Notes under the pieces: model-generated
Told to the model about the DNA's origin: nothing
What the model saw: the letters and a program-made list of their open reading frames with translations, nothing else
Databases searched by the model: none
Part shown: positions 1 through 64,000 of the stretch, one piece after another
Numbering within the stretch: position 1 is the stretch's first letter
Layout of the letters: every line of letters begins with the position of its first letter
Made by a program: the position numbers and the translations under genes
Assembly (NCBI GenBank): GCA_028288725.1
Contig: JAQGIC010000054.1
Span: forward strand, 1-64,000
Reading direction: 5' to 3'
Length of the DNA: 64,000 nucleotides
Source of the DNA: Rhodospirillales bacterium
GTDB taxonomy: Bacteria > Pseudomonadota > Alphaproteobacteria > ATCC43930 > CGMCC-115725

Positions 1-60
1 CAGGGCTATGTCGCCAAGGTCGTCTATAATCAGTCGCGCTACCTGTCGTTCAAGGAATAA
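1..60 (+). CDS. Peptide ABC transporter substrate-binding protein, C-terminal fragment
   Basis: The window opens inside a coding frame whose last 19 residues end in SRYLSFKE. The three complete peptide-binding proteins that follow end in the same way (SRYLSIED, SRYLSVTD, SRFLSLKD), so this is the tail of another OppA-type (SBP_bac_5) periplasmic binding protein cut by the window edge. It would bind oligopeptides for an ABC importer. The family call rests only on this short C-terminal match. Confidence 0.75.
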   Translation, partial: QGYVAKVVYNQSRYLSFKE

Positions 61-70
61 TATCCAAGAC

Positions 71-181
71 CGTCATTCCCGCGCAGGCGGGAATCCAGCA
101 CTTCCGCGCGTGAGCGTGGACAAAGAGTCTTGTCGCCGCAGACGCGGCTCTCGCTGGATTCCCGCGTGCGCGGGAATGACG
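71..181. repeat. Inverted-repeat element between binding-protein genes
   Basis: Two 29-bp arms, 71-99 and 153-181, are near-perfect reverse complements of each other. Each arm also contains its own small palindrome (ATTCCCGCG...CGCGGGAAT). The arms resemble the dispersed CGTCATTCCCGCG type of intergenic palindrome found in many proteobacterial genomes. A transcript would fold into a long hairpin, so it may also end or attenuate transcription between the partial gene and the gene at 202. No transposase or clear target duplication is visible. Confidence 0.8.
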
Positions 182-201
182 AAGAAAGGGAAATGCTCTC
201 C

Positions 202-1776
202 ATGCGTCATAGGCCCGTCGTCCTCGCCGCCCTCGCCGCCGGCCTGCTCGTCTCCGCCTCCGCCCAGGCCGACCATGTGCTGCGCCGAGCGAACGAGGCC
301 GAGCCGGAATCGCTCGACCCGCAGAAGACGACCGGGCTCTACGAGAGCAACGTAGAGCATGACCTGTTCATCGGCTTGCTGACGCTCGACCCCGAGATGA
401 AGCCGGTCGGCGGCATGGCCGAGCGCTGGGAGGCGAGCGACGATAAGAAGGTCTGGACCTTCCATCTGCGCCATGACGCCAAATGGTCGAACGGCGATCC
501 GGTGACCTCGGCCGATTTCCTCTACAGCTTCCGCCGCCTGGTCGATCCCACGACCGCGGCATCTTCGACCGAACAGATCCGCGACGTGGTCAATGCCGAG
601 GAGATCATCGCCGGCACGGAGAAGGATCCGTCCAAGCTCGGCGTCGCCACGCCCGATCCCTACACGGTCGTGCTCACCCTGAAGCAGCCGCAGGTCATGC
701 TGCCGATGCTGCTGACCGACACCAACATGGTGCCGCTCAATCGCAAGGCGATCGATGGCAACGGCGAATGGACCCGGCCCGGCCGGATCATCACCAATGG
801 CCCGTTCACGCTCGCGGAGTGGGCGCCCAATTCCGAGATCGTGCTGAAGAAGAACCCCGGCTATTTCGACGCGGCCCATGTGGCGCTCGACGGCGTGCGC
901 TGGGTCATGTCGGACAATCTCGATACCGGCTTCAAGCGCTTCCGCGCCGGCGAGATCGACGTCGCCCGCGTGCCGCGCGCGCAGGTCAAATGGACGCGCG
1001 AGAACCTGGGCGCCTCGCTGCACGCCGGCGACGTGTTCGGCCAGAGCGCCCTGCTGTTCGACATGAAGAACGGGCCGTTCGTCGGCCATCCGAAGCTGCG
1101 CGAGGCGCTGTCGCTGGCGGTCGATCGCGATCTGATCGTGACCAAGATCGTGCCCGAGGGACAGAAGAGCAGCTATTCCATCGTGCCGGTCGCGATCAGC
1201 GATTACACGCCGCCGGTCTATGATTGGAAGACCCTGCCGATGGCCGAGCGGCTGGCGCGTGCCAAGCGGCTGCTGGCGGAGGAAGGCTACGGCCCCGACC
1301 ATCCGTTCAAATTCGAGATCACCTACACGACCAATGACCAGACCCGGACCATGGTGCTGGCCATCGCCGCCATGTGGAAGCCCTTGGGCGTCGAAGTCAC
1401 GCTGCAGAACCAGGAGTGGCAGGTCTACGAGACGACGCTGCGCCAGAAGAACTACGCCATGGGCCCCTTGGGCGGGATCGTGACCTACGATGACGCCGCG
1501 CAGTTCCTGGAGCCCTACACCAGCCTGGCGACCGACCAGAACACCATCGGCTATTCGAACCCGGCCTACGACAAGCTGATGGCGGCCGCCTCGGTCGCGA
1601 CCGATCTCAAGAGCCGGCGTGCGCTGCTGGAGCAGGCGGAGAAAGTCATTCTGGCCGACTATGCGGAAATCCCGCTCTATGACGCGGCGATCAACATGAT
1701 GGTGGCGCCCAAGGTCGGCGGGTGGCGCAATACCAACCCCTATATCCAGAGCCGCTATCTCTCGATCGAGGACTGA
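202..1776 (+). CDS. Oligopeptide ABC transporter substrate-binding protein (OppA type)
   Basis: About 524-residue SBP_bac_5 protein, the usual length for OppA/DppA-type receptors. The N-terminus is a signal peptide (basic start, then a hydrophobic Ala/Leu run ending in ASAQA), so the protein acts in the periplasm and hands peptides to an ABC permease. Family features are visible: ESLDPQK near the mature N-terminus, the W(S/T)FHLR-AKWSNGDPVTSADF block, and a late NPAYDKLMAAA segment. I chose ATG 202 because AAAGGGA lies about ten bases upstream; ATG 193 is too close to it. The stop overlaps the next start (TGATG), implying co-translation. No permease or ATPase gene is nearby, so the partner transporter is unknown. 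Confidence 0.93.
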   Translation: MRHRPVVLAALAAGLLVSASAQADHVLRRANEAEPESLDPQKTTGLYESNVEHDLFIGLLTLDPEMKPVGGMAERWEASDDKKVWTFHLRHDAKWSNGDPVTSADFLYSFRRLVDPTTAASSTEQIRDVVNAEEIIAGTEKDPSKLGVATPDPYTVVLTLKQPQVMLPMLLTDTNMVPLNRKAIDGNGEWTRPGRIITNGPFTLAEWAPNSEIVLKKNPGYFDAAHVALDGVRWVMSDNLDTGFKRFRAGEIDVARVPRAQVKWTRENLGASLHAGDVFGQSALLFDMKNGPFVGHPKLREALSLAVDRDLIVTKIVPEGQKSSYSIVPVAISDYTPPVYDWKTLPMAERLARAKRLLAEEGYGPDHPFKFEITYTTNDQTRTMVLAIAAMWKPLGVEVTLQNQEWQVYETTLRQKNYAMGPLGGIVTYDDAAQFLEPYTSLATDQNTIGYSNPAYDKLMAAASVATDLKSRRALLEQAEKVILADYAEIPLYDAAINMMVAPKVGGWRNTNPYIQSRYLSIED

Positions 1777-3359
1777 TGCCCATGATCCGTTCGCTCGTCC
1801 CGGCCGCCGCGGCGTTGCTGCTGTTCCAGGCGGCCGACGCGCAAGCCGCGAAAGTGCTGCGGCGCGGCCTCGACAGCGAGGTCGAATCGCTGGATCCGCA
1901 AAAGGGCATCGCGCTCTACGATGTCGATATCCAGCACGAGCTGCTGGAGGGACTGACCGCGCTCGACATGGACCTGAAGCCGGTGTCGGGCGCGGCGCTC
2001 AGCTGGGACGTGTCGGCCGACAGCCTGACCTACACCTTCCATCTGCGCCCCGACGGCAAATGGTCGAGCGGCGATCCGGTGACGGCGGCCGATTTCGTCT
2101 ATGCCATGCGCCGCGGCGTCGATCCCAAGACCGGCGCGTCGGACCCGGCGGCGCTCCGGCCGATTCTGAATGCCGAGGCGATCATCGACGGCACGGAAAA
2201 GGACGTGACGAAATTGGGGGTCGAGGCCGTCGATCCGCTGACGCTCCGTATCCGGCTGCAGGCGCTCTGCGTGATCTTCCCGCTGCGCATGACCGACAAT
2301 TCGGCGATGCCGCTCAATCGCGCCAGCATCGAGAAATGGGGCAACGACTGGCCGAAGCCCGGCCATTTCGTCGGCAACGGCGCCTTCGTGCTGAAGGACT
2401 GGGTGCCGCAGTCCCGGATCACCCTGGTCAAGAACCCGCTCTATCACGATGCCGCCGCGGTCGCGCTCGACGAGGTCGATTACCTCAACACCGAGGACGT
2501 GCAAGCCGGCATGCGGCGCTGGGAAGCGGGCGAGCTCGACGAGTTCGACCGGCCGCCGGTCAAGGAACTGAAGCGGCTGAAGGACACCTATGGGACGGAG
2601 TTCCTGGAGGCGCCGATCAACTCGCATAATTTCCTGACCATCAACATGACCAAGGGGCCGCTGGCCCAGGATCTGCGCCTGCGCCAGGCACTCAACATGA
2701 CGGTCGATCGCGAGACGATCACTCAGAAGGTGATCCAGAGCGGCAGCCTGCCGGCCTATGGCTTCATGCCGCCGGTCATTCCCGATTATATCTCGCAGCC
2801 GATGTTCTTTAAGAGCCTGAGCCAGGCCGAGCGCGTGACCAAGGCGAAGGAATTGATGAAGGAAGCCGGCTATGGACCCGGCCATCCGCTGAAACTCACG
2901 CTGATCTATACGACCAGCGACCAGACCCGCACCCAGCTGCTCGCCATCGCCGCCATGTGGAAGCAGATCGGCGTCGAGACGGTGCTCGAGAACATGGAAT
3001 GGCAAGTCTACCTGAGCAAGGTGCAGCAGAAGGACTACGACATCGGCGCGATGGCCGAATACGGGCTCTATAACGAGCCCGAGGACGGGCTGCAGAATTA
3101 CATCTCGGCAAACAGCTCGTACAATTATCCGGGCTACAGGAGCGTCGCCTATGACAAGCTATTCGCGGCCGGCAAGGTCGCAACCGATGTCGAGACGCGC
3201 AATGGGCTGTTCGAGCAGGCGGAAAAGCAGATGATGACCGACATGCCGGTCATCCCGATGACCGACACGCTGCAGCACACGCTGGTACACAAGCGCGTCG
3301 TCGGCTGGCGCGCGAACGTGGTCTATCCGCAAAGCCGCTATCTGTCGGTTACGGACTAG
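1776..3359 (+). CDS. Oligopeptide ABC transporter substrate-binding protein (OppA type), paralogue 2
   Basis: About 527 residues with an N-terminal signal peptide ending near ADAQA and the same SBP_bac_5 architecture as the preceding gene: EVESLDPQKG, YTFHLRPDGKWSSGDPV, then the C-terminal SRYLSVTD. The ATG overlaps the upstream TGA, so the two receptors are expected to be made together. It diverges clearly from its neighbour through the central ligand-binding lobe, which suggests a different peptide range. A second ATG at 1782 is also possible. Family assignment is firm; the ligand cannot be read from the sequence. Confidence 0.92.
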   Translation: MPMIRSLVPAAAALLLFQAADAQAAKVLRRGLDSEVESLDPQKGIALYDVDIQHELLEGLTALDMDLKPVSGAALSWDVSADSLTYTFHLRPDGKWSSGDPVTAADFVYAMRRGVDPKTGASDPAALRPILNAEAIIDGTEKDVTKLGVEAVDPLTLRIRLQALCVIFPLRMTDNSAMPLNRASIEKWGNDWPKPGHFVGNGAFVLKDWVPQSRITLVKNPLYHDAAAVALDEVDYLNTEDVQAGMRRWEAGELDEFDRPPVKELKRLKDTYGTEFLEAPINSHNFLTINMTKGPLAQDLRLRQALNMTVDRETITQKVIQSGSLPAYGFMPPVIPDYISQPMFFKSLSQAERVTKAKELMKEAGYGPGHPLKLTLIYTTSDQTRTQLLAIAAMWKQIGVETVLENMEWQVYLSKVQQKDYDIGAMAEYGLYNEPEDGLQNYISANSSYNYPGYRSVAYDKLFAAGKVATDVETRNGLFEQAEKQMMTDMPVIPMTDTLQHTLVHKRVVGWRANVVYPQSRYLSVTD

Positions 3360-3422
3360 CCGGCAACGCGGACGGCAACAATATCGAGGCCGTGTGCCGC
3401 CGCCGGCCGGCGTAGATCGGCG

Positions 3423-4217
3423 CTACGGCTTCACCACCGCGTCCGGATGCAGATCCATCGCCTCGATGTTATCGCGCGCGGCGTCGCCGGCCGGGGAATC
3501 GGGCGCCAGTTCCAGCACCTTCAGCCAATCGGCGTGGGCGCCCTTGTCGTCCTTCTGCAGGCGGCGGATGTTGGCCCGCTCCAGCCAGGCGTCGGCCGAA
3601 TTGGGCGTTGCCTTCACCGCATCGTCGGCATCCTGGCGCGCCGCCTTCAGATCGCCCGACAGCCGGTTGGCGGCGGCGCGGTAGGTCAGCACCTCGCCGC
3701 GCGCAGCCCCGCCGGCGAGCGCGCGATTGAGATCCTCCTTGGCGGCCTTGTAGTCCTTCGCCGCGGCATGGATCCGGGCGCGATCGACCAGCAGCGACGG
3801 GTCCTTGGGATCGAGCCCGATCGCCGCATCGAGATCGGCCCGCGCCTTTTCCACCTGCCCCGCCTGCAGCCAGGCCTCGCCCGCCTGGGACAGGACCTGG
3901 GCGCGCAGGCCGGGGGCCTCGCGCACCATCTCCTTGCCCAGCGTCTCAAGCTGATCGCCGGCCAGGGCAAATTGCTTCAGGCCCATCAGCGCCACCCCCG
4001 CGCAATGTTCCGCCGGCAGCCCGCCGCCATGCTCTTTCCAGACCGAGGCCATTTCGAACCCGTCGGCCGGCTCCTTGCGGGCCGTCGTCATGCAGCGGTC
4101 GTAACTGGCGGCATCGTTGCCGAGATCGGCGTCGGCCAAGGCCGCGCCTGAGACCAGGCAGGCGACCGCCGCCGGAAAAACATGCGACAACAGGGCCCTG
4201 GCCCTAAACTGTTGCAT
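3423..4217 (-). CDS. Exported tetratricopeptide-repeat protein
   Basis: A 264-residue protein with a signal peptide (start MQQFRARALLSHVF, cleavage near GAALA) followed by TPR-like helical pairs from roughly residue 90 to the end. Typical TPR spacing of small and large residues is seen, for example AWLQAGQVEKARADLDAAIGLDP and AWLERANIRRLQKDDKGAHADWLKVLELAP. Probable periplasmic protein-interaction scaffold; no catalytic motif. The start at 4217 places the signal peptide at the N-terminus. It is convergent with the upstream binding-protein gene and divergent from the gene at 4331, so it has its own promoter in 4218-4330. Function not assignable. Confidence 0.8.
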   Translation of the reverse strand: MQQFRARALLSHVFPAAVACLVSGAALADADLGNDAASYDRCMTTARKEPADGFEMASVWKEHGGGLPAEHCAGVALMGLKQFALAGDQLETLGKEMVREAPGLRAQVLSQAGEAWLQAGQVEKARADLDAAIGLDPKDPSLLVDRARIHAAAKDYKAAKEDLNRALAGGAARGEVLTYRAAANRLSGDLKAARQDADDAVKATPNSADAWLERANIRRLQKDDKGAHADWLKVLELAPDSPAGDAARDNIEAMDLHPDAVVKP

Positions 4218-4330
4218 ACGCGAGCGTGAATGGTGGAACCGGCGCGGACGTGGCATAGGTGACTTTCGATCGACGAGCCGGGCCAACCGGCCGGCAGGGA
4301 TGCTTCCTCGGGTTAAACAACGGGCATGGA

Positions 4331-5935
4331 ATGATGGCAAGTCTGGGGCGATGGGGTTTTGCGGCGGCGGGGTTGGCACTGGCGTTGCTGGCCGATGGCG
4401 GTGCCGGAGCGGCTGAGCCGCATGTATTGCGGCGCTGGAACCAGGCGGAGCCGGAAACGCTCGACCCGCAGAAATCGACCGGCGCCCAGGACGCCCAGGT
4501 CGAGCAGGATCTCTATGAAGGCCTGACCATCTGGGACGTGAACAAGCACCCGGCCCCCGGCATCGCCGAACGCTGGGAGGTGTCGGCCGACGGGATGACC
4601 TATACGTTCCATCTGCGCCAGAACGCGACCTGGTCGAATGGCGATCCCGTCACCTCGGCCGATTTCCTCTACAGCTTCCGTCGCCTGGTCGATCCCAAGA
4701 CCGCGGCCGGAGATATTGATCCGGTCCGCGGCGTGGTCAATGCCGAGGCGATCAATGCCGGCAAGATCACGGATACGAGCCGACTGGGCGTCGAGGCGCC
4801 CGATCCCTATACGTTCGTCATTCACCTGGTTGCGCCCGAACTGACGTTGCCGGAACTGATGACGGGGCGTTTCGTCTATCCGGTGCATCGGGCGACGATC
4901 GAAGCGCATCCGTCGGATTGGACCCGGCCGGGCATCGTCGTCACCAACGGGGCGTTCACCCTCAAATCCTGGGTGCCGCACGACCAGCTCGTGCTGGTCA
5001 AGAATCCCGCCTACTATAACGAGGCCGCGATCAAGCTGGACGAGGTCGACCATATCGTATCCGACGACGATGGTACGGCGCTGAAGCGCTATCTGTCGGG
5101 CGATCTCGACGTCACCCGCGCGCCGACCCGGCAATTGGTGGCGCTGCGCAAGGACTATCCGGGGGAGCTGCACACGGGCATCGCGCGGGCGACCAGTTTC
5201 ATGCCGTTCAACATGAAACGCGGCCCCCTCGGCACCGACGTCCGCCTGCGACGGGCGCTCGCCATGACGGTCGACCGCGAAACCCTGGTCACCAAGGTCA
5301 TCGTTCGCGGCCAGAAGCCCGCCTACAGCTTCACGCCCGAGGTCATCGGCAGCCATGGCTATCGCCCTGAGAAATTCGATTTCGCCGACTGGCCGGCGGA
5401 AGAACGGATCAAGCGCGCCAGGGCGCTGATGGCCGAGGCCGGCTATGGGCCGGACCATCCGCTGCATGTGACGCTGACCTATACGACCAACGACGAAATC
5501 CGCAACATGATGACGGCAATCGCCGCCATGTGGAAATCCAGCCTGGGCGTCGAGACCACGCTCGACAATCAGGAATTCCAGGTGCTGCTGACGACGCTCA
5601 ATCAGAAGAACTACGAGATCGCCGCGCTCGCCTTTCAGATCGATTTCGACGATCCGGTACAGTATCTGCGCATCAACGCGACCGACGCCGGCGACTTCAA
5701 TTCGGCCGGCTATGCCAATCCGGCCTATGACGCCCTGATCCGCCAGGCCCGGGTGACGTTGGACTGGCCGACGCGGAACGCCCTGGCGGAGAAAGCCGAG
5801 CGGCTGTTCATGGACGATGTGCCCTATATCCCGCTGTTCTCGTCCGCCAACAATTTCATGGTCAAACCGCGCGTGGTCGGCTGGCGGAACAACGAGGCGG
5901 ATACGCCCAGCCGCTTCCTGTCGCTGAAGGACTGA
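4331..5935 (+). CDS. Oligopeptide ABC transporter substrate-binding protein (OppA type), paralogue 3
   Basis: About 534 residues, SBP_bac_5 family, signal peptide ending near GAGAA. It shares the 20-residue stretch from NGDPVTSADF to RRLVDP exactly with the protein at 202-1776, and the DNA there is also nearly identical, so the two are close paralogues. ATG codons at 4331 and 4334 are both usable; neither has a strong ribosome-binding site. A hydrolase-free, permease-free context means its transporter lies elsewhere. The following epimerase gene starts six bases after the stop and is probably co-transcribed. Confidence 0.92.
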   Translation: MMASLGRWGFAAAGLALALLADGGAGAAEPHVLRRWNQAEPETLDPQKSTGAQDAQVEQDLYEGLTIWDVNKHPAPGIAERWEVSADGMTYTFHLRQNATWSNGDPVTSADFLYSFRRLVDPKTAAGDIDPVRGVVNAEAINAGKITDTSRLGVEAPDPYTFVIHLVAPELTLPELMTGRFVYPVHRATIEAHPSDWTRPGIVVTNGAFTLKSWVPHDQLVLVKNPAYYNEAAIKLDEVDHIVSDDDGTALKRYLSGDLDVTRAPTRQLVALRKDYPGELHTGIARATSFMPFNMKRGPLGTDVRLRRALAMTVDRETLVTKVIVRGQKPAYSFTPEVIGSHGYRPEKFDFADWPAEERIKRARALMAEAGYGPDHPLHVTLTYTTNDEIRNMMTAIAAMWKSSLGVETTLDNQEFQVLLTTLNQKNYEIAALAFQIDFDDPVQYLRINATDAGDFNSAGYANPAYDALIRQARVTLDWPTRNALAEKAERLFMDDVPYIPLFSSANNFMVKPRVVGWRNNEADTPSRFLSLKD

Positions 5936-5941
5936 TCCCAG

Positions 5942-6781
5942 GTGCCGCGCCTGTTCTGTCTGGGTCTGGGCTATACCGCCCTAGCGCTCGCCCGCCGGCT
6001 CAAGGCCGAGGGCTGGCAGGTCGGCGGCACCTGCCGCGAGGCGGACAAGGCCGCGGCCCTGCGCGCGGCCGGCATCGATGCCGTGGTGGCGCCCGCCGAG
6101 GCGGAGGGGCCGATCGCGGCGGCCACGCACCTGCTGGCCTCAATCCCGCCCGACGCGACCGGCGATCCGGCGCTGGCGCTCTGGGGGCCGGCGATCGCCC
6201 GGCATCCGGGCTTGGCCTGGGCGGGCTATCTCTCGACCACCGGGGTCTATGGCGATCGGGACGGCGGCTGGGTCGACGAGACCTCGGCACTGGCGCCGAC
6301 CGGCGAGCGCGGCCAACGCCGCGCCCTGGCCGAGGCCGCCTGGGTTGCGCTGCTGCCCGCCGTGCCGGTCCATCTGTTCCGCCTGGCCGGCATCTATGGG
6401 CCCGGCCGCAGCGCGCTCGACACGGTGCGCGCCGGCCGTGCCCAGCGCGTGGTCAAGCGGTCCCAGGTCTTCAGCCGCGTCCATGTCGACGACATCGCCC
6501 AGGTGCTGGCCGCCTCGATCGCGCGCCCGCGGCCCGGCGCCGTCTACAATGTCTGCGACGATAATCCGGCCCCGCCGGACGAGGTCATCGCCTATGCCTG
6601 CGAATTGTTGGGCGTCGCTCCTCCCCCGGAGGTGCCGTTCGGCCAGGCCGATCTGAGCGACATGGCGCGCAGCTTCTACGCCGACAACAAGCGGGTGTCG
6701 AACCGGCTGATCAAGGCGGAACTGGGCGTGGATCTCGCCTATCCGGATTATCGGATCGGGCTCCGGGCGCTCCTCGGCTGA
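5942..6781 (+). CDS. NAD(P)-binding epimerase/dehydratase-like protein (extended SDR)
   Basis: 279 residues starting at a GTG. The N-terminal GLGYTALALA is a Rossmann dinucleotide-binding loop, followed by STTGVYGDRDGGWVDE and a YGPGRSALD segment, as in the YeeZ-like/atypical extended SDR group acting on nucleotide sugars or related substrates. The canonical catalytic YxxxK is not evident in the expected place, which is common in this subgroup. It begins six bases after the upstream binding-protein gene. The C-terminal DNKRVSNRLIKAELG segment matches the family. Substrate unknown; cytoplasmic. Confidence 0.82.
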   Translation: MPRLFCLGLGYTALALARRLKAEGWQVGGTCREADKAAALRAAGIDAVVAPAEAEGPIAAATHLLASIPPDATGDPALALWGPAIARHPGLAWAGYLSTTGVYGDRDGGWVDETSALAPTGERGQRRALAEAAWVALLPAVPVHLFRLAGIYGPGRSALDTVRAGRAQRVVKRSQVFSRVHVDDIAQVLAASIARPRPGAVYNVCDDNPAPPDEVIAYACELLGVAPPPEVPFGQADLSDMARSFYADNKRVSNRLIKAELGVDLAYPDYRIGLRALLG

Positions 6782-6791
6782 CCGGCGGGGC

Positions 6792-8021
6792 TCACGCGGC
6801 CTCGCGCAGGGCCGGTGCGGCATCATCGCCGATCGCCGCCTCGAACCGGCGCAGGCGCTGATAGATCGACAGCAGCTCGACAATCGTCGACCAGGCGTTG
6901 ACCAGATATTGGAACGACGACCGGACCTGCCCGAACGCGGCGAGGATCTGGTTCAGGACGCCGAGCGTGATCTTGCCGGCGACGATGGTCGGCGCCAGCA
7001 CGACATAGGGAAAGATGTTATCGAGCTGCAGATAGAAGATCCGGCCCATGTTGAAATACATGAAGTGGAGATAGAGCCGGAAGTAATTGTGGCGGATATG
7101 GCCGAACAGCTCGGCCACCGTCGGCGGCTGGGCCCGGGCGGCATCATCCTCGCCATAAACCAGTTCCTTGCGGTAGGCCGCTTCGACCAACTGGTTGCGG
7201 AACTCCAACCCCGGCAGCCGGATGCCGACGAGTGCCAGGAAGCTCGTACCGAACAGCGACCAGACGATCGCCACCCCGACGAGCGCATAGGGCACCGGCC
7301 CGACCAGCGGCAGATCGGTCACGTCGCCCGAAAGCCGCATCAGCACCGGCAGGAAGGCGATCAACGTCATGACCGAGTTGATCAGGCTGACGCCCAGCAG
7401 CTCGACGGTGCTGGCGAAGCGCATGGTGTCTTCCTGAATGCGCTGGGATGCGCCCTCAATCGGTCGCAGCGCCGGCCAATGCGCCATGAAATAGTCGTTC
7501 ATCGCCGTCCGCCAGCGGAAGACATAATGGCTGACGAAGAAATGGGTCAGCACGCCGACCAGGACGGCCGCCACGGCGATGTCGGAAAAGGTCAGGAGCT
7601 GCCGATAGAATTGGCCCGTCGTCACGTGGCCGCTATGCCCGAGCGCCGCCTGGATCAAGTCGTAGAACGGGCCGTACCACGCATTGATCGCGACGCTGAC
7701 CTGGACCTGCAGATAGGTGACGAACAGGATGAGCGCGCTGCCCCAGATCGACCAGCGGGTCCAGGGATGCGGCGCGTAGAGCCGCCAGAACAGCGCGAAG
7801 GCGCCGACCATGGCCCAGAAGTAGAGATCGAACCACAGGAACGGCGCCGACCAGAACACCTGGATGCCGATGACCGGCAGCCGGTTCGGCGCCGCCGGCG
7901 GCAAGCCGACGATGCCGCCCCAGCGGTCGGCACCGAGATACCAAAGCCCTATCGCCAGCAGGATCCAGACGACGGCGGACGCCCCGAACAGCTTCGGGCG
8001 CGGGAAAAAGGCGACGAACAT
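6792..8021 (-). CDS. bacA: SbmA/BacA-family peptide transporter
   Basis: 409 residues of the SbmA_BacA family: inner-membrane protein with about seven to eight hydrophobic segments and the signature [17 protein letters not shown] early and [22 protein letters not shown] late. Such proteins import antimicrobial peptides and other peptide-like compounds using the proton gradient; in rhizobia BacA is needed for bacteroid survival and very-long-chain fatty acid modification of lipid A. The conserved C-terminal [31 protein letters not shown] region is intact (read in two parts). Length is normal for the family. It is preceded by a 360-bp gap holding a small open frame. Confidence 0.93.
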
Positions 8022-8151
8022 GGGTGGTGACCCTCCGGCGGGGAATGAGCGGACTGTGGGCAGGGGTGTCGAACCCCGCCGGCGGAACTCACGCGCGGAC
8101 GACGATCATGGCGGGAACCACGTCACCGCCCGCGCGATTGAAATGCTTGCC

Positions 8152-8241
8152 TCAGGTCGCAGGGTTCGACGCCGGCTCTATCTTGCCGACGGGCATGGCG
8201 AAAGCCGGCGCCCCAGCGGCCGCTATGAGAGTTCGTTGCAT
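8152..8241 (-). CDS. Possible 29-residue exported peptide or remnant of a larger secreted protein
   Basis: A short frame starts at ATG 8241 with a strong ribosome-binding site (AGGAGA five to six bases upstream) and reads MQRTLIAAAGAPAFAMPVGK before a TGA at 8152. It looks like a signal peptide with a cleavage site at AFA. The same frame continues after the TGA for another 20 codons with ordinary composition up to a second TGA, which suggests either a real mini-protein or a broken gene. The rest of the 8022-8380 gap shows nothing else convincing; it must carry the bacA promoter. Confidence 0.35.
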   Translation of the reverse strand: MQRTLIAAAGAPAFAMPVGKIEPASNPAT

Positions 8242-8380
8242 CGCGATCTCCTGTCATCCGATCTCGGCGCCCGGGATGTGCCGGGCGCCGTCTCCGACGT
8301 GGAGGGCGAAGATGAAAGGAACCTTGCGCGAACATTAATTCCCGTTGAAGCCGCCGATTTGTCGCAGTCGTACGACCGGT

Positions 8381-9175
8381 CTAGCGATCCGAGCGACTGA
8401 GTTCCGCCACCGCCGCCGCGATCCGGACCAATTGGTCCGGCTCGGACAGGCGATGGTCGCCGTCCTTGATCAGCGTAACGACGACGTCGGACGATTCCAG
8501 CGCTTCCGCCAGTTCGACCGAGAGCTGCCATGGCACGTCCGGATCCCTGGTGCCATGCAGCAGGCGGACCGGGCAGCGGACCGGGATCGGGCCGGGCAGC
8601 AGCAGATGGCGGCGGCCCTCGTCGATCAGCCCGGCCGTGATGACATAGCCGGCGGGATCGTAGAGCGACGGCACAGTGATGCGCCCGTCGGCGGCGAGGC
8701 GGGCGCGAAACGCCGCGGGGATCTGCGGCCACATCAGCCGCTCGGTAAAATCGCTGGCGCTGGCGATGCCGACCAGGCCGGCGATCCGGTCGGGCCGGGC
8801 CAGCGCCACATGCTGCATGATCCAGCCGCCCATGGACGAGCCGACCAGGATCTGCGGCCCCTCGGTCAGGCGGTCGAGCACCTGGATCGCGTCCCGGATC
8901 CAGTCACCCACGACGCAGTCGGGGAAAGCCGCGGCATCGGCGCCATGACCGCGATAATCGAAGCGGACGAAGGCTTGGCCGCGGGCACGGGCGACGGCCG
9001 CCAGATGCGTCGCCTTGATCCCGGTCATCTCGGAGCGGAAGCCGCCCAGAAAGACAATGCCCGGCAAGGCGACATCACCTTTGCCCGATTGTCTGACGTA
9101 GGCGATTGATGCCATGCCCTCGCGTGCTAGGATGCCGGCTTCCTCGGCGCATTCCGGCATCGGTTCGTGTTGCAT
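8381..9175 (-). CDS. Alpha/beta-fold hydrolase (ABHD10-like)
   Basis: 264 residues. The order of motifs is that of the ABHD10-like hydrolases: PGIVFLGGFRSEMTG, FVRFDYRGHG, the nucleophile elbow GSSMGG (Ser), an Asp in HGTRDPDVPW, and a C-terminal GDHRLS (His). Cytosolic serine hydrolase acting on esters or thioesters; substrate unknown. ATG 9175 or 9160 keep the conserved ILAREG-SIAY N-terminus; ATG 9115 would cut into it. The start faces the glycosyltransferase start at 9201 with only 25 bases between, so the promoters of these divergent genes must lie inside each other's reading frames, or one start is misplaced. Confidence 0.87.
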   Translation of the reverse strand: MQHEPMPECAEEAGILAREGMASIAYVRQSGKGDVALPGIVFLGGFRSEMTGIKATHLAAVARARGQAFVRFDYRGHGADAAAFPDCVVGDWIRDAIQVLDRLTEGPQILVGSSMGGWIMQHVALARPDRIAGLVGIASASDFTERLMWPQIPAAFRARLAADGRITVPSLYDPAGYVITAGLIDEGRRHLLLPGPIPVRCPVRLLHGTRDPDVPWQLSVELAEALESSDVVVTLIKDGDHRLSEPDQLVRIAAAVAELSRSDR

Positions 9176-9200
9176 TTCCCTCGTTCCATCAGGCTTACCC

Positions 9201-10448
9201 GTGAGCGCCGATCCTAGCACCCCCTCCCCCGACGTCCCAGGCATCCCGCCCGAGGCGCCAGCCGGCCGGCCGCCGGCCGTGCTGCAAGTCCTGCCGGCGC
9301 TCGTCACCGGCGGCGTCGAGCGCGGCACCGTCGAGATCGCCCAGGCGCTGGTCAAGGCCGGGTGGCGCGCGGTCGTCACCTCGTCCGGCGGCGCCATGGT
9401 GCGCGAGATCGAGCGCGCGGGCGGCACGCACGTCACCCTGCCGCTCAAGACCAAGAGTCCGTTCGGCATCCGCCGCAACATCCGGCACCTGGCCGCTTTG
9501 ATCGAGCGCGAGAATATCGATCTGGTCCATGCCCGCAGCCGGGCGCCGGCCTGGAGCGCCTACTTCGCCGCCAAACGCACCGGCCGGCCGTTCATGACCA
9601 CGTTCCACAACGTCTATGGCGGCCGGGGCCGCCTGAAGCGCTGGTACAATTCGATCATGGCGCGGGGTTTGCGCGTCATCGCCATTTCCGACTTCGTCGG
9701 CCGTGCCGCGACCAAGACCTATGGCGTCGAGCAGGACCGGCTGCGCGTCATTCCGCGCGGCGTCGACCTCAGCCGGTTCGATCCGGAGATGGTGCATCCG
9801 TCGCGCCTGGTCCAGTTGGCCAGGGAATGGCAGTTGAAGGACGGCCTGCCGGTCGTCATGCTGCCGGGCCGAGTCACCCGTTGGAAGGGCCATGTCGATC
9901 TGCTGCATGCCGCCCAGCGCCTGCCCCACCGCGATTTCCAGGTCGTGTTCGTCGGCGATCATGAGCAGAAGCCGGCGTTCCGCGACGAATTGATCAAGCT
10001 GGTCAAGAGCCTGGGCCTGCAGGGTCATGTCCAGCTGGTCGGCGACTGCCGCGACATGGCCGCCGCCTTCATGCTGGCCGACGTCGTCGTCTCCGCGTCC
10101 AGCGAGCCCGAGGGCTTCGGCCGGATCGCGGTCGAGGCCCAGGCGATGGGCCGGCCGGTGGTCGCGACGGACCATGGCGGTTCCCGCGAGACCGTGCTGC
10201 CGGGCGTCACCGGCTGGCTCGTCCCGCCGGGCGACCGCGGCGCGCTGTCGAAGGCGATCGGCGAGGCGCTGGCGCTGACCCCCGAGGCGCGCGCCCAGAT
10301 GGCGGCGAAGGCGCGCGCGCTGATGATCCATAATTTCGATACCAGGCTGATGTGCGCGGCCACGCTCGCGGTCTATACCGAGATCCTGTTCCCCGACCAT
10401 CAGCCGGAGTCCGTGACGGCGCCGGCGCTCGAAGGCGCGCTGGGCTGA
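9201..10448 (+). CDS. Group 1 (GT4) glycosyltransferase
   Basis: 415 residues, GT-B fold. N-terminal VLPALVTGGVERGTVEIA is the acceptor-side glycine-rich loop; the donor side carries PGRVTRWKGH and EPEGFGRIAVEAQAMG with the E-x7-E motif of retaining GT4 enzymes. It transfers a sugar from a nucleotide-sugar to a cell-surface glycan precursor on the cytoplasmic face; sugar and acceptor unknown. GTG 9201 is the only usable start upstream of the conserved VLQVLPAL block. No polysaccharide cluster surrounds it, so it is a stand-alone glycosyltransferase followed 83 bases later by thrS. Confidence 0.9.
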   Translation: MSADPSTPSPDVPGIPPEAPAGRPPAVLQVLPALVTGGVERGTVEIAQALVKAGWRAVVTSSGGAMVREIERAGGTHVTLPLKTKSPFGIRRNIRHLAALIERENIDLVHARSRAPAWSAYFAAKRTGRPFMTTFHNVYGGRGRLKRWYNSIMARGLRVIAISDFVGRAATKTYGVEQDRLRVIPRGVDLSRFDPEMVHPSRLVQLAREWQLKDGLPVVMLPGRVTRWKGHVDLLHAAQRLPHRDFQVVFVGDHEQKPAFRDELIKLVKSLGLQGHVQLVGDCRDMAAAFMLADVVVSASSEPEGFGRIAVEAQAMGRPVVATDHGGSRETVLPGVTGWLVPPGDRGALSKAIGEALALTPEARAQMAAKARALMIHNFDTRLMCAATLAVYTEILFPDHQPESVTAPALEGALG

Positions 10449-10465
10449 TCTGCCCCGCCGCACGG

Positions 10466-10493
10466 TTGCGGCAGGACCTCAAGCTGCTATAAA
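10466..10493 (+). promoter_or_regulatory. Probable sigma-70 promoter of thrS
   Basis: TTGCGG at 10466-10471 and TATAAA at 10488-10493 are separated by 16 bases and lie about 40 bases before the thrS start codon. The same TTGCGG -35 hexamer recurs at two other candidate promoters in the window (22218 and 42519). Confidence 0.55.
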
Positions 10494-10531
10494 ACCCATC
10501 AGTCCCGAGACCCGTCCAGGAAACCCACGCC

Positions 10532-12499
10532 TTGGCTCCCGAATCAGCCGCTTTGCATCCGATCACCGTCACGCTTCCCGATGGCGCCACCCGCGCGTTC
10601 GAGACTCCTGTGACTGGTGCCGAGATCGCGGCGTCGATCGGGGCCGGTCTTGCCAAGGCGGCGCTCGCCATCAAGATCGATGGCAAGCTGATGGACCTCT
10701 CCCACGTCATCGACCGCGACGCGAAGATCGCGATCATCACGGCCAAGCAGCCGGAAGGGCTCGAGCTGATCCGCCACGACACGGCCCATATCATGGCCGA
10801 GGCGGTTCAGGCGCTCTATCCAGACGCCCAGGTCACGATCGGCCCGTCGATCGAAAATGGCTTCTATTACGATTTCGCGCGCGACAAGCCGTTCACGCCG
10901 GACGATCTGATCGCGATCGAAACCAAAATGCGCGAGATCGTCGCCAAGGACGAGAAGTTCGTCCGCGAGGTCTGGCCGCGCGACGAGGCGATCGCCTATT
11001 TCGAAAAGATCGGCGAGAAGTACAAGGCCGAGCTGATCCGTGATCTGCCGGTGAGCGAGCCCATTTCGATCTATCGCCAGGGCGAGTTCCTCGACCTGTG
11101 CCGCGGGCCCCACGCGCCCTCGACCGGCAAGATCGGTACCGCCTTCAAACTGATGAAGCTGGCCGGCGCCTATTGGCGCGGCGATCATCGCAACCCGATG
11201 CTGCAGCGGATCTACGGTACGGCCTGGGCCAGCGACAAGGATCTGGCCCTATACCTGTTCCAGATCGAGGAAGCCGAGAAGCGCGACCATCGCAAGCTGG
11301 GCCGCGAGCTCGACCTGTTCCATCAGCAGGAAGAGGCCGCCGGCCAGGTGTTCTGGCACGCCAAGGGCTGGACGCTGTATCGCACGATCGAAAACTACGT
11401 GCGCATGCGGCTCGACCGCACCGGCTATCAGGAAGTCCGCACGCCGCAACTGGTCGACAAGTCGCTGTTCGTGGCGTCCGGCCATTGGGACATGTATGGC
11501 GACAACATGTTCAAGGTCGAGGCCGAGCATGGTGAGGACGGCAAGCCCGGCCGCCATTTCGGCGTGAAGCCGATGAATTGCCCGTGCCATGTCCAGATCT
11601 TCCGCCAGGGGCTGAAGAGCTACCGCGACCTGCCGCTGCGCATGGCCGAATTCGGCGCCTGCCACCGCAACGAGGCGTCGGGCGCGCTGCATGGCATCAT
11701 GCGCGTGCGCGCCTTCACCCAAGACGACGCGCATATCTTCTGTACCGAAGACCAGATCACGGCCGAGTCGGTCGCGTTCTGCGATCTGCTGCAGAGCATC
11801 TACAAGGACTTCGGCTTCACCGAGGTCTCGGTCAAATTCTCGGACCGCCCGGACGTGCGTGCCGGCACCGACGCGACTTGGGACAAGGCCGAGGGCGCGC
11901 TCAAGACCGCGATCGAGGCCGCGGGATTGCCCTATACGATGAACCCGGGCGAAGGCGCCTTCTACGGCCCGAAGCTGGAATTCGTGCTGCGCGACGCGAT
12001 CGGCCGCGATTGGCAATGCGGCACGCTGCAGGTCGATTTCGTGCTGCCGGAGCGCCTCGATGCCTCCTACATCGGCGAGGACGGCCAGAAGCATCGGCCG
12101 GTCATGCTGCACCGGGCGATCCTGGGTTCGCTCGAGCGCTTCATCGGCATCCTGATCGAACAGCATGCCGGCAAGCTGCCGCTGTGGCTGGCGCCGGTGC
12201 AGGTGATGGTCGCGACCATCACGTCGGATGCCGACGATTACGCGCTGGAGGTCAAGGCGGCGCTCGCCAAGGCCGGCATCCGCGCCGAGGTCGATCTCGC
12301 CAACGATAAGATCAATTACAAGGTCCGCGAGCATTCGCTCGCGAAGATCCCGGTGATGTTCGTCGTCGGCCGCCGCGAGGCCGACGAAAAGACCGTCGCG
12401 ATCCGCCGTCTGGGCGGCAAAGATCAAGAAGTGATTGCACTTGGCGACGCCATCACTAGATTGTCTGAAGAAGCCGCCGTTCCGTCCGCTCACTCGTGA
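10532..12499 (+). CDS. thrS: Threonyl-tRNA synthetase
   Basis: 655 residues, the full length of bacterial ThrRS; charges tRNA-Thr in the cytoplasm. Domains in order: TGS (about residues 5-75), the editing domain with [11 protein letters not shown] and the second-additional domain, the class II catalytic core with the zinc-ligand region [10 protein letters not shown] near residue 347 and motif 3 [16 protein letters not shown], then the anticodon-binding domain. The start is TTG 10532 with AGGAAA about eight bases upstream, following a TTGCGG/TATAAA promoter. infC follows 100 bases later on the same strand. Confidence 0.98.
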
Positions 12500-12544
12500 T
12501 CGGACGGGATTGCAGACTTAACCGAAATGACCGGACCGGTGCCC

Positions 12545-12561
12545 GCGTGATGCCATCACGC
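12545..12561 (+). promoter_or_regulatory. Hairpin in the infC leader
   Basis: GCGTGAT (12545-12551) pairs with ATCACGC (12555-12561) across a three-base loop, 39 bases before the infC start. It could pair alternatively with the following GGCAT segment. A short ATG frame (12571-12603) lies between it and infC. It may shape infC translation; there is no uridine run, so it is not a simple terminator. Confidence 0.35.
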
Positions 12562-12587
12562 CTGGCATCCATGTCCATTGCACAATT

Positions 12588-12602
12588 AGGAGGCCGTACA
12601 TA
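12588..12602 (+). promoter_or_regulatory. Perfect Shine-Dalgarno and AUA start codon of infC
   Basis: AGGAGG at 12588-12593 is spaced six bases from ATA at 12600-12602. No ATG, GTG or TTG precedes the conserved IF3 N-terminus in this frame, and an internal ATG at 12702 would remove 34 conserved residues. Rare start codons on infC (AUU in E. coli) are the basis of its autoregulation, since IF3 itself discriminates against them. Confidence 0.85.
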
Positions 12603-13136
12603 GCCAGACCACCCCTCAACCTCACGCCGTCCCGCGAGGGTCCGCGCATTAATGAGGAGATCAACGTCCCCAAAGTCCGCCTGGTCGATGAGAATGGCGA
12701 GATGGTCGGGGTCGTGTCGAAGAGTGAGGCCATGGCGATGGCCGCCACTGCAGGCCTCGACCTGGTCGAAGTCGCCGCGGCGGCGGACCCACCGGTTTGC
12801 AAAATCCTCGACTATGGCAAGTTCAAGTACGAGGAACAGAAGAAGAAGAACGAGGCCAAGAAAAAGCAGAAGGTCATCGAGGTCAAGGAGATCAAGCTCC
12901 GCCCCGGCATCGATGATCATGACTACGACGTCAAGATGCGCTCCATGGTCAAGTTCGTCGAGGAAGGGGACAAGGTGAAGGTCACCATGCGCTTCCGCGG
13001 CCGAGAACTCGCCCATCAGGACATCGGCATGGGCGTGCTGATGCGCGTGCGCGACGACCTGGACGAGATCGCCAAGGTCGAACAGTTCCCGCGCATGGAA
13101 GGCCGGCAGATGACCATGGTGTTGTCGCCGCGCTAA
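12600..13136 (+). CDS. infC: Translation initiation factor IF-3
   Basis: 178 residues from the AUA codon, the normal IF-3 length. N-terminal domain: [19 protein letters not shown] and then [11 protein letters not shown]; a basic linker ([12 protein letters not shown]) near residues 80-92; C-terminal domain [35 protein letters not shown], and the [13 protein letters not shown] end. IF-3 binds the 30S subunit, prevents premature 50S joining and checks start codons. It is the last gene of a thrS-infC pair and is followed by a strong hairpin, so rpmI and rplT, its usual downstream partners, are not here. Confidence 0.97.
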
Positions 13137-13167
13137 CTCGTTCGCGAGGCTAGACTAGCCCAACGAA

Positions 13168-13197
13168 ACGGCCCGGCTGGGAAACCCGCCGGGCCGT
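13168..13197 (+). terminator. Terminator after infC
   Basis: ACGGCCCGGC (13168-13177) pairs with GCCGGGCCGT (13188-13197); the loop TGGGAAACCC itself can pair GGG with CCC. The stem is very GC-rich and followed by CGTCGTTTCG. It sits between infC and the convergent response regulator gene and may serve both. Confidence 0.75.
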
Positions 13198-13215
13198 CGT
13201 CGTTTCGAGCGAGCG

Positions 13216-13590
13216 CTACGGCCTCGACGACAGGGCCGTGTCGATCAGGCTCACGAGGATATCGCCATCATATGGTTTCGCGAGCAGGCCGAGCGCCCCG
13301 GCCGCCAGCACGTGATCTCTCAGGCGATCATCCGGAAATGCCGTGATGAAGATCATCGGAACGTTGCCGCCCCGACCGATGATCTGGTGCTGCAGATCAA
13401 GCCCGCTCATCCCCGGCATTTGAACATCGGTAATCAGACAATCGGTCTGCTCCGCCTTGCCCGAGGCAAGGAAAGCCTCGGCAGAGGCGAAGCCGTGAGC
13501 GATATGACCAAGCGACCGCACCAGCGCGGCCAGCGAAATTCGCACGGATTCGTCGTCATCAACGACTGACACAATGGCGGTCTTAGGCAA
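13216..13590 (-). CDS. Single-domain response regulator (FixJ-type receiver)
   Basis: 124 residues made only of a receiver domain: acidic VDDDES near the N-terminus, phospho-acceptor Asp in LITDVQMPGMSG, Thr in FITAF and the conserved Lys in LAKPYDG. It has no output domain, so it acts as a phosphate shuttle, sink or protein-binding switch. I chose TTG 13590 because GAGGTG lies seven bases upstream; an upstream ATG at 13677 would add an unrelated N-terminus. It lies directly downstream of the REC-LuxR regulator (100 bases), probably in one transcript. Confidence 0.88.
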   Translation of the reverse strand: MPKTAIVSVVDDDESVRISLAALVRSLGHIAHGFASAEAFLASGKAEQTDCLITDVQMPGMSGLDLQHQIIGRGGNVPMIFITAFPDDRLRDHVLAAGALGLLAKPYDGDILVSLIDTALSSRP

Positions 13591-13689
13591 CGAACTACAC
13601 CTCAGTATCCTCGGCAAACAACCATGGCTGGGTGCACGCCTTATGCGAGTTTTGCTCACACACGGGCCTGACAGCAATTATACAGAAGT

Positions 13690-14349
13690 TTAGGAAGTCT
13701 CTTTGAACGGGTGCGCCGTCAACGCTTCCGCCATTCGAACGAGATCTGCCAGCGAGCGGGCTTTCATCTTTTTCATGACGTTCCCGCGATGGATCTTGAC
13801 GGTAATCTCGCTCAAGCCGATCTCGGCCGCGATCTGCTTGTTCATGAGCCCGGAGGTGACATGCAGCATGATCTCGCGTTCGCGGGCGGTCATGGATCTG
13901 AAGTTGGCATGCAGAATGGCGGTTTCCGCCAGGGATCTTCTCCGTGCGCGATCGCGGGCGAGTGCGGCCGTGACGGCGTCAAGCATGTCCTGATCCCGAA
14001 ACGGCTTGGCCAGGAAGTCGACGGCACCGGCCTTCATCGCCCGTACCGACATCGGGATATCGCCGTAGCCGGTCACGAAGATGACCGGGATTTCGCGATA
14101 GAGCGTCGCGAGCTGATCGTGGAAATCCAGCCCGCTGACACCGGGCAGACGAACATCCAGAATGAGGCAGCTCTCCACATCCGGCGGCTCGCGCTCAAGC
14201 AGCGCGGACGTCGAATTGAACACAGCCGAATCCAGGCCGACCGATCTCAGCAGGGCCGACAGCGCCAATCCCAACGACGGATCGTCGTCGACGACCAGCA
14301 CCAGCGGCCGGCTCGCCGCCGCTCCGGGATCGGTCCGAGCGGCCATCAA
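13690..14349 (-). CDS. FixJ/TodT-type response regulator, REC plus LuxR HTH
   Basis: 219 residues. Receiver at about 15-130 with VVDDDPSLG, phospho-acceptor Asp in LILDVRLPG, Thr in VTGYGD and Lys in LAKPFRD; LuxR-type helix-turn-helix at about 150-210 (MTAREREIMLHVTSGLMNKQ, then IGLSEITVKIHRGNVMKKM). DNA-binding transcription factor of the FixJ class. It is divergent from the membrane histidine kinase at 14687, the natural partner, and is followed by the lone receiver gene. ATG 14349 and 14346 are both possible. Confidence 0.93.
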   Translation of the reverse strand: MMAARTDPGAAASRPLVLVVDDDPSLGLALSALLRSVGLDSAVFNSTSALLEREPPDVESCLILDVRLPGVSGLDFHDQLATLYREIPVIFVTGYGDIPMSVRAMKAGAVDFLAKPFRDQDMLDAVTAALARDRARRRSLAETAILHANFRSMTAREREIMLHVTSGLMNKQIAAEIGLSEITVKIHRGNVMKKMKARSLADLVRMAEALTAHPFKETS

Positions 14350-14686
14350 TCTACCGTGCCCGCTCTTACGGTCCGCCGGCGAAACCGGAATTGCGCCTGC
14401 GCGTGCCTAACCCATTCCAACATCCCGCTCTCCCTCCCGCCGGAAAGCGTATCATAAGTCCGTTCCCGTCGCGGATCGGATGCGATTGTCCGCGCCAGAC
14501 CTCATCCGATGCGGAAGGCAGCAAGGAAGCAGCTCGCATGTCGATGGCAATGCTGCAGACGCCGTCGCTTCGCCCGACCAAGAATAGGCTCCGGCGAGTA
14601 GACAGTCATTTGCCTTCATATTACGCTCGCGCTTGTTATTTCCGACCCGGAAGCCTCGCGATTTGGTCGGCGAGACCGAGGAGACA

Positions 14687-16555
14687 ATGACAGGCTACGG
14701 TCAGCATCTCGACACATTGCCGTCTCGCGTGACAAACCCATTTCGCGGCCGGGCCCGATCTTTGCTCGCGCTGTGGCTGGTCGGCTTCGTGTCGTTGGCC
14801 ATCGCCACCTGGTTGTGCTTCCTGGCCGGCCTTGTTTCCAATACCGCCGCCTTCGGGTACCTGATCGTCATCGTGCTGCTGTCCCTGTTCGACAGCTTCG
14901 TTTCGTCCGCGATCTTCTCCCTCATCGCGCTGGCTTGCCTCGACTATGTCTTCGTCGAACCCCGTTTCACGTTTCAGGTGGCCTATACCGAAGACGTTTT
15001 GACCCTCGTCGGCTTTATCATTACCGCCTTCGTCGTCACCGCGCTGGTAAGGCGGACGCGGGCGTTGGCGGGCGCCTATCGGGAGCAGGCCCGCCTGCTG
15101 GATCTCACCCATGATACGGTGCTCGTCCGGGACGTCGACGGCGTGATCACCTACTGGAATCGCGGCGCGCTGGAGCTTTACGGGTGGACCAGCGCGGAAG
15201 CTGTGGGACAGAGGATCCATACGCTGCTGAAGACGGAATTCCCGATCCCGCTCGCCGAGATCACGCGGGAACTGCACCGGACCGGGCGCTGGGAGGGCGA
15301 GCTCGTCCATACCAAAAGAGACGGGACGCGCATCTTCGTCTCAAGCCGCTGGGCATTGCAGCGTGACGGGAATGACCGACCAGCCGGAACGCTCGAGACC
15401 AACAACGACATCACCGAGCGCAAGCGCACCGAAGAGGCGTTGAAGAAAAGCCAGGCAACCTATTTGGCCGAAGCGCAGAAATTGAGTTCCACAGGCAGCT
15501 TCGGCTGGAACGCCGGTACCGGCGAACTTGTCTGGTCGGAAGAAAGCTTCAGGATCTTCGGCTATGAGTTGACGATCGAACCGTCGATCGAAGCGATTTA
15601 TCGGCGCGTGCACCCGGCGGATGCGGCCCTTGTCAAGGGCGTGCTGAAGCGCGCCGCGGCCGAGGGCGGCGAATTCGATTACGAACACCGGCTATTGATG
15701 CCCGACGGAGCGGTGAAACACTTGCGCACCGTTGCCCGTGTCGTGGGCGACTCGCCGGAAGACCGGAATTTCGTGGGGGCGGTCATGGACATCAGCGCCG
15801 CCAAACGGGCGCAGGATCATCTCCATCAGACCCAAGCGGAACTCGCCTATGTGACGCGCGTAACGACGCTGGGGCAATTGACGGCATCGATCGCGCATGA
15901 GGTGAACCAGCCCCTCGCCGCGATCGTGACGAATGGCGATGCAAGCCTGCGGTTCCTCAATCAGAGCCCCCCGCAATTGGGCGAGGTGCGCGACGCCATC
16001 ACGCGCATGATCAGCGAAGGCAAGCGGGCGAGCGAGATCGTTCACCGCATCCGCGGCCTCACCAAGAAGACCGGTACCCAAACCTCGACGTTGGATCTGA
16101 ATGAACTGATCCGCGAAAGCGTTTCCCTCGTGCAACGCGAACTGGCGGTACACCAGGTGGCCCTGCACACCGACTTGGAGGCCGGCTTGCCGGCGGTTCG
16201 GGGCGATGGCGTCTTGTTGCAGCAGGTCATCATCAATTTCGTCATCAACGGCGTTCAGGCCATGGATGCCGTCAACGACCGGCCCCGCGATCTGGTGGTT
16301 CGGTCTCGCGAGGTCGAACCCGGCCAAGTGCTCATCTCGGTCCAGGATTCCGGCGTCGGCATCGAGCAGGACAAGGCCAGCCGGATGTTTGACGCCTTCT
16401 TCACGACCAAGCCGAACGGCATGGGCATGGGCCTGTCGATCTGCCGATCGATCATCGAAGCCCATGAGGGGGGCCGACTTTGGGCTTCCGGCAACGCCGG
16501 GCATGGGGCGACATTTCAGTTCAGCCTGCCCGCCATCCCGCGTTGCGCCTCGTGA
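14687..16555 (+). CDS. Membrane PAS-domain histidine kinase with DUF4118-like sensor region
   Basis: About 622 residues. Four hydrophobic segments within residues 25-125 resemble the KdpD-type DUF4118 membrane module; two PAS domains follow (about 130-250 and 270-385, the first ending TNNDITERKR). The phospho-acceptor His is residue 404 in SIAHEVNQPLAAIV, the FixL/DctB-like HWE-free subtype with NQPLA; the ATPase domain has N (INFVINGVQAM), G1 DSGVGIE and G2 GMGMGLSI boxes. It phosphorylates a FixJ-type regulator, most likely the divergent gene at 14349. ATG 14687 follows GAGGAG by three bases. The 14350-14686 gap shows no further gene and should hold both promoters. Confidence 0.92.
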   Translation: MTGYGQHLDTLPSRVTNPFRGRARSLLALWLVGFVSLAIATWLCFLAGLVSNTAAFGYLIVIVLLSLFDSFVSSAIFSLIALACLDYVFVEPRFTFQVAYTEDVLTLVGFIITAFVVTALVRRTRALAGAYREQARLLDLTHDTVLVRDVDGVITYWNRGALELYGWTSAEAVGQRIHTLLKTEFPIPLAEITRELHRTGRWEGELVHTKRDGTRIFVSSRWALQRDGNDRPAGTLETNNDITERKRTEEALKKSQATYLAEAQKLSSTGSFGWNAGTGELVWSEESFRIFGYELTIEPSIEAIYRRVHPADAALVKGVLKRAAAEGGEFDYEHRLLMPDGAVKHLRTVARVVGDSPEDRNFVGAVMDISAAKRAQDHLHQTQAELAYVTRVTTLGQLTASIAHEVNQPLAAIVTNGDASLRFLNQSPPQLGEVRDAITRMISEGKRASEIVHRIRGLTKKTGTQTSTLDLNELIRESVSLVQRELAVHQVALHTDLEAGLPAVRGDGVLLQQVIINFVINGVQAMDAVNDRPRDLVVRSREVEPGQVLISVQDSGVGIEQDKASRMFDAFFTTKPNGMGMGLSICRSIIEAHEGGRLWASGNAGHGATFQFSLPAIPRCAS

Positions 16556-16571
16556 CCGGACGGTATCGATC

Positions 16572-17588
16572 CTAACAGGCCATTCTTCGCCCGCTGTCGC
16601 CGTCATCGTCCGGGACGAGCCCGTCCCATCTGGCCCGCCGCCACGAGGCGGGCGGCTCGCCGACAAGGCGACAGAATGCTCGCGTCAGATGCGACTGATC
16701 CGCAAAGCCGGTCGCGATCGCCACCTCGGCGACGGGCAGGACGCCCTCGAGCAACAACTCCTTCGCCCGCTCGACCCGCTTCGCGCGCAGCCACTCGAAG
16801 GGACATTGCCCTTTCGTCTGTTTGAAGGCCCGGCCGAAATGCGAACGAGAAATGCCGACCATCCGGGCGAGGCTATCGAGCGAGATGTCCTCCGCCAGAT
16901 TCGCATCGGCATAATCATCGAGCCGGCGCATCTGCCAGGGCGCCAGCCCGCCGGATGATTTTGCCGCGCTCGATCTCGCCCGGGACAAGGTGAGCAACAG
17001 GGAGAGGGTCAGGGAATCGCTGTAGAGCCGGCCCATGGGGTGGGGGTTGTGGCATTCGTCGGCCAGCAGCAGGCACAGCCGGGACAGGCCGGCATCGGAA
17101 AACATGAAGCGAGGCTGGAAGGCGACGGCCAGATCGAGGGCATCATCCTGGGCCGAGAGCGTCGCGCCGTCGAATTGAAGCAAAAATTGACGGAACCGCT
17201 TGGCCTTGCCTCGGACCGAGACGGCAGTACCGGCCTGAAGGACGGTCAGCGGACCGAACGGTCGCGAGGCGCCCCGCGTGTGTTTCGGCGCAACCGAAAT
17301 CTCGCCGCCGACGGCCTCCACGGTAAACAGGATCATGGGAAACTCGGTCCGGATCTCGGCCTCGATTGCCCGGTTCGAGCGGATCTCCAGATCGAGCCCG
17401 GCGGCACGGGTCCAGATTCGGTGATGGCAGGCCGAAACGCTCGCGCCCTGATAATCCGGCACGGGCAGCCGCCGCAGGAGTTCCCTTGTCACAGTCGACG
17501 AGATATCGGTCGCGAGAGAAGATTTGGCGAAGGGCGGATGTGCGTGCGCGTAATCAGGATCGAATGAAACGATCGATGCGATCTCCAT
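16572..17588 (-). CDS. AraC-family transcriptional regulator
   Basis: 338 residues. The C-terminal 100 residues are two helix-turn-helix motifs of the AraC/XylS type (EDISLDSLARMVGISRSHF and LPVAEVAIATGFADQSHLTR, then FCRLVGEPPASWRRA). The N-terminal 200 residues form a cupin-like effector domain I do not recognise further. ATG 17588 is preceded by AAGGAGG with six bases spacing, a strong site. Downstream it converges on the kinase gene at 14687-16555. Target genes are unknown; the divergent desaturase is a candidate. Confidence 0.9.
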   Translation of the reverse strand: MEIASIVSFDPDYAHAHPPFAKSSLATDISSTVTRELLRRLPVPDYQGASVSACHHRIWTRAAGLDLEIRSNRAIEAEIRTEFPMILFTVEAVGGEISVAPKHTRGASRPFGPLTVLQAGTAVSVRGKAKRFRQFLLQFDGATLSAQDDALDLAVAFQPRFMFSDAGLSRLCLLLADECHNPHPMGRLYSDSLTLSLLLTLSRARSSAAKSSGGLAPWQMRRLDDYADANLAEDISLDSLARMVGISRSHFGRAFKQTKGQCPFEWLRAKRVERAKELLLEGVLPVAEVAIATGFADQSHLTRAFCRLVGEPPASWRRARWDGLVPDDDGDSGRRMAC

Positions 17589-17902
17589 ACTGTACCTCCT
17601 TCTTCGGGAAAACGTACTGTGGCCCGTGTTCTGGGTAGCGGTATTGGGAGTCGACAACTTTAGAATGTTTTTGTTGATGCCAATGCTAGCGCCAGACCTG
17701 AAACCGCCCTATTCAACATAGGTAAACTCGCGTCAGTCCTTCGTTTCATCGAACTAAACCAAAGTTTGGAAGACGTCGGAAGCAACACTGGTTCGGCGAT
17801 TTCCCAGGTCGGCAATGCGGCCGCGGCCGGCGTCCGTTCCTTGAGTAGTTTCCGAACCTGCCCTCCGCAGCACCCGCCGATCTATCCTTAAGGTTGTCGG
17901 TC

Positions 17903-17923
17903 GGGGGCGGGCGATCCCGCCCC
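17903..17923 (+). promoter_or_regulatory. GC-rich hairpin upstream of the desaturase gene
   Basis: GGGGCGGG pairs with CCCGCCCC around a CGAT loop (17903-17923), 36 bases before ATG 17959. The remainder of the 17589-17958 gap is relatively AT-rich and should carry the divergent promoters of the AraC and desaturase genes, but I found no convincing hexamer pair. Confidence 0.4.
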
Positions 17924-17958
17924 AGCCGGCAACGACCATGCGGAACCAGGGGCGGACG

Positions 17959-18984
17959 ATGAGTTCGAGCGAACATCCCGACGACGATCGCGACGCGCTT
18001 CGTCGCGGTACGCGGGCCTATCAGGACACCGTGCTGCGGCGCAGCCTCTGGCAATTGGCCAACTCGTTCCTGCCCTTCCTGGCACTCTGCGCACTGATGT
18101 ATCGGACGCTCCCGATCTCCCTGCCGCTGACGCTGGCGCTCGCGGTCGCGGCGGCGGGCTTCGCCGTCCGCATCTTCATCATTCAGCATGACTGCGGCCA
18201 CGGCTCGTTCTTCCGTTCGCGCTGGGCGAACCATGCGGTGGGGGCGCTCTGCAGCCTAATCACGCTGACGCCCTATCTGATGTGGCGGCGCCAGCATGCC
18301 GGCCATCACAGCCACTGGAACAATCTCGATCGCCGGCACTCGGGCTCCGACATCTATTCCGGCTGCCTGACGGTGGCGGAATATCAGCGGCTATCGGGAA
18401 CCCGGCGCTGGCTCTACCAGCTGCTGCAGCACCCCGTCGTCTCCTGGGTCGTGCTGCCGCCGCTGATCTTTCTGCTGCTCTATCGCCTGCCCTTCGATAC
18501 GCCGCGCGCTTGGCGCCGGGAGCGGTGGGCGGTCCACCTGACCAACCTGGCGCTGCTGGCGCTGCTGCTGGGATTGGGCTTCAGCTTCGGTTTCCGCGCG
18601 GTCCTCCTGGTCCAGGGACCGATCATCGTCATCACGGCCATCGCCGGCGTCTGGCTCTTCTCGGTCCAACATCGGTTCGAGGACGCGCTCTGGGCGCGGC
18701 AACCGGCCTGGCATCCCGTCTCCGCATCGCTCGAAGGCAGCTCCTATCTCGAGCTGCCGCGGCTGTTCCAATGGCTCACCGGCAATATCGGCTTCCACCA
18801 CGTGCATCATCTCAATCCGCGCATCCCCAACTACCGGCTCGAAGCCTGTCACCGGGCGACGCCGGTTCTCCAGACCGCCCATGTCATGAAGCCCTGGCAC
18901 GGGTGGAAGGCATGGCGGGCGGCGCTATGGGACGAGCATACCGCGCGCATGGTACCGTTCGCCTCGCGGCGGAGCGGCCTCTAG
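17959..18984 (+). CDS. Membrane fatty acid desaturase
   Basis: About 341 residues with four membrane segments and all three histidine boxes of the diiron desaturases: HDCGH, HAGHHSHW and HHVHH near the C-terminus. The enzyme inserts a double bond into acyl chains of membrane lipids, in the cytoplasmic membrane, using oxygen and reduced ferredoxin or similar. The omega-6/omega-3-like spacing of boxes and the KPWHGW-WR ending fit a Des/DesA-type acyl-lipid desaturase. ATG 17959 has AGGGG about seven bases upstream; ATG 17938 is the alternative. Position of the double bond cannot be read from sequence. Confidence 0.93.
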   Translation: MSSSEHPDDDRDALRRGTRAYQDTVLRRSLWQLANSFLPFLALCALMYRTLPISLPLTLALAVAAAGFAVRIFIIQHDCGHGSFFRSRWANHAVGALCSLITLTPYLMWRRQHAGHHSHWNNLDRRHSGSDIYSGCLTVAEYQRLSGTRRWLYQLLQHPVVSWVVLPPLIFLLLYRLPFDTPRAWRRERWAVHLTNLALLALLLGLGFSFGFRAVLLVQGPIIVITAIAGVWLFSVQHRFEDALWARQPAWHPVSASLEGSSYLELPRLFQWLTGNIGFHHVHHLNPRIPNYRLEACHRATPVLQTAHVMKPWHGWKAWRAALWDEHTARMVPFASRRSGL

Positions 18985-19128
18985 GGGCTTCGATCCTGAA
19001 GATGCATCGGCATCGCTTTGGCGGTTCAGCCGGAACAATGGCCCGGGCTTTCGATCCCATCGAGGGCCGGAGCGTCCGGCTGGCCCTGATCTTGCTATGC
19101 TTCCGCCAGCAGCGGAGTAGCACGAGCA

Positions 19129-20178
19129 ATGATTGCGGAACCGGAACGGATCGTCTTGCTGTCCCAGCGCATCGGGGCGATCGCCAGTCAGAAGATTGCC
19201 CAAATTAACGGCATCACCAGCGAAACCAAGATCCTGGCACTGAATGCACTGATCGAAGCGGCACGGGCGGGCGAGGCCGGCAGAGGCTTTTCCGTCGTTG
19301 CGAACGAGGTCAAGGCCGTGTCGGAGCGGATCATGGAGATCGCCGGTGCGCTGTCGTCGGAACTGGCCGGCTCGATCACCGAACTGACCGATCTGGGGCG
19401 CGCGATGGCCGAACAGGTGCGCGGCCAGCGTCTGGTCGATCAGGCCTTCAACATGATCGAGATCATCGACCGGAATCTCTACGAGCGCTCGTGCGACGTG
19501 CGCTGGTGGGCGACCGATGCGGCCGTCGTCGATGCGCTGGAGACGCCCGGTCCCACCAGCGCCGGCCATGCCGCGCGGCGGTTGGGCGTGATCCTGAAAA
19601 GCTATACCGTCTATCTCGATCTGTGGATCGCCGACGCCCAGGGCCGTGTGATCGCCAATGGCCGACCCGACCGCTATCCGGGCGTCGTCGGCTCCGATGT
19701 CTCGCACGCTCCCTGGTTCCGCGCGGCGATGGACACCCGGACGGGCGACGCTTACGCCGCCATCGATATCGAGGCTGCCCCCGCGATCGAGGGCGCCCAC
19801 GTCGCGACCTACGCCACCGCAGTCCGAACCGGCGGCCAGTCGAACGGCCAGGCGCTGGGCGCGCTCGGCATCTTCTTCGATTGGCAACCCCAGGCGAGCG
19901 GCGTCGTCACCGGCGGACGGCTGAGCGACGAGGAGCGGTCGCGCACCCGCTGCCTGCTGGTCGATGCGCGCCACCGGGTGCTGGCCGCGTCGGACGGCAA
20001 GGGCGTGCTGACCGAGCAGATCCCGCTCGCCATCGCGCGGGGCGCCGCGGATGGTCACTATATCGACAAGAACGGCACCATGGTCGGGTTCGCGCTGACG
20101 CCGGGCTACGAGACCTATCGCGGCCTCGGCTGGTACGGCGTCATCCTGCAGACGCTGCCGACCGCACCGGAGAGCTAA
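19129..20178 (+). CDS. Soluble chemoreceptor-like protein: truncated MCP hairpin followed by a Cache-type domain
   Basis: 349 residues without a membrane segment. Residues 10-70 carry the tip of a methyl-accepting chemotaxis signalling hairpin ([20 protein letters not shown], then [17 protein letters not shown]). From about 110 to the end it is a PDC/Cache-like sensor: [36 protein letters not shown], and a C-terminal [14 protein letters not shown]. So the sensor follows the signalling part, the reverse of ordinary receptors, and the coiled-coil is very short with no HAMP. It may bind CheA/CheW poorly or act through another partner. It overlaps the convergent azlD stop by four bases. Confidence 0.82.
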
Positions 20179-20474
20179 AGCAGGCTGGCGGCGATCGCGG
20201 CCCCGGCGAAGCCGGCGGCCAAGGCCGCCCATTCCTTTTTGGTCGCGGCCATGGCCGCGACGGCACCGGCACAGCCGATCAGGCTGGGCCAGCCGCCCTC
20301 CAGAATGCCGGCGGCGGCGAAGGCCACGAACAGATTGCCGGGCGCCAGACGCAGCAGGCGGGGTACCAGCCCGGTCTGGGGCATGGCACCGATCGCCAGA
20401 AAGCCGCCGGCCCGCATGGCATAGGCGGCGATGCCGACCGCGAGGATGGCGGCGTAGACGGGCCAGTCAGACAT
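20175..20474 (-). CDS. azlD: AzlD-family branched-chain amino acid transport subunit
   Basis: 99 residues, three to four membrane helices, with the AzlD pattern [13 protein letters not shown] and [20 protein letters not shown]. It is the small subunit paired with AzlC in export of branched-chain amino acids or analogues. Its start overlaps the end of azlC by eight bases, so the two are translated together. Length is normal for the family. Confidence 0.92.
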
Positions 20475-21174
20475 CGTCGCCCCGCAATGCGCTCGCCAGC
20501 GTGCCGACGCCGCCGCCGATCAGCATCGCCCAGCTTTGGCCGAGCGTGCCGGCCACGGCCACGCCGACGATCGCCGCGATGGTCCAGGGCAACAGGCTGC
20601 GGAGACCCCGCCACTGGGTCGGCAACAACGAGGCGATGAAGGCGAGCGGCAGGAACGCGGCGGCGATGGCGACGGGCCCATGCGGCGTCAGCGGCGTGGC
20701 ATAGCCGAGCGCGGTCCCGCCGATCCAGCCGATCGCCATCGGCACGCTCGAGCCCAGGAGATAGCCGGCATCGCGCCGCCCCTTCTCGGCCTCGGCCACG
20801 GTCATCAGCCAGGAGGCATCGCCCAGGATCAGCAGGATCGGCAGCATCAGCCGGCGCGGCATGTCGGGAAACAGTTGGCGCAGATGCGCGCTCATCACCA
20901 GATAGCGCGCGTTGGTCGCGGCGCAGGCCAGCATCATCGCCGCGACCGGCGGCGGCAGTGCCCAGAGCCCCAGGGTCACCGCCTGGGCCGTTGCGGAATA
21001 GACCACCGTGCTGAACAGCACCGAGGCCCCGAACCCCAGGCCCAGCCCGCGATAGGCTACCCCCATCACGGCCCCTGCGATCCCGTTGCTGATGATGAAG
21101 GGCAAGGCCGCGATGAAGCCGCGGCGAAATCCCGCCGCGGTGAAGGGCCGGGCGGTGGAGGGAACACTGTTCAT
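20467..21174 (-). CDS. azlC: AzlC-family branched-chain amino acid exporter, large subunit
   Basis: About 235 residues with roughly seven membrane helices; AzlC hallmarks are FRRGFIAALPFIISNGIAGA at the N-terminus, ATAQAVTLGLWA, and NARYLVMSAHLRQLFP. With AzlD it exports branched-chain amino acids across the inner membrane. Several ATG codons are close together (21186, 21180, 21174) and none has a clear ribosome-binding site, so the start is uncertain by a few residues. The upstream region holds an inverted-repeat element at 21240-21344. Confidence 0.92.
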   Translation of the reverse strand: MNSVPSTARPFTAAGFRRGFIAALPFIISNGIAGAVMGVAYRGLGLGFGASVLFSTVVYSATAQAVTLGLWALPPPVAAMMLACAATNARYLVMSAHLRQLFPDMPRRLMLPILLILGDASWLMTVAEAEKGRRDAGYLLGSSVPMAIGWIGGTALGYATPLTPHGPVAIAAAFLPLAFIASLLPTQWRGLRSLLPWTIAAIVGVAVAGTLGQSWAMLIGGGVGTLASALRGDDV

Positions 21175-21239
21175 GGCCATGACCATCAGCCAGAGCGCCC
21201 GGCAGTTCAAGGGGCGGCGCAAATCCTCCCTCAAACCTC

Positions 21240-21344
21240 ATGGCCGGGCTTGACCCGGCCATCCACGCGCTCCCGCTTGGCGCCCATTGCGGCATCGGAA
21301 TCAAATAGCGCGACGGTGTGGATGGCCGGGTCAAGCCCGGCCAT
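21240..21344. repeat. Inverted repeat with GGCCGGG palindromic arms
   Basis: Two perfectly complementary 27-bp arms, 21240-21266 and 21318-21344, flank a 51-bp centre. Each arm is itself a palindrome (ATGGCCGGG, five-base centre, CCCGGCCAT). The element lies between azlC (start 21174) and the end of the SDR gene at 21362, both on the minus strand. It resembles a dispersed intergenic repeat and could also end transcription from the SDR gene. No open frame inside. Confidence 0.85.
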
Positions 21345-21361
21345 AACGGAGAGTTTATTCT

Positions 21362-22162
21362 CTAACCGACGTTGTAGCGCGCGGCCGGGGTGGCGTTCGA
21401 CAGGCGGCCGGACATGGCGCGGCGTGCCGTCTCGAAGGCGTCCCACTCGGCCTGTTCCGGCAGTGCCGGAATGGTGACGATTTCGCCCAGGTCGAGACCG
21501 GCCAGCGCCGCGTCGACCATGTTCTCGGCCGTCATGACCCAGGCTTCCGGCAGGTTGTTGACGGGCAGACCGGCGATGTCCCAGAACTCGGTCGCGGTCG
21601 CCCCCGGCAGCACCGCCTGGACACGCACGCCCTTGCCGGCCAGCTCATGCTGCAGCGACTGGCTGAACGCCAGCACATAGGCCTTGCTGCCGCCATAGAC
21701 GCCATTGAGCGTCTCCGGCGAGATGGCGACGATCGAGGCGATGTTGATGAAGGTGCCGGCGCCGCGGGCGACGAAGCCGGGTGCCGCCGCATAGGTCAAC
21801 CGGGTCAGGGCGCCGACATTGAGCGCGATCATCTCGTCCATCTTGTCGATATCGGAGGCGAGCAGCGGCGCCGTGGCGCCGACGCCGGCATTGTTGACCA
21901 GGAGCGAGATGCTCGCATCGGACTTCAGCACCGCTTCGACCCGGGCCAGGTCCGCCTTATCGTTGAGATCGGCTGCCAGGGTCCGGACCGAGCGGCCGGT
22001 CTCGCTTTCGAGCCGCGCGGCCAGCGCCTGCAGACGCGCCTGATTGCGCGCGACCAGGATCAGGTCGTAGCCGCGCTTGGCCAGCCGATCGGCATAGACC
22101 GCGCCGATGCCCGAGGATGCGCCGGTGATGAGGGCAGTGCCCTTATGTTCGATGGTGCTCAT
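21362..22162 (-). CDS. Short-chain dehydrogenase/reductase
   Basis: 266 residues, classical SDR: NAD(P)-binding TGASSGIG near residue 13, NNAG at about 90, catalytic Ser in NIASI, and YGGSK (Tyr and Lys). Cytoplasmic oxidoreductase of unknown substrate. ATG 22162 has GGGAGA about seven bases upstream and gives the normal short N-terminus MSTIEHKGTALITG. It is divergent from the GlxA-like regulator at 22281, which probably controls it. Confidence 0.93.
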   Translation of the reverse strand: MSTIEHKGTALITGASSGIGAVYADRLAKRGYDLILVARNQARLQALAARLESETGRSVRTLAADLNDKADLARVEAVLKSDASISLLVNNAGVGATAPLLASDIDKMDEMIALNVGALTRLTYAAAPGFVARGAGTFINIASIVAISPETLNGVYGGSKAYVLAFSQSLQHELAGKGVRVQAVLPGATATEFWDIAGLPVNNLPEAWVMTAENMVDAALAGLDLGEIVTIPALPEQAEWDAFETARRAMSGRLSNATPAARYNVG

Positions 22163-22217
22163 GTTTCGTCTCCCAAAGGCCGACGGGATGCCGGTGTCTC
22201 TGGAGGAAAAGGTAGGC

Positions 22218-22246
22218 TTGCGGACTTGCGTCTCAAATGTCATATA
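22218..22246 (+). promoter_or_regulatory. Candidate promoter of the GlxA-like regulator
   Basis: TTGCGG (22218-22223) and CATATA (22241-22246) with 17-base spacing, ending 34 bases before the likely start at 22281. It lies in the short divergent gap with the SDR gene, where an operator shared by both is expected; ATGTC/GACAT half-sites flank the -10 region. Confidence 0.45.
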
Positions 22247-22280
22247 TACGGCGTTTTAGGACATCACGATGGAGGCGATC

Positions 22281-23222
22281 ATGCAACGCATCGGATTCAT
22301 CGTGTTTCCCGGCTATCAGGTGATGAGTTTCGCCGTCATTTCGGTGTTCGAGTTCGCCAACCTCCAGGCCGGGGCGCCGCTGTACGGCATCCAACTGCTG
22401 TCGGAGACCGGCGGGCCGATCCGCACCTCGATCGGCATCGATGTCGAGACCGCGCCGTTCGACGAGACGCCGTTCGACACGCTGATCGTCGGCGGCGGTG
22501 CGGAGATCGAGCCTTCCACGCCGGGTCTGGTCGAATTCGTCCGCCAGGCGCCCGCCCGCCATCGGCGGGTCGCCGCCACCTGCACCGGCGCGTTCGTCCT
22601 GGCCGAGGCCGGGCTCTTAGACGGACGGCGGGCGACGACGCACTGGTTTCACGCGCGCCAGCTGCAGGCGCAGTTCCCGAAGGTGAAGATGGAAGAGGAC
22701 CGCATCTTCATCAACGACGGGCCGATCTGGACCTCGGCCGGCATGACCGCCGGCATCGATCTGGCGCTGGCCATGGTCGAGCAGGACCTGGGCGCCGACC
22801 TCGCGCGGGCGGTCGCGAAAAAGCTGGTGGTCTATCACCGGCGCGCCGGCGGCCAGTCGCAATTTTCGGCACTCTTGGAACTGGACCCCAAGTCCGACCG
22901 GATCCAGAGCGCGCTCGCCTATGCCCGGAACAATCTGCACACGCCGCTCTCGGTCGCGCAATTGGCCGATGCCGCCCGGCTCAGCCCGCGCCAGTTCAGC
23001 CGCGCGTTTCATGCCGAAACCGGCCAGTCGCCGGCCAAGGCGGTCGAACACCTGCGCATCGAGGCGGCCCGCCTGATGATGGAGCAGACCCGGCACCCGA
23101 TCGACATCGTGGCCCGGCAGACCGGCTTCGCCGACCGCGACCGGATGCGCCGCGCCTTCCTGCGCGCCTTCGGCCAACCGCCCCAGGTGATCCGGCGCAA
23201 TGCGCGGAACCAAGCAGCGTAA
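22281..23222 (+). CDS. GlxA-type transcriptional regulator (DJ-1/PfpI domain plus AraC HTH)
   Basis: 313 residues. The N-terminal 180 residues are a class I glutamine-amidotransferase-like (DJ-1/PfpI) domain with IVGGGAEIEP and the elbow ATCTGAFVLAEAGLLDGR; the C-terminal part is AraC HTH (LSVAQLADAARLSPRQFSRA, then HPIDIVARQTGFADRDRMRR). Such proteins sense small nitrogenous or carbonyl metabolites. I prefer ATG 22281, with GGAGG five bases upstream, over ATG 22269. Divergent from the SDR gene, likely its regulator. Confidence 0.93.
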   Translation: MQRIGFIVFPGYQVMSFAVISVFEFANLQAGAPLYGIQLLSETGGPIRTSIGIDVETAPFDETPFDTLIVGGGAEIEPSTPGLVEFVRQAPARHRRVAATCTGAFVLAEAGLLDGRRATTHWFHARQLQAQFPKVKMEEDRIFINDGPIWTSAGMTAGIDLALAMVEQDLGADLARAVAKKLVVYHRRAGGQSQFSALLELDPKSDRIQSALAYARNNLHTPLSVAQLADAARLSPRQFSRAFHAETGQSPAKAVEHLRIEAARLMMEQTRHPIDIVARQTGFADRDRMRRAFLRAFGQPPQVIRRNARNQAA

Positions 23223-23239
23223 GCGCATTCGGCGGCCCG

Positions 23240-24583
23240 TCAAGGCCGGCGGCCGTCAGCCTTGTCACCCGCCGCTATTGCCGCTTTGAACTGGCTCGGC
23301 GTCGATCCGACCACGCGACGGAATGCCGAGGCGAGATGGCTTGAACTGCTGAAGCCGACGGAAAACGCAACCTCGGTGATCGTCAGGCCGGAATCGAGCA
23401 GGAGCCTCTTGGCCAGTTCGACCCGACGGAGCAGAATCCAACGGTGCGGCGGCATCCCGGTCGATCGCCGGAACGCCTCGCTGAAGTAGCTCTGCGACAG
23501 GCCCGCGACGGCGGCCAGTTCCGCCAGCGGCAGCGCTTCGTAAAGCCGGGTCTCGATATGCTCTGTCACCCGGCGCAGGATCCTGGGGGCCAGCCCGGAA
23601 GACAGGTCCCGGTCTCGCCTCGAGGGCGCAAGAGAGTCGGTTCTCAGCCACCGCGGCCGGACGTGGGCTTCGCCGCCGGAATGGCGCCGCCAAGCGTGGG
23701 ATGCCGGTTGCGGCGGCGTGATCAGGACGTGCCAGGCCTCGGCGCCGTCGTGGCGGGTCAGGATCGTGGCGAAATCCGTGTCGATCGTCTTGGCCACCAG
23801 GCCCGGCGCCGGATCGAACAGGCTCCAGATCCCGACACCCTGCCGCAGCCGCTCGCAATCGAGCCCCAGCGCCGCCCGGGCACGCCGATCCGCCCCGGCC
23901 ACCCGGTGATCCCGATCGACCGCGAGCAGTCCCGCCCGGTGATGCTCGCCCGGCGGCGCGCAGAGCACGATCCAGCAGGTGTCGAAGCGCGTCCGGAACT
24001 GGCGCTGCTCGATCGACCGCGCCGTTGTCTGTGCCAGGCCGAGCGCGAGGTCGGCGCCGTCGAGCGTGTTGGTTTGCGAGGCGAGACAGAGATTGGCAAC
24101 CAGGGCCGCGTCGGTATCGAACAGCGGTACGCCGATACAAGTAGACGCCTTATGCCGACGTCGGAAGTGCTCGCTCCGCCGCACGATCAGCGGCCGTTCT
24201 TCGACGATGGCGGTGCCGATGCCGTTGCTGCCTTCGATCGCCTCCGACCAGATCGCGCCGGACCAAGCCCCATGCCGACGCAACTCGCCCGCATCGGCCT
24301 CGCGGGCGCGGTGGTCGAGCACGACGGCGTCGCGATCGGCGATCATGATCGTGCATCGTGCCGGCTCGACCATCGCGTAGAGACGGTCCAGGTCCTCGTC
24401 GGCGTTGCGCAGCAGCGGCATCAGCGCGTCCCGCGCGTGACGGATCTCGTCGAGGGTGAGGAGCTGTGGCGCCCCGCCGCCATCCGGATCGAGCCGATGA
24501 TCGGTGCGACAGCGTTGCCAGGATTGGGCGATCTCCACGTCGTTCTGACTGACGGTACGCCCCGCCCTGTCATCGGTCGTCAT
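23240..24583 (-). CDS. GAF-domain AraC-family regulator with AcoR-like N-terminus
   Basis: 447 residues. The first 190 residues resemble the sensor part of AcoR-type sigma-54 activators (IAQSWQRCRTDHRLDP, then GSNGIGTAIVEERPLIVRRS and EHFRRRHKASTCIGVPLFD), but the AAA+ domain is missing; the C-terminal 100 residues are AraC HTH (LPLAELAAVAGLSQSYFSEA, LTITEVAFSVGFSSSSHLAS). A PAS-like stretch lies between. ATG 24583 is used because it immediately precedes the conserved sensor start; the ribosome-binding site is weak. It is divergent from the chemoreceptor at 24831. Confidence 0.87.
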   Translation of the reverse strand: MTTDDRAGRTVSQNDVEIAQSWQRCRTDHRLDPDGGGAPQLLTLDEIRHARDALMPLLRNADEDLDRLYAMVEPARCTIMIADRDAVVLDHRAREADAGELRRHGAWSGAIWSEAIEGSNGIGTAIVEERPLIVRRSEHFRRRHKASTCIGVPLFDTDAALVANLCLASQTNTLDGADLALGLAQTTARSIEQRQFRTRFDTCWIVLCAPPGEHHRAGLLAVDRDHRVAGADRRARAALGLDCERLRQGVGIWSLFDPAPGLVAKTIDTDFATILTRHDGAEAWHVLITPPQPASHAWRRHSGGEAHVRPRWLRTDSLAPSRRDRDLSSGLAPRILRRVTEHIETRLYEALPLAELAAVAGLSQSYFSEAFRRSTGMPPHRWILLRRVELAKRLLLDSGLTITEVAFSVGFSSSSHLASAFRRVVGSTPSQFKAAIAAGDKADGRRP

Positions 24584-24830
24584 AAGCTGCTCTCGTGGTC
24601 TGTCCGGGTGCATCGCCCAAGGCGGGCCTGGGGAGCGCACCGGGTCCGAATAAGTCCGGCCGGGCGGGGCGACAATCTGACGGATCGTCACGCCCGCGCG
24701 ATTTCCGGATTTTTCTGCTGGTCCCGGACGAGTTTGACATCGCCGACGGGGGCGCTGCGACAAACTGGCGTGGTACCGCCTCCGTCGGCCACAGCGGCGG
24801 TTCGCTCCGTATACGCAAAGGAATCAGCCC

Positions 24831-26522
24831 GTGCTCCCGTCGTTCAAGAACATGACAATCAAGGCGAAGGTGATCGCCGCCTTCGGCGCCGTGCTAGCCG
24901 TCACCATGGCCCTGGGCCTCTTCGCCCTCCTGCGGCTCGCCGAAGTCAACGACCAGGCTGCGGAGATCCGCAACAACTGGCTGCCGGGCACGCGCGTGGT
25001 CGGCGAGCTCTCGGACAAGACCGAGCGCTACCGGATCGCGGAGGCGAGCTATGTCATGGCACCGACCGCGGAGCAGAGGGCGACCGCGGAACGGAATCTG
25101 GCGGACCTTGCCGAAGCGCGTGACAAGGCCTGGGCGGCCTACGAACCGTTTATCGACCCGGGCGCCGAGCGCCGACTCGCCGATGACTTCCTGCGCGCTT
25201 GGGCCACCTACCGCGACGCTGGCGCGAAGCTCCAATCGCTGGTGCGGGATGGCAAGCGAGACGAAGCGGCAGCCTTCTTCATGAACGACATGCGAGACCT
25301 GCTCAATGGCGTCCGCGACACGCTGGCAAAGGATATCGCCCTGAATACGGCTGGTGGCCAGAACGCGGCCGACCGGGGCGCGGAGATCTACGCCTCGGCC
25401 CGGACGCTGGTCATCGCGGCGCTCGCGCTGGCCGCGGCCATCTGCGTGTTCTGCGGCGTCATGATCGTGCTCGGCGTGTCCAAGCCGATCACGGCGATGA
25501 CCGGTGCGATGAAGCGGCTCGCGGAGCGCGACATGGCGGCCGAGATCGTCGGCCTCGGCCGGGGCGACGAGATCGGCCGCATGGCCGATGCCGTCCAGGT
25601 CTTCAAGGAGGGCATGATCGAGGCCGATCGCCTGGCGGCCGAGCAGGCGGCCGAGCGGCAGGTGAAGGAGAAGCGCACGGCGACGCTCGAGGCGTTGACC
25701 CGGAGCTTCGAGGCGAAGGTCGGGCAACTCACGTCGGCGCTGTCCTCGGCGGCGACCGAGATGGAGGCGACCGCCCAATCGATGAGCGCCACGGCCGAGC
25801 AGACGAACCAGCAGTCGATGACCGTGGCCTCGGCCGCCGAACAGACGGCGGCGAACGTGCAGACCGTCGCGACGGCCGCCGAGGAGCTGTCGTGCTCGAT
25901 CCAGGAGATCGGGCGGCAGGTGGCGCAATCCACGAAGATCGCCGACGACGCCGTCGACGCGGCGAAACGTACGGATGCCGTCGTGCAGAGCCTGGCCGAG
26001 GGCGCCCAGAAGATCGGTGACGTCGTGAAGCTCATCCAGGACATCGCCGGGCAGACGAACCTGCTGGCCTTGAACGCGACGATCGAAGCCGCGCGCGCGG
26101 GCGACGCCGGCAAGGGCTTCGCGGTCGTGGCCTCCGAGGTCAAGGCGCTGGCGAACCAGACCAGCCGGGCGACCGACGAGATCTCCGGCCAGATCGCACG
26201 GATCCAGCAGGCAACGCATCAGGCGGTCGAGGCGATCCGCGGCATCGGCGCCACGATCGGCGAGGTCAGCCAGGTCGCCGCCGCGATCGCCGCCGCCGTG
26301 GAGGAACAGGGCGCCGCGACCCGGGAGATCGCGCGCAACGTCCAGCAGGCGGCTCAAGGCACGCAGGAGGTGACGAGCAACATCGCCGGCGTGAAAGAGG
26401 CCGCCGCCACGACCGGCGCCGCGGCGGCCCAGGTCCTGGGTGCCGCAGGCGATCTGTCTCAGCAGTCGAGCGAGCTTGCGACCGAGGTCGACGGGTTCCT
26501 CGCCGGGGTCAAGGCCGCCTGA
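24831..26522 (+). CDS. Methyl-accepting chemotaxis protein
   Basis: 563 residues. Membrane segment at about 12-32, a 150-residue four-helix-bundle periplasmic sensor, second membrane segment at about 185-210, HAMP ([20 protein letters not shown]), and a complete signalling domain with the conserved tip [35 protein letters not shown] (in two parts). It reports ligand binding to CheA/CheW. GTG 24831 is preceded by AAAGGA at eight bases. The C-terminus lacks an obvious CheR pentapeptide. A PAS protein gene begins 17 bases downstream and is probably co-transcribed. Confidence 0.96.
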
Positions 26523-26539
26523 ACCCGGGGTTCCAGCCG

Positions 26540-27067
26540 ATGTCGTTTGCCCGGTTCTGTGCCGACCTTGCGTCGGAGCGCCTGCGCACGGTCGCCGCGC
26601 ACTGGTCGGCCGCCAAGGGGGACCGGCGGATGCCGGCCTGGGGGAACATCGACCCGGTCATGCTGGGGTCGCAGCTGCCGATCGTCTGGTCGTGGAGATA
26701 TGACGCGGCTTCCGACCGGTTCGTCGGGCGGCTGGCGGGCGAGGAGATCAACCAGGTCCTCGGGCGAAGTCTCCGCGGGGCGCCGATGGAGGCGGTCTTC
26801 ATCGGCAGTCAGTACGAGCGCCTGTTCGAAAAATACAAGCGCATCGTGTCCGGTCCCTCGGTCATGCGCCAGCGCGGCTGCGTCTTCCGCCTTGCCGGGC
26901 GGCTGGGCTTTGGCGAAAAGATCCTTCTGCCGCTGTCCGCCGACGGCGTCCGCGTCGACGGCGTTTTCGGCGCCGCGGCCTATCGGCCCTGGTCGAACGG
27001 CTCTGCCGAACACGCCCTCAATGGTGAGGGCATCGCAGAAGAGCTGGTCTTCCAGACGCTCGATTGA
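26540..27067 (+). CDS. PAS_5-type sensory protein
   Basis: 175 residues matching the stand-alone PAS_5 (PF07310) pattern common in alphaproteobacteria: a start with HWSAAKGDRRMPAWGNIDPV, then LGSQLPIVWSWRYD, FVGRLAGEEINQVLGR and a late GEKILLPLSADG. No output domain, signal peptide or membrane segment. It lies 17 bases after the chemoreceptor, so it may modulate that receptor or the Che pathway; this is inference from position only. Confidence 0.8.
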   Translation: MSFARFCADLASERLRTVAAHWSAAKGDRRMPAWGNIDPVMLGSQLPIVWSWRYDAASDRFVGRLAGEEINQVLGRSLRGAPMEAVFIGSQYERLFEKYKRIVSGPSVMRQRGCVFRLAGRLGFGEKILLPLSADGVRVDGVFGAAAYRPWSNGSAEHALNGEGIAEELVFQTLD

Positions 27068-27267
27068 CGGGTTCGACCGACCGTATAAGGCAAGATTACC
27101 GAATTGTATGCTCTCGGACACGGCGGAACAACGTGGCCGCCCCTATCTTCGCTTGATCGGCGCCCGGACGTTTTTCTATTCCGATGGGAAACGGTCGCCG
27201 AAAATGCCGGAACAAATGCCTCCCGCGCGGGGCTATTTCCTATGGGCATGGCAAAGGAGGAGGAAGC

Positions 27268-28059
27268 TTGAGCGACCCTGGAAACAAGCGCGCGATCGAC
27301 ATGCTCAACAAAGTCCCGGAAGTGACGCTCGCCTTCTGGGTCATCAAGATCATGTCGACGACTGTGGGCGAGACCGGCGCGGACTATCTGGCGGTGCATG
27401 TGGGCCTCGGCACGGCCGTCACGGGCGGGATCATGGCCATCCTCCTGATCATCTCGCTGATCGTGCAGTTGCGGTCGCGGCAATATTCGCCGCCGATCTA
27501 TTGGCTGACCGTCGTCCTCGTGAGCGTGGTCGGCACCCAGATCACCGACGCCCTGACCGATGGGCTCGAGGTCAGCCTCTACATCAGCACGACCGTCTTT
27601 GCGCTGGCCTTGGCCATGACCTTCGCCGTCTGGTATTCGATCGAGCGGACCCTCTCGATCCACACGATCGTCACGCGGCGCCGCGAGCTCTTCTATTGGG
27701 CGGCCATCCTGTTCACCTTCGCCCTGGGGACGGCCGCCGGCGACCTCGCAACGGAAGCGCTGAACCTGGGCTTCACCATCGGCGTCCTGGTGTTCGGCGG
27801 GTTGATCGCGGCGATCGCCGGCGCCTTCTATCTGGGCGCCAATGCGGTCCTCACCTTCTGGCTCGCCTATATCCTGACGCGGCCGTTGGGAGCCTCGCTC
27901 GGCGATCTGCTGTCCCAGTCCCAGAGCTATGGCGGATTGGGGATGGGCACCGTCAACACGAGCATCGTCTTCCTCGTCGTCATCACCACCCTCGTCACAT
28001 TCCTCAGCATCGGCGCGAATGGAGCGAAACCACGCCCGAAAGCGACCGAGGAGGCGTGA
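27268..28059 (+). CDS. COG4705-like multi-pass membrane protein
   Basis: 263 residues with seven to eight hydrophobic segments and the family opening NKVPEVTLAFWVIKIMSTTV followed by GETGADYL. No catalytic motif; function not known. TTG 27268 is the start: AAGGAGG lies seven bases upstream, better than an ATG at 27184 with an unrelated basic tail. The small exported protein at 28128 follows after 68 bases, the pair looking like an operon. The gap 27068-27267 shows nothing else. Confidence 0.82.
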   Translation: MSDPGNKRAIDMLNKVPEVTLAFWVIKIMSTTVGETGADYLAVHVGLGTAVTGGIMAILLIISLIVQLRSRQYSPPIYWLTVVLVSVVGTQITDALTDGLEVSLYISTTVFALALAMTFAVWYSIERTLSIHTIVTRRRELFYWAAILFTFALGTAAGDLATEALNLGFTIGVLVFGGLIAAIAGAFYLGANAVLTFWLAYILTRPLGASLGDLLSQSQSYGGLGMGTVNTSIVFLVVITTLVTFLSIGANGAKPRPKATEEA

Positions 28060-28127
28060 GCCGCCCGATCAAGGAAACCACCCGCCCTGATCGGACGCGT
28101 CCGGGCCGGTAGAGAAAGAGACTTTCG

Positions 28128-28541
28128 ATGAACAAACGCACGCTCGCCCAAACCCTGTTCCTGCTGCCCGTGATCGGAATTCTGGCAGGTGGCGCCGGAG
28201 CCTTGCCGGTTTCGAGCCGGATCATCGCCTCGGCCGAGGCGGCAACGACCTCGAAGATCGGCGATCTCTCGTCCTTCAGGGCCGTCGTCGTCGATACCGC
28301 ATCCCTTGTCGACAAGGGGGACCTTGCCGGCGCGAAGACCCGGATCAAGGACCTCGAGACGTCATGGGACGACGCGGAACCCTCGCTGAAGCCGCGCGCA
28401 CCGACCGACTGGCATACCATCGACAAGGCGATCGATCGTGCGCTGGAGGCGCTGCGGGCCGGCAAGCCGGATGCCGCATCGTGCAAGCAATCCCTGGCCG
28501 ACCTGCTCGCCATCATGGACCGCGCGAGCGGGAGCGCCTGA
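28128..28541 (+). CDS. Small exported helical protein of unknown function
   Basis: 137 residues with a signal peptide or N-terminal anchor (hydrophobic segment 8-28, processing near ASAEA). The mature part is helical with the segment [20 protein letters not shown] and a single Cys in [18 protein letters not shown] do not recognise a characterised family. It follows the COG4705-like membrane gene and is probably its periplasmic partner. Weak purine-rich ribosome-binding site (AGAAAGAGAC). Confidence 0.7.
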
Positions 28542-28687
28542 GCTTCCCATCGCCAGGGCCCGGCACGAGAGCAGCCCTTGAAACGCGGCATGTTCGCGGT
28601 GAAGCTATAGGGCAGCACCTCGGTCCCTCACGCCGGTCGGCGCGCGGAACCGAGGCGTCGGCTCTATGTCGGACGAGGAAAGCCACC

Positions 28688-29050
28688 GTGACCGAAGCCT
28701 CCTGCCACTGTGGCGCGGTCCGCCTGGCCTGCGCCGCCGCCCCGATCGAAGTGACCGACTGCAATTGCTCGATCTGCCGCCGCTACGGCGTGCTTTGGGC
28801 GTATTATTCCCCCACAGAGGTCAATCTGATCCCGGCCGACGCCGCGACCGATGTCTATATGTGGGACGATCGGGCCATCGAATTTCATCGCTGCCGGAAT
28901 TGCGGTTGCGTCACCCACTGGTCACCCGCCGATAAAAGCGTCGATCGGATGGGCGTGAATGCCCGGCTCATGCCGCGCGACGCGCTTGCCCGCGCGCGCG
29001 TCCGCATCCTCGACGGTGCCGATACCGAGAGATATCTGGACGAATCCTAG
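28688..29050 (+). CDS. GFA/CENP-V-fold zinc protein
   Basis: 120 residues with the cysteine pattern of the glutathione-dependent formaldehyde-activating (Gfa) fold: CHCG near residue 6, CNCSIC near 28, and CRNCGC near 70. These bind two zinc ions; most members are not proven S-hydroxymethylglutathione synthases, so the activity is open. GTG 28688 is preceded by AGGAAA at seven bases; the longer upstream frame has no supporting features. A hairpin follows at 29081-29098. Confidence 0.88.
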   Translation: MTEASCHCGAVRLACAAAPIEVTDCNCSICRRYGVLWAYYSPTEVNLIPADAATDVYMWDDRAIEFHRCRNCGCVTHWSPADKSVDRMGVNARLMPRDALARARVRILDGADTERYLDES

Positions 29051-29080
29051 GAACGTCTTTCGGCCCGTCCCGACCGGTCT

Positions 29081-29098
29081 TTGCGCGGACCCGCGCAA
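29081..29098 (+). terminator. Possible terminator after the GFA-fold gene
   Basis: TTGCGCG (29081-29087) pairs with CGCGCAA (29092-29098) across GACC, 31 bases after the stop. A short A-run rather than T-run follows further on, so it may work in a factor-dependent way or only shield the 3' end. The rest of 29051-29276 is relatively AT-rich upstream sequence with a GTGGT-TCG-ACCAC palindrome at 29202-29214. Confidence 0.4.
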
Positions 29099-29276
29099 GG
29101 TCTGGCGGGCCCGTTTCCAAGGCACCGCGACAAAAAACCAATCTATACCAATCATCAATCTGAAGATCAGCTTGTCGCAATATTGGCTGCTGTATGTTGC
29201 AGTGGTTCGACCACAGCAAAACCGTGCCGTCGATCGTCAGCGACAGAGAGTGATATTTTGATCGGACGGCCAGAAT

Positions 29277-30809
29277 TTGATTGACCAGTCGTTTTCATTC
29301 GAGGCGGCTCCGGAATTTGTTTCGCCCTCGCAGAGCGTGCGGTGGCGACAGCGATTGGCGACCTTGTCTTTCGCCGTCCTGGCGGTGGCGCTGACCATCC
29401 ATCTGGCCCTGCCGCTGCTGACGCTGACCGCCCCGTTCGATCTCAATTACAACGAAGGCTGGAACGCCTATCACGCGGCCCGGATCCTGGCCGGCGGGCC
29501 GCTCTATACGGGCGATGTGACGGCGCCGGTCAATTATCCCTTCCTGTCGTTCTATCTGACGGCGGCGTTTGCCCCGTGGCTGGGCGGCGTCGTGATCGCC
29601 GGGCGCATCCTCAGTCTGGCGGGCCTGCTGGTCACGGCAGGTGCCGCGGGCTTCATCGTCCAACGGCTGGGCGGCCGCCGGACGGAAGCGGCGATCACCA
29701 TGATAGCGGTGCTCGGGTTCTGGGTCGTTCAGGCGCGCCAATGGACCGCGGTCGACGATCCGCAGGCGCTGGGTCAGGCCTTCATGACGCTGGCGCTCGC
29801 ATGCCATGTCGGCGGGGCCCGGAGCCTGCGCCGGCTGTGGGCGACCGCGCTGCTCGTCGGGCTGGGTGCCTTCACCAAGCACAATCTCATCGCGATCCCG
29901 GTCGCCATCACGCTGGATCTGGCCCTTCATCAACGCCGGTCGCTCCTGCCCTGGCTTGGTGGCGTCGTCGGAACGCTCGGCGCCTTGGCCGGGATTTCGC
30001 ATCTGGTGGCCGGCGGCGACTTCCTGAGGGAGATGCTGGCGCCCAGGGCCTGGCATTTCATCAACCTCGAACGCCATACGCGCAAATTCCTGATCGGCTT
30101 CAAGCTCCCGTTCGTTGCCATGCTGCTGCTCGTGGGCGGGTCGTGCCTGGAACGCGGCACCAAGCTGGTCGGTCTCTATTTCGTGACGGCCTTCCTCGCC
30201 GGGTTGGGCTTTTCCGGCGGCGACGGTGTTTCGTTCAATATCTATCTCGACACCACGGTGGCCCTGGCGATCGGCGTCGGCCTGGCCTTGAGCCACTGGC
30301 GCGGCTGGCTTGACGACGGACCGCAGTGGCGGCGCCTGTTCCGCGCGCTGCTGCCGCTTCTGCTGCTCTCGCCGCTCATCACCCGGGCGAGCGACCCGCT
30401 GGTCCGGCTGCGCGTGCTCGGCAGCGAAGGCATGCCGATCGCGACCGCGGCGGCGGACTTCGCCCGGAACAAGGCCATCGTGGAACGGCAGCCGGGACCG
30501 GCGATCTGCGAGAACCTGTTGCTGTGCTTCGCGGCCGACAAGCCGCTCAGCCTCGACCCGTTCAACTCATACGAAGCCTTTACCGCCGGCCACGCCGACG
30601 ACACCGCCCTCGTCCAGGCCGTGGCCCGGGGGACATACGGCGCGATCGAAGTGCGCCAACCGATCCGCTTCCAAACCAACGGGCAGGGCGGCAGGACGAT
30701 CGATCTCGATCCGCCCATCCGGTTCACGGATCGATTCTATGCGGCGGTGGCCGACCACTACCGCATTATCGTCGAGAATTCCGCCGGCGTGGTCTACGTG
30801 CCGCGGTAG
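29277..30809 (+). CDS. GT-C-type membrane glycosyltransferase (PMT-like)
   Basis: 510 residues with about ten membrane segments, a first luminal loop with DLNYNEGWNAYHA (acidic residues in the position of the GT-C catalytic site) and a soluble C-terminal region after residue 360. This architecture is that of lipid-linked sugar transferases such as ArnT/PMT-like proteins, acting on the periplasmic side. Substrate unknown. The start is uncertain: TTG 29277 is the first option and no good ribosome-binding site is visible. The NRAMP-like gene follows about 60-100 bases later. Confidence 0.72.
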   Translation: MIDQSFSFEAAPEFVSPSQSVRWRQRLATLSFAVLAVALTIHLALPLLTLTAPFDLNYNEGWNAYHAARILAGGPLYTGDVTAPVNYPFLSFYLTAAFAPWLGGVVIAGRILSLAGLLVTAGAAGFIVQRLGGRRTEAAITMIAVLGFWVVQARQWTAVDDPQALGQAFMTLALACHVGGARSLRRLWATALLVGLGAFTKHNLIAIPVAITLDLALHQRRSLLPWLGGVVGTLGALAGISHLVAGGDFLREMLAPRAWHFINLERHTRKFLIGFKLPFVAMLLLVGGSCLERGTKLVGLYFVTAFLAGLGFSGGDGVSFNIYLDTTVALAIGVGLALSHWRGWLDDGPQWRRLFRALLPLLLLSPLITRASDPLVRLRVLGSEGMPIATAAADFARNKAIVERQPGPAICENLLLCFAADKPLSLDPFNSYEAFTAGHADDTALVQAVARGTYGAIEVRQPIRFQTNGQGGRTIDLDPPIRFTDRFYAAVADHYRIIVENSAGVVYVPR

Positions 30810-30911
30810 GCAGCGCGGCGGCGGGGCATGGTATATGCGTAGCTCGATATCTGCTGAGGAGCGAAAGCCCTGTCGAAGCGAACCAGCCCTGCCGACAGAT
30901 CGACCCGGCCG

Positions 30912-32174
30912 GTGACAATCGGTCGTCTCAATTTCCTGCGACACCTCGGGCCGGGGCTGATCAGCGGCGTCTCGGATGACGACCCGAGCGGCATCGCGAC
31001 CTACTCCCAGGCCGGCGCGATGCTGGGCTACGCCGCCTGCTGGATCATGCTGCTGTGCTATCCGCTGATGGCGATCACCCAGGAGATCAGTGCGCGCATC
31101 GGGCGTGCGACCGGGACCGGTGTGGTCGGGATCATCCGGCGCCACTATCCGCCGTGGGTGCTGAAGCCGATCGTCGGGCTTGTGGTCTTCGCCAATGTGG
31201 TCAACCTCGGTGCCGATCTCGGTGCGATGGCGGATGTGCTCCGCCTGCTGGTCGGCGGCTCGCCCCATCTTTATGTGGTGCTGTTCGGCGGGCTCTGCGC
31301 CAGCCTGCTGACCTTCGTCCGCTTCGAACGCTATGTCTGGTTCATGAAATGGGCGTCCCTGTCGCTGTTCGCCTATTTCCTGACTGCCTTCAGCGTGCCG
31401 ATCCCGTGGGGGCGCGTGCTGTATCACACGCTGGTGCCGTCGCTGCCGCTCAGCGCTTCGGCCGTCGCGGTTTTCGTCGCCGTCATGGGTACCTCGATCA
31501 GCCCCTATCTGTTCGTCTGGCAATCTTCGCTCGAGGGGGAACGGGCGCGCGGCCTGCCGAAGCTCCGGCGCCATAGCGCCACCGGCATGCTGGCGAACGA
31601 AGAGGTCAATCGGATCCGCATCGACACCTACATCGGCATGGCGGTCGCTACCCTCGTCGCCTATGCGGTCATCGTCACCGTCGCCTCGACTTTGCATGCG
31701 TCCGGCATGACCGAAATCGCGACCAGCGCCGAAGCCGCCGAAGCCCTTCGGCCTGCGACCGGACCGTTCGCCTATGCGGTGTTCTCGCTCGGCATCATCG
31801 GCACCGGCCTGCTCGCCGTGCCGATGCTGGCCGGTTCGGCCGCCTATGCCATCGCCGAGGGACGGCGCTGGCCGGTCGGCCTCGCCCGGGCGCCGCATGA
31901 GGCCAAGGCCTTCTATGGCTGCATTCTGGCCGCCACCGTGGCCGGCGTCGCGATGAATTTCGCGCGGATCGATCCGATTCAGGCGCTGCTCTGGAGCGCC
32001 GTGATCAACGGATTGCTGGCGGTCCCCGTGCTCGCGCTGATGATGCGGATCGCGGTCGAGCCGGCGATCATGGGCCGATTGGTCCTCGGCAGACGGCTGA
32101 AGCTGCTTGGCTGGGCGGCGACCGGGATCATGGCGGCGACGGCCTTGGCACTTCTGCTGACGCTCGGGCAATAG
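30912..32174 (+). CDS. NRAMP-related metal transporter with altered metal-site motifs
   Basis: 420 residues, eleven membrane helices, clear NRAMP fold: GPGLISGVSDDDPSGIATYS in helix 1 and VAVMGTSISPYLFVWQSS in helix 6. Classical Nramps have DPGN in helix 1 and a Met-Pro-His motif in helix 6; here these read DPSG and SPY, so the substrate may not be Mn or Fe. Proton-coupled inner-membrane transport is expected from the family. GTG 30912 is a conservative start. An in-frame CTG at 30870 has a better-placed ribosome-binding site (GAGGAG, eight bases), which would add 14 residues. Confidence 0.87.
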   Translation: MTIGRLNFLRHLGPGLISGVSDDDPSGIATYSQAGAMLGYAACWIMLLCYPLMAITQEISARIGRATGTGVVGIIRRHYPPWVLKPIVGLVVFANVVNLGADLGAMADVLRLLVGGSPHLYVVLFGGLCASLLTFVRFERYVWFMKWASLSLFAYFLTAFSVPIPWGRVLYHTLVPSLPLSASAVAVFVAVMGTSISPYLFVWQSSLEGERARGLPKLRRHSATGMLANEEVNRIRIDTYIGMAVATLVAYAVIVTVASTLHASGMTEIATSAEAAEALRPATGPFAYAVFSLGIIGTGLLAVPMLAGSAAYAIAEGRRWPVGLARAPHEAKAFYGCILAATVAGVAMNFARIDPIQALLWSAVINGLLAVPVLALMMRIAVEPAIMGRLVLGRRLKLLGWAATGIMAATALALLLTLGQ

Positions 32175-32306
32175 TCCGCCATATTAATGAGTTGTGGTAA
32201 AATTAGACGGGTTTATTCGCCCTATTTTACCGCTTGGGGGCAGCCCCGATGGGCGCTATGACATATTTTAAGATCATGCATGACGACGATATGGGAAGAG
32301 TGGGAC

Positions 32307-33314
32307 ATGCTGAATTCTAATGTCGCCGTATGGGGCGCTGTCATTTTGACCACCGGCCTGGTGGTCGCGGCTTCCCCCGCCCGTGCCGAGCCGCTCGCCG
32401 ATCCGACGAGCATCTGGACGTTGCAGGACGAGAATTCCTCGATCACCACGTCGAAGCTGAACGACAAATATTACGTGAACGGATTGCGGCTCGGCTGGAC
32501 CTCGCCGACCGACGATCTGCCGGGCTTCGTCTCCCGCATCGGCCATGGCTTCTGGGGCGATGGCCAGCAGCGGCTGTCGATCGATCTGTCGCAATCGATC
32601 TATACGCCGGCCAACACGCTGGCCGTGCCGCCCGATCCGAAGGACCGGCCCTATGCCGGCGTGCTGCTGCTCGGCGCCACGCTGACCCAGGACACCGACG
32701 ATTCACGCCGCGTGATCGGCGTGCAGGCCGGTCTGGTCGGGCCGGATGCCCTGGGCCGGCAGGTCCAGAACGGCTTTCACGACGTCATCGGCTATGGCAA
32801 AACCAAGGGTTGGCACTATCAGCTCCGCGACGAGCCGCTGGCCGAATTGCTGGGGCAGCGCGTCTGGCGCCTGCCGATCGCTCAATTCGGCGGTCTGGAA
32901 ACCGATGCGCTGCCGCAGATCGAAGGCGGCGTCGGCAATCTCCGCGTCTATGGGCTGACCGGGTCGGTGTTCCGGATCGGCCAGGGCCTCGATTCCGATT
33001 TCGGCGCGGCCCGGATGCGGCCGGGCCTGACCGGCTCCGACGCCTATGTCGCGACCCGGCCGTTCGGCTGGTATCTGTTTGCGGGCGTCGACGGACAAGT
33101 GGTCGCCCATGACGTGACGATCGACGGCAATACTTTCCGGACCAGCCCCAACGCCCATCGTGAACCGTTCGTCGGCGAATTCGAGGGCGGCTTGGCGATC
33201 CTGGTCGCCGGCACGCGCATCTCCTACACCCATGTCCTGCAGAGCGAAGAAGTCCGCGGACAGCATGGCGGCCTGCACCAGTTCGGCTCGCTGACGCTCT
33301 CCGTGCATTTCTGA
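32307..33314 (+). CDS. LpxR-like lipid A deacylase (DUF2219), outer membrane
   Basis: 335 residues. Signal peptide from ATG 32307 ends near SPARA. Family signatures follow: ENSSITTSKLNDKYYVNGLR, DRPYAGVLLLGATL, and KGWHYQLRDEP, then alternating beta-barrel strands to a terminal Phe (LTLSVHF), the usual end of outer-membrane barrels. LpxR removes the 3'-acyloxyacyl chain of lipid A at the outer leaflet. An upstream ATG at 32280 is possible but would put extra acidic residues before the signal peptide. Its own promoter region is 32175-32306, which is AT-rich. Confidence 0.88.
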   Translation: MLNSNVAVWGAVILTTGLVVAASPARAEPLADPTSIWTLQDENSSITTSKLNDKYYVNGLRLGWTSPTDDLPGFVSRIGHGFWGDGQQRLSIDLSQSIYTPANTLAVPPDPKDRPYAGVLLLGATLTQDTDDSRRVIGVQAGLVGPDALGRQVQNGFHDVIGYGKTKGWHYQLRDEPLAELLGQRVWRLPIAQFGGLETDALPQIEGGVGNLRVYGLTGSVFRIGQGLDSDFGAARMRPGLTGSDAYVATRPFGWYLFAGVDGQVVAHDVTIDGNTFRTSPNAHREPFVGEFEGGLAILVAGTRISYTHVLQSEEVRGQHGGLHQFGSLTLSVHF

Positions 33315-33431
33315 GGAACCTCGGAAGCCCCGGCCCGCGATCGGCGGGCCGGGGACTGTTGCGGACCCGCGAGATCGTGCAAGTTGTCGCGGGACCGCCA
33401 TCGGGTGCGGGCGACAGACGAGGGTGACGCG

Positions 33432-35483
33432 TTGGTCCGCTGGTTGAAGCTGTGTCTGCCGCTTTCCCTGCTGCTGCTTCCGCTCGGCGCGGCGCTGGCC
33501 GCCACGACCGAGAGCAAACCCGCCATCGTCCTGCAACTGCCGCCGAGCATGAGCGCCGATGACGTCCGGCAGTTGTTGAGCGGCCTGGAAAGCAAGGGCG
33601 CCACCGTGACGCCGCAACCGGGCGCAGTCGTCGCCGGGGAGCCCGTGGTTCGGCAGATCTGGACCCGCCTGCGCCAAGCGGCACCGAAGCTGCCGGAGCT
33701 GCGCGCCCTGCCCGAGCGCTGGCGCGCGACGCTCGCGGCGGAACGGCAATCGGACGAGGGATTCTGGCCGAAGCTGGTCGGATTGCTGGCGGGGTCCCTG
33801 TTGCTGGAATGGGCGATCCGCCGGGCCTTGCCGGCTCTGGTCCCTCGATTGCGCGTCGAACCCGGCCTGCCGCTGCATCGCGCCTTCCTCCGGCATTTCA
33901 TCAGCCTGGCCTTGGGCCTCGCCGGCTTCACCATCGTCCTGCGCCTGGGCGGCGGATTGCTCGGCCAGAATTCGCCCTTCTTGACGGCGACGGCCACCCA
34001 GATCGTCGACAGCGCCGTCCGCTGGCGGCTCGCGGCGGCCTTCTTGCTCTTGCTGGTCGCTCCTGCCCTGCCGGTCGCCCGGCCCCTGCATGTCGACGAC
34101 GCCGGCGCGCTCAGCACCTGGCGCTGGGTGTCGCTCTATCTGATCTATGCGGCGGCGCTCGTGCCCGCGGTCTGGCTGGTCGGCCGGATCGGCGGCGATG
34201 CGGACCTGGCGCTGGATCTGACGTTGGGCCTGGCGCTCGTCGCCACGCTTTACAAGATCGCGATGTTCTTCCATCTGCGCGCGCCGGTCGCGGCCGCGAT
34301 CCTGGTGGCGGGCGGCGATCATCCGAGCCGCGCGCGCCGGACCGCCGCCGCGACCTGGCATTGGTTCTTCATCGCCCTCACGCTCGTCGTGTTCGTGCTG
34401 GCGCTGACGCAATACATCATCGGCAACAATACCGAGGCCGGGGCGGCCGCCGCGGCGCTGCAGGCCGTCATCGTCGGCATGGCGTTGGCCTGGGCCGCCA
34501 AGCAGCGCTTCATCGCGGAATATGCCCGCCACGCGCCGCATCATTGGTGGCGCCCGGTCGTCAATCACGCCGTCGACATGATCGTGTTCTTCGGCGGCTT
34601 CGTCTGGCTGGCGCGGCTGTGGGGTTACGATCTGCTGGAGCCCGGCGCGGACGGCTTCGCCGCGACCACGCTCAGGCCGATCTTCCGCGCCCTGGTCACG
34701 CTGGCCGTCGCCTGGCTGGTCTGGAGCGCCATCGGCGGCTTCCTCAAGGAGCGCGCGCCGCGCCACGCCGGCGGCCCGGTCGAAGAGGACGCGGCGGTCG
34801 AAACCGGCATGACCCGGCTCGCGACCCTGCTGCCGCTGATCCGCAACACCTTGGCGATAGCGATCTTCTTCCTGGGCGCGATGATCGCGCTGGGCGACCT
34901 GGGCGTCGATATCGGACCGCTGCTGGCCGGGGCCGGCGTCGTCGGCATCGCGCTGGGCTTCGGCGCCCAGGCGCTGGTGCGCGACGTCATCGCCGGGCTG
35001 TTCTTCCTGATCGACGATGCGTTTCGCTTCGGCGAATATATCGATACCGGCCGCCTGAAAGGCACGGTCGAGGCGATCTCGATCCGTTCGCTCAGGCTCC
35101 GGCATCAGAATGGCCAGGTCCATACCATTCCGTTCGGCCAGATCCAGGCGGTCACCAACAGCAGCCGCGACTGGGCGATCATCAAGTTCAACCTGCATAT
35201 CGCGCCGGACAGCGATCTGGAACTGGTGCGCAAGACGATCAAGCAGCTGGGGCTCTCGCTGCTCGAGGACCCGGAGATCGGCGGGGATTTCATCCAGCCG
35301 CTGAAGATGCAGGGCGTGGTCGACGTGACCCAGGGCGCCATCATGATCCGGTGCAAATTCACCGCCCGGCCGATCCGCCCGTCGTTCCTCAGGCGTCAGG
35401 CCCTGCGCGACATCATCCAGCATTTCGGCGCGGCCGGCATCGCCTTCGCGACGCCGCCGGCCAACGCCTCCAACCCCTTGTGA
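33432..35483 (+). CDS. MscS-family mechanosensitive channel, large type
   Basis: About 683 residues. Signal peptide (VRWLKLCLPLSLLLLPLG...ALA), periplasmic region to about 115, around ten membrane helices, then the MscS pore and beta domain: GPLLAGAGVVGIALGFGAQA, LVRDVIAGLFFLIDDAFRFG, and IPFGQIQAVTNSSRDW. It opens on membrane tension to release solutes on osmotic downshock. TTG 33432 has AGGGTG at five bases and puts the signal peptide first. The stop overlaps a GTG of the next gene. Confidence 0.92.
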   Translation: MVRWLKLCLPLSLLLLPLGAALAATTESKPAIVLQLPPSMSADDVRQLLSGLESKGATVTPQPGAVVAGEPVVRQIWTRLRQAAPKLPELRALPERWRATLAAERQSDEGFWPKLVGLLAGSLLLEWAIRRALPALVPRLRVEPGLPLHRAFLRHFISLALGLAGFTIVLRLGGGLLGQNSPFLTATATQIVDSAVRWRLAAAFLLLLVAPALPVARPLHVDDAGALSTWRWVSLYLIYAAALVPAVWLVGRIGGDADLALDLTLGLALVATLYKIAMFFHLRAPVAAAILVAGGDHPSRARRTAAATWHWFFIALTLVVFVLALTQYIIGNNTEAGAAAAALQAVIVGMALAWAAKQRFIAEYARHAPHHWWRPVVNHAVDMIVFFGGFVWLARLWGYDLLEPGADGFAATTLRPIFRALVTLAVAWLVWSAIGGFLKERAPRHAGGPVEEDAAVETGMTRLATLLPLIRNTLAIAIFFLGAMIALGDLGVDIGPLLAGAGVVGIALGFGAQALVRDVIAGLFFLIDDAFRFGEYIDTGRLKGTVEAISIRSLRLRHQNGQVHTIPFGQIQAVTNSSRDWAIIKFNLHIAPDSDLELVRKTIKQLGLSLLEDPEIGGDFIQPLKMQGVVDVTQGAIMIRCKFTARPIRPSFLRRQALRDIIQHFGAAGIAFATPPANASNPL

Positions 35484-35491
35484 GCGCGCCC

Positions 35492-36433
35492 ATGATCCCG
35501 CCCGAAGCGACCACGCCCGAAGCCCGTCTCGCCGAGGCCGTCCGCAGCCATGACGACGATCCCTGGGGCGCCCGCGCGCTGCTGATGCCCTTACCCGGCC
35601 AGTTGACGGAACCCGACGATCTGGCCCGTCTCGCCTGGCTCGCGGTCCATGTGCTGGGCGGGTTGCTGAAGCGTTGGCCCGAGGCGCTGGCGATCTGCGG
35701 CCAGGCGGTTGCCGCCGCCGGAGCCCCCCGCGCCGACATGCTGCGCAGCCTGGCCGCCTGCGCCACGCTCGCCGGCGACGCGCTCGAGGCGGCAAAGGCC
35801 GAGCAGGATCTGGCCGCGATCCTGGGCGCGCCCACCGCCGATTGCGCCGTCCTCATCCGCCTGGCCGTGATCGAGCAGGACCTGGGCAAGGACAAGCTCG
35901 ACCGCTGGCTGCCGTTGCTGGACGCCGCCGCCGCCCGGGCCGAGCCGATCGAGCGGCCCGCGGAACTGGTTCGCCTCCTTGCCATCACCGCCAACAACAG
36001 CGCCAGCCTGATCCTGGAGTGGCATCCCGCCGCGAGCGGTGAGACCGCGCGGGTGATGGAACGGGTGGCACGGCTCAGCTTTCGGTGCTGGCACGCGGTC
36101 GGCACCTGGGTCCAGCACGAGCGCGCGCATTATCTGATGGCGCTGGTGCTGAACGCGACCGGCCAGTGGCCGGCGGCGGCCGAGCATGCGCGGTCGGGAC
36201 TGGCCCTGATCCGGGCACATGAGCCGCAACCGATCGACAGCTGCTTTCACCAGCTCGCCCTCGCCCGCGCGCTTGGGGCCCTGGTCGATACCGCCGGCAG
36301 CGCCGCGGCGCTGGCCGAGGCCGCGGCATCGGCAGCCGGGTTCGACGATTATTGGCAGGCCGAGTACCGCAAGACCCTGGCGGCGATCCAGGCCGCTGTC
36401 ATGCCGCCTGGATCGCCGCCAGGAAGCCCGTGA
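35492..36433 (+). CDS. TPR-like helical-repeat protein of unknown function
   Basis: About 313 residues, almost all helix with Ala/Leu-rich TPR-like repeats (for example WPEALAICGQAVAAAGAPRA and WPAAAEHARSGLALIRAHEP). No signal peptide, membrane segment or catalytic motif, so probably a cytoplasmic scaffold or regulator. ATG 35492 is used; GTG 35480, overlapping the MscS stop as GTGA, would allow translational coupling and add four residues. Its link to the channel is positional only. Confidence 0.72.
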   Translation: MIPPEATTPEARLAEAVRSHDDDPWGARALLMPLPGQLTEPDDLARLAWLAVHVLGGLLKRWPEALAICGQAVAAAGAPRADMLRSLAACATLAGDALEAAKAEQDLAAILGAPTADCAVLIRLAVIEQDLGKDKLDRWLPLLDAAAARAEPIERPAELVRLLAITANNSASLILEWHPAASGETARVMERVARLSFRCWHAVGTWVQHERAHYLMALVLNATGQWPAAAEHARSGLALIRAHEPQPIDSCFHQLALARALGALVDTAGSAAALAEAAASAAGFDDYWQAEYRKTLAAIQAAVMPPGSPPGSP

Positions 36434-36498
36434 CCTGGGCTTGAAGAGCGGCGGATTGGCGCGACAATCAGACCGAACCGGTTTGATCGGATTAGGCT

Positions 36499-38085
36499 CT
36501 AGGGTTTGAACGCCAGATCCTGGGTCGGATGCACGTCGAGCGGGTTGGCGTGATAGCCGTCGAGCCTGGTCGAAACCAGGTAGGGCCGGACGTCGTAATA
36601 CATCGGGATGATCGGCATATCGTGCGAGACCAGCCGTTCGGCCGCCTCCAACAGCTTCAGCCGGGCGGGCGGATCGACCGTCTCCTTCGCCTGGTTCAGC
36701 AATTTGTCGAATTCGGGATTGTTGTAGGCGGATGTGTTGAGATCGCCCGCGTCCGACTGGAAGATCGACAGGAAGGTCCAGGGGTCCGGATAGTCGGCGA
36801 TCCAGCCGTAGAGCGACATCTGGAAATCATGGCGCCGCGTCTGGGACAGGACGACCTGATTTTCCTCGTTGGTCACCGTCACTTCGGCGCCGAGCGCCTG
36901 CTTCCACATGCCGGCCATGGCGCTCGTCGTGCGCCGGCTGCCCTCGGTCGTCGGATAGATCAGTTCGAGCTTCAGCGGCTTGTCGGGACCGTAGCCGGCC
37001 TCGGCGTAGAGCGCTTTGGCCCTGGCCAGGCGATCGGGTTTGCTGAGCGCCACCCAGTCCGGCGGCTGCTGGTTATAGCCGGGCATGCCGGGCGGGATCA
37101 GGCCATAGGCCGGGACTTCGCCATGGGGATCGACCTTGTCGGCCAGCGTCTCGCGGTCGAGCGTCATGGCGAGCGCCTGGCGCAGGCGCGGGTCGCTGAG
37201 CGGCGCCTTGGCGGTGTTGAGGATGATATAGGCCGTCCACATGTTGACGTCCGGATGCAGCTCGTCGGCCAGGTTCTTGCGCGCCCAGGGCATCTCCGTC
37301 ACCGGAATGCGCGAGAAATCGAGTTCGCCGGCCCGGAAGCGCTTGAACGCGGTCTCGTCGGACTCGACCACCAGCCAGCGGGCGACGTCGATCTTGACCG
37401 AAGCGGCATTCCAATACTCGGGATTGCGGACCAGGCGGATCTCCTGCTGCGGCTCCCAGCCGTCGAGCTTGTAAGCGCCGTTCGAGACGATCTTGCCCGG
37501 CCGGGTCCACTGAGCGCCGTTCGCCTCGATCGTCGCCCGCGGCATCGGATAGGCGATCGGCAGGGCCAGGACGCCCGGCAGGAACGCGGTCGGCTCGGTC
37601 AGCGCGATCTTGATCGTATGGGCATCGGGCGCGGTCACGCCCAGCTGCGTCAGGTCCTTCTCCTTGCCGTCGCTGATCGCGCGGGCGCCGACGATCTCAT
37701 ACAGGATCGAGACATAGTTCGCCGCCGTCGAGGGATCGACCGCGCGGCGGAAGCCGTAGACGAAGTCGGCGGCCACGACCGGCGTGCCGTCGGACCATTT
37801 CGCCTCGGGCCTGAGATGGAAGGTCCAGGTGAGCCCATCGGGCGCCACGTCCCAGCTCCGTGCGACCGCCGGGATGATCTGGCCCTGGCCGTTGATCCGG
37901 GTCAGCCCGTCGAACAGGTCGAGCAGGATGTTGGTTTCCTCGGCGCTGTCGACCTTCTGCGGGTCGAGCGATTCCGGTTCGGCCTGATGGCCGCGCCGAA
38001 ATACCGTCTCGGCCTGGGCCACCCCGATCAGCAGCGATGCCGCCAGCAACACGCCACCGCACACAAATCCGTATCTGCCGCGCAC
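36499..38085 (-). CDS. Oligopeptide ABC transporter substrate-binding protein (OppA type), paralogue 4
   Basis: 528 residues, SBP_bac_5 family: signal peptide ending IGVAQA, then [55 protein letters not shown], and a C-terminal [12 protein letters not shown]. It is closer to E. coli OppA/MppA-like receptors than the tandem copies at 202-5935, as the [19 protein letters not shown] block shows. GTG 38085 has a GAGG five to six bases upstream. It is a solitary gene with no permease or ATPase beside it. A half-copy of the GATCCGA-family repeat overlaps its stop (36480-36500). Confidence 0.93.
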
Positions 38086-38412
38086 CGGGAACCTCGATTT
38101 CGTCCATCCTTGGTGCGGCGGACCATGGCATGGCGAACCGGCCGCCTCGAAGCGAAAAAGATCGAGGGCATTTCGCTCCCCTCATTTCACTCCTCTATTC
38201 GTAGAAGAGGCTTCCCGTCTGGGTCGCGGCAGGGCAAACTTGCCAGACTATATTCGCGCAAAGGTGCTTCCCTGCGTCGCCGGCCTGCCGCCCTCCGTGG
38301 CGCGAGCCCCCAAACCCGATCGTTCAACCGCCCGACCACGGGCATTGCCCCCAAGCCCGTCCCGGCGCGCCCAAGCGTTCCTCGGCGTGCCTGGTACCGG
38401 AGACGACATTCG

Positions 38413-38832
38413 ATGAAATATCTTCACACGATGGTTCGCGTCAGCAATCTGGAGGAGTCGGTCGACTTCTATTGCAACAAGCTGGGCCTGAAGGAACTCC
38501 GCCGGAACACGAGCGAACAGGGCCGCTATACGCTGGTGTTCCTCGCGGCACCCGGCGACGAAAGCGCGATGATCGAGCTGACCTACAATTGGGATCCCGA
38601 GGTCTATACCGGCGGCCGGAATTTCGGTCACCTGGCCTATGCGGTCGAGGATATCTACGCGACCTGCAAGCATCTGCAGGACAGCGGCGTCCTGATCAGC
38701 CGCCCGCCGCGCGACGGCCGGATGGCGTTCGTCCGATCGCCCGACGGCATCTCGATCGAACTGCTGCAGGCCGGCCCGGCACTGGCCCCGGCGGAGCCCT
38801 GGATCTCGATGCCGAACGTCGGCGTCTGGTAG
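38413..38832 (+). CDS. gloA: Lactoylglutathione lyase (glyoxalase I)
   Basis: 139 residues of the vicinal-oxygen-chelate fold. Metal ligands fit glyoxalase I: His in LHTMVRV, Glu in MIELTYNW, His in FGHLAYAV and Glu in ISIELLQ. It converts the glutathione-methylglyoxal adduct to S-lactoylglutathione in the cytoplasm; the length matches the Ni-dependent bacterial form. ATG 38413 follows GGAGA by about eight bases. The gap 38086-38412 upstream carries the divergent promoters for this gene and the binding-protein gene; a TATATT at 38249 has no matching -35. Confidence 0.95.
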
Positions 38833-38847
38833 CAGGAGCTGGGCCCG

Positions 38848-41724
38848 TTGACGATACGACCGGCCGGCCGGCGCCGAGCCGGCGCCCCCGATCGTCTGAA
38901 GCGCAACGAGCGCTGGACGATCCTCGGCGGCGTGATTCTGGCCGGCCTGCTGTGGGTCGGCATCGTGCTGCTGATCGAGGACGCGACCCGATCGATCCGC
39001 GCCGATGCGGAGCGGGACGATCATAACATCGCCACCGCGGTCGCCGAGCAGACCGATCGGGCGATCGACAGCATCGATCAGATGCTGCGCTCGATGGCCT
39101 ATCTGGTCGAGCGCGACGGCAACCGGTTCAAGCTGTCCGACATGGTCGCCCGCGGCCTGCTGGTGAACGAACTGGTGTTGCAGGTCGCCTATACCGACCA
39201 GACCGGCACCATGATCCAGAGCAGCATCGGCGATGCGCCGCCGGTCAATATCGCCGACCGCGAGCATTTTCGCGTGTTTTCCGAACACAAGCAGGGCGGG
39301 CTGTTCATCAGCCGCCCGGTGTTCGGCCGGGCGTCGGGCAAATGGTCGATCCAGATGGCCCGCCGGATCGACAAGCCCGACGGCAGCTTCGGCGGCATCG
39401 CCGTGGCCTCGGTCGATCCGGAGTATTTCAAGCGCTTCTACAGCGATCTCTCGCTCGGCAAGGACGGCGTCGTGATGCTGGTCGGCGAGGACGGCAGCGT
39501 CCGGGCTCGCTCGCTCGCGACCGATCTCGCCAGCGCCGATATCGCGGGGTCGCCTCTGTTGCGGTTTGCGCTCGATTCCGGCGGACAGTCCCGCGTCATG
39601 GAATCCTCGCTCGACCATGTGCCGCGGGTCTATGTCGCGAATCGGGTGCCCCATGTGCCCCTGATCGCGATCGTCGGACTGGCCGAGGATGAAATCCTCG
39701 GCGCGATCGAGGCGCAGCGCGCCATATACCTGGGCGCGGGCATCTTCGGTTCGCTGATGATCATCGGCTTCACGCTCGCCATCCGCCTGCTGCTGCACCG
39801 CCAGGCCGCGGCCGAGCAGCGCCTGCGCCAGGCGATCGACAATATGTCCGACGGCTTGATCCTCTTCGACAACCAGGATCGGGTCGTGCTGTGGAACGCG
39901 TGCTACGAGCAGATCTTTCCGCATCTGAAGCCCCTGCTGCGGCCGGGCATCCGCTTTCAGGACCTGGCCCAGCGGGCCGCCCATAACGCCCGCGGCGTCG
40001 AGACGCCGGAGGCGCGCGAACGCTGGATCCGATGGCGGCTCGACCAGATCCGGACCACTCCGCAGCGCTTCCAGCAGGAACTGCCGGACGGCCGCACGAT
40101 CGATACGGCCGAACGCCCGACCGGCGACGGCGGTGTCGTCAGCGTGTCGCGCGACATCACGCCGATGAAGGAAGGCGCCCGGCGCCTGAGCGAGAGCGAG
40201 ACGCGCTTTCGCGATTTCGCCGAGGTCGCCTCCGACTGGTTCTGGGAAACCGACGAGACCCACCGTTTCACCTATGTCTCCGACCGGGCCGAGGCGCTCG
40301 GCATCTCGATCGGCAATCTCAGCACGCTCGACCGGCTGGGCATCGAAGGCGATCTGCGCCAGAGCGAGGAGCGCCGCGTGGTGCTGGCCGGCGGCGAGAC
40401 GTTCCACGACTGGCATGTCTCGGTCGCCCGCGCCGGCGCGCGCTACAGCCTGGCGCTGAGCGGCAAGCCGCTGCGCGCGCCCAACGGCAATTTCCTGGGC
40501 TATCGCGGCTGTGCCCGCGATATCTCGGTGCAGATCGCCGCGGCCGACGCGCTGGAGCAGGCACGCCGGGCGGCCGAGGCCGCGAACCGGGCCAAAAGCG
40601 ATTTCCTCGCCAACATGAGCCATGAAATCCGCACGCCGATGAACGGCGTGATCGGCATGACGGCGATCCTGCTCGAGACCAGGCTCGACAAGGAACAGCT
40701 TCGCTTCACCCGTGCGATTGCCCAGTCGGCCGAGGCGCTGCTGGCGATCATCAACGACATTCTGGATTATTCGAAGCTGGAGGCCGGCCGCGTCTCGCTC
40801 GAAGGCATCCCGTTCGCGACCGAGGCGGTGATCGACCAGGTGCTGTCGCTGATGGGCAATGCCGCCCATGCCAAGGGGCTGCAACTGACGGTCGATTTTC
40901 CGACCGGCCCGGTCGGCGCCCTGATCGGCGATCCGACCCGGATCCGCCAGATCCTGCTGAACCTGGTCTCGAACGCCATAAAATTCAGCGACGCCGGCAC
41001 GATCTCGATCATCGTCTCCACCATGCCGGTCAAGGACAACCGCCAGATGCTGACCTTTCAGGTGCGCGACGAGGGCATCGGCATCCCGCAGGCGATCCAG
41101 GACCGGCTGTTCGACCGCTTCACCCAGGCCGACGCCTCCACCTCGCGCAAATACGGCGGCAGCGGATTGGGCCTCGCCATCAGCAAGCAGCTGGCCGACC
41201 TGATGGAGGGCGATATCGGCGTGTCGAGCACGCTCGGCGCCGGCAGCACCTTCTGGCTGCGCCTGAGGCTGCCCAAGACCGACGAGCGCAGCCTGGTCGG
41301 CGCCGGTAGCGACCTCAGCGACGACCAGTCCCCGCCGACGCTCCGGAGCCTGTCGGTGCTGGTGGCCGAGGACAACGACATCAACCAGATGGTGATCGGC
41401 GAGATCCTGACCGGCGCCGGCCACAAGGTCCGCTTCGTCGGTACGGGGGCCGCGGCGGTCGAGGCGGTCCGCACCGACTCGTTCGATCTGGTGCTGATGG
41501 ATATCTCGATGCCCGAGATGGACGGCGCCACCGCCACCCGCCTGATCCGTCGCCTGCCCGACGGCAAGGCCAACATCCCGATCGTGGCCTTGAGCGCCCA
41601 CGCCATGGCCGGCGACCGCGAACGCTATCTGACCCAGGGCATGGACGATTACGTGACCAAGCCGGTCGATCCGCCGACCCTGTTCCGCGCCATGGCCCGG
41701 GTGACAGCGACGCAGCACGGGTGA
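38848..41724 (+). CDS. Hybrid sensor histidine kinase: dCache, two PAS, HisKA, HATPase, REC
   Basis: 958 residues. Membrane helix at about 24-45, periplasmic dCache sensor ([20 protein letters not shown], then [12 protein letters not shown]) to residue 290, second helix, two PAS regions (about 330-430 and 450-560), HisKA with the phospho-His at residue 592 in [11 protein letters not shown], HATPase with N, G1 (DEGIGIP) and G2 (GSGLGLAI) boxes, and a C-terminal receiver with Asp 885 in [10 protein letters not shown]. There is no HPt, so an outside HPt must pass the phosphate on. TTG 38848 has AGGAG nine bases upstream. It starts 16 bases after gloA. Confidence 0.94.
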
Positions 41725-41731
41725 CGGCACC

Positions 41732-42463
41732 ATGAAACTCGCCGTCATCGCCGACATCCACGGCAACCTGCCGGCGCTCGACGCGGTGCTGGCGGATATC
41801 GCCCGGCGCCGGGTCGACCTCACGGTCAACCTGGGCGACATCGTCTCGGGCCCGCTGTTTCCGCGCGAGACGGCCGACCGGCTGATGCCGCTGGGACTGC
41901 CGACCATCCGCGGCAATCACGAACGGCAATTGCTGACCCATGGGCCGGACCGGATCGGCCAGTCCGACCGCTTCGCCGCCGCAGCATTGACGGCGGCGCA
42001 GAAGGACTGGCTCGCCGCCCTGCCCGCGACCCGGCGCATCGGCGACGACATCCTCATGGTCCATGGCACGCCGGCAAGCGATCTCGAATATTTCCTGGAG
42101 ACGGTCGACGCCGCCGGCATCCGCGCGGCCTCGTCGGACGAGATCGAGGCGCGCGCGGGCGACACGCCGGCGCGGCTGATCCTGTGCGGCCATACCCATA
42201 CGCCCCGGACGGCCAAGACATCCGATGGCCGCCTGATCGTCAATCCGGGCAGCGTCGGCCTGCAGGCCTACCGCGACGAGGAACCGGTGCCGCATAATGT
42301 CGAGCTCGGCACGCCCGAGGCGCGCTACGCGATCATCGAGGTCGGCGCCGAGATCGCGGTCGAGATGATCGCCGTCGCCTATGATTGGGAGGCAGTTGCC
42401 AGCGAGGCCGAGGCCAACGGCCGGGCCGAGTGGGCCCGGGCGCTCCGGACGGGGCGCCTATAG
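41732..42463 (+). CDS. Metallophosphoesterase (YfcE/MJ0936-like)
   Basis: 243 residues with the full dimetal set: DIHGN near residue 8, NLGDIVSG, IRGNHER, MVHGTP and CGHTHTP, then a conserved NPGSVG. Such enzymes hydrolyse phosphodiesters or phosphomonoesters using two metal ions; the physiological substrate is unknown. It starts eight bases after the hybrid kinase, so both are probably co-transcribed. Confidence 0.93.
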   Translation: MKLAVIADIHGNLPALDAVLADIARRRVDLTVNLGDIVSGPLFPRETADRLMPLGLPTIRGNHERQLLTHGPDRIGQSDRFAAAALTAAQKDWLAALPATRRIGDDILMVHGTPASDLEYFLETVDAAGIRAASSDEIEARAGDTPARLILCGHTHTPRTAKTSDGRLIVNPGSVGLQAYRDEEPVPHNVELGTPEARYAIIEVGAEIAVEMIAVAYDWEAVASEAEANGRAEWARALRTGRL

Positions 42464-42518
42464 CTCTCCGCCCATCTCCGGCTGCGCGGGACTGATCGGT
42501 CGAAGAGCGCGTTTCCCC

Positions 42519-42547
42519 TTGCGGAACAAATCAAGAACACATATATT
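42519..42547 (+). promoter_or_regulatory. Promoter with an embedded LexA-type (SOS) box
   Basis: TTGCGG (42519-42524) and TATATT (42542-42547) are 17 bases apart. The spacer carries GAAC-N7-GAAC at 42524-42538, the reverse complement of the alphaproteobacterial LexA consensus GTTC-N7-GTTC, so LexA binding would block the promoter directly. The nearest + strand gene is the exported protein at 42783, more than 230 bases away, with a strong hairpin between. Confidence 0.6.
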
Positions 42548-42605
42548 CATCAGGCTCGTGTCGTGCCCGTGGGATCGGTCCTGCCGCCCACCGGATGGCA
42601 CAATC

Positions 42606-42646
42606 CCGGGCCGGCCGCTGGGCATTGCGTTCCAGGGCCGGCCCGG
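42606..42646 (+). terminator. Strong hairpin downstream of the LexA-box promoter
   Basis: CCGGGCCGGCC (42606-42616) and GGCCGGCCCGG (42636-42646) form an 11-bp perfect stem with a 19-base loop, followed by CAAAATT. It could end a transcript of about 100 bases that begins near 42554, or fold in the leader of the gene at 42783. The rest of the 42464-42782 gap has no open frame with a convincing start. Confidence 0.55.
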
Positions 42647-42782
42647 CAAAATTCGCGTCAGGTTAAATCTTTGTCATGCGTGAAAGAGAAGTGGGCGCCG
42701 CCTCGTTGTCTGGGTGATCGGGACATCGCAGCAAGTCCGGATCGCTCTGCCCCCCAATCGCTGCATTGGAAAGACCCAGGAA

Positions 42783-43043
42783 ATGCGCTTCCTCACCTCG
42801 CTCGCCGTTGCCGCCCTGACGCTCTCGGTCGCGGCCCCGCTCGCCGCCCAGGCCCAGACCGCCGCCCCCGCGACCTCGACGCCGGCCGCCTCATCCCCCG
42901 CTGCGACCCAGGCCGCGCCGGCCCAGTCGACGCCGGCCAAGAAGGTCAGCCACAAGACCAGCACCAAGAAGCATGCGGCGAAGGTCCATAAGACCGCACA
43001 CAAGACGCACCACGTCGCCAAGACGCCGGTGAAGCAGTCGTAA
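42783..43043 (+). CDS. Small exported Ala/Lys/His-rich protein
   Basis: 86 residues: a clear signal peptide (MRFLTSLAVAALTLSVAAPL, cleavage near AQAQT), an Ala/Pro/Thr-rich linker and a basic tail with repeated KTHK/KHAAKVHK-like units. Low-complexity periplasmic protein; not a recognised enzyme. The basic tail could bind cell-wall polymers, DNA or metal, but this is a guess. GGAAAG lies about nine bases before ATG 42783. A terminator hairpin follows at 43061. Confidence 0.72.
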   Translation: MRFLTSLAVAALTLSVAAPLAAQAQTAAPATSTPAASSPAATQAAPAQSTPAKKVSHKTSTKKHAAKVHKTAHKTHHVAKTPVKQS

Positions 43044-43060
43044 TTGCGCAAAACTCCCTT

Positions 43061-43083
43061 GGGGGCCGGATCATCCGGCCCCC
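43061..43083. terminator. Bidirectional terminator
   Basis: GGGGGCCGGA (43061-43070) pairs with TCCGGCCCCC (43074-43083) across a three-base loop, between the convergent genes ending at 43043 and 43099. A CTTTTCG follows on the + strand and CAAGGGAG precedes it. Confidence 0.8.
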
Positions 43084-43098
43084 ATCGCGGGCTTTTCG

Positions 43099-43578
43099 TC
43101 AGGCCCGACCGCGCGCCACGATATGGTGCAGCACCAGGCTCAGCGTCGGCTGGCCGTCCTGGTTGGTGACGTCGTAGCGGATGTCGACCGCCGCGCGATC
43201 CGGCCGTCGCGCCGACGGCGTAACGCTGACGATCGTCCAATCCAGGCTCAGCACATCGTCCGGCCGGACCGATCGGAGCCATTTGACTTCGCTCATGCCG
43301 CTGCCGGCCAGATTGCACCGCGACAGCACGCCCACGCGGACCGACAGGCTGAAGATGGCCGAGATGGTCTGCATGCCGCTCGCCACCAACTGCCCGAAGA
43401 TGGATTTGGCCGCCGCCGCGTCATCCAGATGGAAGGGCTGCGGGTCGTAGTCCTGGGCAAAGCCGATGATGTCGGCCCGGTCGAGCGATACGCTGCCCAG
43501 GCGGTAGCGCCGGCCCGCGACCAGATCCTCGAAGCCCGCGATCGGGGCGATCGGTTCGGGAGGGGGAGTGAAGATCAT
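43099..43578 (-). CDS. MaoC-like (R)-hydratase family protein
   Basis: 159 residues, hot-dog fold MaoC dehydratase: FEDLVAGRRYRLGS, then the hydratase motif FAQDYDPQPFHLDDAAA with its Asp and His, GQLVASGMQT, and a C-terminal beta region with RPDDVLSLDW. It would hydrate or dehydrate enoyl thioesters in fatty acid or polyester metabolism; substrate not known. Solitary gene, convergent with the exported protein upstream in sequence. Confidence 0.9.
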   Translation of the reverse strand: MIFTPPPEPIAPIAGFEDLVAGRRYRLGSVSLDRADIIGFAQDYDPQPFHLDDAAAAKSIFGQLVASGMQTISAIFSLSVRVGVLSRCNLAGSGMSEVKWLRSVRPDDVLSLDWTIVSVTPSARRPDRAAVDIRYDVTNQDGQPTLSLVLHHIVARGRA

Positions 43579-43698
43579 GCCTGTCGTCTCGCCTGGCCGT
43601 TGATGCTTGGAAGCGCAACCCTACCCGATCCGCCACAATCCCGTCAGATTGCATCCATAGGGTCCGCGCGTTCTATCGCCGCCGGTCCGGAGGTTCCC

Positions 43699-44553
43699 AT
43701 GCGCCTCGTTTCCGCCCTCCCCGCCCTGCTGTTGCTGGTCGCCGCCGGCTGCGACCAGAACACGACCCCGACCAACAGCAGCACCGGCACGGGCACCATG
43801 GCCCGCTCGACGGTGGCCCCGGCCGCGATGAAGGTGGCCGACGGGCCGAAGCTGGCCTATCACCATTGGCTGGAATTCGAGATGCCGGCGGCCAGCGTCG
43901 CCCCGCGCTACGAGCGGGCGCGCGACAAGTGCCTGGCCGATCCGAACCAGGGCTGCATTCTGACCAACGCCTCGATCGATGCCGGCGACGCGCGCAACGG
44001 CCGCGGCCCCCATGCCAGCCTGACCGTCCGCCTGCCCCATGCCGCCGTGGCCGAGTACGAACAGGCGATCGCGCAACCGGTCGCCGGCGAGGCCGCCGGC
44101 GCGGTCGCCTTGCGCGCCCGCAATACCACGGCCGACGACCTGACCGCCGCGATCCAGGACACCGACCGGCGGCTCGCCCAATTGACCGACTACCGCGACC
44201 GCCTGACCGCGCTCGCCAAGCGCGCCGACGCCAAGGTCGAGGATCTGATCAAGGTCGAACAGGAACTGTCGAATACCCAGACCCAGATCGAGCAGATCAC
44301 GGCCCAGCAGACGCACTTGAACCAGCAGGTCGCGACGGAGCTGCTGACCATCAACCTGTCGGCCGATGCGGCGACCGACGGCATCAGCGGCCCGATCGGC
44401 CAGGTCTGGCACAACGCCCGGACCGTGCTGGGCCAGAACGCCGCCGCGGCCTTGCGCTTCGCCATCGGCGCCGTGCCCTGGCTGGCGATCGGCGCGATCG
44501 GCCTCGCTCTGCTGGCCCTGGTGCGAGCGGTATTTCGGCGGCGGCGCGGTTAG
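43699..44553 (+). CDS. DUF4349 lipoprotein with C-terminal membrane anchor
   Basis: 284 residues. Lipoprotein signal: LLLLVAAGCDQ gives a lipobox with Cys 19 or so. A coiled-coil region (LTDYRDRLTALAKRADAKVE, DLIKVEQELSNTQTQIEQI) is followed by a C-terminal hydrophobic segment and RRRRG, the usual DUF4349 layout. Envelope protein of unknown role. GGAGG five bases before ATG 43699. Two hairpins lie after the stop. Confidence 0.85.
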   Translation: MRLVSALPALLLLVAAGCDQNTTPTNSSTGTGTMARSTVAPAAMKVADGPKLAYHHWLEFEMPAASVAPRYERARDKCLADPNQGCILTNASIDAGDARNGRGPHASLTVRLPHAAVAEYEQAIAQPVAGEAAGAVALRARNTTADDLTAAIQDTDRRLAQLTDYRDRLTALAKRADAKVEDLIKVEQELSNTQTQIEQITAQQTHLNQQVATELLTINLSADAATDGISGPIGQVWHNARTVLGQNAAAALRFAIGAVPWLAIGAIGLALLALVRAVFRRRRG

Positions 44554-44561
44554 TGTGCGAT

Positions 44562-44588
44562 GACATGAGGCCAGCTTGGCCTCATGTC
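44562..44588. terminator. Perfect 12-bp hairpin after the DUF4349 gene
   Basis: GACATGAGGCCA (44562-44573) pairs with TGGCCTCATGTC (44577-44588) over a three-base loop, nine bases past the stop. There is no T-run directly after it. It probably protects or ends the transcript; a second, related hairpin follows at 44628. Confidence 0.65.
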
Positions 44589-44627
44589 TGAATCGCCCAC
44601 TAATCATAGTTTTAAGACGGATTTAGC

Positions 44628-44650
44628 GATCATGTCGAACCGACATGATC
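44628..44650. terminator. Second hairpin, between convergent genes
   Basis: GATCATGTCG (44628-44637) pairs with CGACATGATC (44641-44650) over AAC, just beyond the methyltransferase stop at 44661. It probably terminates the minus-strand operon, with the hairpin at 44562 serving the plus strand. Both stems share a CATG core. Confidence 0.65.
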
Positions 44651-44660
44651 CCATCCGGCT

Positions 44661-45515
44661 CTACGCCGTCGCGGTCACGATCCAGATCGCCCCGGCCAGC
44701 GGCACGCGGCCGCCGTCGGCATGGGGCGAGAGCGCGTCATGGATGGCGCCCGCGGCCTCGGCGCGCAGAGCGTCGGAGACGCCGTCGAGCGCCCGGCTGG
44801 TCGCCCCGATGTCGAGCGTATAGGCGACGGCGGCATCGAGCCCGCGGCCCGACGCCAGGTCGAGCATCAGATCGACCGGCTCCAATGCCACTTGGGTGAA
44901 GCCGGCCGCGCCCAGGATGCGCCTCACCCGGTCGGGATCGCCGAACGAGAAGGGCCCGGGATCGTCCGGTTCCTGCTTCGGCAGCTTCGGCACATGCAGA
45001 TAGGCGGCCTGCAGCGGCAGCATCATCCAGGGATTCTCCGCCGGCTTGCGCCAGCAGGCGAATACGGTCCGGCCGCCGGGCCTCAACCCCTGGCGCATAT
45101 TGGCGAAGGCCGCGACCGGATCGCCGAAGAACATGACGCCGAAGCGCGAGAACAGCAGATCGGCCCAGCCGGGCGCGAAGCCGTGCGTGGTCGCGTCGGC
45201 ACAGACATAGGCGACCCCGGACCGATCGCCGATCCGCCGGCGGGCGCGGGCCAGCATCGGCTCGGACACGTCGGCGGCGACGAGCGCGCCGCCCGGCTGC
45301 ACGGCATCGGCCAGCACCAGGGTCGTGGCGCCGCAGCCGCAGCCGATATCGATGACATGCTCGCCCGGCCGCGCCGCCGCGCGGGCCAGCACGACCTCGG
45401 CCACCGGCGCCAGCACCTGATCCGTCAGTTCCTGGCGCCGGACCCAATGATCGCCACCGGCACCGTTCCAATAGGCGATCTGGCTGGCGTGCAGATCCGC
45501 GATGACGTGGTTCAT
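44661..45515 (-). CDS. Class I SAM-dependent methyltransferase
   Basis: 284 residues; motif I VIDIGCGCGATTLVLA near residue 55, acidic AADVSEPM, and a post-motif LLFSRFGVMFFGDPVAAFAN. Methyltransf_25/11 type, cytoplasmic, substrate unknown. ATG 45515 has GGAGGA seven bases upstream and overlaps the stop of the upstream channel gene as ATGA, so the two are translationally coupled. A functional link between the channel and the methyltransferase is only inferred. Confidence 0.9.
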   Translation of the reverse strand: MNHVIADLHASQIAYWNGAGGDHWVRRQELTDQVLAPVAEVVLARAAARPGEHVIDIGCGCGATTLVLADAVQPGGALVAADVSEPMLARARRRIGDRSGVAYVCADATTHGFAPGWADLLFSRFGVMFFGDPVAAFANMRQGLRPGGRTVFACWRKPAENPWMMLPLQAAYLHVPKLPKQEPDDPGPFSFGDPDRVRRILGAAGFTQVALEPVDLMLDLASGRGLDAAVAYTLDIGATSRALDGVSDALRAEAAGAIHDALSPHADGGRVPLAGAIWIVTATA

Positions 45516-46687
45516 GATTTTCCTCCCGGCGTATGCTCTTTGCCCATGAGACCCAGCCGACGATCGGCCTCGTCCTGAATGACCACGAGCAATTCCGGGC
45601 GCGACGCGGCGATGGCGCGGAAATCGGCGATATCGAGCACCAGCAGCCGGCATTGGGTCAGCGTCATGATCGTCGCCGTGCGTGGCCCCCCGGTCAGCAG
45701 CGCGATCTCGCCGAAGAAATCGCCCGGTCCCATGAGGTGGGAATGCGGCTCGACCAGCGCCTCGACCTCGCCCTGCACGATGAAATACATGCAGTCCCCG
45801 GGCTGGCCGCGCCGGGCCAGGACGGAGCGGGCGGGCACCTCGCGCGGGCGCAGGATATTGGCCAGGTCGGCAATGGTGCCCGGGCCGACGTCGCGCAGGA
45901 ACGGGACCTGCGCCACCAGATCCCAATTGCGCAGGAAGTCGCGGCGGCGCAGCTCGCCGGAAAAGCCGGTGGCGAGAATACCGGCGAGCAGACCGAACAC
46001 GGTGATGCCGCAGATCATGACGAAGCCAGCCAACAATCGGCCGAACGGCGTCTCGGGCACGACATCGCCATAGCCGGTCGTGGTCAGGGTCGTGACCGCC
46101 CACCACATCGCCATGGACAGGCTGCCGAAATGCTCGGGCTGGACATGGCGCTCGGCCAGATAGGCCAGCACCGCCGCGATCAGCATCACCAGCACGAAGA
46201 TCAGCAGCACGCCCAGCACCGGCTGGCGCTCGCGCGACAGCACGCGCCACAGCATGTCGAGACCGGTGGTGTAGCGGGCGAAGCGCGAGACCCAGAAGAT
46301 GGCGAGCAGCGGCGCCCCATCCGGTGCCCAATCGACGAGAGCCAGCCCGAGCGCCATCGGCAGCACGCTGCCGATGTCGATCATGCCGTTGCGCGACACG
46401 ATCCATTCGAGCCGCGAGCGCAGGAAGGATTGACCCGTGAGGTCGCCCTCATGCGGCGCCACCCAGAGCCGGGCCAGATAATCCAGCAGGAAGCAGACCC
46501 AGACCGTGGCGATGGCCCAGAGGCAGCCGGCCACCGCATTGACGGACAGATCCGGCTGGGTCGCCTCGACGGCGGCCCCAACCCCGACCAGGACCAGGAC
46601 CGCGTCGAACAAGCGATAGACCACGGCCGAACGCGATAGCGCATGCTCGTCGATCACGTGTCGGATGAGGGCTTCGAATCTCCGCAT
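45512..46687 (-). CDS. Cyclic-nucleotide-gated potassium channel
   Basis: 391 residues. Six hydrophobic segments (about 25-240) with the K+ selectivity filter TTTGYGD, then a C-linker and a cyclic-nucleotide-binding domain from about 265 to 375 with VLARRGQPGD and GPGDFFGEIALLTGGPRTAT (Gly-Glu and Arg-Thr contacts for the phosphate are present). The layout is that of bacterial CNG channels such as MloK1. It sits in the inner membrane. The voltage-sensor-like segment has few basic residues, so gating is likely by ligand. Stop overlaps the next start as ATGA. Confidence 0.92.
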   Translation of the reverse strand: MRRFEALIRHVIDEHALSRSAVVYRLFDAVLVLVGVGAAVEATQPDLSVNAVAGCLWAIATVWVCFLLDYLARLWVAPHEGDLTGQSFLRSRLEWIVSRNGMIDIGSVLPMALGLALVDWAPDGAPLLAIFWVSRFARYTTGLDMLWRVLSRERQPVLGVLLIFVLVMLIAAVLAYLAERHVQPEHFGSLSMAMWWAVTTLTTTGYGDVVPETPFGRLLAGFVMICGITVFGLLAGILATGFSGELRRRDFLRNWDLVAQVPFLRDVGPGTIADLANILRPREVPARSVLARRGQPGDCMYFIVQGEVEALVEPHSHLMGPGDFFGEIALLTGGPRTATIMTLTQCRLLVLDIADFRAIAASRPELLVVIQDEADRRLGLMGKEHTPGGKS

Positions 46688-46770
46688 GGATACTCCATAG
46701 CGCCGGCCGGACGGCCCCTATCGCGGGCCTGGGGCGGGGGAACCGTGCCACACTGCCCGCAAATCGCATG

Positions 46771-46782
46771 TGACATACGTCA
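46771..46782. promoter_or_regulatory. TGAC-N4-GTCA palindrome in the channel/DUF302 divergent gap
   Basis: TGAC at 46771-46774 and GTCA at 46779-46782 are inverted with a four-base centre, the spacing used by CRP/FNR-family regulators. It lies between the divergent channel gene (start 46687) and the DUF302 gene (start 46860). The match to any named consensus is weak. Confidence 0.3.
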
Positions 46783-46821
46783 TCGCAGATCGCGCGCGCG
46801 GATGCGACGGTATAGAGGAGA

Positions 46822-46869
46822 ATGAGTCTAACTTTTCAACGGGCGGGATCGGGGGGACCATGGGGCTGA
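46822..46869 (+). CDS. Possible 15-residue leader peptide
   Basis: ATG 46822 has the best ribosome-binding site in this region (AGAGGAGA immediately upstream) and opens a 15-codon frame, reading MSLTFQRAGSGGPWG, that stops at 46869, ten bases inside the next gene. Terminating there could re-start ribosomes at ATG 46860. No amino-acid run typical of attenuation is present, so the role is unsure. Confidence 0.35.
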   Translation: MSLTFQRAGSGGPWG

Positions 46870-47357
46870 AGGCGGTCGGCTGGCATATCCGCCTGGCGCT
46901 GGCCTTGCTGCTCGTGGCATTGGCCGCGGGTTCGATGACGGCCGCCCGGGCCGACGAGGACGAGCCCGAATCGGTCGGCCCCTACCCTGGAACCGTCTCG
47001 CTCGCCTGCTCCTACTCGCTCACGGACGCCGTCCGCCGGCTGGAGAAGGCCGTGCGCGCGAACGGCATGACCTTGGTGCAAACGGTGAATTCCGGCGGGC
47101 GCGGACAGAGCGGCGTCTCGGTCATCCTGGTGTCGAGCAGCGAATATTGGGGTCGCATCCTCAAGGCCAGTCAACTGGCCGGCATGGAAATGCCGATCCG
47201 GCTCTATGTCACCGACACCGGCAACCGAACCTCGGCCGTGATCTATCGCACGCCGAGTTCGATCTTCGCGCTCTACGACACTGCCGAGCTGGACCGTATC
47301 GCGATCGAGCTGGACCAGCTGTTCGCCAAGATCGTCGATGACGCGATCGGCGAGTGA
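46860..47357 (+). CDS. DUF302-domain exported protein
   Basis: 165 residues with a signal peptide (cleavage near AARA) and a DUF302 domain: SLTDAVRRLEKAVRANGMTL, then VSVILVSSSEYWGRIL and MPIRLYVTDTGNRTSAVIYR. The domain binds small ligands or partners in several proteins; no enzyme is proven. The flavoenzyme-like gene starts 12 bases after the stop, so they are co-transcribed. A G-rich stretch before ATG 46860 serves as ribosome-binding site, perhaps aided by the short leader frame. Confidence 0.8.
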   Translation: MGLKAVGWHIRLALALLLVALAAGSMTAARADEDEPESVGPYPGTVSLACSYSLTDAVRRLEKAVRANGMTLVQTVNSGGRGQSGVSVILVSSSEYWGRILKASQLAGMEMPIRLYVTDTGNRTSAVIYRTPSSIFALYDTAELDRIAIELDQLFAKIVDDAIGE

Positions 47358-47369
47358 GCCGGTGAGCCG

Positions 47370-48788
47370 GTGAGCCAAAGCATGACCGATACGGCGCATT
47401 ACGACGTCTGCGTGATCGGCGGCGGCAGCGGCGGGCTGGCGGTCGCCACCGGTGCGGCCTTGCTGGGCGTACCGGTCGCCCTGGTCGAGCCCGGTCCGCT
47501 GGGCACGGATGGGGCGGAGGCGCTGGCGACGGCAACGCTGCTCGCCGTGGCGGCCAAGCTTCAGGCGACGCGGTGCGTGCCGGGCACGGTGCCGACGCCC
47601 TCGATCGATCTCGCCGCCATCCGCGGCCACGTCGCCGCAACCGTCGAAGCCGTGTCGGCGGCGACCGCCCCCGAACGCCTGCGCGCGCTCGGCATCCGTC
47701 TGATCGAGGCGCAGGCGCGCTTTCTGGCGCCCGACCGGCTCGCGACCGACGGCGCCCCGCGGATCCTCACCGCCCGGCGCTTCGTCATCGCGCCCGCGGG
47801 CAACTGGCAAATCCCGGCGATCCCCGGTCTGGATCGGGTCCCCTTTCTCACGCCCGCGGGCCTGGCGGCGCTCGATCGGCTGCCGGTCCATCTGGCGGTG
47901 CTCGGCGGGGGGGCCGACGCGCTGGAACTGGCCCAGGCCTACCGCCGGCTCGGCTGCGCCGTCACGTTGATCGCCGATGGCGATCCGCTGGACGGGCATG
48001 ATCCCGATTTGGTCGATCTGCTGCTCTTGCGTCTGCGGGCCGAGGGCATTCGCGTGCTGACCCATGCCAAGATCAGTCACGTGGTCGAGGGCAGCGCCGG
48101 CATCAGCTTGACCGTCGGTCCGTCGCAGACGGTGACGGCGAGCCATGTTCTGGTCGCGGCCGGCCGGCATTGCGACCTCGACGCGCTCGATCTCCGTGCC
48201 GCCGGCGTGCGCGGCGGACCGGACGGCATCCTGGTCGACCGGCAGCTCCGAACCACCAATCGCCGCATCTCTGCCCTGGGAGTTTCGACGGCCCGGCACA
48301 GTCCGGTTCAGGACGGGACGGCGCAGGCGGCGGTCATTCTGCGCCGCATCCTGTTTCGGCAAAAAGCCCGGTTCGATCCGATGGCTTTGCCGCGGGTCGT
48401 CCGGACCGGTCCGGGACTGGCCCAGGTCGGGCCGACCGAACGGCAGGCCCGGACGATGGCGGGCGCTGCAACAATTCTGCGCAGTCCCCTGCATGACAAT
48501 GATCGGGCCCGGGCCGAAGCCATGCCCCATGGCCTGGTCAAGATCCTGACCGATCGAAAGGGCCGGATCCTCGGCGCCGGCATCGTCGCCCCGAACGCCG
48601 ACGAATTGATCCAGCTCTGGCAACTCGCCGTGGCGCAAAAACTCATGATCGGCGCGGTCGCCAATCTGCCGGCGGTCTATCCGACCCTGGGGGAAGCCGC
48701 CAAACGCGCCGCCGGATCGTTCTTCGCCCCGCAATTGCTCAGCAGCCGCACCAAGAAGTTGGTTCGCTGGCTGGCCAAGTTCGGTTGA
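47370..48788 (+). CDS. Dihydrolipoamide dehydrogenase/mercuric reductase-like protein lacking redox residues
   Basis: 472 residues with the class I pyridine nucleotide-disulfide fold: FAD-binding VCVIGGGSGGLAVATG at residue 12, NAD-binding VLGGGADALELAQAYRRLG at about 185, and the dimerisation domain from 345 with the PERQARTM-like GPTERQARTM. The redox cysteine pair normally after the first motif (C-x4-C) is absent; that stretch reads PLGTDGAEALATATLL. The catalytic His of the H-x-H-PT motif is replaced in AVYPTLGE, and the third FAD motif ends ALGVSTA instead of A-x-GD. It cannot work as a disulfide reductase. GTG 47370 or ATG 47382 may start it. Confidence 0.85.
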   Translation: MSQSMTDTAHYDVCVIGGGSGGLAVATGAALLGVPVALVEPGPLGTDGAEALATATLLAVAAKLQATRCVPGTVPTPSIDLAAIRGHVAATVEAVSAATAPERLRALGIRLIEAQARFLAPDRLATDGAPRILTARRFVIAPAGNWQIPAIPGLDRVPFLTPAGLAALDRLPVHLAVLGGGADALELAQAYRRLGCAVTLIADGDPLDGHDPDLVDLLLLRLRAEGIRVLTHAKISHVVEGSAGISLTVGPSQTVTASHVLVAAGRHCDLDALDLRAAGVRGGPDGILVDRQLRTTNRRISALGVSTARHSPVQDGTAQAAVILRRILFRQKARFDPMALPRVVRTGPGLAQVGPTERQARTMAGAATILRSPLHDNDRARAEAMPHGLVKILTDRKGRILGAGIVAPNADELIQLWQLAVAQKLMIGAVANLPAVYPTLGEAAKRAAGSFFAPQLLSSRTKKLVRWLAKFG

Positions 48789-48820
48789 CCCGTTGAGTTG
48801 CCGGGTCGCCTGAGGCGCGA

Positions 48821-49327
48821 TCAGTCGGAATGGAGGATGTCGGGGCCGGGGCGCAACGCATCGTTCAGGCGGACGCCGGCCAGTTCCGGATCATGGATCG
48901 TGTGCATGCGCTGCCAGGCGAGCTCGATCAGCGCCACCCGCCCCGGCGACAGCCCATCGCTTTCGAGCATCACGGCCCGGACGTCGTCGATCAAGGTGCC
49001 CAGGTCGCGCGCGCCCTCGGAAAAGATCGCGATCGGGCGCCCAATCGCGGCCAGACGGACGCGGAACAGTCCCCAAAGATCCACGCGCGCGCGCGGAATG
49101 AACCCCACCAGACGCCGGACCTCGTCGGGGCATGCGCGGATGACCTCGCGGCCGGCGCAGGAACTGATCTGAAATTGCGCCGAGCGGACATCGCCGGTCC
49201 GGCCGCCGGTCGCCTGGACCAGTTCGACCGCGACGGCCGTACTTTCGACATTCATGCCGCGAACGAAACGTCGCTCGATAATGCCGAGCAGGCTTCCCTT
49301 CGGGCAAAGAACCTCGTAACCATTCAT
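48821..49327 (-). CDS. Uncharacterised protein
   Basis: About 168 residues from ATG 49327. No signal peptide, membrane segment or recognised motif; mixed alpha/beta composition with a helical C-terminus (GRVALIELAWQRMHTIHDPE). Coding character is better on this strand than on the opposite one, which has the acidic/basic, Gln-His-rich look of an antisense frame. A GTG at 49381 is another possible start. It is convergent with the flavoenzyme-like gene and shares a 227-bp gap with the OmpR regulator. Confidence 0.55.
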   Translation of the reverse strand: MNGYEVLCPKGSLLGIIERRFVRGMNVESTAVAVELVQATGGRTGDVRSAQFQISSCAGREVIRACPDEVRRLVGFIPRARVDLWGLFRVRLAAIGRPIAIFSEGARDLGTLIDDVRAVMLESDGLSPGRVALIELAWQRMHTIHDPELAGVRLNDALRPGPDILHSD

Positions 49328-49554
49328 CCCATCGGATAGTTGTGGCGATACCGAGAGATTCGAATTTTTCGGCTTTCGCACGGTTTTGCGCCAATCTACG
49401 GGCTGCCGGCCTGCTCGCGACCAGTTTGCAGTTTACTCCCGTCGTATTGAATGCATTTCCGAGTTATGTTAATTCCTGTTAAAAGTCTATTTTCCGTGAT
49501 CCCACGAAAAAATGGCCGAACTCCATCATCCTTTCAAAGCGGGACTAAAGGTCC

Positions 49555-50292
49555 ATGCGACATTTGTTAGTGGTCGAGGATGAGGACTTCTCCCGGTCTT
49601 TGCTCTCTGCCTATCTAGAGACCGGCGGATTTATCGTCTCGGGCGTCGGCTCGGGCGAGCAGGGTCTGGCCGCTATCGACACCGGCAAGATCGACGTGGT
49701 CTTGCTCGACCTTGGCCTGCCCGACCTCGACGGCATCGAGGTGTTAAAGCGCATCCGCGCGCGCTCCGCCGTTCCGGTCGTGATCATTTCGAGCCGGGAA
49801 CGATTGGAGGACCGGTTGGTGGCGCTCGAAGCCGGTGCCGACGATTTCCTGGTCAAGCCGTTCGATCCGCGCGAACTGGCGGCCCGGCTCAAGGTCGTCC
49901 TGCGCCGCTCCAGCGGCAGTTCCCAGCGCTCGGAATCGGACAGCCAGGAACTGAAGGAGCTGTGCTTCGAAGGCTGGAAGCTGCGCTTCGCCACCCGCGA
50001 CCTCATCTCGCCCGATCGGGTCGAGATCGCGTTGACGCCATCGGAATTCAACCTGCTCGCAGCCCTCGCTTCGGCGCCGCTCCGGGTGCTGTCGCGCGAG
50101 AAGCTGCTGGATTCGATCGCGCGGAAGGAAGACGCGCCGATCGATCGCACCATCGACGTGTTGGTCAGCCGCTTGCGCCGCAAGATCGAGACCGATCCGC
50201 GCAAGCCGCAGCTGATCGTGACCATCCCAGGCTTCGGCTACCGCTTCGCCGTATCGGTCACCGAAGCGATGTCGTCGAACGGGGCCGGTTAG
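49555..50292 (+). CDS. OmpR-family response regulator
   Basis: 245 residues: receiver with VVEDEDFSRS, phospho-Asp 52 in LLDLGLPDLDG, Ser in VIISSR and Lys in LVKPFD, then a winged-helix OmpR-type DNA-binding domain (LTPSEFNLLAALASAPLRVL, DRTIDVLVSRLRRKIE, IPGFGYRFAV). It is followed by a long terminator hairpin and lies beside two hybrid kinases with HPt domains, likely phosphodonors. The gap upstream (49328-49554) is AT-rich and holds its promoter. AAAGGT lies about five bases before the ATG. Confidence 0.95.
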   Translation: MRHLLVVEDEDFSRSLLSAYLETGGFIVSGVGSGEQGLAAIDTGKIDVVLLDLGLPDLDGIEVLKRIRARSAVPVVIISSRERLEDRLVALEAGADDFLVKPFDPRELAARLKVVLRRSSGSSQRSESDSQELKELCFEGWKLRFATRDLISPDRVEIALTPSEFNLLAALASAPLRVLSREKLLDSIARKEDAPIDRTIDVLVSRLRRKIETDPRKPQLIVTIPGFGYRFAVSVTEAMSSNGAG

Positions 50293-50337
50293 AGCCTGAT
50301 CCGATCAAACCAACTCGGTTTGATCGGATCAGGCTCT
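50291..50337. terminator. 21-bp perfect hairpin after the OmpR regulator
   Basis: Arms 50291-50311 and 50317-50337 are perfectly complementary across a five-base loop and are followed by AAATATTTGA. It lies between the OmpR regulator stop and the convergent kinase stop at 50370 and probably terminates both. It belongs to the same repeat family as 36480-36500 and 61674-61709. Confidence 0.85.
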
Positions 50338-50369
50338 AAATATTTGACTTAGGGCGCGGGCCTCCCGCC

Positions 50370-52553
50370 CTAACCCGCCACCCGCCCGTAGGTCCGGATC
50401 GCGTCCAGCGCCTCGACCAGTTGCGCATCGGCGCCCGCCACGGCTTCGGGCAGGCCGGCGGCTTCGACGACCAATGCCTCCTTCAGCCCGTCGCGCGCCG
50501 CGGATTCCAGCTTTTCGGCCAGGCCGCGCAGCGCGTCGAGCCGGGCCGAGGCGGCAAGACCGGCCAGCTTATGGGCGGCGGCGGCGATCGGGGCGGCTTC
50601 GCTCTGGGCCAGCGCCGCGACCAGCGCGCCGCTCGACTGGACGAGCGAGGTCCGTGCCGTCTCCAGCAGCCGCTCGGCGATTTCAGGCCCCAGATCGTCG
50701 ACCAGCTTGCCGAGCGCGCTGGGCGCTTGGGCTTCGACCCCGACCTCAGGGGCGCCCTCCAGCAGCGGGACGAGCGCCTGCAGCAGCTTCTCGATCACGA
50801 TCGGCTTGACCACGACGCCGTCCATGCCGGCCTCGTGGCAGTCGGCAATATCCTCGGGCCGCGCATTGGCGGTCACGCCCAGGACCGGAACGCCGCGCGT
50901 GGCCCGCCCCTGGCGGCGCAGACGGCGAGTGGTCTCCAAGCCGTCGAGATCGGGCATGCGCATGTCCATCAGCACGGCATCGACGGTGATGCGGGACAGG
51001 ATATCGAGCGCACCCTCGCCGCCGGCCGCCTCGACCACGACCGCGCCGCGGGCGCGCAGCAGTTCGCCCAGCAGGAAGCGATTGGCCGGCTCGTCATCGA
51101 CCACCAGCAGGCGCTTGCCCGCGACGCTCGCCGTGACCGGCACCGGTTCGACCGCCGACGATTGATCGAGCATCACCGGCAGGGCCAGCCAGAAGCAGCT
51201 GCCCTCGCCCGGCCGGCTGATTACGCCGACATCACCGCCCGACAGGCGGGCAAGCCGACGGCAGATCGCGAGCCCGAGACCCGTCCCGCCGAACCGCCGC
51301 CGGATCGAGGCATCGGCTTGCACGAAGGGTTCGAACACGATCAGCTGCTGATCCTCGCTCAAGCCGATGCCGGTATCGACGACCTCGATCCGCAGCAGCA
51401 TCTGGCTTTCCTCGGCGCCGTGCCTGAGGCCGCCGCGCACCACGATGCCGCCGCGCTCGGTAAACTTGACCGCATTGCCGATCAGGTTGAGCAGGATCTG
51501 CCGCAACCGGCTTTCGTCGCCCACCAGCACCTCCGGCAGGGCGCCATCCAGCATCGCCACCAGATCGAGCGCCTTGGTGCTCGCATCCGGCATCACGAGC
51601 GCCACGGCGTCCTCGACGATCTGCCGCGGCCGGAAGCGAGTCGACACCGGCTCGGTCTGGCTCGCGTCGCCGCCGGCGAAATCCAGGATGTCGTTTATGG
51701 TGACCAGCAGGGTCCGGCCTGCGACCGCGATGATATCGACGCAGCGCCGCTGCATCCGGTCGAGCGTGGTATCGGACAACAGCCGAATGGCGCCGATCGT
51801 GGTGTGGATCGGCGTGCGCAGTTCATGGCTGATCGTCGATAGAAAATTCGTCCGGGCCCGGTTCGCCTCATCGGCCTGAACGAGTGCTGCGCGCAGATCG
51901 TCGGTCTGTCGGGCGAGACGTGCGGCGAACCCCTCGTTCTTGAGCCGCAACGTGAAGGTATTGGCATAGACCCGGCCGATATTGAAGCCCTGGACCGCCA
52001 ATGCCACGGCCAGCACGCCGGTGGTCACCGCCATGCCTTCCTGGAACGGGCCCCCGTCGAGCGTCAGGCGCAGCGACAAGAGCGGCAGACAGGGCAGCAG
52101 CGAGGCGAAATAGGCCGGCGGGTAGGCTGACAGTACGCCGGCGCCCGCGGTGTTGAGCACGCTGAGCGCCAGGATCAGGATCGCCTGCGGCTCGATATCG
52201 CCGGGGACATAGAACAAAAACGCGCTGAGCCCCCAAATCATCCCGGTCGCGAACGAGCCGAGCACGGCGCCCAAGATCCAACGCCCCGCCGTCCGCTGCA
52301 GGTCGCCGTGACGAAACCGTCGGGTCAGCAGGACGCGCAGAGCCAACACGGCGAGATGCGCCGCGAACCAGAGGGCGATATTCATTCGGTCGAACCGGCT
52401 GCCGATCGTCCAGATCACCAGGAGAATAGCCAAGAAATTGCCGCTGAGCACGGTCGGCAGGGCTACGAAATAGGCGGCAAGCTGTGCTGCCCGCAACGCT
52501 TTGGGATCGACCGGCGCGGACCAGTCCAGGGTGGGTTCTGCGGCCGGCGGCAT
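50370..52553 (-). CDS. Hybrid sensor histidine kinase with REC and HPt domains
   Basis: 727 residues. An integral membrane sensor of about five to six helices (residues 25-205), HisKA with phospho-His 243 in [12 protein letters not shown], HATPase with DTGIGLSE and GGTGLGLAI, receiver with Asp 530 in [10 protein letters not shown], and a C-terminal HPt with His 661 in AAHKLAGLA. It can run a full His-Asp-His relay on its own. Divergent from the kinase at 52694; the HPt could pass the phosphate to the OmpR regulator next door. Confidence 0.94.
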
Positions 52554-52693
52554 CGTCCCTCCCGATCTCGGGCGCTGTTTCGCAATCCATCGTTACCATA
52601 GCAAGCAGGAACGTTACTTTTACGTTTCGTCCGTACGATGACCAGCGTTACGCTCTCTTGGACCCGCATTCGGGCGGAAAGGACATTGGCTGC

Positions 52694-55600
52694 ATGATTC
52701 GAATGCGCGTGCCCCGGACGACCATCGCGCTGTGCGCCGTCGCTTTGGCCGCCCTCGCGGTCATCGTGCTTTCCGGTTGGTTCGCGCTCGAATCCCGCAG
52801 CATCGCGCTGGCCAATGCCGGCGTCGCCGAGCGCAATCTGGCGCGCGCGCTGACGCAGAACGCCGATCGCGCGATCGAGGGCACCAATATCGTGCTGCGT
52901 ACCAGCGTCGATCTGGTCGAGCAGGCCGGCCTCAAGACCTTTACCGAGGATACGCTGCACGCCTTCCTGCAGGAGCGTTCGGACGGGCTGCTCGCGATAA
53001 AATCGCTGATCGTGGCCGATGCGGACGGCCATCTGCTGGCCGACTCCGAGGCCTACAACGTCACGGCGGTGTCGGTCGCGGATCGCGATTTCTTCAAGAT
53101 CCACAAGGACGCGGTCATCAACGACTATTTCGTCGGCCAGCCAGCCCATTCGCGGCTCGACGGGCAATGGACCTTCGCGATCAGCCGTCGGATCGGCAAC
53201 CCCGACGGCAGCTTTTCCGGCGTGGTCGTGGCCGACGTCGATCTCAGCTATTTCAAGCTGTTCTACGACACGATCGACGTGGGCACCGCCGGCCGCATCG
53301 CGCTGATGCGCACGGACGGCACGATCCTGACCGAGAAGCCTTACGAGGCGGGCACCGCCGGGTCGCACTACGTCGACGATCCGGAATATCACGCCCATGT
53401 CGCGTCGGTCCAACTCAACACCTTCCGGGCGACGGGGCTGGACCAAATCGAGCGGCTGCTGACCTATCATCGGTCCGAGGACGGACGGTTCGTCATCGCC
53501 GTGGCCTTGCCCATGGCGAGCGTGCTGGCGGATTGGCGGCGCGATACCGAACGCAACATGGAGATCGCCGGCACCGTCGGCCTGGTCATCCTGCTGCTGG
53601 GCGTGGCCCTATGGCGGCAGTATCGCCGGTCGGAAGCGGCGACGCGCGAGGCCGCCGCCGCCGCCGCCGCGACGCTCGAAAAGAACGCCATCCTGACCAC
53701 CATCCTGCAGAACCTGCCGGACGGCATCCGGGTGCTGGACCGCGAGCTCAGGCTGGTCGCCTGGAACAATGTCGTGTTCGACGTGCTCTCGATCGATCGC
53801 GACGCGGTGCTGACCGCGCCCGACCCCGGCCGCACGATGCGGCGTGTGCTGGCCGAGCGCGGCGATCTCGGCCAAGCCGCGGTCGAACGGCTGATGGCGC
53901 GCGAGGAGCATCGCATCCGGTCCGGCAAGCCGATCCGCTTCGAACGGCAGCAAAGCAACGGCCGCTGGATCGAGGTGCGGGCCCATCCGATGCCGGACGG
54001 CGGCGAAGTGGCGATCGTGCGCGACATCAGCGAGCGCAAGCAGCGCGAGATGGAGGTCGAACAGGCCCGACTGCGGCTGGAGGGCCAAGCGGCCGACCTG
54101 ATCGCGGCCTCGGGCGAACTGACCGTCGCCCGGGCCGAGGCCGAGGCCGCCCGGGCTCACGCCGAGGCCGCGAACCAGGCCAAGTCCGAATTCCTCGCCA
54201 ACATGAGCCATGAAATCCGCACGCCGATGAACGGCGTGCTGGGCATGGCGAGCCTGCTGCTGTCCAGCGGTCTCGACATCGAACAGCAATCCTTCGCGGA
54301 GGCGATCCAGGCGTCGGGCGAGAACCTGCTGGCGATCATCAACGACATTCTCGACATCTCCAAGCTGGAGGCAGGCCGGGTCGAGCTCGACGCGGTAGAT
54401 TTCAATCTGGAAGCCCTGGTCGAGGGCGTGGTCGAAATCGTGGCGCCCAAGGCGACCGAAAAGCGGCTGCAGATCGGCGCGCTGGTCCATTCGACCGCGA
54501 AGGGCGATTTCCGCGGCGATCCGAACCGGCTGCGCCAGGTGCTGACCAACCTCATCGGCAACGCGGTCAAGTTCACCGAGGCGGGCGGCGTTACCATCGA
54601 AGTCGCGACCGTCGCCGTCGACGACGATGCCTCGATCATCCGGCTCGAGGTCAGCGACACCGGCATCGGCATTTCCGATGAGGCCCGGGCGCATCTGTTC
54701 CAGAAATTTAGCCAGGCCGACACGTCGATCACCCGCCGCTTCGGCGGCACCGGCCTGGGGCTGGCGATCTCGCAGCAGCTGGTCGAGCTGATGGGAGGCA
54801 CGATCGACATGACGAGCGGACCCAACGGGTCGACCTTCTGGTTCACCGTCCGGCTGGACCGGGCCCAGACGCCGGTCGGCGTCCGGCCGGCCTCCGCCGT
54901 GTCGCTCGACGGGCGGCGCGTGCTGGTGGTCGACGACCTGGCGCTCAATCGCCGGATCTATCGCGGCCAGCTCGAAGGCTGGGGCCTGATCGTCATGGAG
55001 GCGGAGGACGGGTTCGCCGCCCTCGCCATGATCGAACGCGCCCATGCGGCGCACATCTCCTTCGACTTTCTGCTCTGCGACCAGCATATGCCGGGGATGC
55101 TGGGCGAGGAGCTGGCCGAGCGGGTGCGCGACCGCGCCGACCTGTTCGACGGCCATATCATCCTCGCCTCCTCCGCCGGCCTCAAGCCGAAGAACGACAG
55201 CGAACGGCGGCTGGCCGATACGGCGCTGGTCAAGCCGATCAAGGCGCGCGCGCTGCATGATTGCCTGGTCGATCTCCTGTCCGGCAAGGCCCCGGCGCAA
55301 CCGCCGGTCCGCGCCGTCGCCGGTTCGGCGTCGCTCCAGACGCCATCCGAGGCCGGCCGACGCGTGCTGCTGGTCGAAGATAATGTCATCAACCAGAAGG
55401 TCGCCCGCGCGCTCCTGGAGCGGGCCGGCCATCGGGTCACCGTCGCCAACCAGGGCGCCGACGCGCTCGCCCTGGTCGAGACCCAGGATTACGACATCGT
55501 CCTGATGGACATCCAGATGCCGGTCATGGACGGGCTGGAAGCGACCCGGCTGATCCGGGCCCGTGGCGACGCCAAGGCGCGCCTGCCGATCGTCGCCATG

Positions 55601-56137
55601 ACCGCGAACGCCATGGAGGGCGCGCGCGAGGAATATCTGGCGGCCGGCATGGACGAATATATCTCCAAGCCTATCGAGGCGCGGCGGATGCTGGATCTGG
55701 TCGACCGGCTCGGCGGCGGCGAACGGCCGTCGGAGGCGGCGCCGCCCAGAAAGGCCGCCCGCAAGACCAAGGCGAAGCCGACCGACGTGCCGACGGTCGA
55801 TGAGACCCATCTGGACTCGATCCGTCAGGTGCTGCCGCCGCGGGAATTCGTGCAGCTGATCAGCGATTTCCTCGACGGCGCGGTCGACCGGTTGGCGCGG
55901 ATCGAGCGGCTGTCGGGCACCGAGGATTTCGCGGCGCTGTTCCGCGAGGCCCACGACATGGTCTCGACCGCCGGAAATTTCGGCGCCCGCCGGGTCGAGG
56001 GCGCGGCCCGCCGGCTCGAAGCCGCTGCCAAGAACCAGGACCGCGCCGCCGTCGCCGCCGCCGCCGCCGCCCTTCAGCGCGAGAGCGTCGAAGCCTTGGG
56101 CGCAATCCGCGAACGGGTCATGGGCGTCCCGGCGTGA
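52694..56137 (+). CDS. Hybrid sensor histidine kinase: dCache, PAS, HisKA, HATPase, two REC, HPt
   Basis: About 1147 residues. Membrane helix at about 8-30, periplasmic dCache sensor ([20 protein letters not shown], then [10 protein letters not shown]), second helix near 300, a PAS domain to about 450 ending [10 protein letters not shown], coiled coil, HisKA with phospho-His 506 in [11 protein letters not shown], HATPase with [12 protein letters not shown]1 (Asp 796 in [10 protein letters not shown]), REC2 (Asp 939 in [12 protein letters not shown]) and HPt with His 1087 in [12 protein letters not shown]. Both receivers keep their Asp and Lys. ATG 52694 follows AAAGGA by 11 bases; ATG 52703 is the alternative. 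Confidence 0.95.
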
Positions 56138-56229
56138 CAGTAACCGAGCTGCAAAGGACGAACCATCCACGCCGGCTGAACTAAGACCGGCGGCACCGCC
56201 CTCACCCTTCCCACCCTGACGGGCGGGCC

Positions 56230-56252
56230 CCTTCCCGCAAATTGCGGGAGGG
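56230..56252. repeat. TTGCGGG-type intergenic palindrome
   Basis: CCCGCAA (56234-56240) pairs with TTGCGGG (56242-56248), extending to 11 bp with one G-T pair (56230-56252). It lies in the 273-bp gap before the ABC operon. The rest of that gap (56138-56410) has no gene; it should hold the operon promoter. Confidence 0.55.
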
Positions 56253-56410
56253 TGCTGAGCGGCAGCGAAGCGGGTCGCGCGGCCGGAAAAGCGCTTCGTC
56301 CCGATACCCCATTGCATCCTGGCGCCGTCTGGGGATGATAAGCCCCAAGACGAAGAACCGGCTTGGGGAGGGAATGTGAGGCGTCAACCGGCTGGCCGGA
56401 TCGGATCGGC

Positions 56411-57262
56411 ATGAGCGGCACGCCGCTGGCCCAGCCGCGCGTGTTCGCCAGGAACACGCCCGATGCCCTGACGTTCGATCGCGTCACCAGCCGTTTCGCC
56501 GCCCGGCGGCGGCGCGACGAAAGCTATGTCGCCTTGAGCGACATCAGCCTCGCCGTCGGTGACGGCGAGTTCGTGTCGGTCGTCGGCCCGACCGGTTGCG
56601 GCAAGTCGACCCTGCTCAATCTGGCGGCGGGATTGCTGCGCCCGACCGACGGCAGCATCTCCAGCTTCGGCGTCCCGCTCGACGGGCTCAACCGCAAGGC
56701 CGGCTATCTGTTCCAGGCCGACGCGCTGTTCCCCTGGTCGACCGCGCTCGACAATGTCACCGCCGGGCTGCGCTATCGCGGCACCCACCCGGTCGAAGCG
56801 CGCGACATGGCCGAGGATTGGCTCGTCCGCACCGGCCTGAAAGGCTTCGGCGGCTATTACCCCCACCAGATGTCGGGCGGCATGCGCAAGCGCGTGGCGC
56901 TGGCCCAGACGCTGATCCTGGACCCGGAACTCGTGCTGATGGACGAGCCGTTCTCCGCCCTCGACGTCCAGACCCGGCAGATGATGGAGAACGAACTCCT
57001 GGAGCTATGGGCCACCCAGCGCCGCTCGGTGCTGTTCATCACCCATGATCTGGAGGAGGCGATCTCGCTCAGCGACCGGGTGCTGCTGCTGTCGGCGGGC
57101 CCCGCCTCCCGCGTCATCGGCGAATATGTCATCGACCTGCCCCGGCCGCGCGACGTATCGGAGATCCGGCTGACCCCGGCCTTCCTCGATCTGCACCGGC
57201 GGATCTGGAACGACCTCAAGGCCGAGGTGCTGAAATCCTATGAGCAGGCGCGTCTTGGCTGA
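56411..57262 (+). CDS. ABC transporter ATP-binding protein (NitT/TauT family)
   Basis: 283 residues. Walker A GPTGCGKST, Q-loop LFQADALFPW, signature MSGGMRKRVALAQ, Walker B LVLMDEPFSALD and the His switch FITHDLEEA are all intact, in the layout of NrtD/TauB/SsuB ATPases. It powers the permease encoded next, whose start lies 23 bases inside this gene. ATG 56411 gives a normal N-terminus; the longer upstream frame starts without features. Confidence 0.95.
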   Translation: MSGTPLAQPRVFARNTPDALTFDRVTSRFAARRRRDESYVALSDISLAVGDGEFVSVVGPTGCGKSTLLNLAAGLLRPTDGSISSFGVPLDGLNRKAGYLFQADALFPWSTALDNVTAGLRYRGTHPVEARDMAEDWLVRTGLKGFGGYYPHQMSGGMRKRVALAQTLILDPELVLMDEPFSALDVQTRQMMENELLELWATQRRSVLFITHDLEEAISLSDRVLLLSAGPASRVIGEYVIDLPRPRDVSEIRLTPAFLDLHRRIWNDLKAEVLKSYEQARLG

Positions 57263-58049
57263 GCCGCGCATCGGCCGGACGGCCCTGTTCGCGCTGCGCG
57301 CCGGCGTGCTGATCGGCCTGCTGGCGATCTGGCATCTGGGCGGGCGCTTCGGCTTCCTGGACCCCTTCTTCTTCGCCACCCCGATCGATGTGATCGCGCG
57401 CACCTGGCACGATCTGGGCACCGGCGACATCTACCGCCACCTGTGGGTGACGACGATCGAGACGCTGCTGGCCTTCGCCATCGGCACGGCCGGCGGCATC
57501 GCGGTCGGATTCTGGCTGGGCTTGGCGCCGCTCGCCTCGCTGGTGCTCGATCCCTACATCAAGGCGGCGAACGCCCTGCCCCGCGTGGTGCTGGCGCCGA
57601 TCTTCGCGCTGTGGCTGGGCCTCGGCATCTGGTCCAAAGTGGCGCTGGGCGTCAGCCTGGTGTTCTTCATCGTGTTCTTCAACGTCTACCAGGGCATCAA
57701 GGAGGTGAGCCCGGTCGTGCTGGCCAATGCCCGCATGCTGGGCGCTTCGCGCCGGCAGCAGCTCACCAGCGTCTATCTGCCCTCGGCGCTGTCCTGGGTG
57801 TTTTCCAGTCTGCATACCGCCGTGGGCTTCGCGCTGGTCGGCGCGGTCGTGGGCGAATATCTGGGCTCGGCCGCGGGGCTGGGATATCGCATCCACCAGG
57901 CCGAGGGCGTGTTCGATACGGTCGGCGTGTTTTCGGGCATGCTGATCCTGACCATCTTCGTCATTGCGGTCGACGCGATCGTCAGCCTGATCGAAGCCCG
58001 CTTCCTGGTCTGGCGCCCCGATGCGGGCGGCCGACCGGACGCGGCATGA
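57240..58049 (+). CDS. ABC transporter permease (NitT/TauT family)
   Basis: 269 residues with six membrane helices and the BPD_transp_1 EAA loop (EVSPVVLANARMLGASRRQQ, then LTSVYLPSALSWVFSSLHT). Inner-membrane channel subunit partnering the ATPase it overlaps by 23 bases. The NitT/TauT group imports nitrate, taurine, sulfonates, thiamine precursors and aromatic acids; the substrate is not evident here. The substrate-binding protein gene starts 29 bases later. Confidence 0.94.
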   Translation: MSRRVLAEPRIGRTALFALRAGVLIGLLAIWHLGGRFGFLDPFFFATPIDVIARTWHDLGTGDIYRHLWVTTIETLLAFAIGTAGGIAVGFWLGLAPLASLVLDPYIKAANALPRVVLAPIFALWLGLGIWSKVALGVSLVFFIVFFNVYQGIKEVSPVVLANARMLGASRRQQLTSVYLPSALSWVFSSLHTAVGFALVGAVVGEYLGSAAGLGYRIHQAEGVFDTVGVFSGMLILTIFVIAVDAIVSLIEARFLVWRPDAGGRPDAA

Positions 58050-58077
58050 ACCAAAAAGCACTCCGGGGAGGAACGAC

Positions 58078-59097
58078 ATGAACATCAAGACGGGCCTGGC
58101 GCTGGCCGCGATCGCGCTGACGGTGGCCGGCGGCGCCAAGGGCGCCGACGTGGAGAAGCCGGACCTGAAGCTGTCGGTCGGCGGCAAGGCGCTGCTCTAC
58201 TACCTGCCGCTGAGCGTGGTCGAACGGCTCGGCTATTTCAAGGATGCCGGCCTGAATGTCGAGATCTCGGACTTCGCCGGCGGATCGCAAAGCCTGCAGG
58301 CGCAGATCGGCGGCAGCGTCCACATCACGACCGGTTCCTACGAGCACACGATCCAGATGCAGGCCCAGGGCAAGCCGCTGGTGGCCGTGGTCGATCTCGG
58401 CCGCTATCCGGGCATCGCGTTGGGCATCGCCAAGTCCAAGATGGGCGAGTACCACACGATCAAGGATCTGGTCGGCATGAAGATCGGCGTGACCGCGCCC
58501 GGGTCCTCGACCAATTTCATGGTCAGCTATCTGATGATCAAGGCCGGCGTCAAACCCGAGGACGCGAGCTTCATCGGCGTCGGCGGCGGCGCCTCCGCGG
58601 TTGCGGCCATGCGCCACGGCCAGCTCGACGCGATCTCGAACACCGACCCGGTCATGAGCGAACTCGAGAGCGCCGGCGACGTACAGATCGTGGCCGACAG
58701 CCGGACCGCCGCCGGCTCGAACAGCGTCTATGGCGGCGCCTCGCCGGCCGCCGTGCTCTACATGAAGCCCGAGTTCGTCAAGGCCAACCCGAAGACGGTC
58801 CAGGCGCTGGTCAATGCCTTCGTCCGGGGCCTGCGCTGGATCCACGGCCATTCGCCGGACGAGATCGCCAACCTGATGCCGCCGGAATATCAGGGCGGCA
58901 ACAAGGCGCTTTATGCGACCGCGATCAAGAACTCGCTGGAAATCTACTCGCCCGACGGTAAGTTCGATCCGGCGGCGAGCGCCAACACGCTGAAGGTGCT
59001 GCAGGTGTTCGACGAGAAAGTGAAGGCCGCAACGATCGATCTCTCCAAGACCTACGACGAGACGTTCGTCGACGTGGCAGCCAAGGAAGTTAAATGA
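58078..59097 (+). CDS. ABC transporter substrate-binding protein (NitT/TauT family)
   Basis: 339 residues with a signal peptide (cleavage near AKGA) and an NMT1-like fold: YYLPLSVVERLGYFKDAGLN, VEISDFAGGSQSLQAQIGG, GITTGSYEH-like HITTGSYEHT, and GVTAPGSSTNF. It delivers an anionic or aromatic substrate to the preceding permease. GGAGGA lies six bases before ATG 58078. The stop overlaps the next start as ATGA. Confidence 0.93.
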   Translation: MNIKTGLALAAIALTVAGGAKGADVEKPDLKLSVGGKALLYYLPLSVVERLGYFKDAGLNVEISDFAGGSQSLQAQIGGSVHITTGSYEHTIQMQAQGKPLVAVVDLGRYPGIALGIAKSKMGEYHTIKDLVGMKIGVTAPGSSTNFMVSYLMIKAGVKPEDASFIGVGGGASAVAAMRHGQLDAISNTDPVMSELESAGDVQIVADSRTAAGSNSVYGGASPAAVLYMKPEFVKANPKTVQALVNAFVRGLRWIHGHSPDEIANLMPPEYQGGNKALYATAIKNSLEIYSPDGKFDPAASANTLKVLQVFDEKVKAATIDLSKTYDETFVDVAAKEVK

Positions 59098-60341
59098 TGA
59101 CCGACAGGATGATCACGCGCCGCCGGTTCAACGGCGGCGTGGCGGCGCTGGGCGCGCTCGGCACGATGAATCTCGCCGCCCCCGCCATCGTTCGCGCCGA
59201 GGCGGCGACGCTCAAGGTCGGCGTGCTGCTGCCGCGCTCGGGCCTGCTGGCCCAGGCCGGCCAGGCCTGCCAGCGCGGCGCCGATATCGCACCCAAGCTG
59301 CTGGCCGCCATGGGCATCCAGATCGAGCTGATGAGTGCCGACACGGAATCGAGCGTCGATGTCGCCCGCGCGCGCACCGAGAAGCTGATCCAGGACGGCG
59401 CCCATGTCGTGATCGGCGCGTTCGACAGCGGCCAGACCATCGCCGCCCTGCAGGTGTGCGAACAGCATGGCGTGCCGCTGGTCATCAATGTCGCCGCCGC
59501 CCCGCCGATCACCGAGCAGGGCTACAAGACCGTGTTCCGCAATTTCCCGACCAGCGGCGCGCTCGTCAAGAACGGCCTCACCTTGATGAAGGACCTGTTC
59601 CAGGTGAGCGGCACCACGCCCAAGACGGCGGTGTTCCTCTATGCCAACGACACGTTCGGCCAGGCCAACAAGGCGGCGATCGACGCGATCCTGCCCGGGC
59701 TCGACATGCCGTTCAAGCTGGTCGAGAGCATCTCCTACGACCCGAACGCCCAGGATCTGGCGGTCGAGGTGTCCAAGGCCAAGGCGACCGGCGCCGACAT
59801 CGCGCTGGTGACCACGCGGTCGAAGGACGCGATCATGATGGTGCGCGAGATGGTCAAGCAGCGCTGGGAGCCGATGGGCCTGATCAGCCCGGGCAGCCCC
59901 GGCATGTATGACGAGCAATTCTACAAGACGCTCGGCAAGTACGCCGATTACGCCATCACCGCCGTGCCCTGGTACGACCCGAAGAGCGAGATGGCGCATC
60001 AGGTCGAGGCCGCGTTCAAGGCGCAATTCCCGAACGACCGGTTCGAGCCCTATGCCTTCAATGTGGGCTTCACCTTCGAGGCGGTGCTGATCGCGGCTGA
60101 TGCGTTCAAGCGCGCGGGCTCGGCCGACCCGGCCGCCATGCTCGCGGCCCTGCGCACGACCCATATCGAGAAGCACATGATGGTGGGCGCACCGATCAGC
60201 TTCGACGCCAAGGGCCAGAACAACGGCGTCGGATCCGCCGCGATCCAGAATCGCGACCAGAAGCCGGTCGTGATCCTGCCGATCTCGGCCGCTGAGGCAA
60301 AGCCGGTGTTTCCGGTGCCGGGCTGGGGCAAGCGGACCTGA
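59094..60341 (+). CDS. Tat-exported ABC substrate-binding protein (branched-chain amino acid/amide type)
   Basis: 415 residues. Twin-arginine signal ITRRRFNGGVAALGALGTMN, cleavage near VRAEA; then a type I periplasmic fold of the Peripla_BP_6 (LivJ/AmiC-like) family: KVGVLLPRSGLLAQAGQACQ, DGAHVVIGAFDSGQTIAAL, VFLYANDTFGQ. This family normally works with Liv permeases, not with a NitT/TauT transporter, yet its ATG overlaps the stop of the NitT/TauT receptor as ATGA. Ligand unknown. Confidence 0.92.
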   Translation: MMTDRMITRRRFNGGVAALGALGTMNLAAPAIVRAEAATLKVGVLLPRSGLLAQAGQACQRGADIAPKLLAAMGIQIELMSADTESSVDVARARTEKLIQDGAHVVIGAFDSGQTIAALQVCEQHGVPLVINVAAAPPITEQGYKTVFRNFPTSGALVKNGLTLMKDLFQVSGTTPKTAVFLYANDTFGQANKAAIDAILPGLDMPFKLVESISYDPNAQDLAVEVSKAKATGADIALVTTRSKDAIMMVREMVKQRWEPMGLISPGSPGMYDEQFYKTLGKYADYAITAVPWYDPKSEMAHQVEAAFKAQFPNDRFEPYAFNVGFTFEAVLIAADAFKRAGSADPAAMLAALRTTHIEKHMMVGAPISFDAKGQNNGVGSAAIQNRDQKPVVILPISAAEAKPVFPVPGWGKRT

Positions 60342-60347
60342 AGCGCT

Positions 60348-61127
60348 TCACGGTGCCCGCCCGAAATACCGGCTGGGCGTCTCGCCTAAGGTCCGCCGGA
60401 ACATCGCGGTAAACGCGCTGGGGCTGTCGTAGCCCAGGTCCTGGGCGACCAGGGTGACCGATTGACCCTCGGCCAGGCGGGCCAGAGCTTCGATCAGGCG
60501 GACCTGCTGGCGCCAGGCGCCGAAGCTCATGCCGGTCTCGGTCCGGAACAGCCGGGCGAGCGTGCGGGCCGAGGCGCCGACCGAATGGGCCCAGACCTCC
60601 AGCACCTCGTCGCGGGCCGGATCGTCGATCAGCGCCTGGCAGATCGCGAGCAGCCGCGGGTCGCGCGGCAGCGGCGCATGCAACGGCACGACCGGCACGG
60701 ATTTGAGCTCGACCAGCACCAGCGCCGCGATCAGCGCAGCGCGCCCGGTCGGGTCCGGCTGGTTCGGCGGATGATCGGTCGCGGCCAGGATCAGTTCGCG
60801 CAACAGCGGCGCCACTTCGATCACGCCGCAACGGGCCGGCAGCGCTGTGGTCGCGTCCCTGGCGATATAGAGCGTGCGCATGGCGACGGCGCCCGACATG
60901 CGGATCGCGTGCGGCTCGCCCGGCGGCACCCACACGGCCCGATGGGTCGGCACGACCCAGGTCCCGTCGCGCGTCGTCACCCGCATCACCCCCGACACGG
61001 CATAGACCAGCTGCGCCCGCTCATGGGCGTGCTCGCCGGTCATATGGCCCGCCGGGAAATCCTTGGCCATCGCCGCGACCTTGATCGGCACGTGCTGATA
61101 GTCGTTGGGGTCGGTGCTGTAGGGCAT
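60348..61127 (-). CDS. AraC-family regulator with cupin domain (NimR-like)
   Basis: About 259 residues. N-terminal cupin with HMTGEHAHERAQLVYAVSGV and WVPPGEPHAIRMSG, C-terminal AraC HTH (SFGAWRQQVRLIEALARLAE, VTLVAQDLGYDSPSAFTAMF). Often controls a divergent exporter or catabolic gene, here possibly the convergent ABC operon. ATG 61127 is chosen; a TTG at 61163 would add 12 residues and run up to the edge of the TumE remnant. No good ribosome-binding site before either. Confidence 0.9.
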   Translation of the reverse strand: MPYSTDPNDYQHVPIKVAAMAKDFPAGHMTGEHAHERAQLVYAVSGVMRVTTRDGTWVVPTHRAVWVPPGEPHAIRMSGAVAMRTLYIARDATTALPARCGVIEVAPLLRELILAATDHPPNQPDPTGRAALIAALVLVELKSVPVVPLHAPLPRDPRLLAICQALIDDPARDEVLEVWAHSVGASARTLARLFRTETGMSFGAWRQQVRLIEALARLAEGQSVTLVAQDLGYDSPSAFTAMFRRTLGETPSRYFGRAP

Positions 61128-61168
61128 GGAGACCAGCTTGGGCCAGGGCAGGGGCTCGGACAAGATGG

Positions 61169-61333
61169 GAGAATGTTGTCGTCGCCGGGGAATGCGTCCT
61201 ACGTTACGACGACGAGGCCGGCAAAGGCGATCACAAGCATCTGGGCGCGGTCGAGACGGTTTATCGCTTCACCACGCCGGCCGCACTTCTGGCGGATTTT
61301 TGGCAGGACGTCGACCGATGGAGGCCCGCATGA
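61169..61333 (+). pseudogene. Truncated TumE-family toxin remnant
   Basis: 54 codons reading ENVVVAGECVLRYDDEAGKG, followed by DHKHLG, and ending in a LLADFWQDVDRW-type segment, the C-terminal half of the TumE (DUF6516) toxin family. No usable start codon or N-terminal half is present: upstream the frame becomes antisense to the AraC gene. The TGA at 61331-61333 overlaps the antitoxin ATG as ATGA, the normal toxin-antitoxin arrangement. The toxin is therefore probably inactive. Confidence 0.75.
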
Positions 61334-61674
61334 CCACCGTGACCCTTTCCGTCACAGCACGCGAAGACGTAACGCGACGCGCATTGGCCGCCTTCGAGGG
61401 CCAGGCACGGGGCGCGCACATCTCCTTCGCCTCGGTCGAATTGCTGTGGCAGACCCTGACGCGCAAACGCTGGGAATTGCTGAAGGCGATGACCGGGCAA
61501 GGTGCCATGACGATCCGGGCCGTCGCTCGACGGGTCGAGCGCGACGTCAAAGCCGTACATGGCGACGTGCATGCCCTGCTCGACGCCGGCGTGCTCGATC
61601 GCACGGCCGACGGCAAGGTGATTTTTCCGTTCGACGCGGTGCATGTCGATTTCATGCTGACGGCGGCCGCCTAG
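61330..61674 (+). CDS. TumA-type antitoxin, winged-helix DNA-binding protein
   Basis: 114 residues of the HVO_A0114-like antitoxin family: GARISF-type GAHISFASVELLWQTLT, KRWELLKAMTGQGAMTIRAV, ARRVERDVKAVHGDVHALLD, and FPFDAVHVDF. It has an intact winged helix and would normally repress its operon and neutralise TumE. ATG 61330 has GGAGG five bases upstream and overlaps the toxin stop; ATG 61318 is also in frame. The partner toxin is truncated, so this is an orphan antitoxin. A palindromic repeat follows. Confidence 0.88.
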   Translation: MTTVTLSVTAREDVTRRALAAFEGQARGAHISFASVELLWQTLTRKRWELLKAMTGQGAMTIRAVARRVERDVKAVHGDVHALLDAGVLDRTADGKVIFPFDAVHVDFMLTAAA

Positions 61675-61709
61675 AGCAAGATCCGACTACGTGCAATCGG
61701 ATCTTGCTC
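61674..61709. repeat. GAGCAAGATCCGA palindromic repeat
   Basis: GAGCAAGATCCGA (61674-61686) pairs with TCGGATCTTGCTC (61697-61709), 13-bp stem, ten-base loop, overlapping the antitoxin stop codon. It shares the GAGC-(N3)-ATCCGA core with the hairpin at 50291-50337 and the half-copy at 36480-36500. It likely serves as terminator and belongs to a dispersed family. Confidence 0.75.
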
Positions 61710-61771
61710 GGACGTTATTGATCTGGCGCGATTTCTGGTCGTTTGGATGATTCCATCGAAACGGAAGCGCG

Positions 61772-62377
61772 CTAGCTTTCCTCCGCTACCGCCGCCCGCA
61801 GGGTGTCGAACACCCGGCGGACATAAATGTCGGGGCGCGCGCGGTCGCCGGCCCGGCGCCAGTTTTCGCCGGCAATCCGCATCGCGCCGATCACCACCAT
61901 GGCGACGAGCCGGATTTCCAGGGAGTCGGCGGTGGCGCCCGGGCGCTGGCCGAGCGCTTCGGCCAGCGCCTGCTCCATCAGCGCGTATTTCACCTGTTCA
62001 CGGTCGCGCAGCGCCGGCGTCTCCTCGACGAAGCGGGTCAAGGCCTCGGCCTGGTCCCGATCGAAATCGCCCACCGCCGCGATCAACGCGTTGATGGCGG
62101 CGTCGATCGGCCGTTCGTCCGCCGGGCGCAGGACCAGCGCATCGAGCAACGCCAGGCAGAAGGAATCCTGCCAGGCGAAGACCAGGTCTTCCTTGGACGC
62201 GAAATGATGGAAGAAGCTGCGACGCGAGATGTCGGCCGCCGCCGCGATCTGGTCGAGCGTCGTCGCCTCGAACCCCTGGGCCAGGAACAGGGTCATGCCG
62301 GCCTCGGTCAGCCGGTCGCGCGTCTGCCGGCGCTTGCGCTCTCTAAGGCCGGATACCACCGCTTTCAAAACCGACAC
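61772..62377 (-). CDS. TetR-family transcriptional repressor
   Basis: 201 residues: N-terminal helix-turn-helix ([20 protein letters not shown], then [12 protein letters not shown]) followed by a helical ligand-binding domain. It is divergent from the SDR at 62473, and a perfect 23-bp palindrome lies between them, the expected binding site. It should repress itself and the SDR until a ligand binds. ATG 62377 gives the ordinary short N-terminus. Confidence 0.93.
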
Positions 62378-62407
62378 CTCGCGAAAATCTCGATCTGCAC
62401 TTATTGC

Positions 62408-62430
62408 AAATATGCACCAGGTGCATATTT
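62408..62430. promoter_or_regulatory. Perfect 23-bp palindromic operator
   Basis: AAATATGCACC (62408-62418) and GGTGCATATTT (62420-62430) are exact inverted copies around one central base. It sits between the divergent TetR gene (start 62377) and SDR gene (start 62473), where TetR regulators bind as dimers. The site is far more AT-rich than its surroundings. Confidence 0.85.
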
Positions 62431-62472
62431 AGGGAGTCCAGCCGCGATAACCACCCCGACCAGAGATCGATC

Positions 62473-63402
62473 ATGACCGAATGGACCATCAGAGACATCC
62501 CGTCGCAAGCGGGAAGGTTCGCCATCGTCACTGGCGCCAACAGCGGCATCGGCTATGAGAGCGCGCTGGCGCTGGCCGCCGTCGGGGCCGACGTGGTGCT
62601 GGCGGCGCGCAGCCCGGCCAAGGGTGAGGCCGCGGTCGCCCGGATCAAGGCGCTGACGCCGGGCGCCAAGGTGGCGTTCCGCCGGCTCGACCTGGCCGAT
62701 CTGGGTTCCGTCCGCAGCTTTGCCGCGGCCATCGCGGACGAGCATCCGGCGCTCGACCTGCTGGTCAACAATGCCGGTGTCATGACGCCCCAGGTGCGCC
62801 AGCTGACCAGGGATGGGTTCGAGCTGCAGTTCGGCACCAACTATCTCGGCCATTTCGCGCTGACCGCCCATCTGCTGCCGCTGCTGCGCCGGGGCGATCG
62901 GCCGCGTGTGGTCCATGTCTCAAGCCTGGCCGCCCGCCGGGGCCGGATCGCATTCGACGATTTGCAGCGCACGCGGCGCTATCGTCCGTTTCTGGTCTAT
63001 GGCCAGTCGAAGCTCGCCAATCTGATGTTCGCGCTCGAACTGCAGCGGCGCAGCGACGCGGGCGGCTGGGGTCTGATGTCGAATGCCGCCCATCCCGGCG
63101 CATCCGCGACCGCGCTGCTCGCCAACGTGCCGACGCGCGATGCGCGGACGCCGCTCAGCCTGCGCTTCGCCCGCTGGTTTACCCCGTTCATCAGCCAATC
63201 TTCCGCCGACGGTGCGCTGCCGACCCTGTTCGCGGCTACCGCACCGGATGCCTGCGGCGGCGGCTATTACGGCCCGGACGGCTTCTATGAACTGAAGGGA
63301 AAAGTGGCGCCGGCCAAGATCGTGGCCGCCGCGCGGGACCCGACCGCGGCGGCGCGGCTGTGGGACGTGTCGCAGGAGCTGACCCGCCTCCAATTCGGGT
63401 GA
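62473..63402 (+). CDS. Short-chain dehydrogenase (retinol dehydrogenase-like)
   Basis: 309 residues, classical [11 protein letters not shown] near residue 19, AARSPAKGE for cofactor selectivity, NNAGVM at about 98, catalytic Ser in [10 protein letters not shown], and YGQSK. The form, including the HPGASAT segment, matches retinol-dehydrogenase/WW-domain-oxidoreductase-like enzymes; the bacterial substrate is unknown. Its promoter lies with the palindromic operator of the divergent TetR gene. ATG 62473 follows GAGATC. Confidence 0.93.
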
Positions 63403-63472
63403 GCCACACACGGGGATACCAAGCCGCGCGGGATCTGCTAGAACGATCGAAGCCTTCCGGGAAGGGGGACCG

Positions 63473-63871
63473 ATGACGAATTCCGACGCCGCGCTCAGCC
63501 AGAACCTGGAATTCTATCGGGCGATCGGCGCGCGCGATCTTGCGGCGATGGATCGGCTGTGGGCACGCGACGTCCCAGTCAGCTGCATCCATCCCGGCTG
63601 GCCCGTGGTCCATGGCCGCGCCCTGGTGCTGCAGAGCTGGCGCGCCATCCTGACCGGCCCGCGGCCGCCGCAGATCCTATGCTACGAAGAGGACGCCACG
63701 GTCTATGACGGCCTGGCGCTGGTCACCTGCGAGGAGGAGCTGGACGGCGGCAGCCTGGCCGCCAGCAATCTGTTCGTGATCGAGAACGGCCTGTGGCGGC
63801 TGGTCCATCACCAGGCGACGCCGCTCATGACGCGGCAGGAACCGTCAAGCCCGCGCGGTTCGGTTCATTGA
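63473..63871 (+). CDS. NTF2-like (SnoaL/DUF4440) protein
   Basis: 132 residues with the cone-shaped NTF2-like fold pattern: NLEFYRAIGARDLAAMDRLW, HPGWPVVHGRALVLQSWRAI, and a C-terminal NLFVIENGLWRLVHHQATPL. These proteins are small-molecule isomerases or binding proteins; the activity is unknown. GAAGGGGGA lies a few bases before the ATG. It is convergent with the SCP2 gene after it. Confidence 0.88.
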   Translation: MTNSDAALSQNLEFYRAIGARDLAAMDRLWARDVPVSCIHPGWPVVHGRALVLQSWRAILTGPRPPQILCYEEDATVYDGLALVTCEEELDGGSLAASNLFVIENGLWRLVHHQATPLMTRQEPSSPRGSVH

Positions 63872-63880
63872 AGCCGCCGG

Positions 63881-64000
63881 TCAGTCTTCCATCATCGCGT
63901 TGATCTTGAGCGCCACACCCATCGAGCCGCTGATCTTCAGCGATCCGGTCATATAGGCAAGCGTCGCGTTCATGCCGCCGTCGAGCATTTTCTGCAGCGA
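63881..64000 (-). CDS. SCP2 sterol-carrier domain protein, C-terminal fragment
   Basis: The last 39 codons of a minus-strand gene run off the window: MLDGGMNATLAYMTGSLKIS, then GSMGVALKIN, matching the end of SCP2 lipid-binding domains. The TGA is at 63881-63883. SCP2 proteins bind acyl-CoA or other lipids in the cytoplasm. The N-terminus is outside the window. Confidence 0.82.
   Translation of the reverse strand, partial: SLQKMLDGGMNATLAYMTGSLKISGSMGVALKINAMMED

Follow-up and report, generated by a model that had tools for sequence, protein, structure and literature searches.

The mercuric reductases (MerA) are, by sequence, the best solved-structure relatives (E 2.9e-40) of the protein described here, P0001. 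MerA carries a C-terminal cysteine pair, which is named in the titles of the entries 4k8d and 4k7z. P0001 resembles MerA in its fold (Z 41.5-43.1, at 27-30% identity) and in having a Tyr in place of the usual His, but it lacks the redox pair, and its last cysteine stands at residue 268, hence a C-terminal pair is absent as well. The MerA model TIGR02053 is matched with 242 bits, below its curated cut-off of 454. The best NCBIfam match of P0001 is NF004991, with 253 bits against a curated cut-off of 620 that is not reached. P0001 shares the YPTxxE lid and the C-terminal tail with this NF004991 / PRK06370 group of TVP38/DedA-linked, mercuric-reductase-like FAD oxidoreductases, but differs from it in lacking CxxxxC and the lysine of PSK, in that no TVP38 neighbour was found, and in the erosion of residues 304-316. 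Excerpts of a study on the DedA family report that in some proteins COG0398 DedA is fused to both reductase domains (PMC10127716).

Members of the superfamily without a full cysteine pair have been described. According to excerpts of the Irc15p paper, yeast Irc15p derives from lipoamide dehydrogenase and lacks the pair, yet carries FAD, accepts electrons from NADH and hands them on to menadione, and its authors propose a new role (PMC6296175). Irc15p and P0001 are alike as disulfide-reductase relatives without redox cysteines; they differ in that Irc15p binds FAD and oxidises NADH, whereas P0001 has also eroded at the residues presumed to surround the flavin. The same excerpts describe SthA and the Mycobacterium tuberculosis LpdA as having an incomplete cysteine pair and a changed His, and as being active without disulfide reduction (PMC6296175). 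The incomplete pair and the changed His are shared by P0001, a member of the same superfamily, but SthA and LpdA are described as active, whereas P0001 is known from its sequence and has also lost residues around the pair. Irc15p, SthA and LpdA are known parallels without a full pair, and all are redox-active. Pseudoenzymes seem to be few in this superfamily, Irc15p being the one found in the literature searched.

Fold and motifs of P0001

The window analysed here is a stretch of 64,000 bases (bases 1-64000 of contig C48) from a genome of 5.5 Mb (G000). The features relevant to P0001 are the following:

46860..47357, + strand: P0002, 165 aa, a divergent DUF302 relative with a signal-type N terminus, directly upstream of P0001
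47370..48788, + strand: P0001, homolog of class I pyridine nucleotide-disulfide reductases that lacks the redox pair
47418..47435, + strand: GxGxxG, FAD Rossmann motif, kept (residues 17-22)
47493..47540, + strand: eroded redox-cysteine segment (residues 42-57)
47904..47927, + strand: NAD(P)-type motif GGGADALE (residues 179-186)
48279..48317, + strand: eroded G-D ... F-T-H segment in which GD reads GV (residues 304-316)
48678..48695, + strand: YPTLGE, C-terminal lid, kept (residues 437-442)

The frame of P0001 is open and stop-free over 472 codons; by inspection, ATG 47382 is the likelier start, with GGTGAG 7 bases upstream. The FAD/NAD Rossmann domains and the C-terminal dimerisation domain expected of class I disulfide reductases are both present (Pyr_redox_2, PF07992, 110 bits; Pyr_redox_dim, PF02852, 73 bits; each exceeding its cut-off). 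An AlphaFold model based on an alignment of P0001 with 47 named homologs reached a mean pLDDT of 90.8 and superimposes on lipoamide dehydrogenases and mercuric reductases with Z 40-43 and an rmsd of about 2 over about 440 residues. The homolog-guided prediction confirms the fold and carries little information on the pocket. By descent and fold P0001 is a class I pyridine nucleotide-disulfide reductase, and the disulfide-reductase fold over 472 residues claimed in the first-pass annotation is borne out by the Pfam domains, the open frame and the model.

Conservation was judged on 136 loci, the window included, each represented by its best ORF (30 at E 1e-60 or better, 1, 25 at E 1e-75 or better, and 80 further). 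These loci were chosen by likeness to P0001, not by a random draw, and take in part of the matches present in at least 182 of 385 genomes. Among the 39 genomes of the window's own family, 20 match at E 1e-60 or better, and all 20 lie inside the set. A second sample, from another collection, consists of the best 80 of 478 named relatives passing an alignment-based profile search of genome contigs; it may overlap the 136 loci, and the same species may occur in both. These best 80 are mostly alphaproteobacteria, and a search of the same contigs with P0001 alone as query confirmed no relative. P0001 is 38-47% identical to the listed homologs outside its genus. One homolog, L132 (G154:C10:83747-85183), contains an in-frame TGA, possibly marking a broken gene or a recoded codon.

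The family block GGDCLNxGC[VI]PSK reads GTDGAE--ALATAT in P0001, which confirms that the C-x4-C pair, the redox-active CxxxxC expected of class I disulfide reductases, is gone. CxxxxCxPxK is present in 133 of the 136 loci and absent only in the window, in G001, the second genome of its genus, and in G013, from another genus of its family; among the best 80 of the 478 named relatives all 80 have the pair. The earlier description of the protein as lacking cysteines was mistaken, as Cys is found at 14, 69, 196 and 268 (Cys14 being common to 127 of the 133 intact homologs). None of the four substitutes for the redox pair. Disulfide chemistry has almost certainly been lost in P0001. The absence of the catalytic His was noticed correctly: YPTLGE has Tyr for the His of the His-Glu catalytic pair and retains the Glu. 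It is not special to P0001, as Y-P-[TS] occurs in 134 of the 136 loci and the aligned position of MerA is likewise a Tyr, and the missing histidine is an ancestral trait of the homolog group. L106 (G410) has FPS instead of YPT and retains the cysteine pair.

None of the 133 intact homologs lacks the glycines G17, G19 and G22, and the window protein has them too. In this protein the CxPSK lysine, both T142 and G143 in the ATG motif, N162, E163, GD and F-T-H have changed, all positions that we take to be FAD contacts as in glutathione reductase and MerA. The change of GD to GV, also part of the original description, holds for the window, but G001 and G013, which likewise lack the pair, keep GD; E40 of the FAD site is kept in the window and lost in G001. 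In the GGGADALE motif, P182 and G184 have both become Ala in the window. Flavin turnover is likely lost in the window species and, less surely, in G001, which keeps GD but lacks E40.

A set of 118 columns is conserved at 93% or more across the 133 intact homologs. Of these, 80 are retained in the window, 82 in G001 and 102 in G013, and no intact homolog has fewer than 107 (median 116). The window retains 22 of 46 columns in residues 1-165 (24 lost), 16 of 19 in residues 166-270 (3 lost), 13 of 20 in residues 271-340 (7 lost) and 29 of 33 in residues 341-472 (4 lost); with the parts grouped post hoc, the losses in parts 1 and 3 compared to parts 2 and 4 give a Fisher p of 1.3e-4 for the window and 5.2e-4 for G001. 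The match to the family consensus is 0.33 over residues 42-66 (lowest intact homolog 0.59), 0.28 over residues 67-110 (lowest 0.45) and 0.12 over residues 304-320 (lowest 0.53). Residues 431-450 match at 0.80 (intact median 0.75) and residues 341-430 at 0.57, the low edge of the intact range (5% of intact homologs: 0.58), and the NAD part (166-270) matches at only 0.39 (lowest intact homolog 0.48). Overall, the loss of conserved columns centres on the flavin/cysteine site, and most of those in the NAD(P) and interface parts survive.

The reading that we favour, with a probability of about 0.44, is that P0001 is a retained pseudo-reductase, a dimer acting as a nucleotide-binding scaffold or regulator without disulfide reduction and with little or no flavin turnover. 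Its ancestor would have been a mercuric-reductase-like enzyme, of a mostly alphaproteobacterial kind, usually encoded beside a TVP38/DedA membrane protein. The line leading to the genus has lost the cysteine pair, the adjacent lysine and most of the presumed flavin-ring contacts; the protein's dimer interface and C-terminal lid survive, as do most of the conserved columns in the NAD(P) domain, and the gene now lies behind a DUF302-like gene. The present protein would fold as a dimer whose ligand would be NAD(P)(H) or some other adenine nucleotide, and would act as a scaffold or regulator that responds to it. Fold, motif loss, open frame, purifying selection and synteny rest on the data, and ligand, partner and role are inferred. 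Against this count the low consensus match of the NAD part and the FAD-site residues that persist, GxGxxG and E40 in the window and GD in G001, with which FAD may still bind.

Rather improbably, P0001 would instead be a non-disulfide flavoenzyme that still holds FAD and uses NAD(P)H to reduce a quinone, a dye or a nucleotide. The first-pass annotation had proposed a new non-disulfide role, quinone reduction among others; as to disulfide chemistry this is supported, but quinone reduction is weakened because the residues around the presumed flavin ring have eroded together with the cysteines, every changed position listed above being altered in the window. The survival of GxGxxG and E40, and of most conserved columns in the NAD(P) part, is nevertheless what a flavoenzyme would show, and so is the GD of G001. 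The proposal also stays alive because the parallels described in the excerpts of the Irc15p paper are redox-active and Irc15p itself carries FAD, moving electrons from NADH to menadione without the pair (PMC6296175).

Second species, selection and phylogeny

The genus is represented by two genomes, the window genome and G001. G001 shares the gene order of the window over the block from 39.6 to 56 kb (about 16 kb) and has an open syntenic ortholog of P0001, which also lacks the redox pair. A sequencing or assembly artefact behind the loss of the pair can be set aside for practical purposes, since this separate genome lacks it in the syntenic gene as well and no point in favour was found.

P0001 and its G001 ortholog are 59.8% identical, the second lowest value among the ten usable genes of the block (others 53.7-87.2%). 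The NG86 dN/dS between the two genomes is 0.375 for the reductase, 0.395 for P0002 and 0.117-0.364 for the eight usable neighbours, a comparison that leaves out the gene at 44 kb, which has an in-frame stop in the frame used. When set against 2304 intact pairs with dS 0.6-1.1 (median 0.414, range 0.017-0.695), the P0001 pair gives a dN/dS of 0.403, with the NG86 dS near saturation and the intact pairs non-independent. This comparison shows only that the constraint on P0001 does not appear clearly weaker than that on intact homologs.

By part, dN in the window pair is 0.594 over residues 42-110 (intact median 0.328), 0.300 in the NAD part (0.447) and 0.267 in the interface (0.349). The corresponding dN/dS values are 0.434, 0.475 and 0.239, with 0.403 for the whole, and only the interface stands out; the contrast between parts is weaker by dN/dS than by dN because dS in residues 42-110 is also high. 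For the differences between G000 and G001 in residues 42-110, relative to the NAD and interface parts, the ratio is 1.69, a value reached by none of 8630 intact pairs with a NAD and interface identity of 0.45-0.80 (maximum 1.67).

On these data it is unlikely that the gene is on its way out, under relaxed selection and still open in two species by chance. Such a fate would fit its place as the second least conserved of the block genes, a dN/dS exceeding that of the eight neighbours and just under that of P0002, the long branch leading to the two species and the missing TVP38 neighbour. It is opposed by a dN/dS well below 1, by the lack of any stop or frameshift in either species, and by a dN in the NAD and interface parts that is not above that of intact pairs. 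Under neutral simulation, moreover, just 21 of 2000 copies remained stop-free (30% change, GC 0.68 assumed). The argument made earlier from the intact frame, that this is not simple decay, is supported by the second species, though not proven. The gene is not plainly decaying and is under purifying selection. The pseudo-reductase reading is nonetheless trusted less, and decay more, because the parts separate less clearly by dN/dS than by dN; the sample of two genomes, the long branch and the saturated dS also weigh against it.

Trees were calculated with FastTree (136 rows) and IQ-TREE (51 rows), with the motif columns removed from both. The window and G001 are united with full support (FastTree 1.0; IQ-TREE 100/100) on a long branch, which on the side of these two from the midpoint root measures 0.97 changes per column (IQ-TREE), and among the 136 rows no root-to-tip path is longer than that of the window (FastTree). 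Both stand apart from the other rows of their family, and the smallest supported set containing them includes four rows of other families (99/87). As they do not group with their own family, P0001 could be a vertical ortholog, a paralog or a transferred copy; long branches may mislead its placement.

The pair-less protein of G013 (L010:1501-2925) has the first redox Cys replaced by Ser, the Lys of PSK by Gln and the lid Tyr by Val, and retains the second Cys, GD and a TVP38 neighbour. It groups with G004 of its own genus (0.945 in FastTree; 98/91 in IQ-TREE). The shift of change seen in the window pair is absent here, the ratio of differences in residues 42-110 to those in the NAD and interface parts being 1.05 for G013 compared with G004, a value reached by 890 of the 8630 intact pairs. 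The grouping suggests that the pair was likely lost twice, in the window's genus and in G013; a single clade of all three pair-less proteins is not rejected by the AU test (p 0.27).

Gene neighbourhood

A TVP38/DedA ORF lies on the strand of the reductase in 110 of the 136 loci, upstream in 99 and downstream in 11. It was not found in 25 loci, the window and G001 included, despite at least 700 bases of upstream sequence in each, in a phmmer survey with two TVP38 queries from which distant members may escape; one locus of the 136 was not judgeable. In the best 80 of the 478 named relatives, TVP38 is within 400 bases or fused at 64 loci. The adjacent same-strand TVP38 gene typical of the TVP38/DedA-linked group was thus not found at P0001 in this survey. 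The window genome does contain four genes with a VTT domain, on contigs C15, C49 and C51, and its six Pyr_redox_dim genes are all located elsewhere. By eye, the TVP38-reductase pair seems to adjoin rnpA- or rpmH-like ORFs in the family members L020, L017 and L010; no TVP38 was found within 1.5 kb of rnpA in G000 and G001. COG0398 DedA is reported, in excerpts of the DedA study, to be essential in Caulobacter crescentus and Dinoroseobacter shibae (PMC10127716), and how the genus manages without the linked pair is therefore a testable question.

The gene directly upstream of P0001 had been described as encoding an exported DUF302 protein. Its adjacency is upheld, as the G001 ortholog of P0002 (72% identical) is also directly upstream of the reductase; the pairing occurs in both genomes of the genus and was seen in this genus only. 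The family label does not hold directly, with 13 bits against DUF302 (PF03625) and a Pfam cut-off of 23, and holds only via relatives that pass the cut-off in G041 (E 9e-22; 28.6 bits) and G047 (E 7e-14; 24.0 bits). These relatives lie on other contigs than the listed reductases of their genomes; a weak relative in G018 (E 1.3e-4) comes from a genome where no reductase reaches E 1e-60. A single-sequence fold of P0002 was unusable (pLDDT 43.9), and DUF302 was judged through the relatives. By inspection, P0002 has a signal-type N terminus and P0001 has none. Separate compartments are expected for the two products, and direct contact between them is doubtful because of this difference. A literature search found no work joining DUF302 with a pyridine nucleotide-disulfide oxidoreductase.

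A bolder version of the pseudo-reductase reading, which we regard as speculative and quite doubtful, is that P0001 is a flavin-poor or flavin-free dimer that senses NAD(P)(H) and passes a conformational signal to a partner, in a pathway shared with the DUF302-like protein. A DedA-linked reductase would then have turned into a redox sensor that signals by conformation and not by electrons, and G013, without the first Cys, the Lys and the Tyr but with TVP38 kept, would represent an early step in another line. The many intact homologs, a possible second case in G013 and the apparent shift of change into the flavin/cysteine site make P0001 a tractable pseudoenzyme case, which asks what the disulfide-reductase fold does without its chemistry.

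Downstream of P0001, the ORF at 48821-49381 on the reverse strand has no Pfam match at E 0.01; it is a fast-changing gene of unknown kind, 53.7% identical to its syntenic partner in G001.
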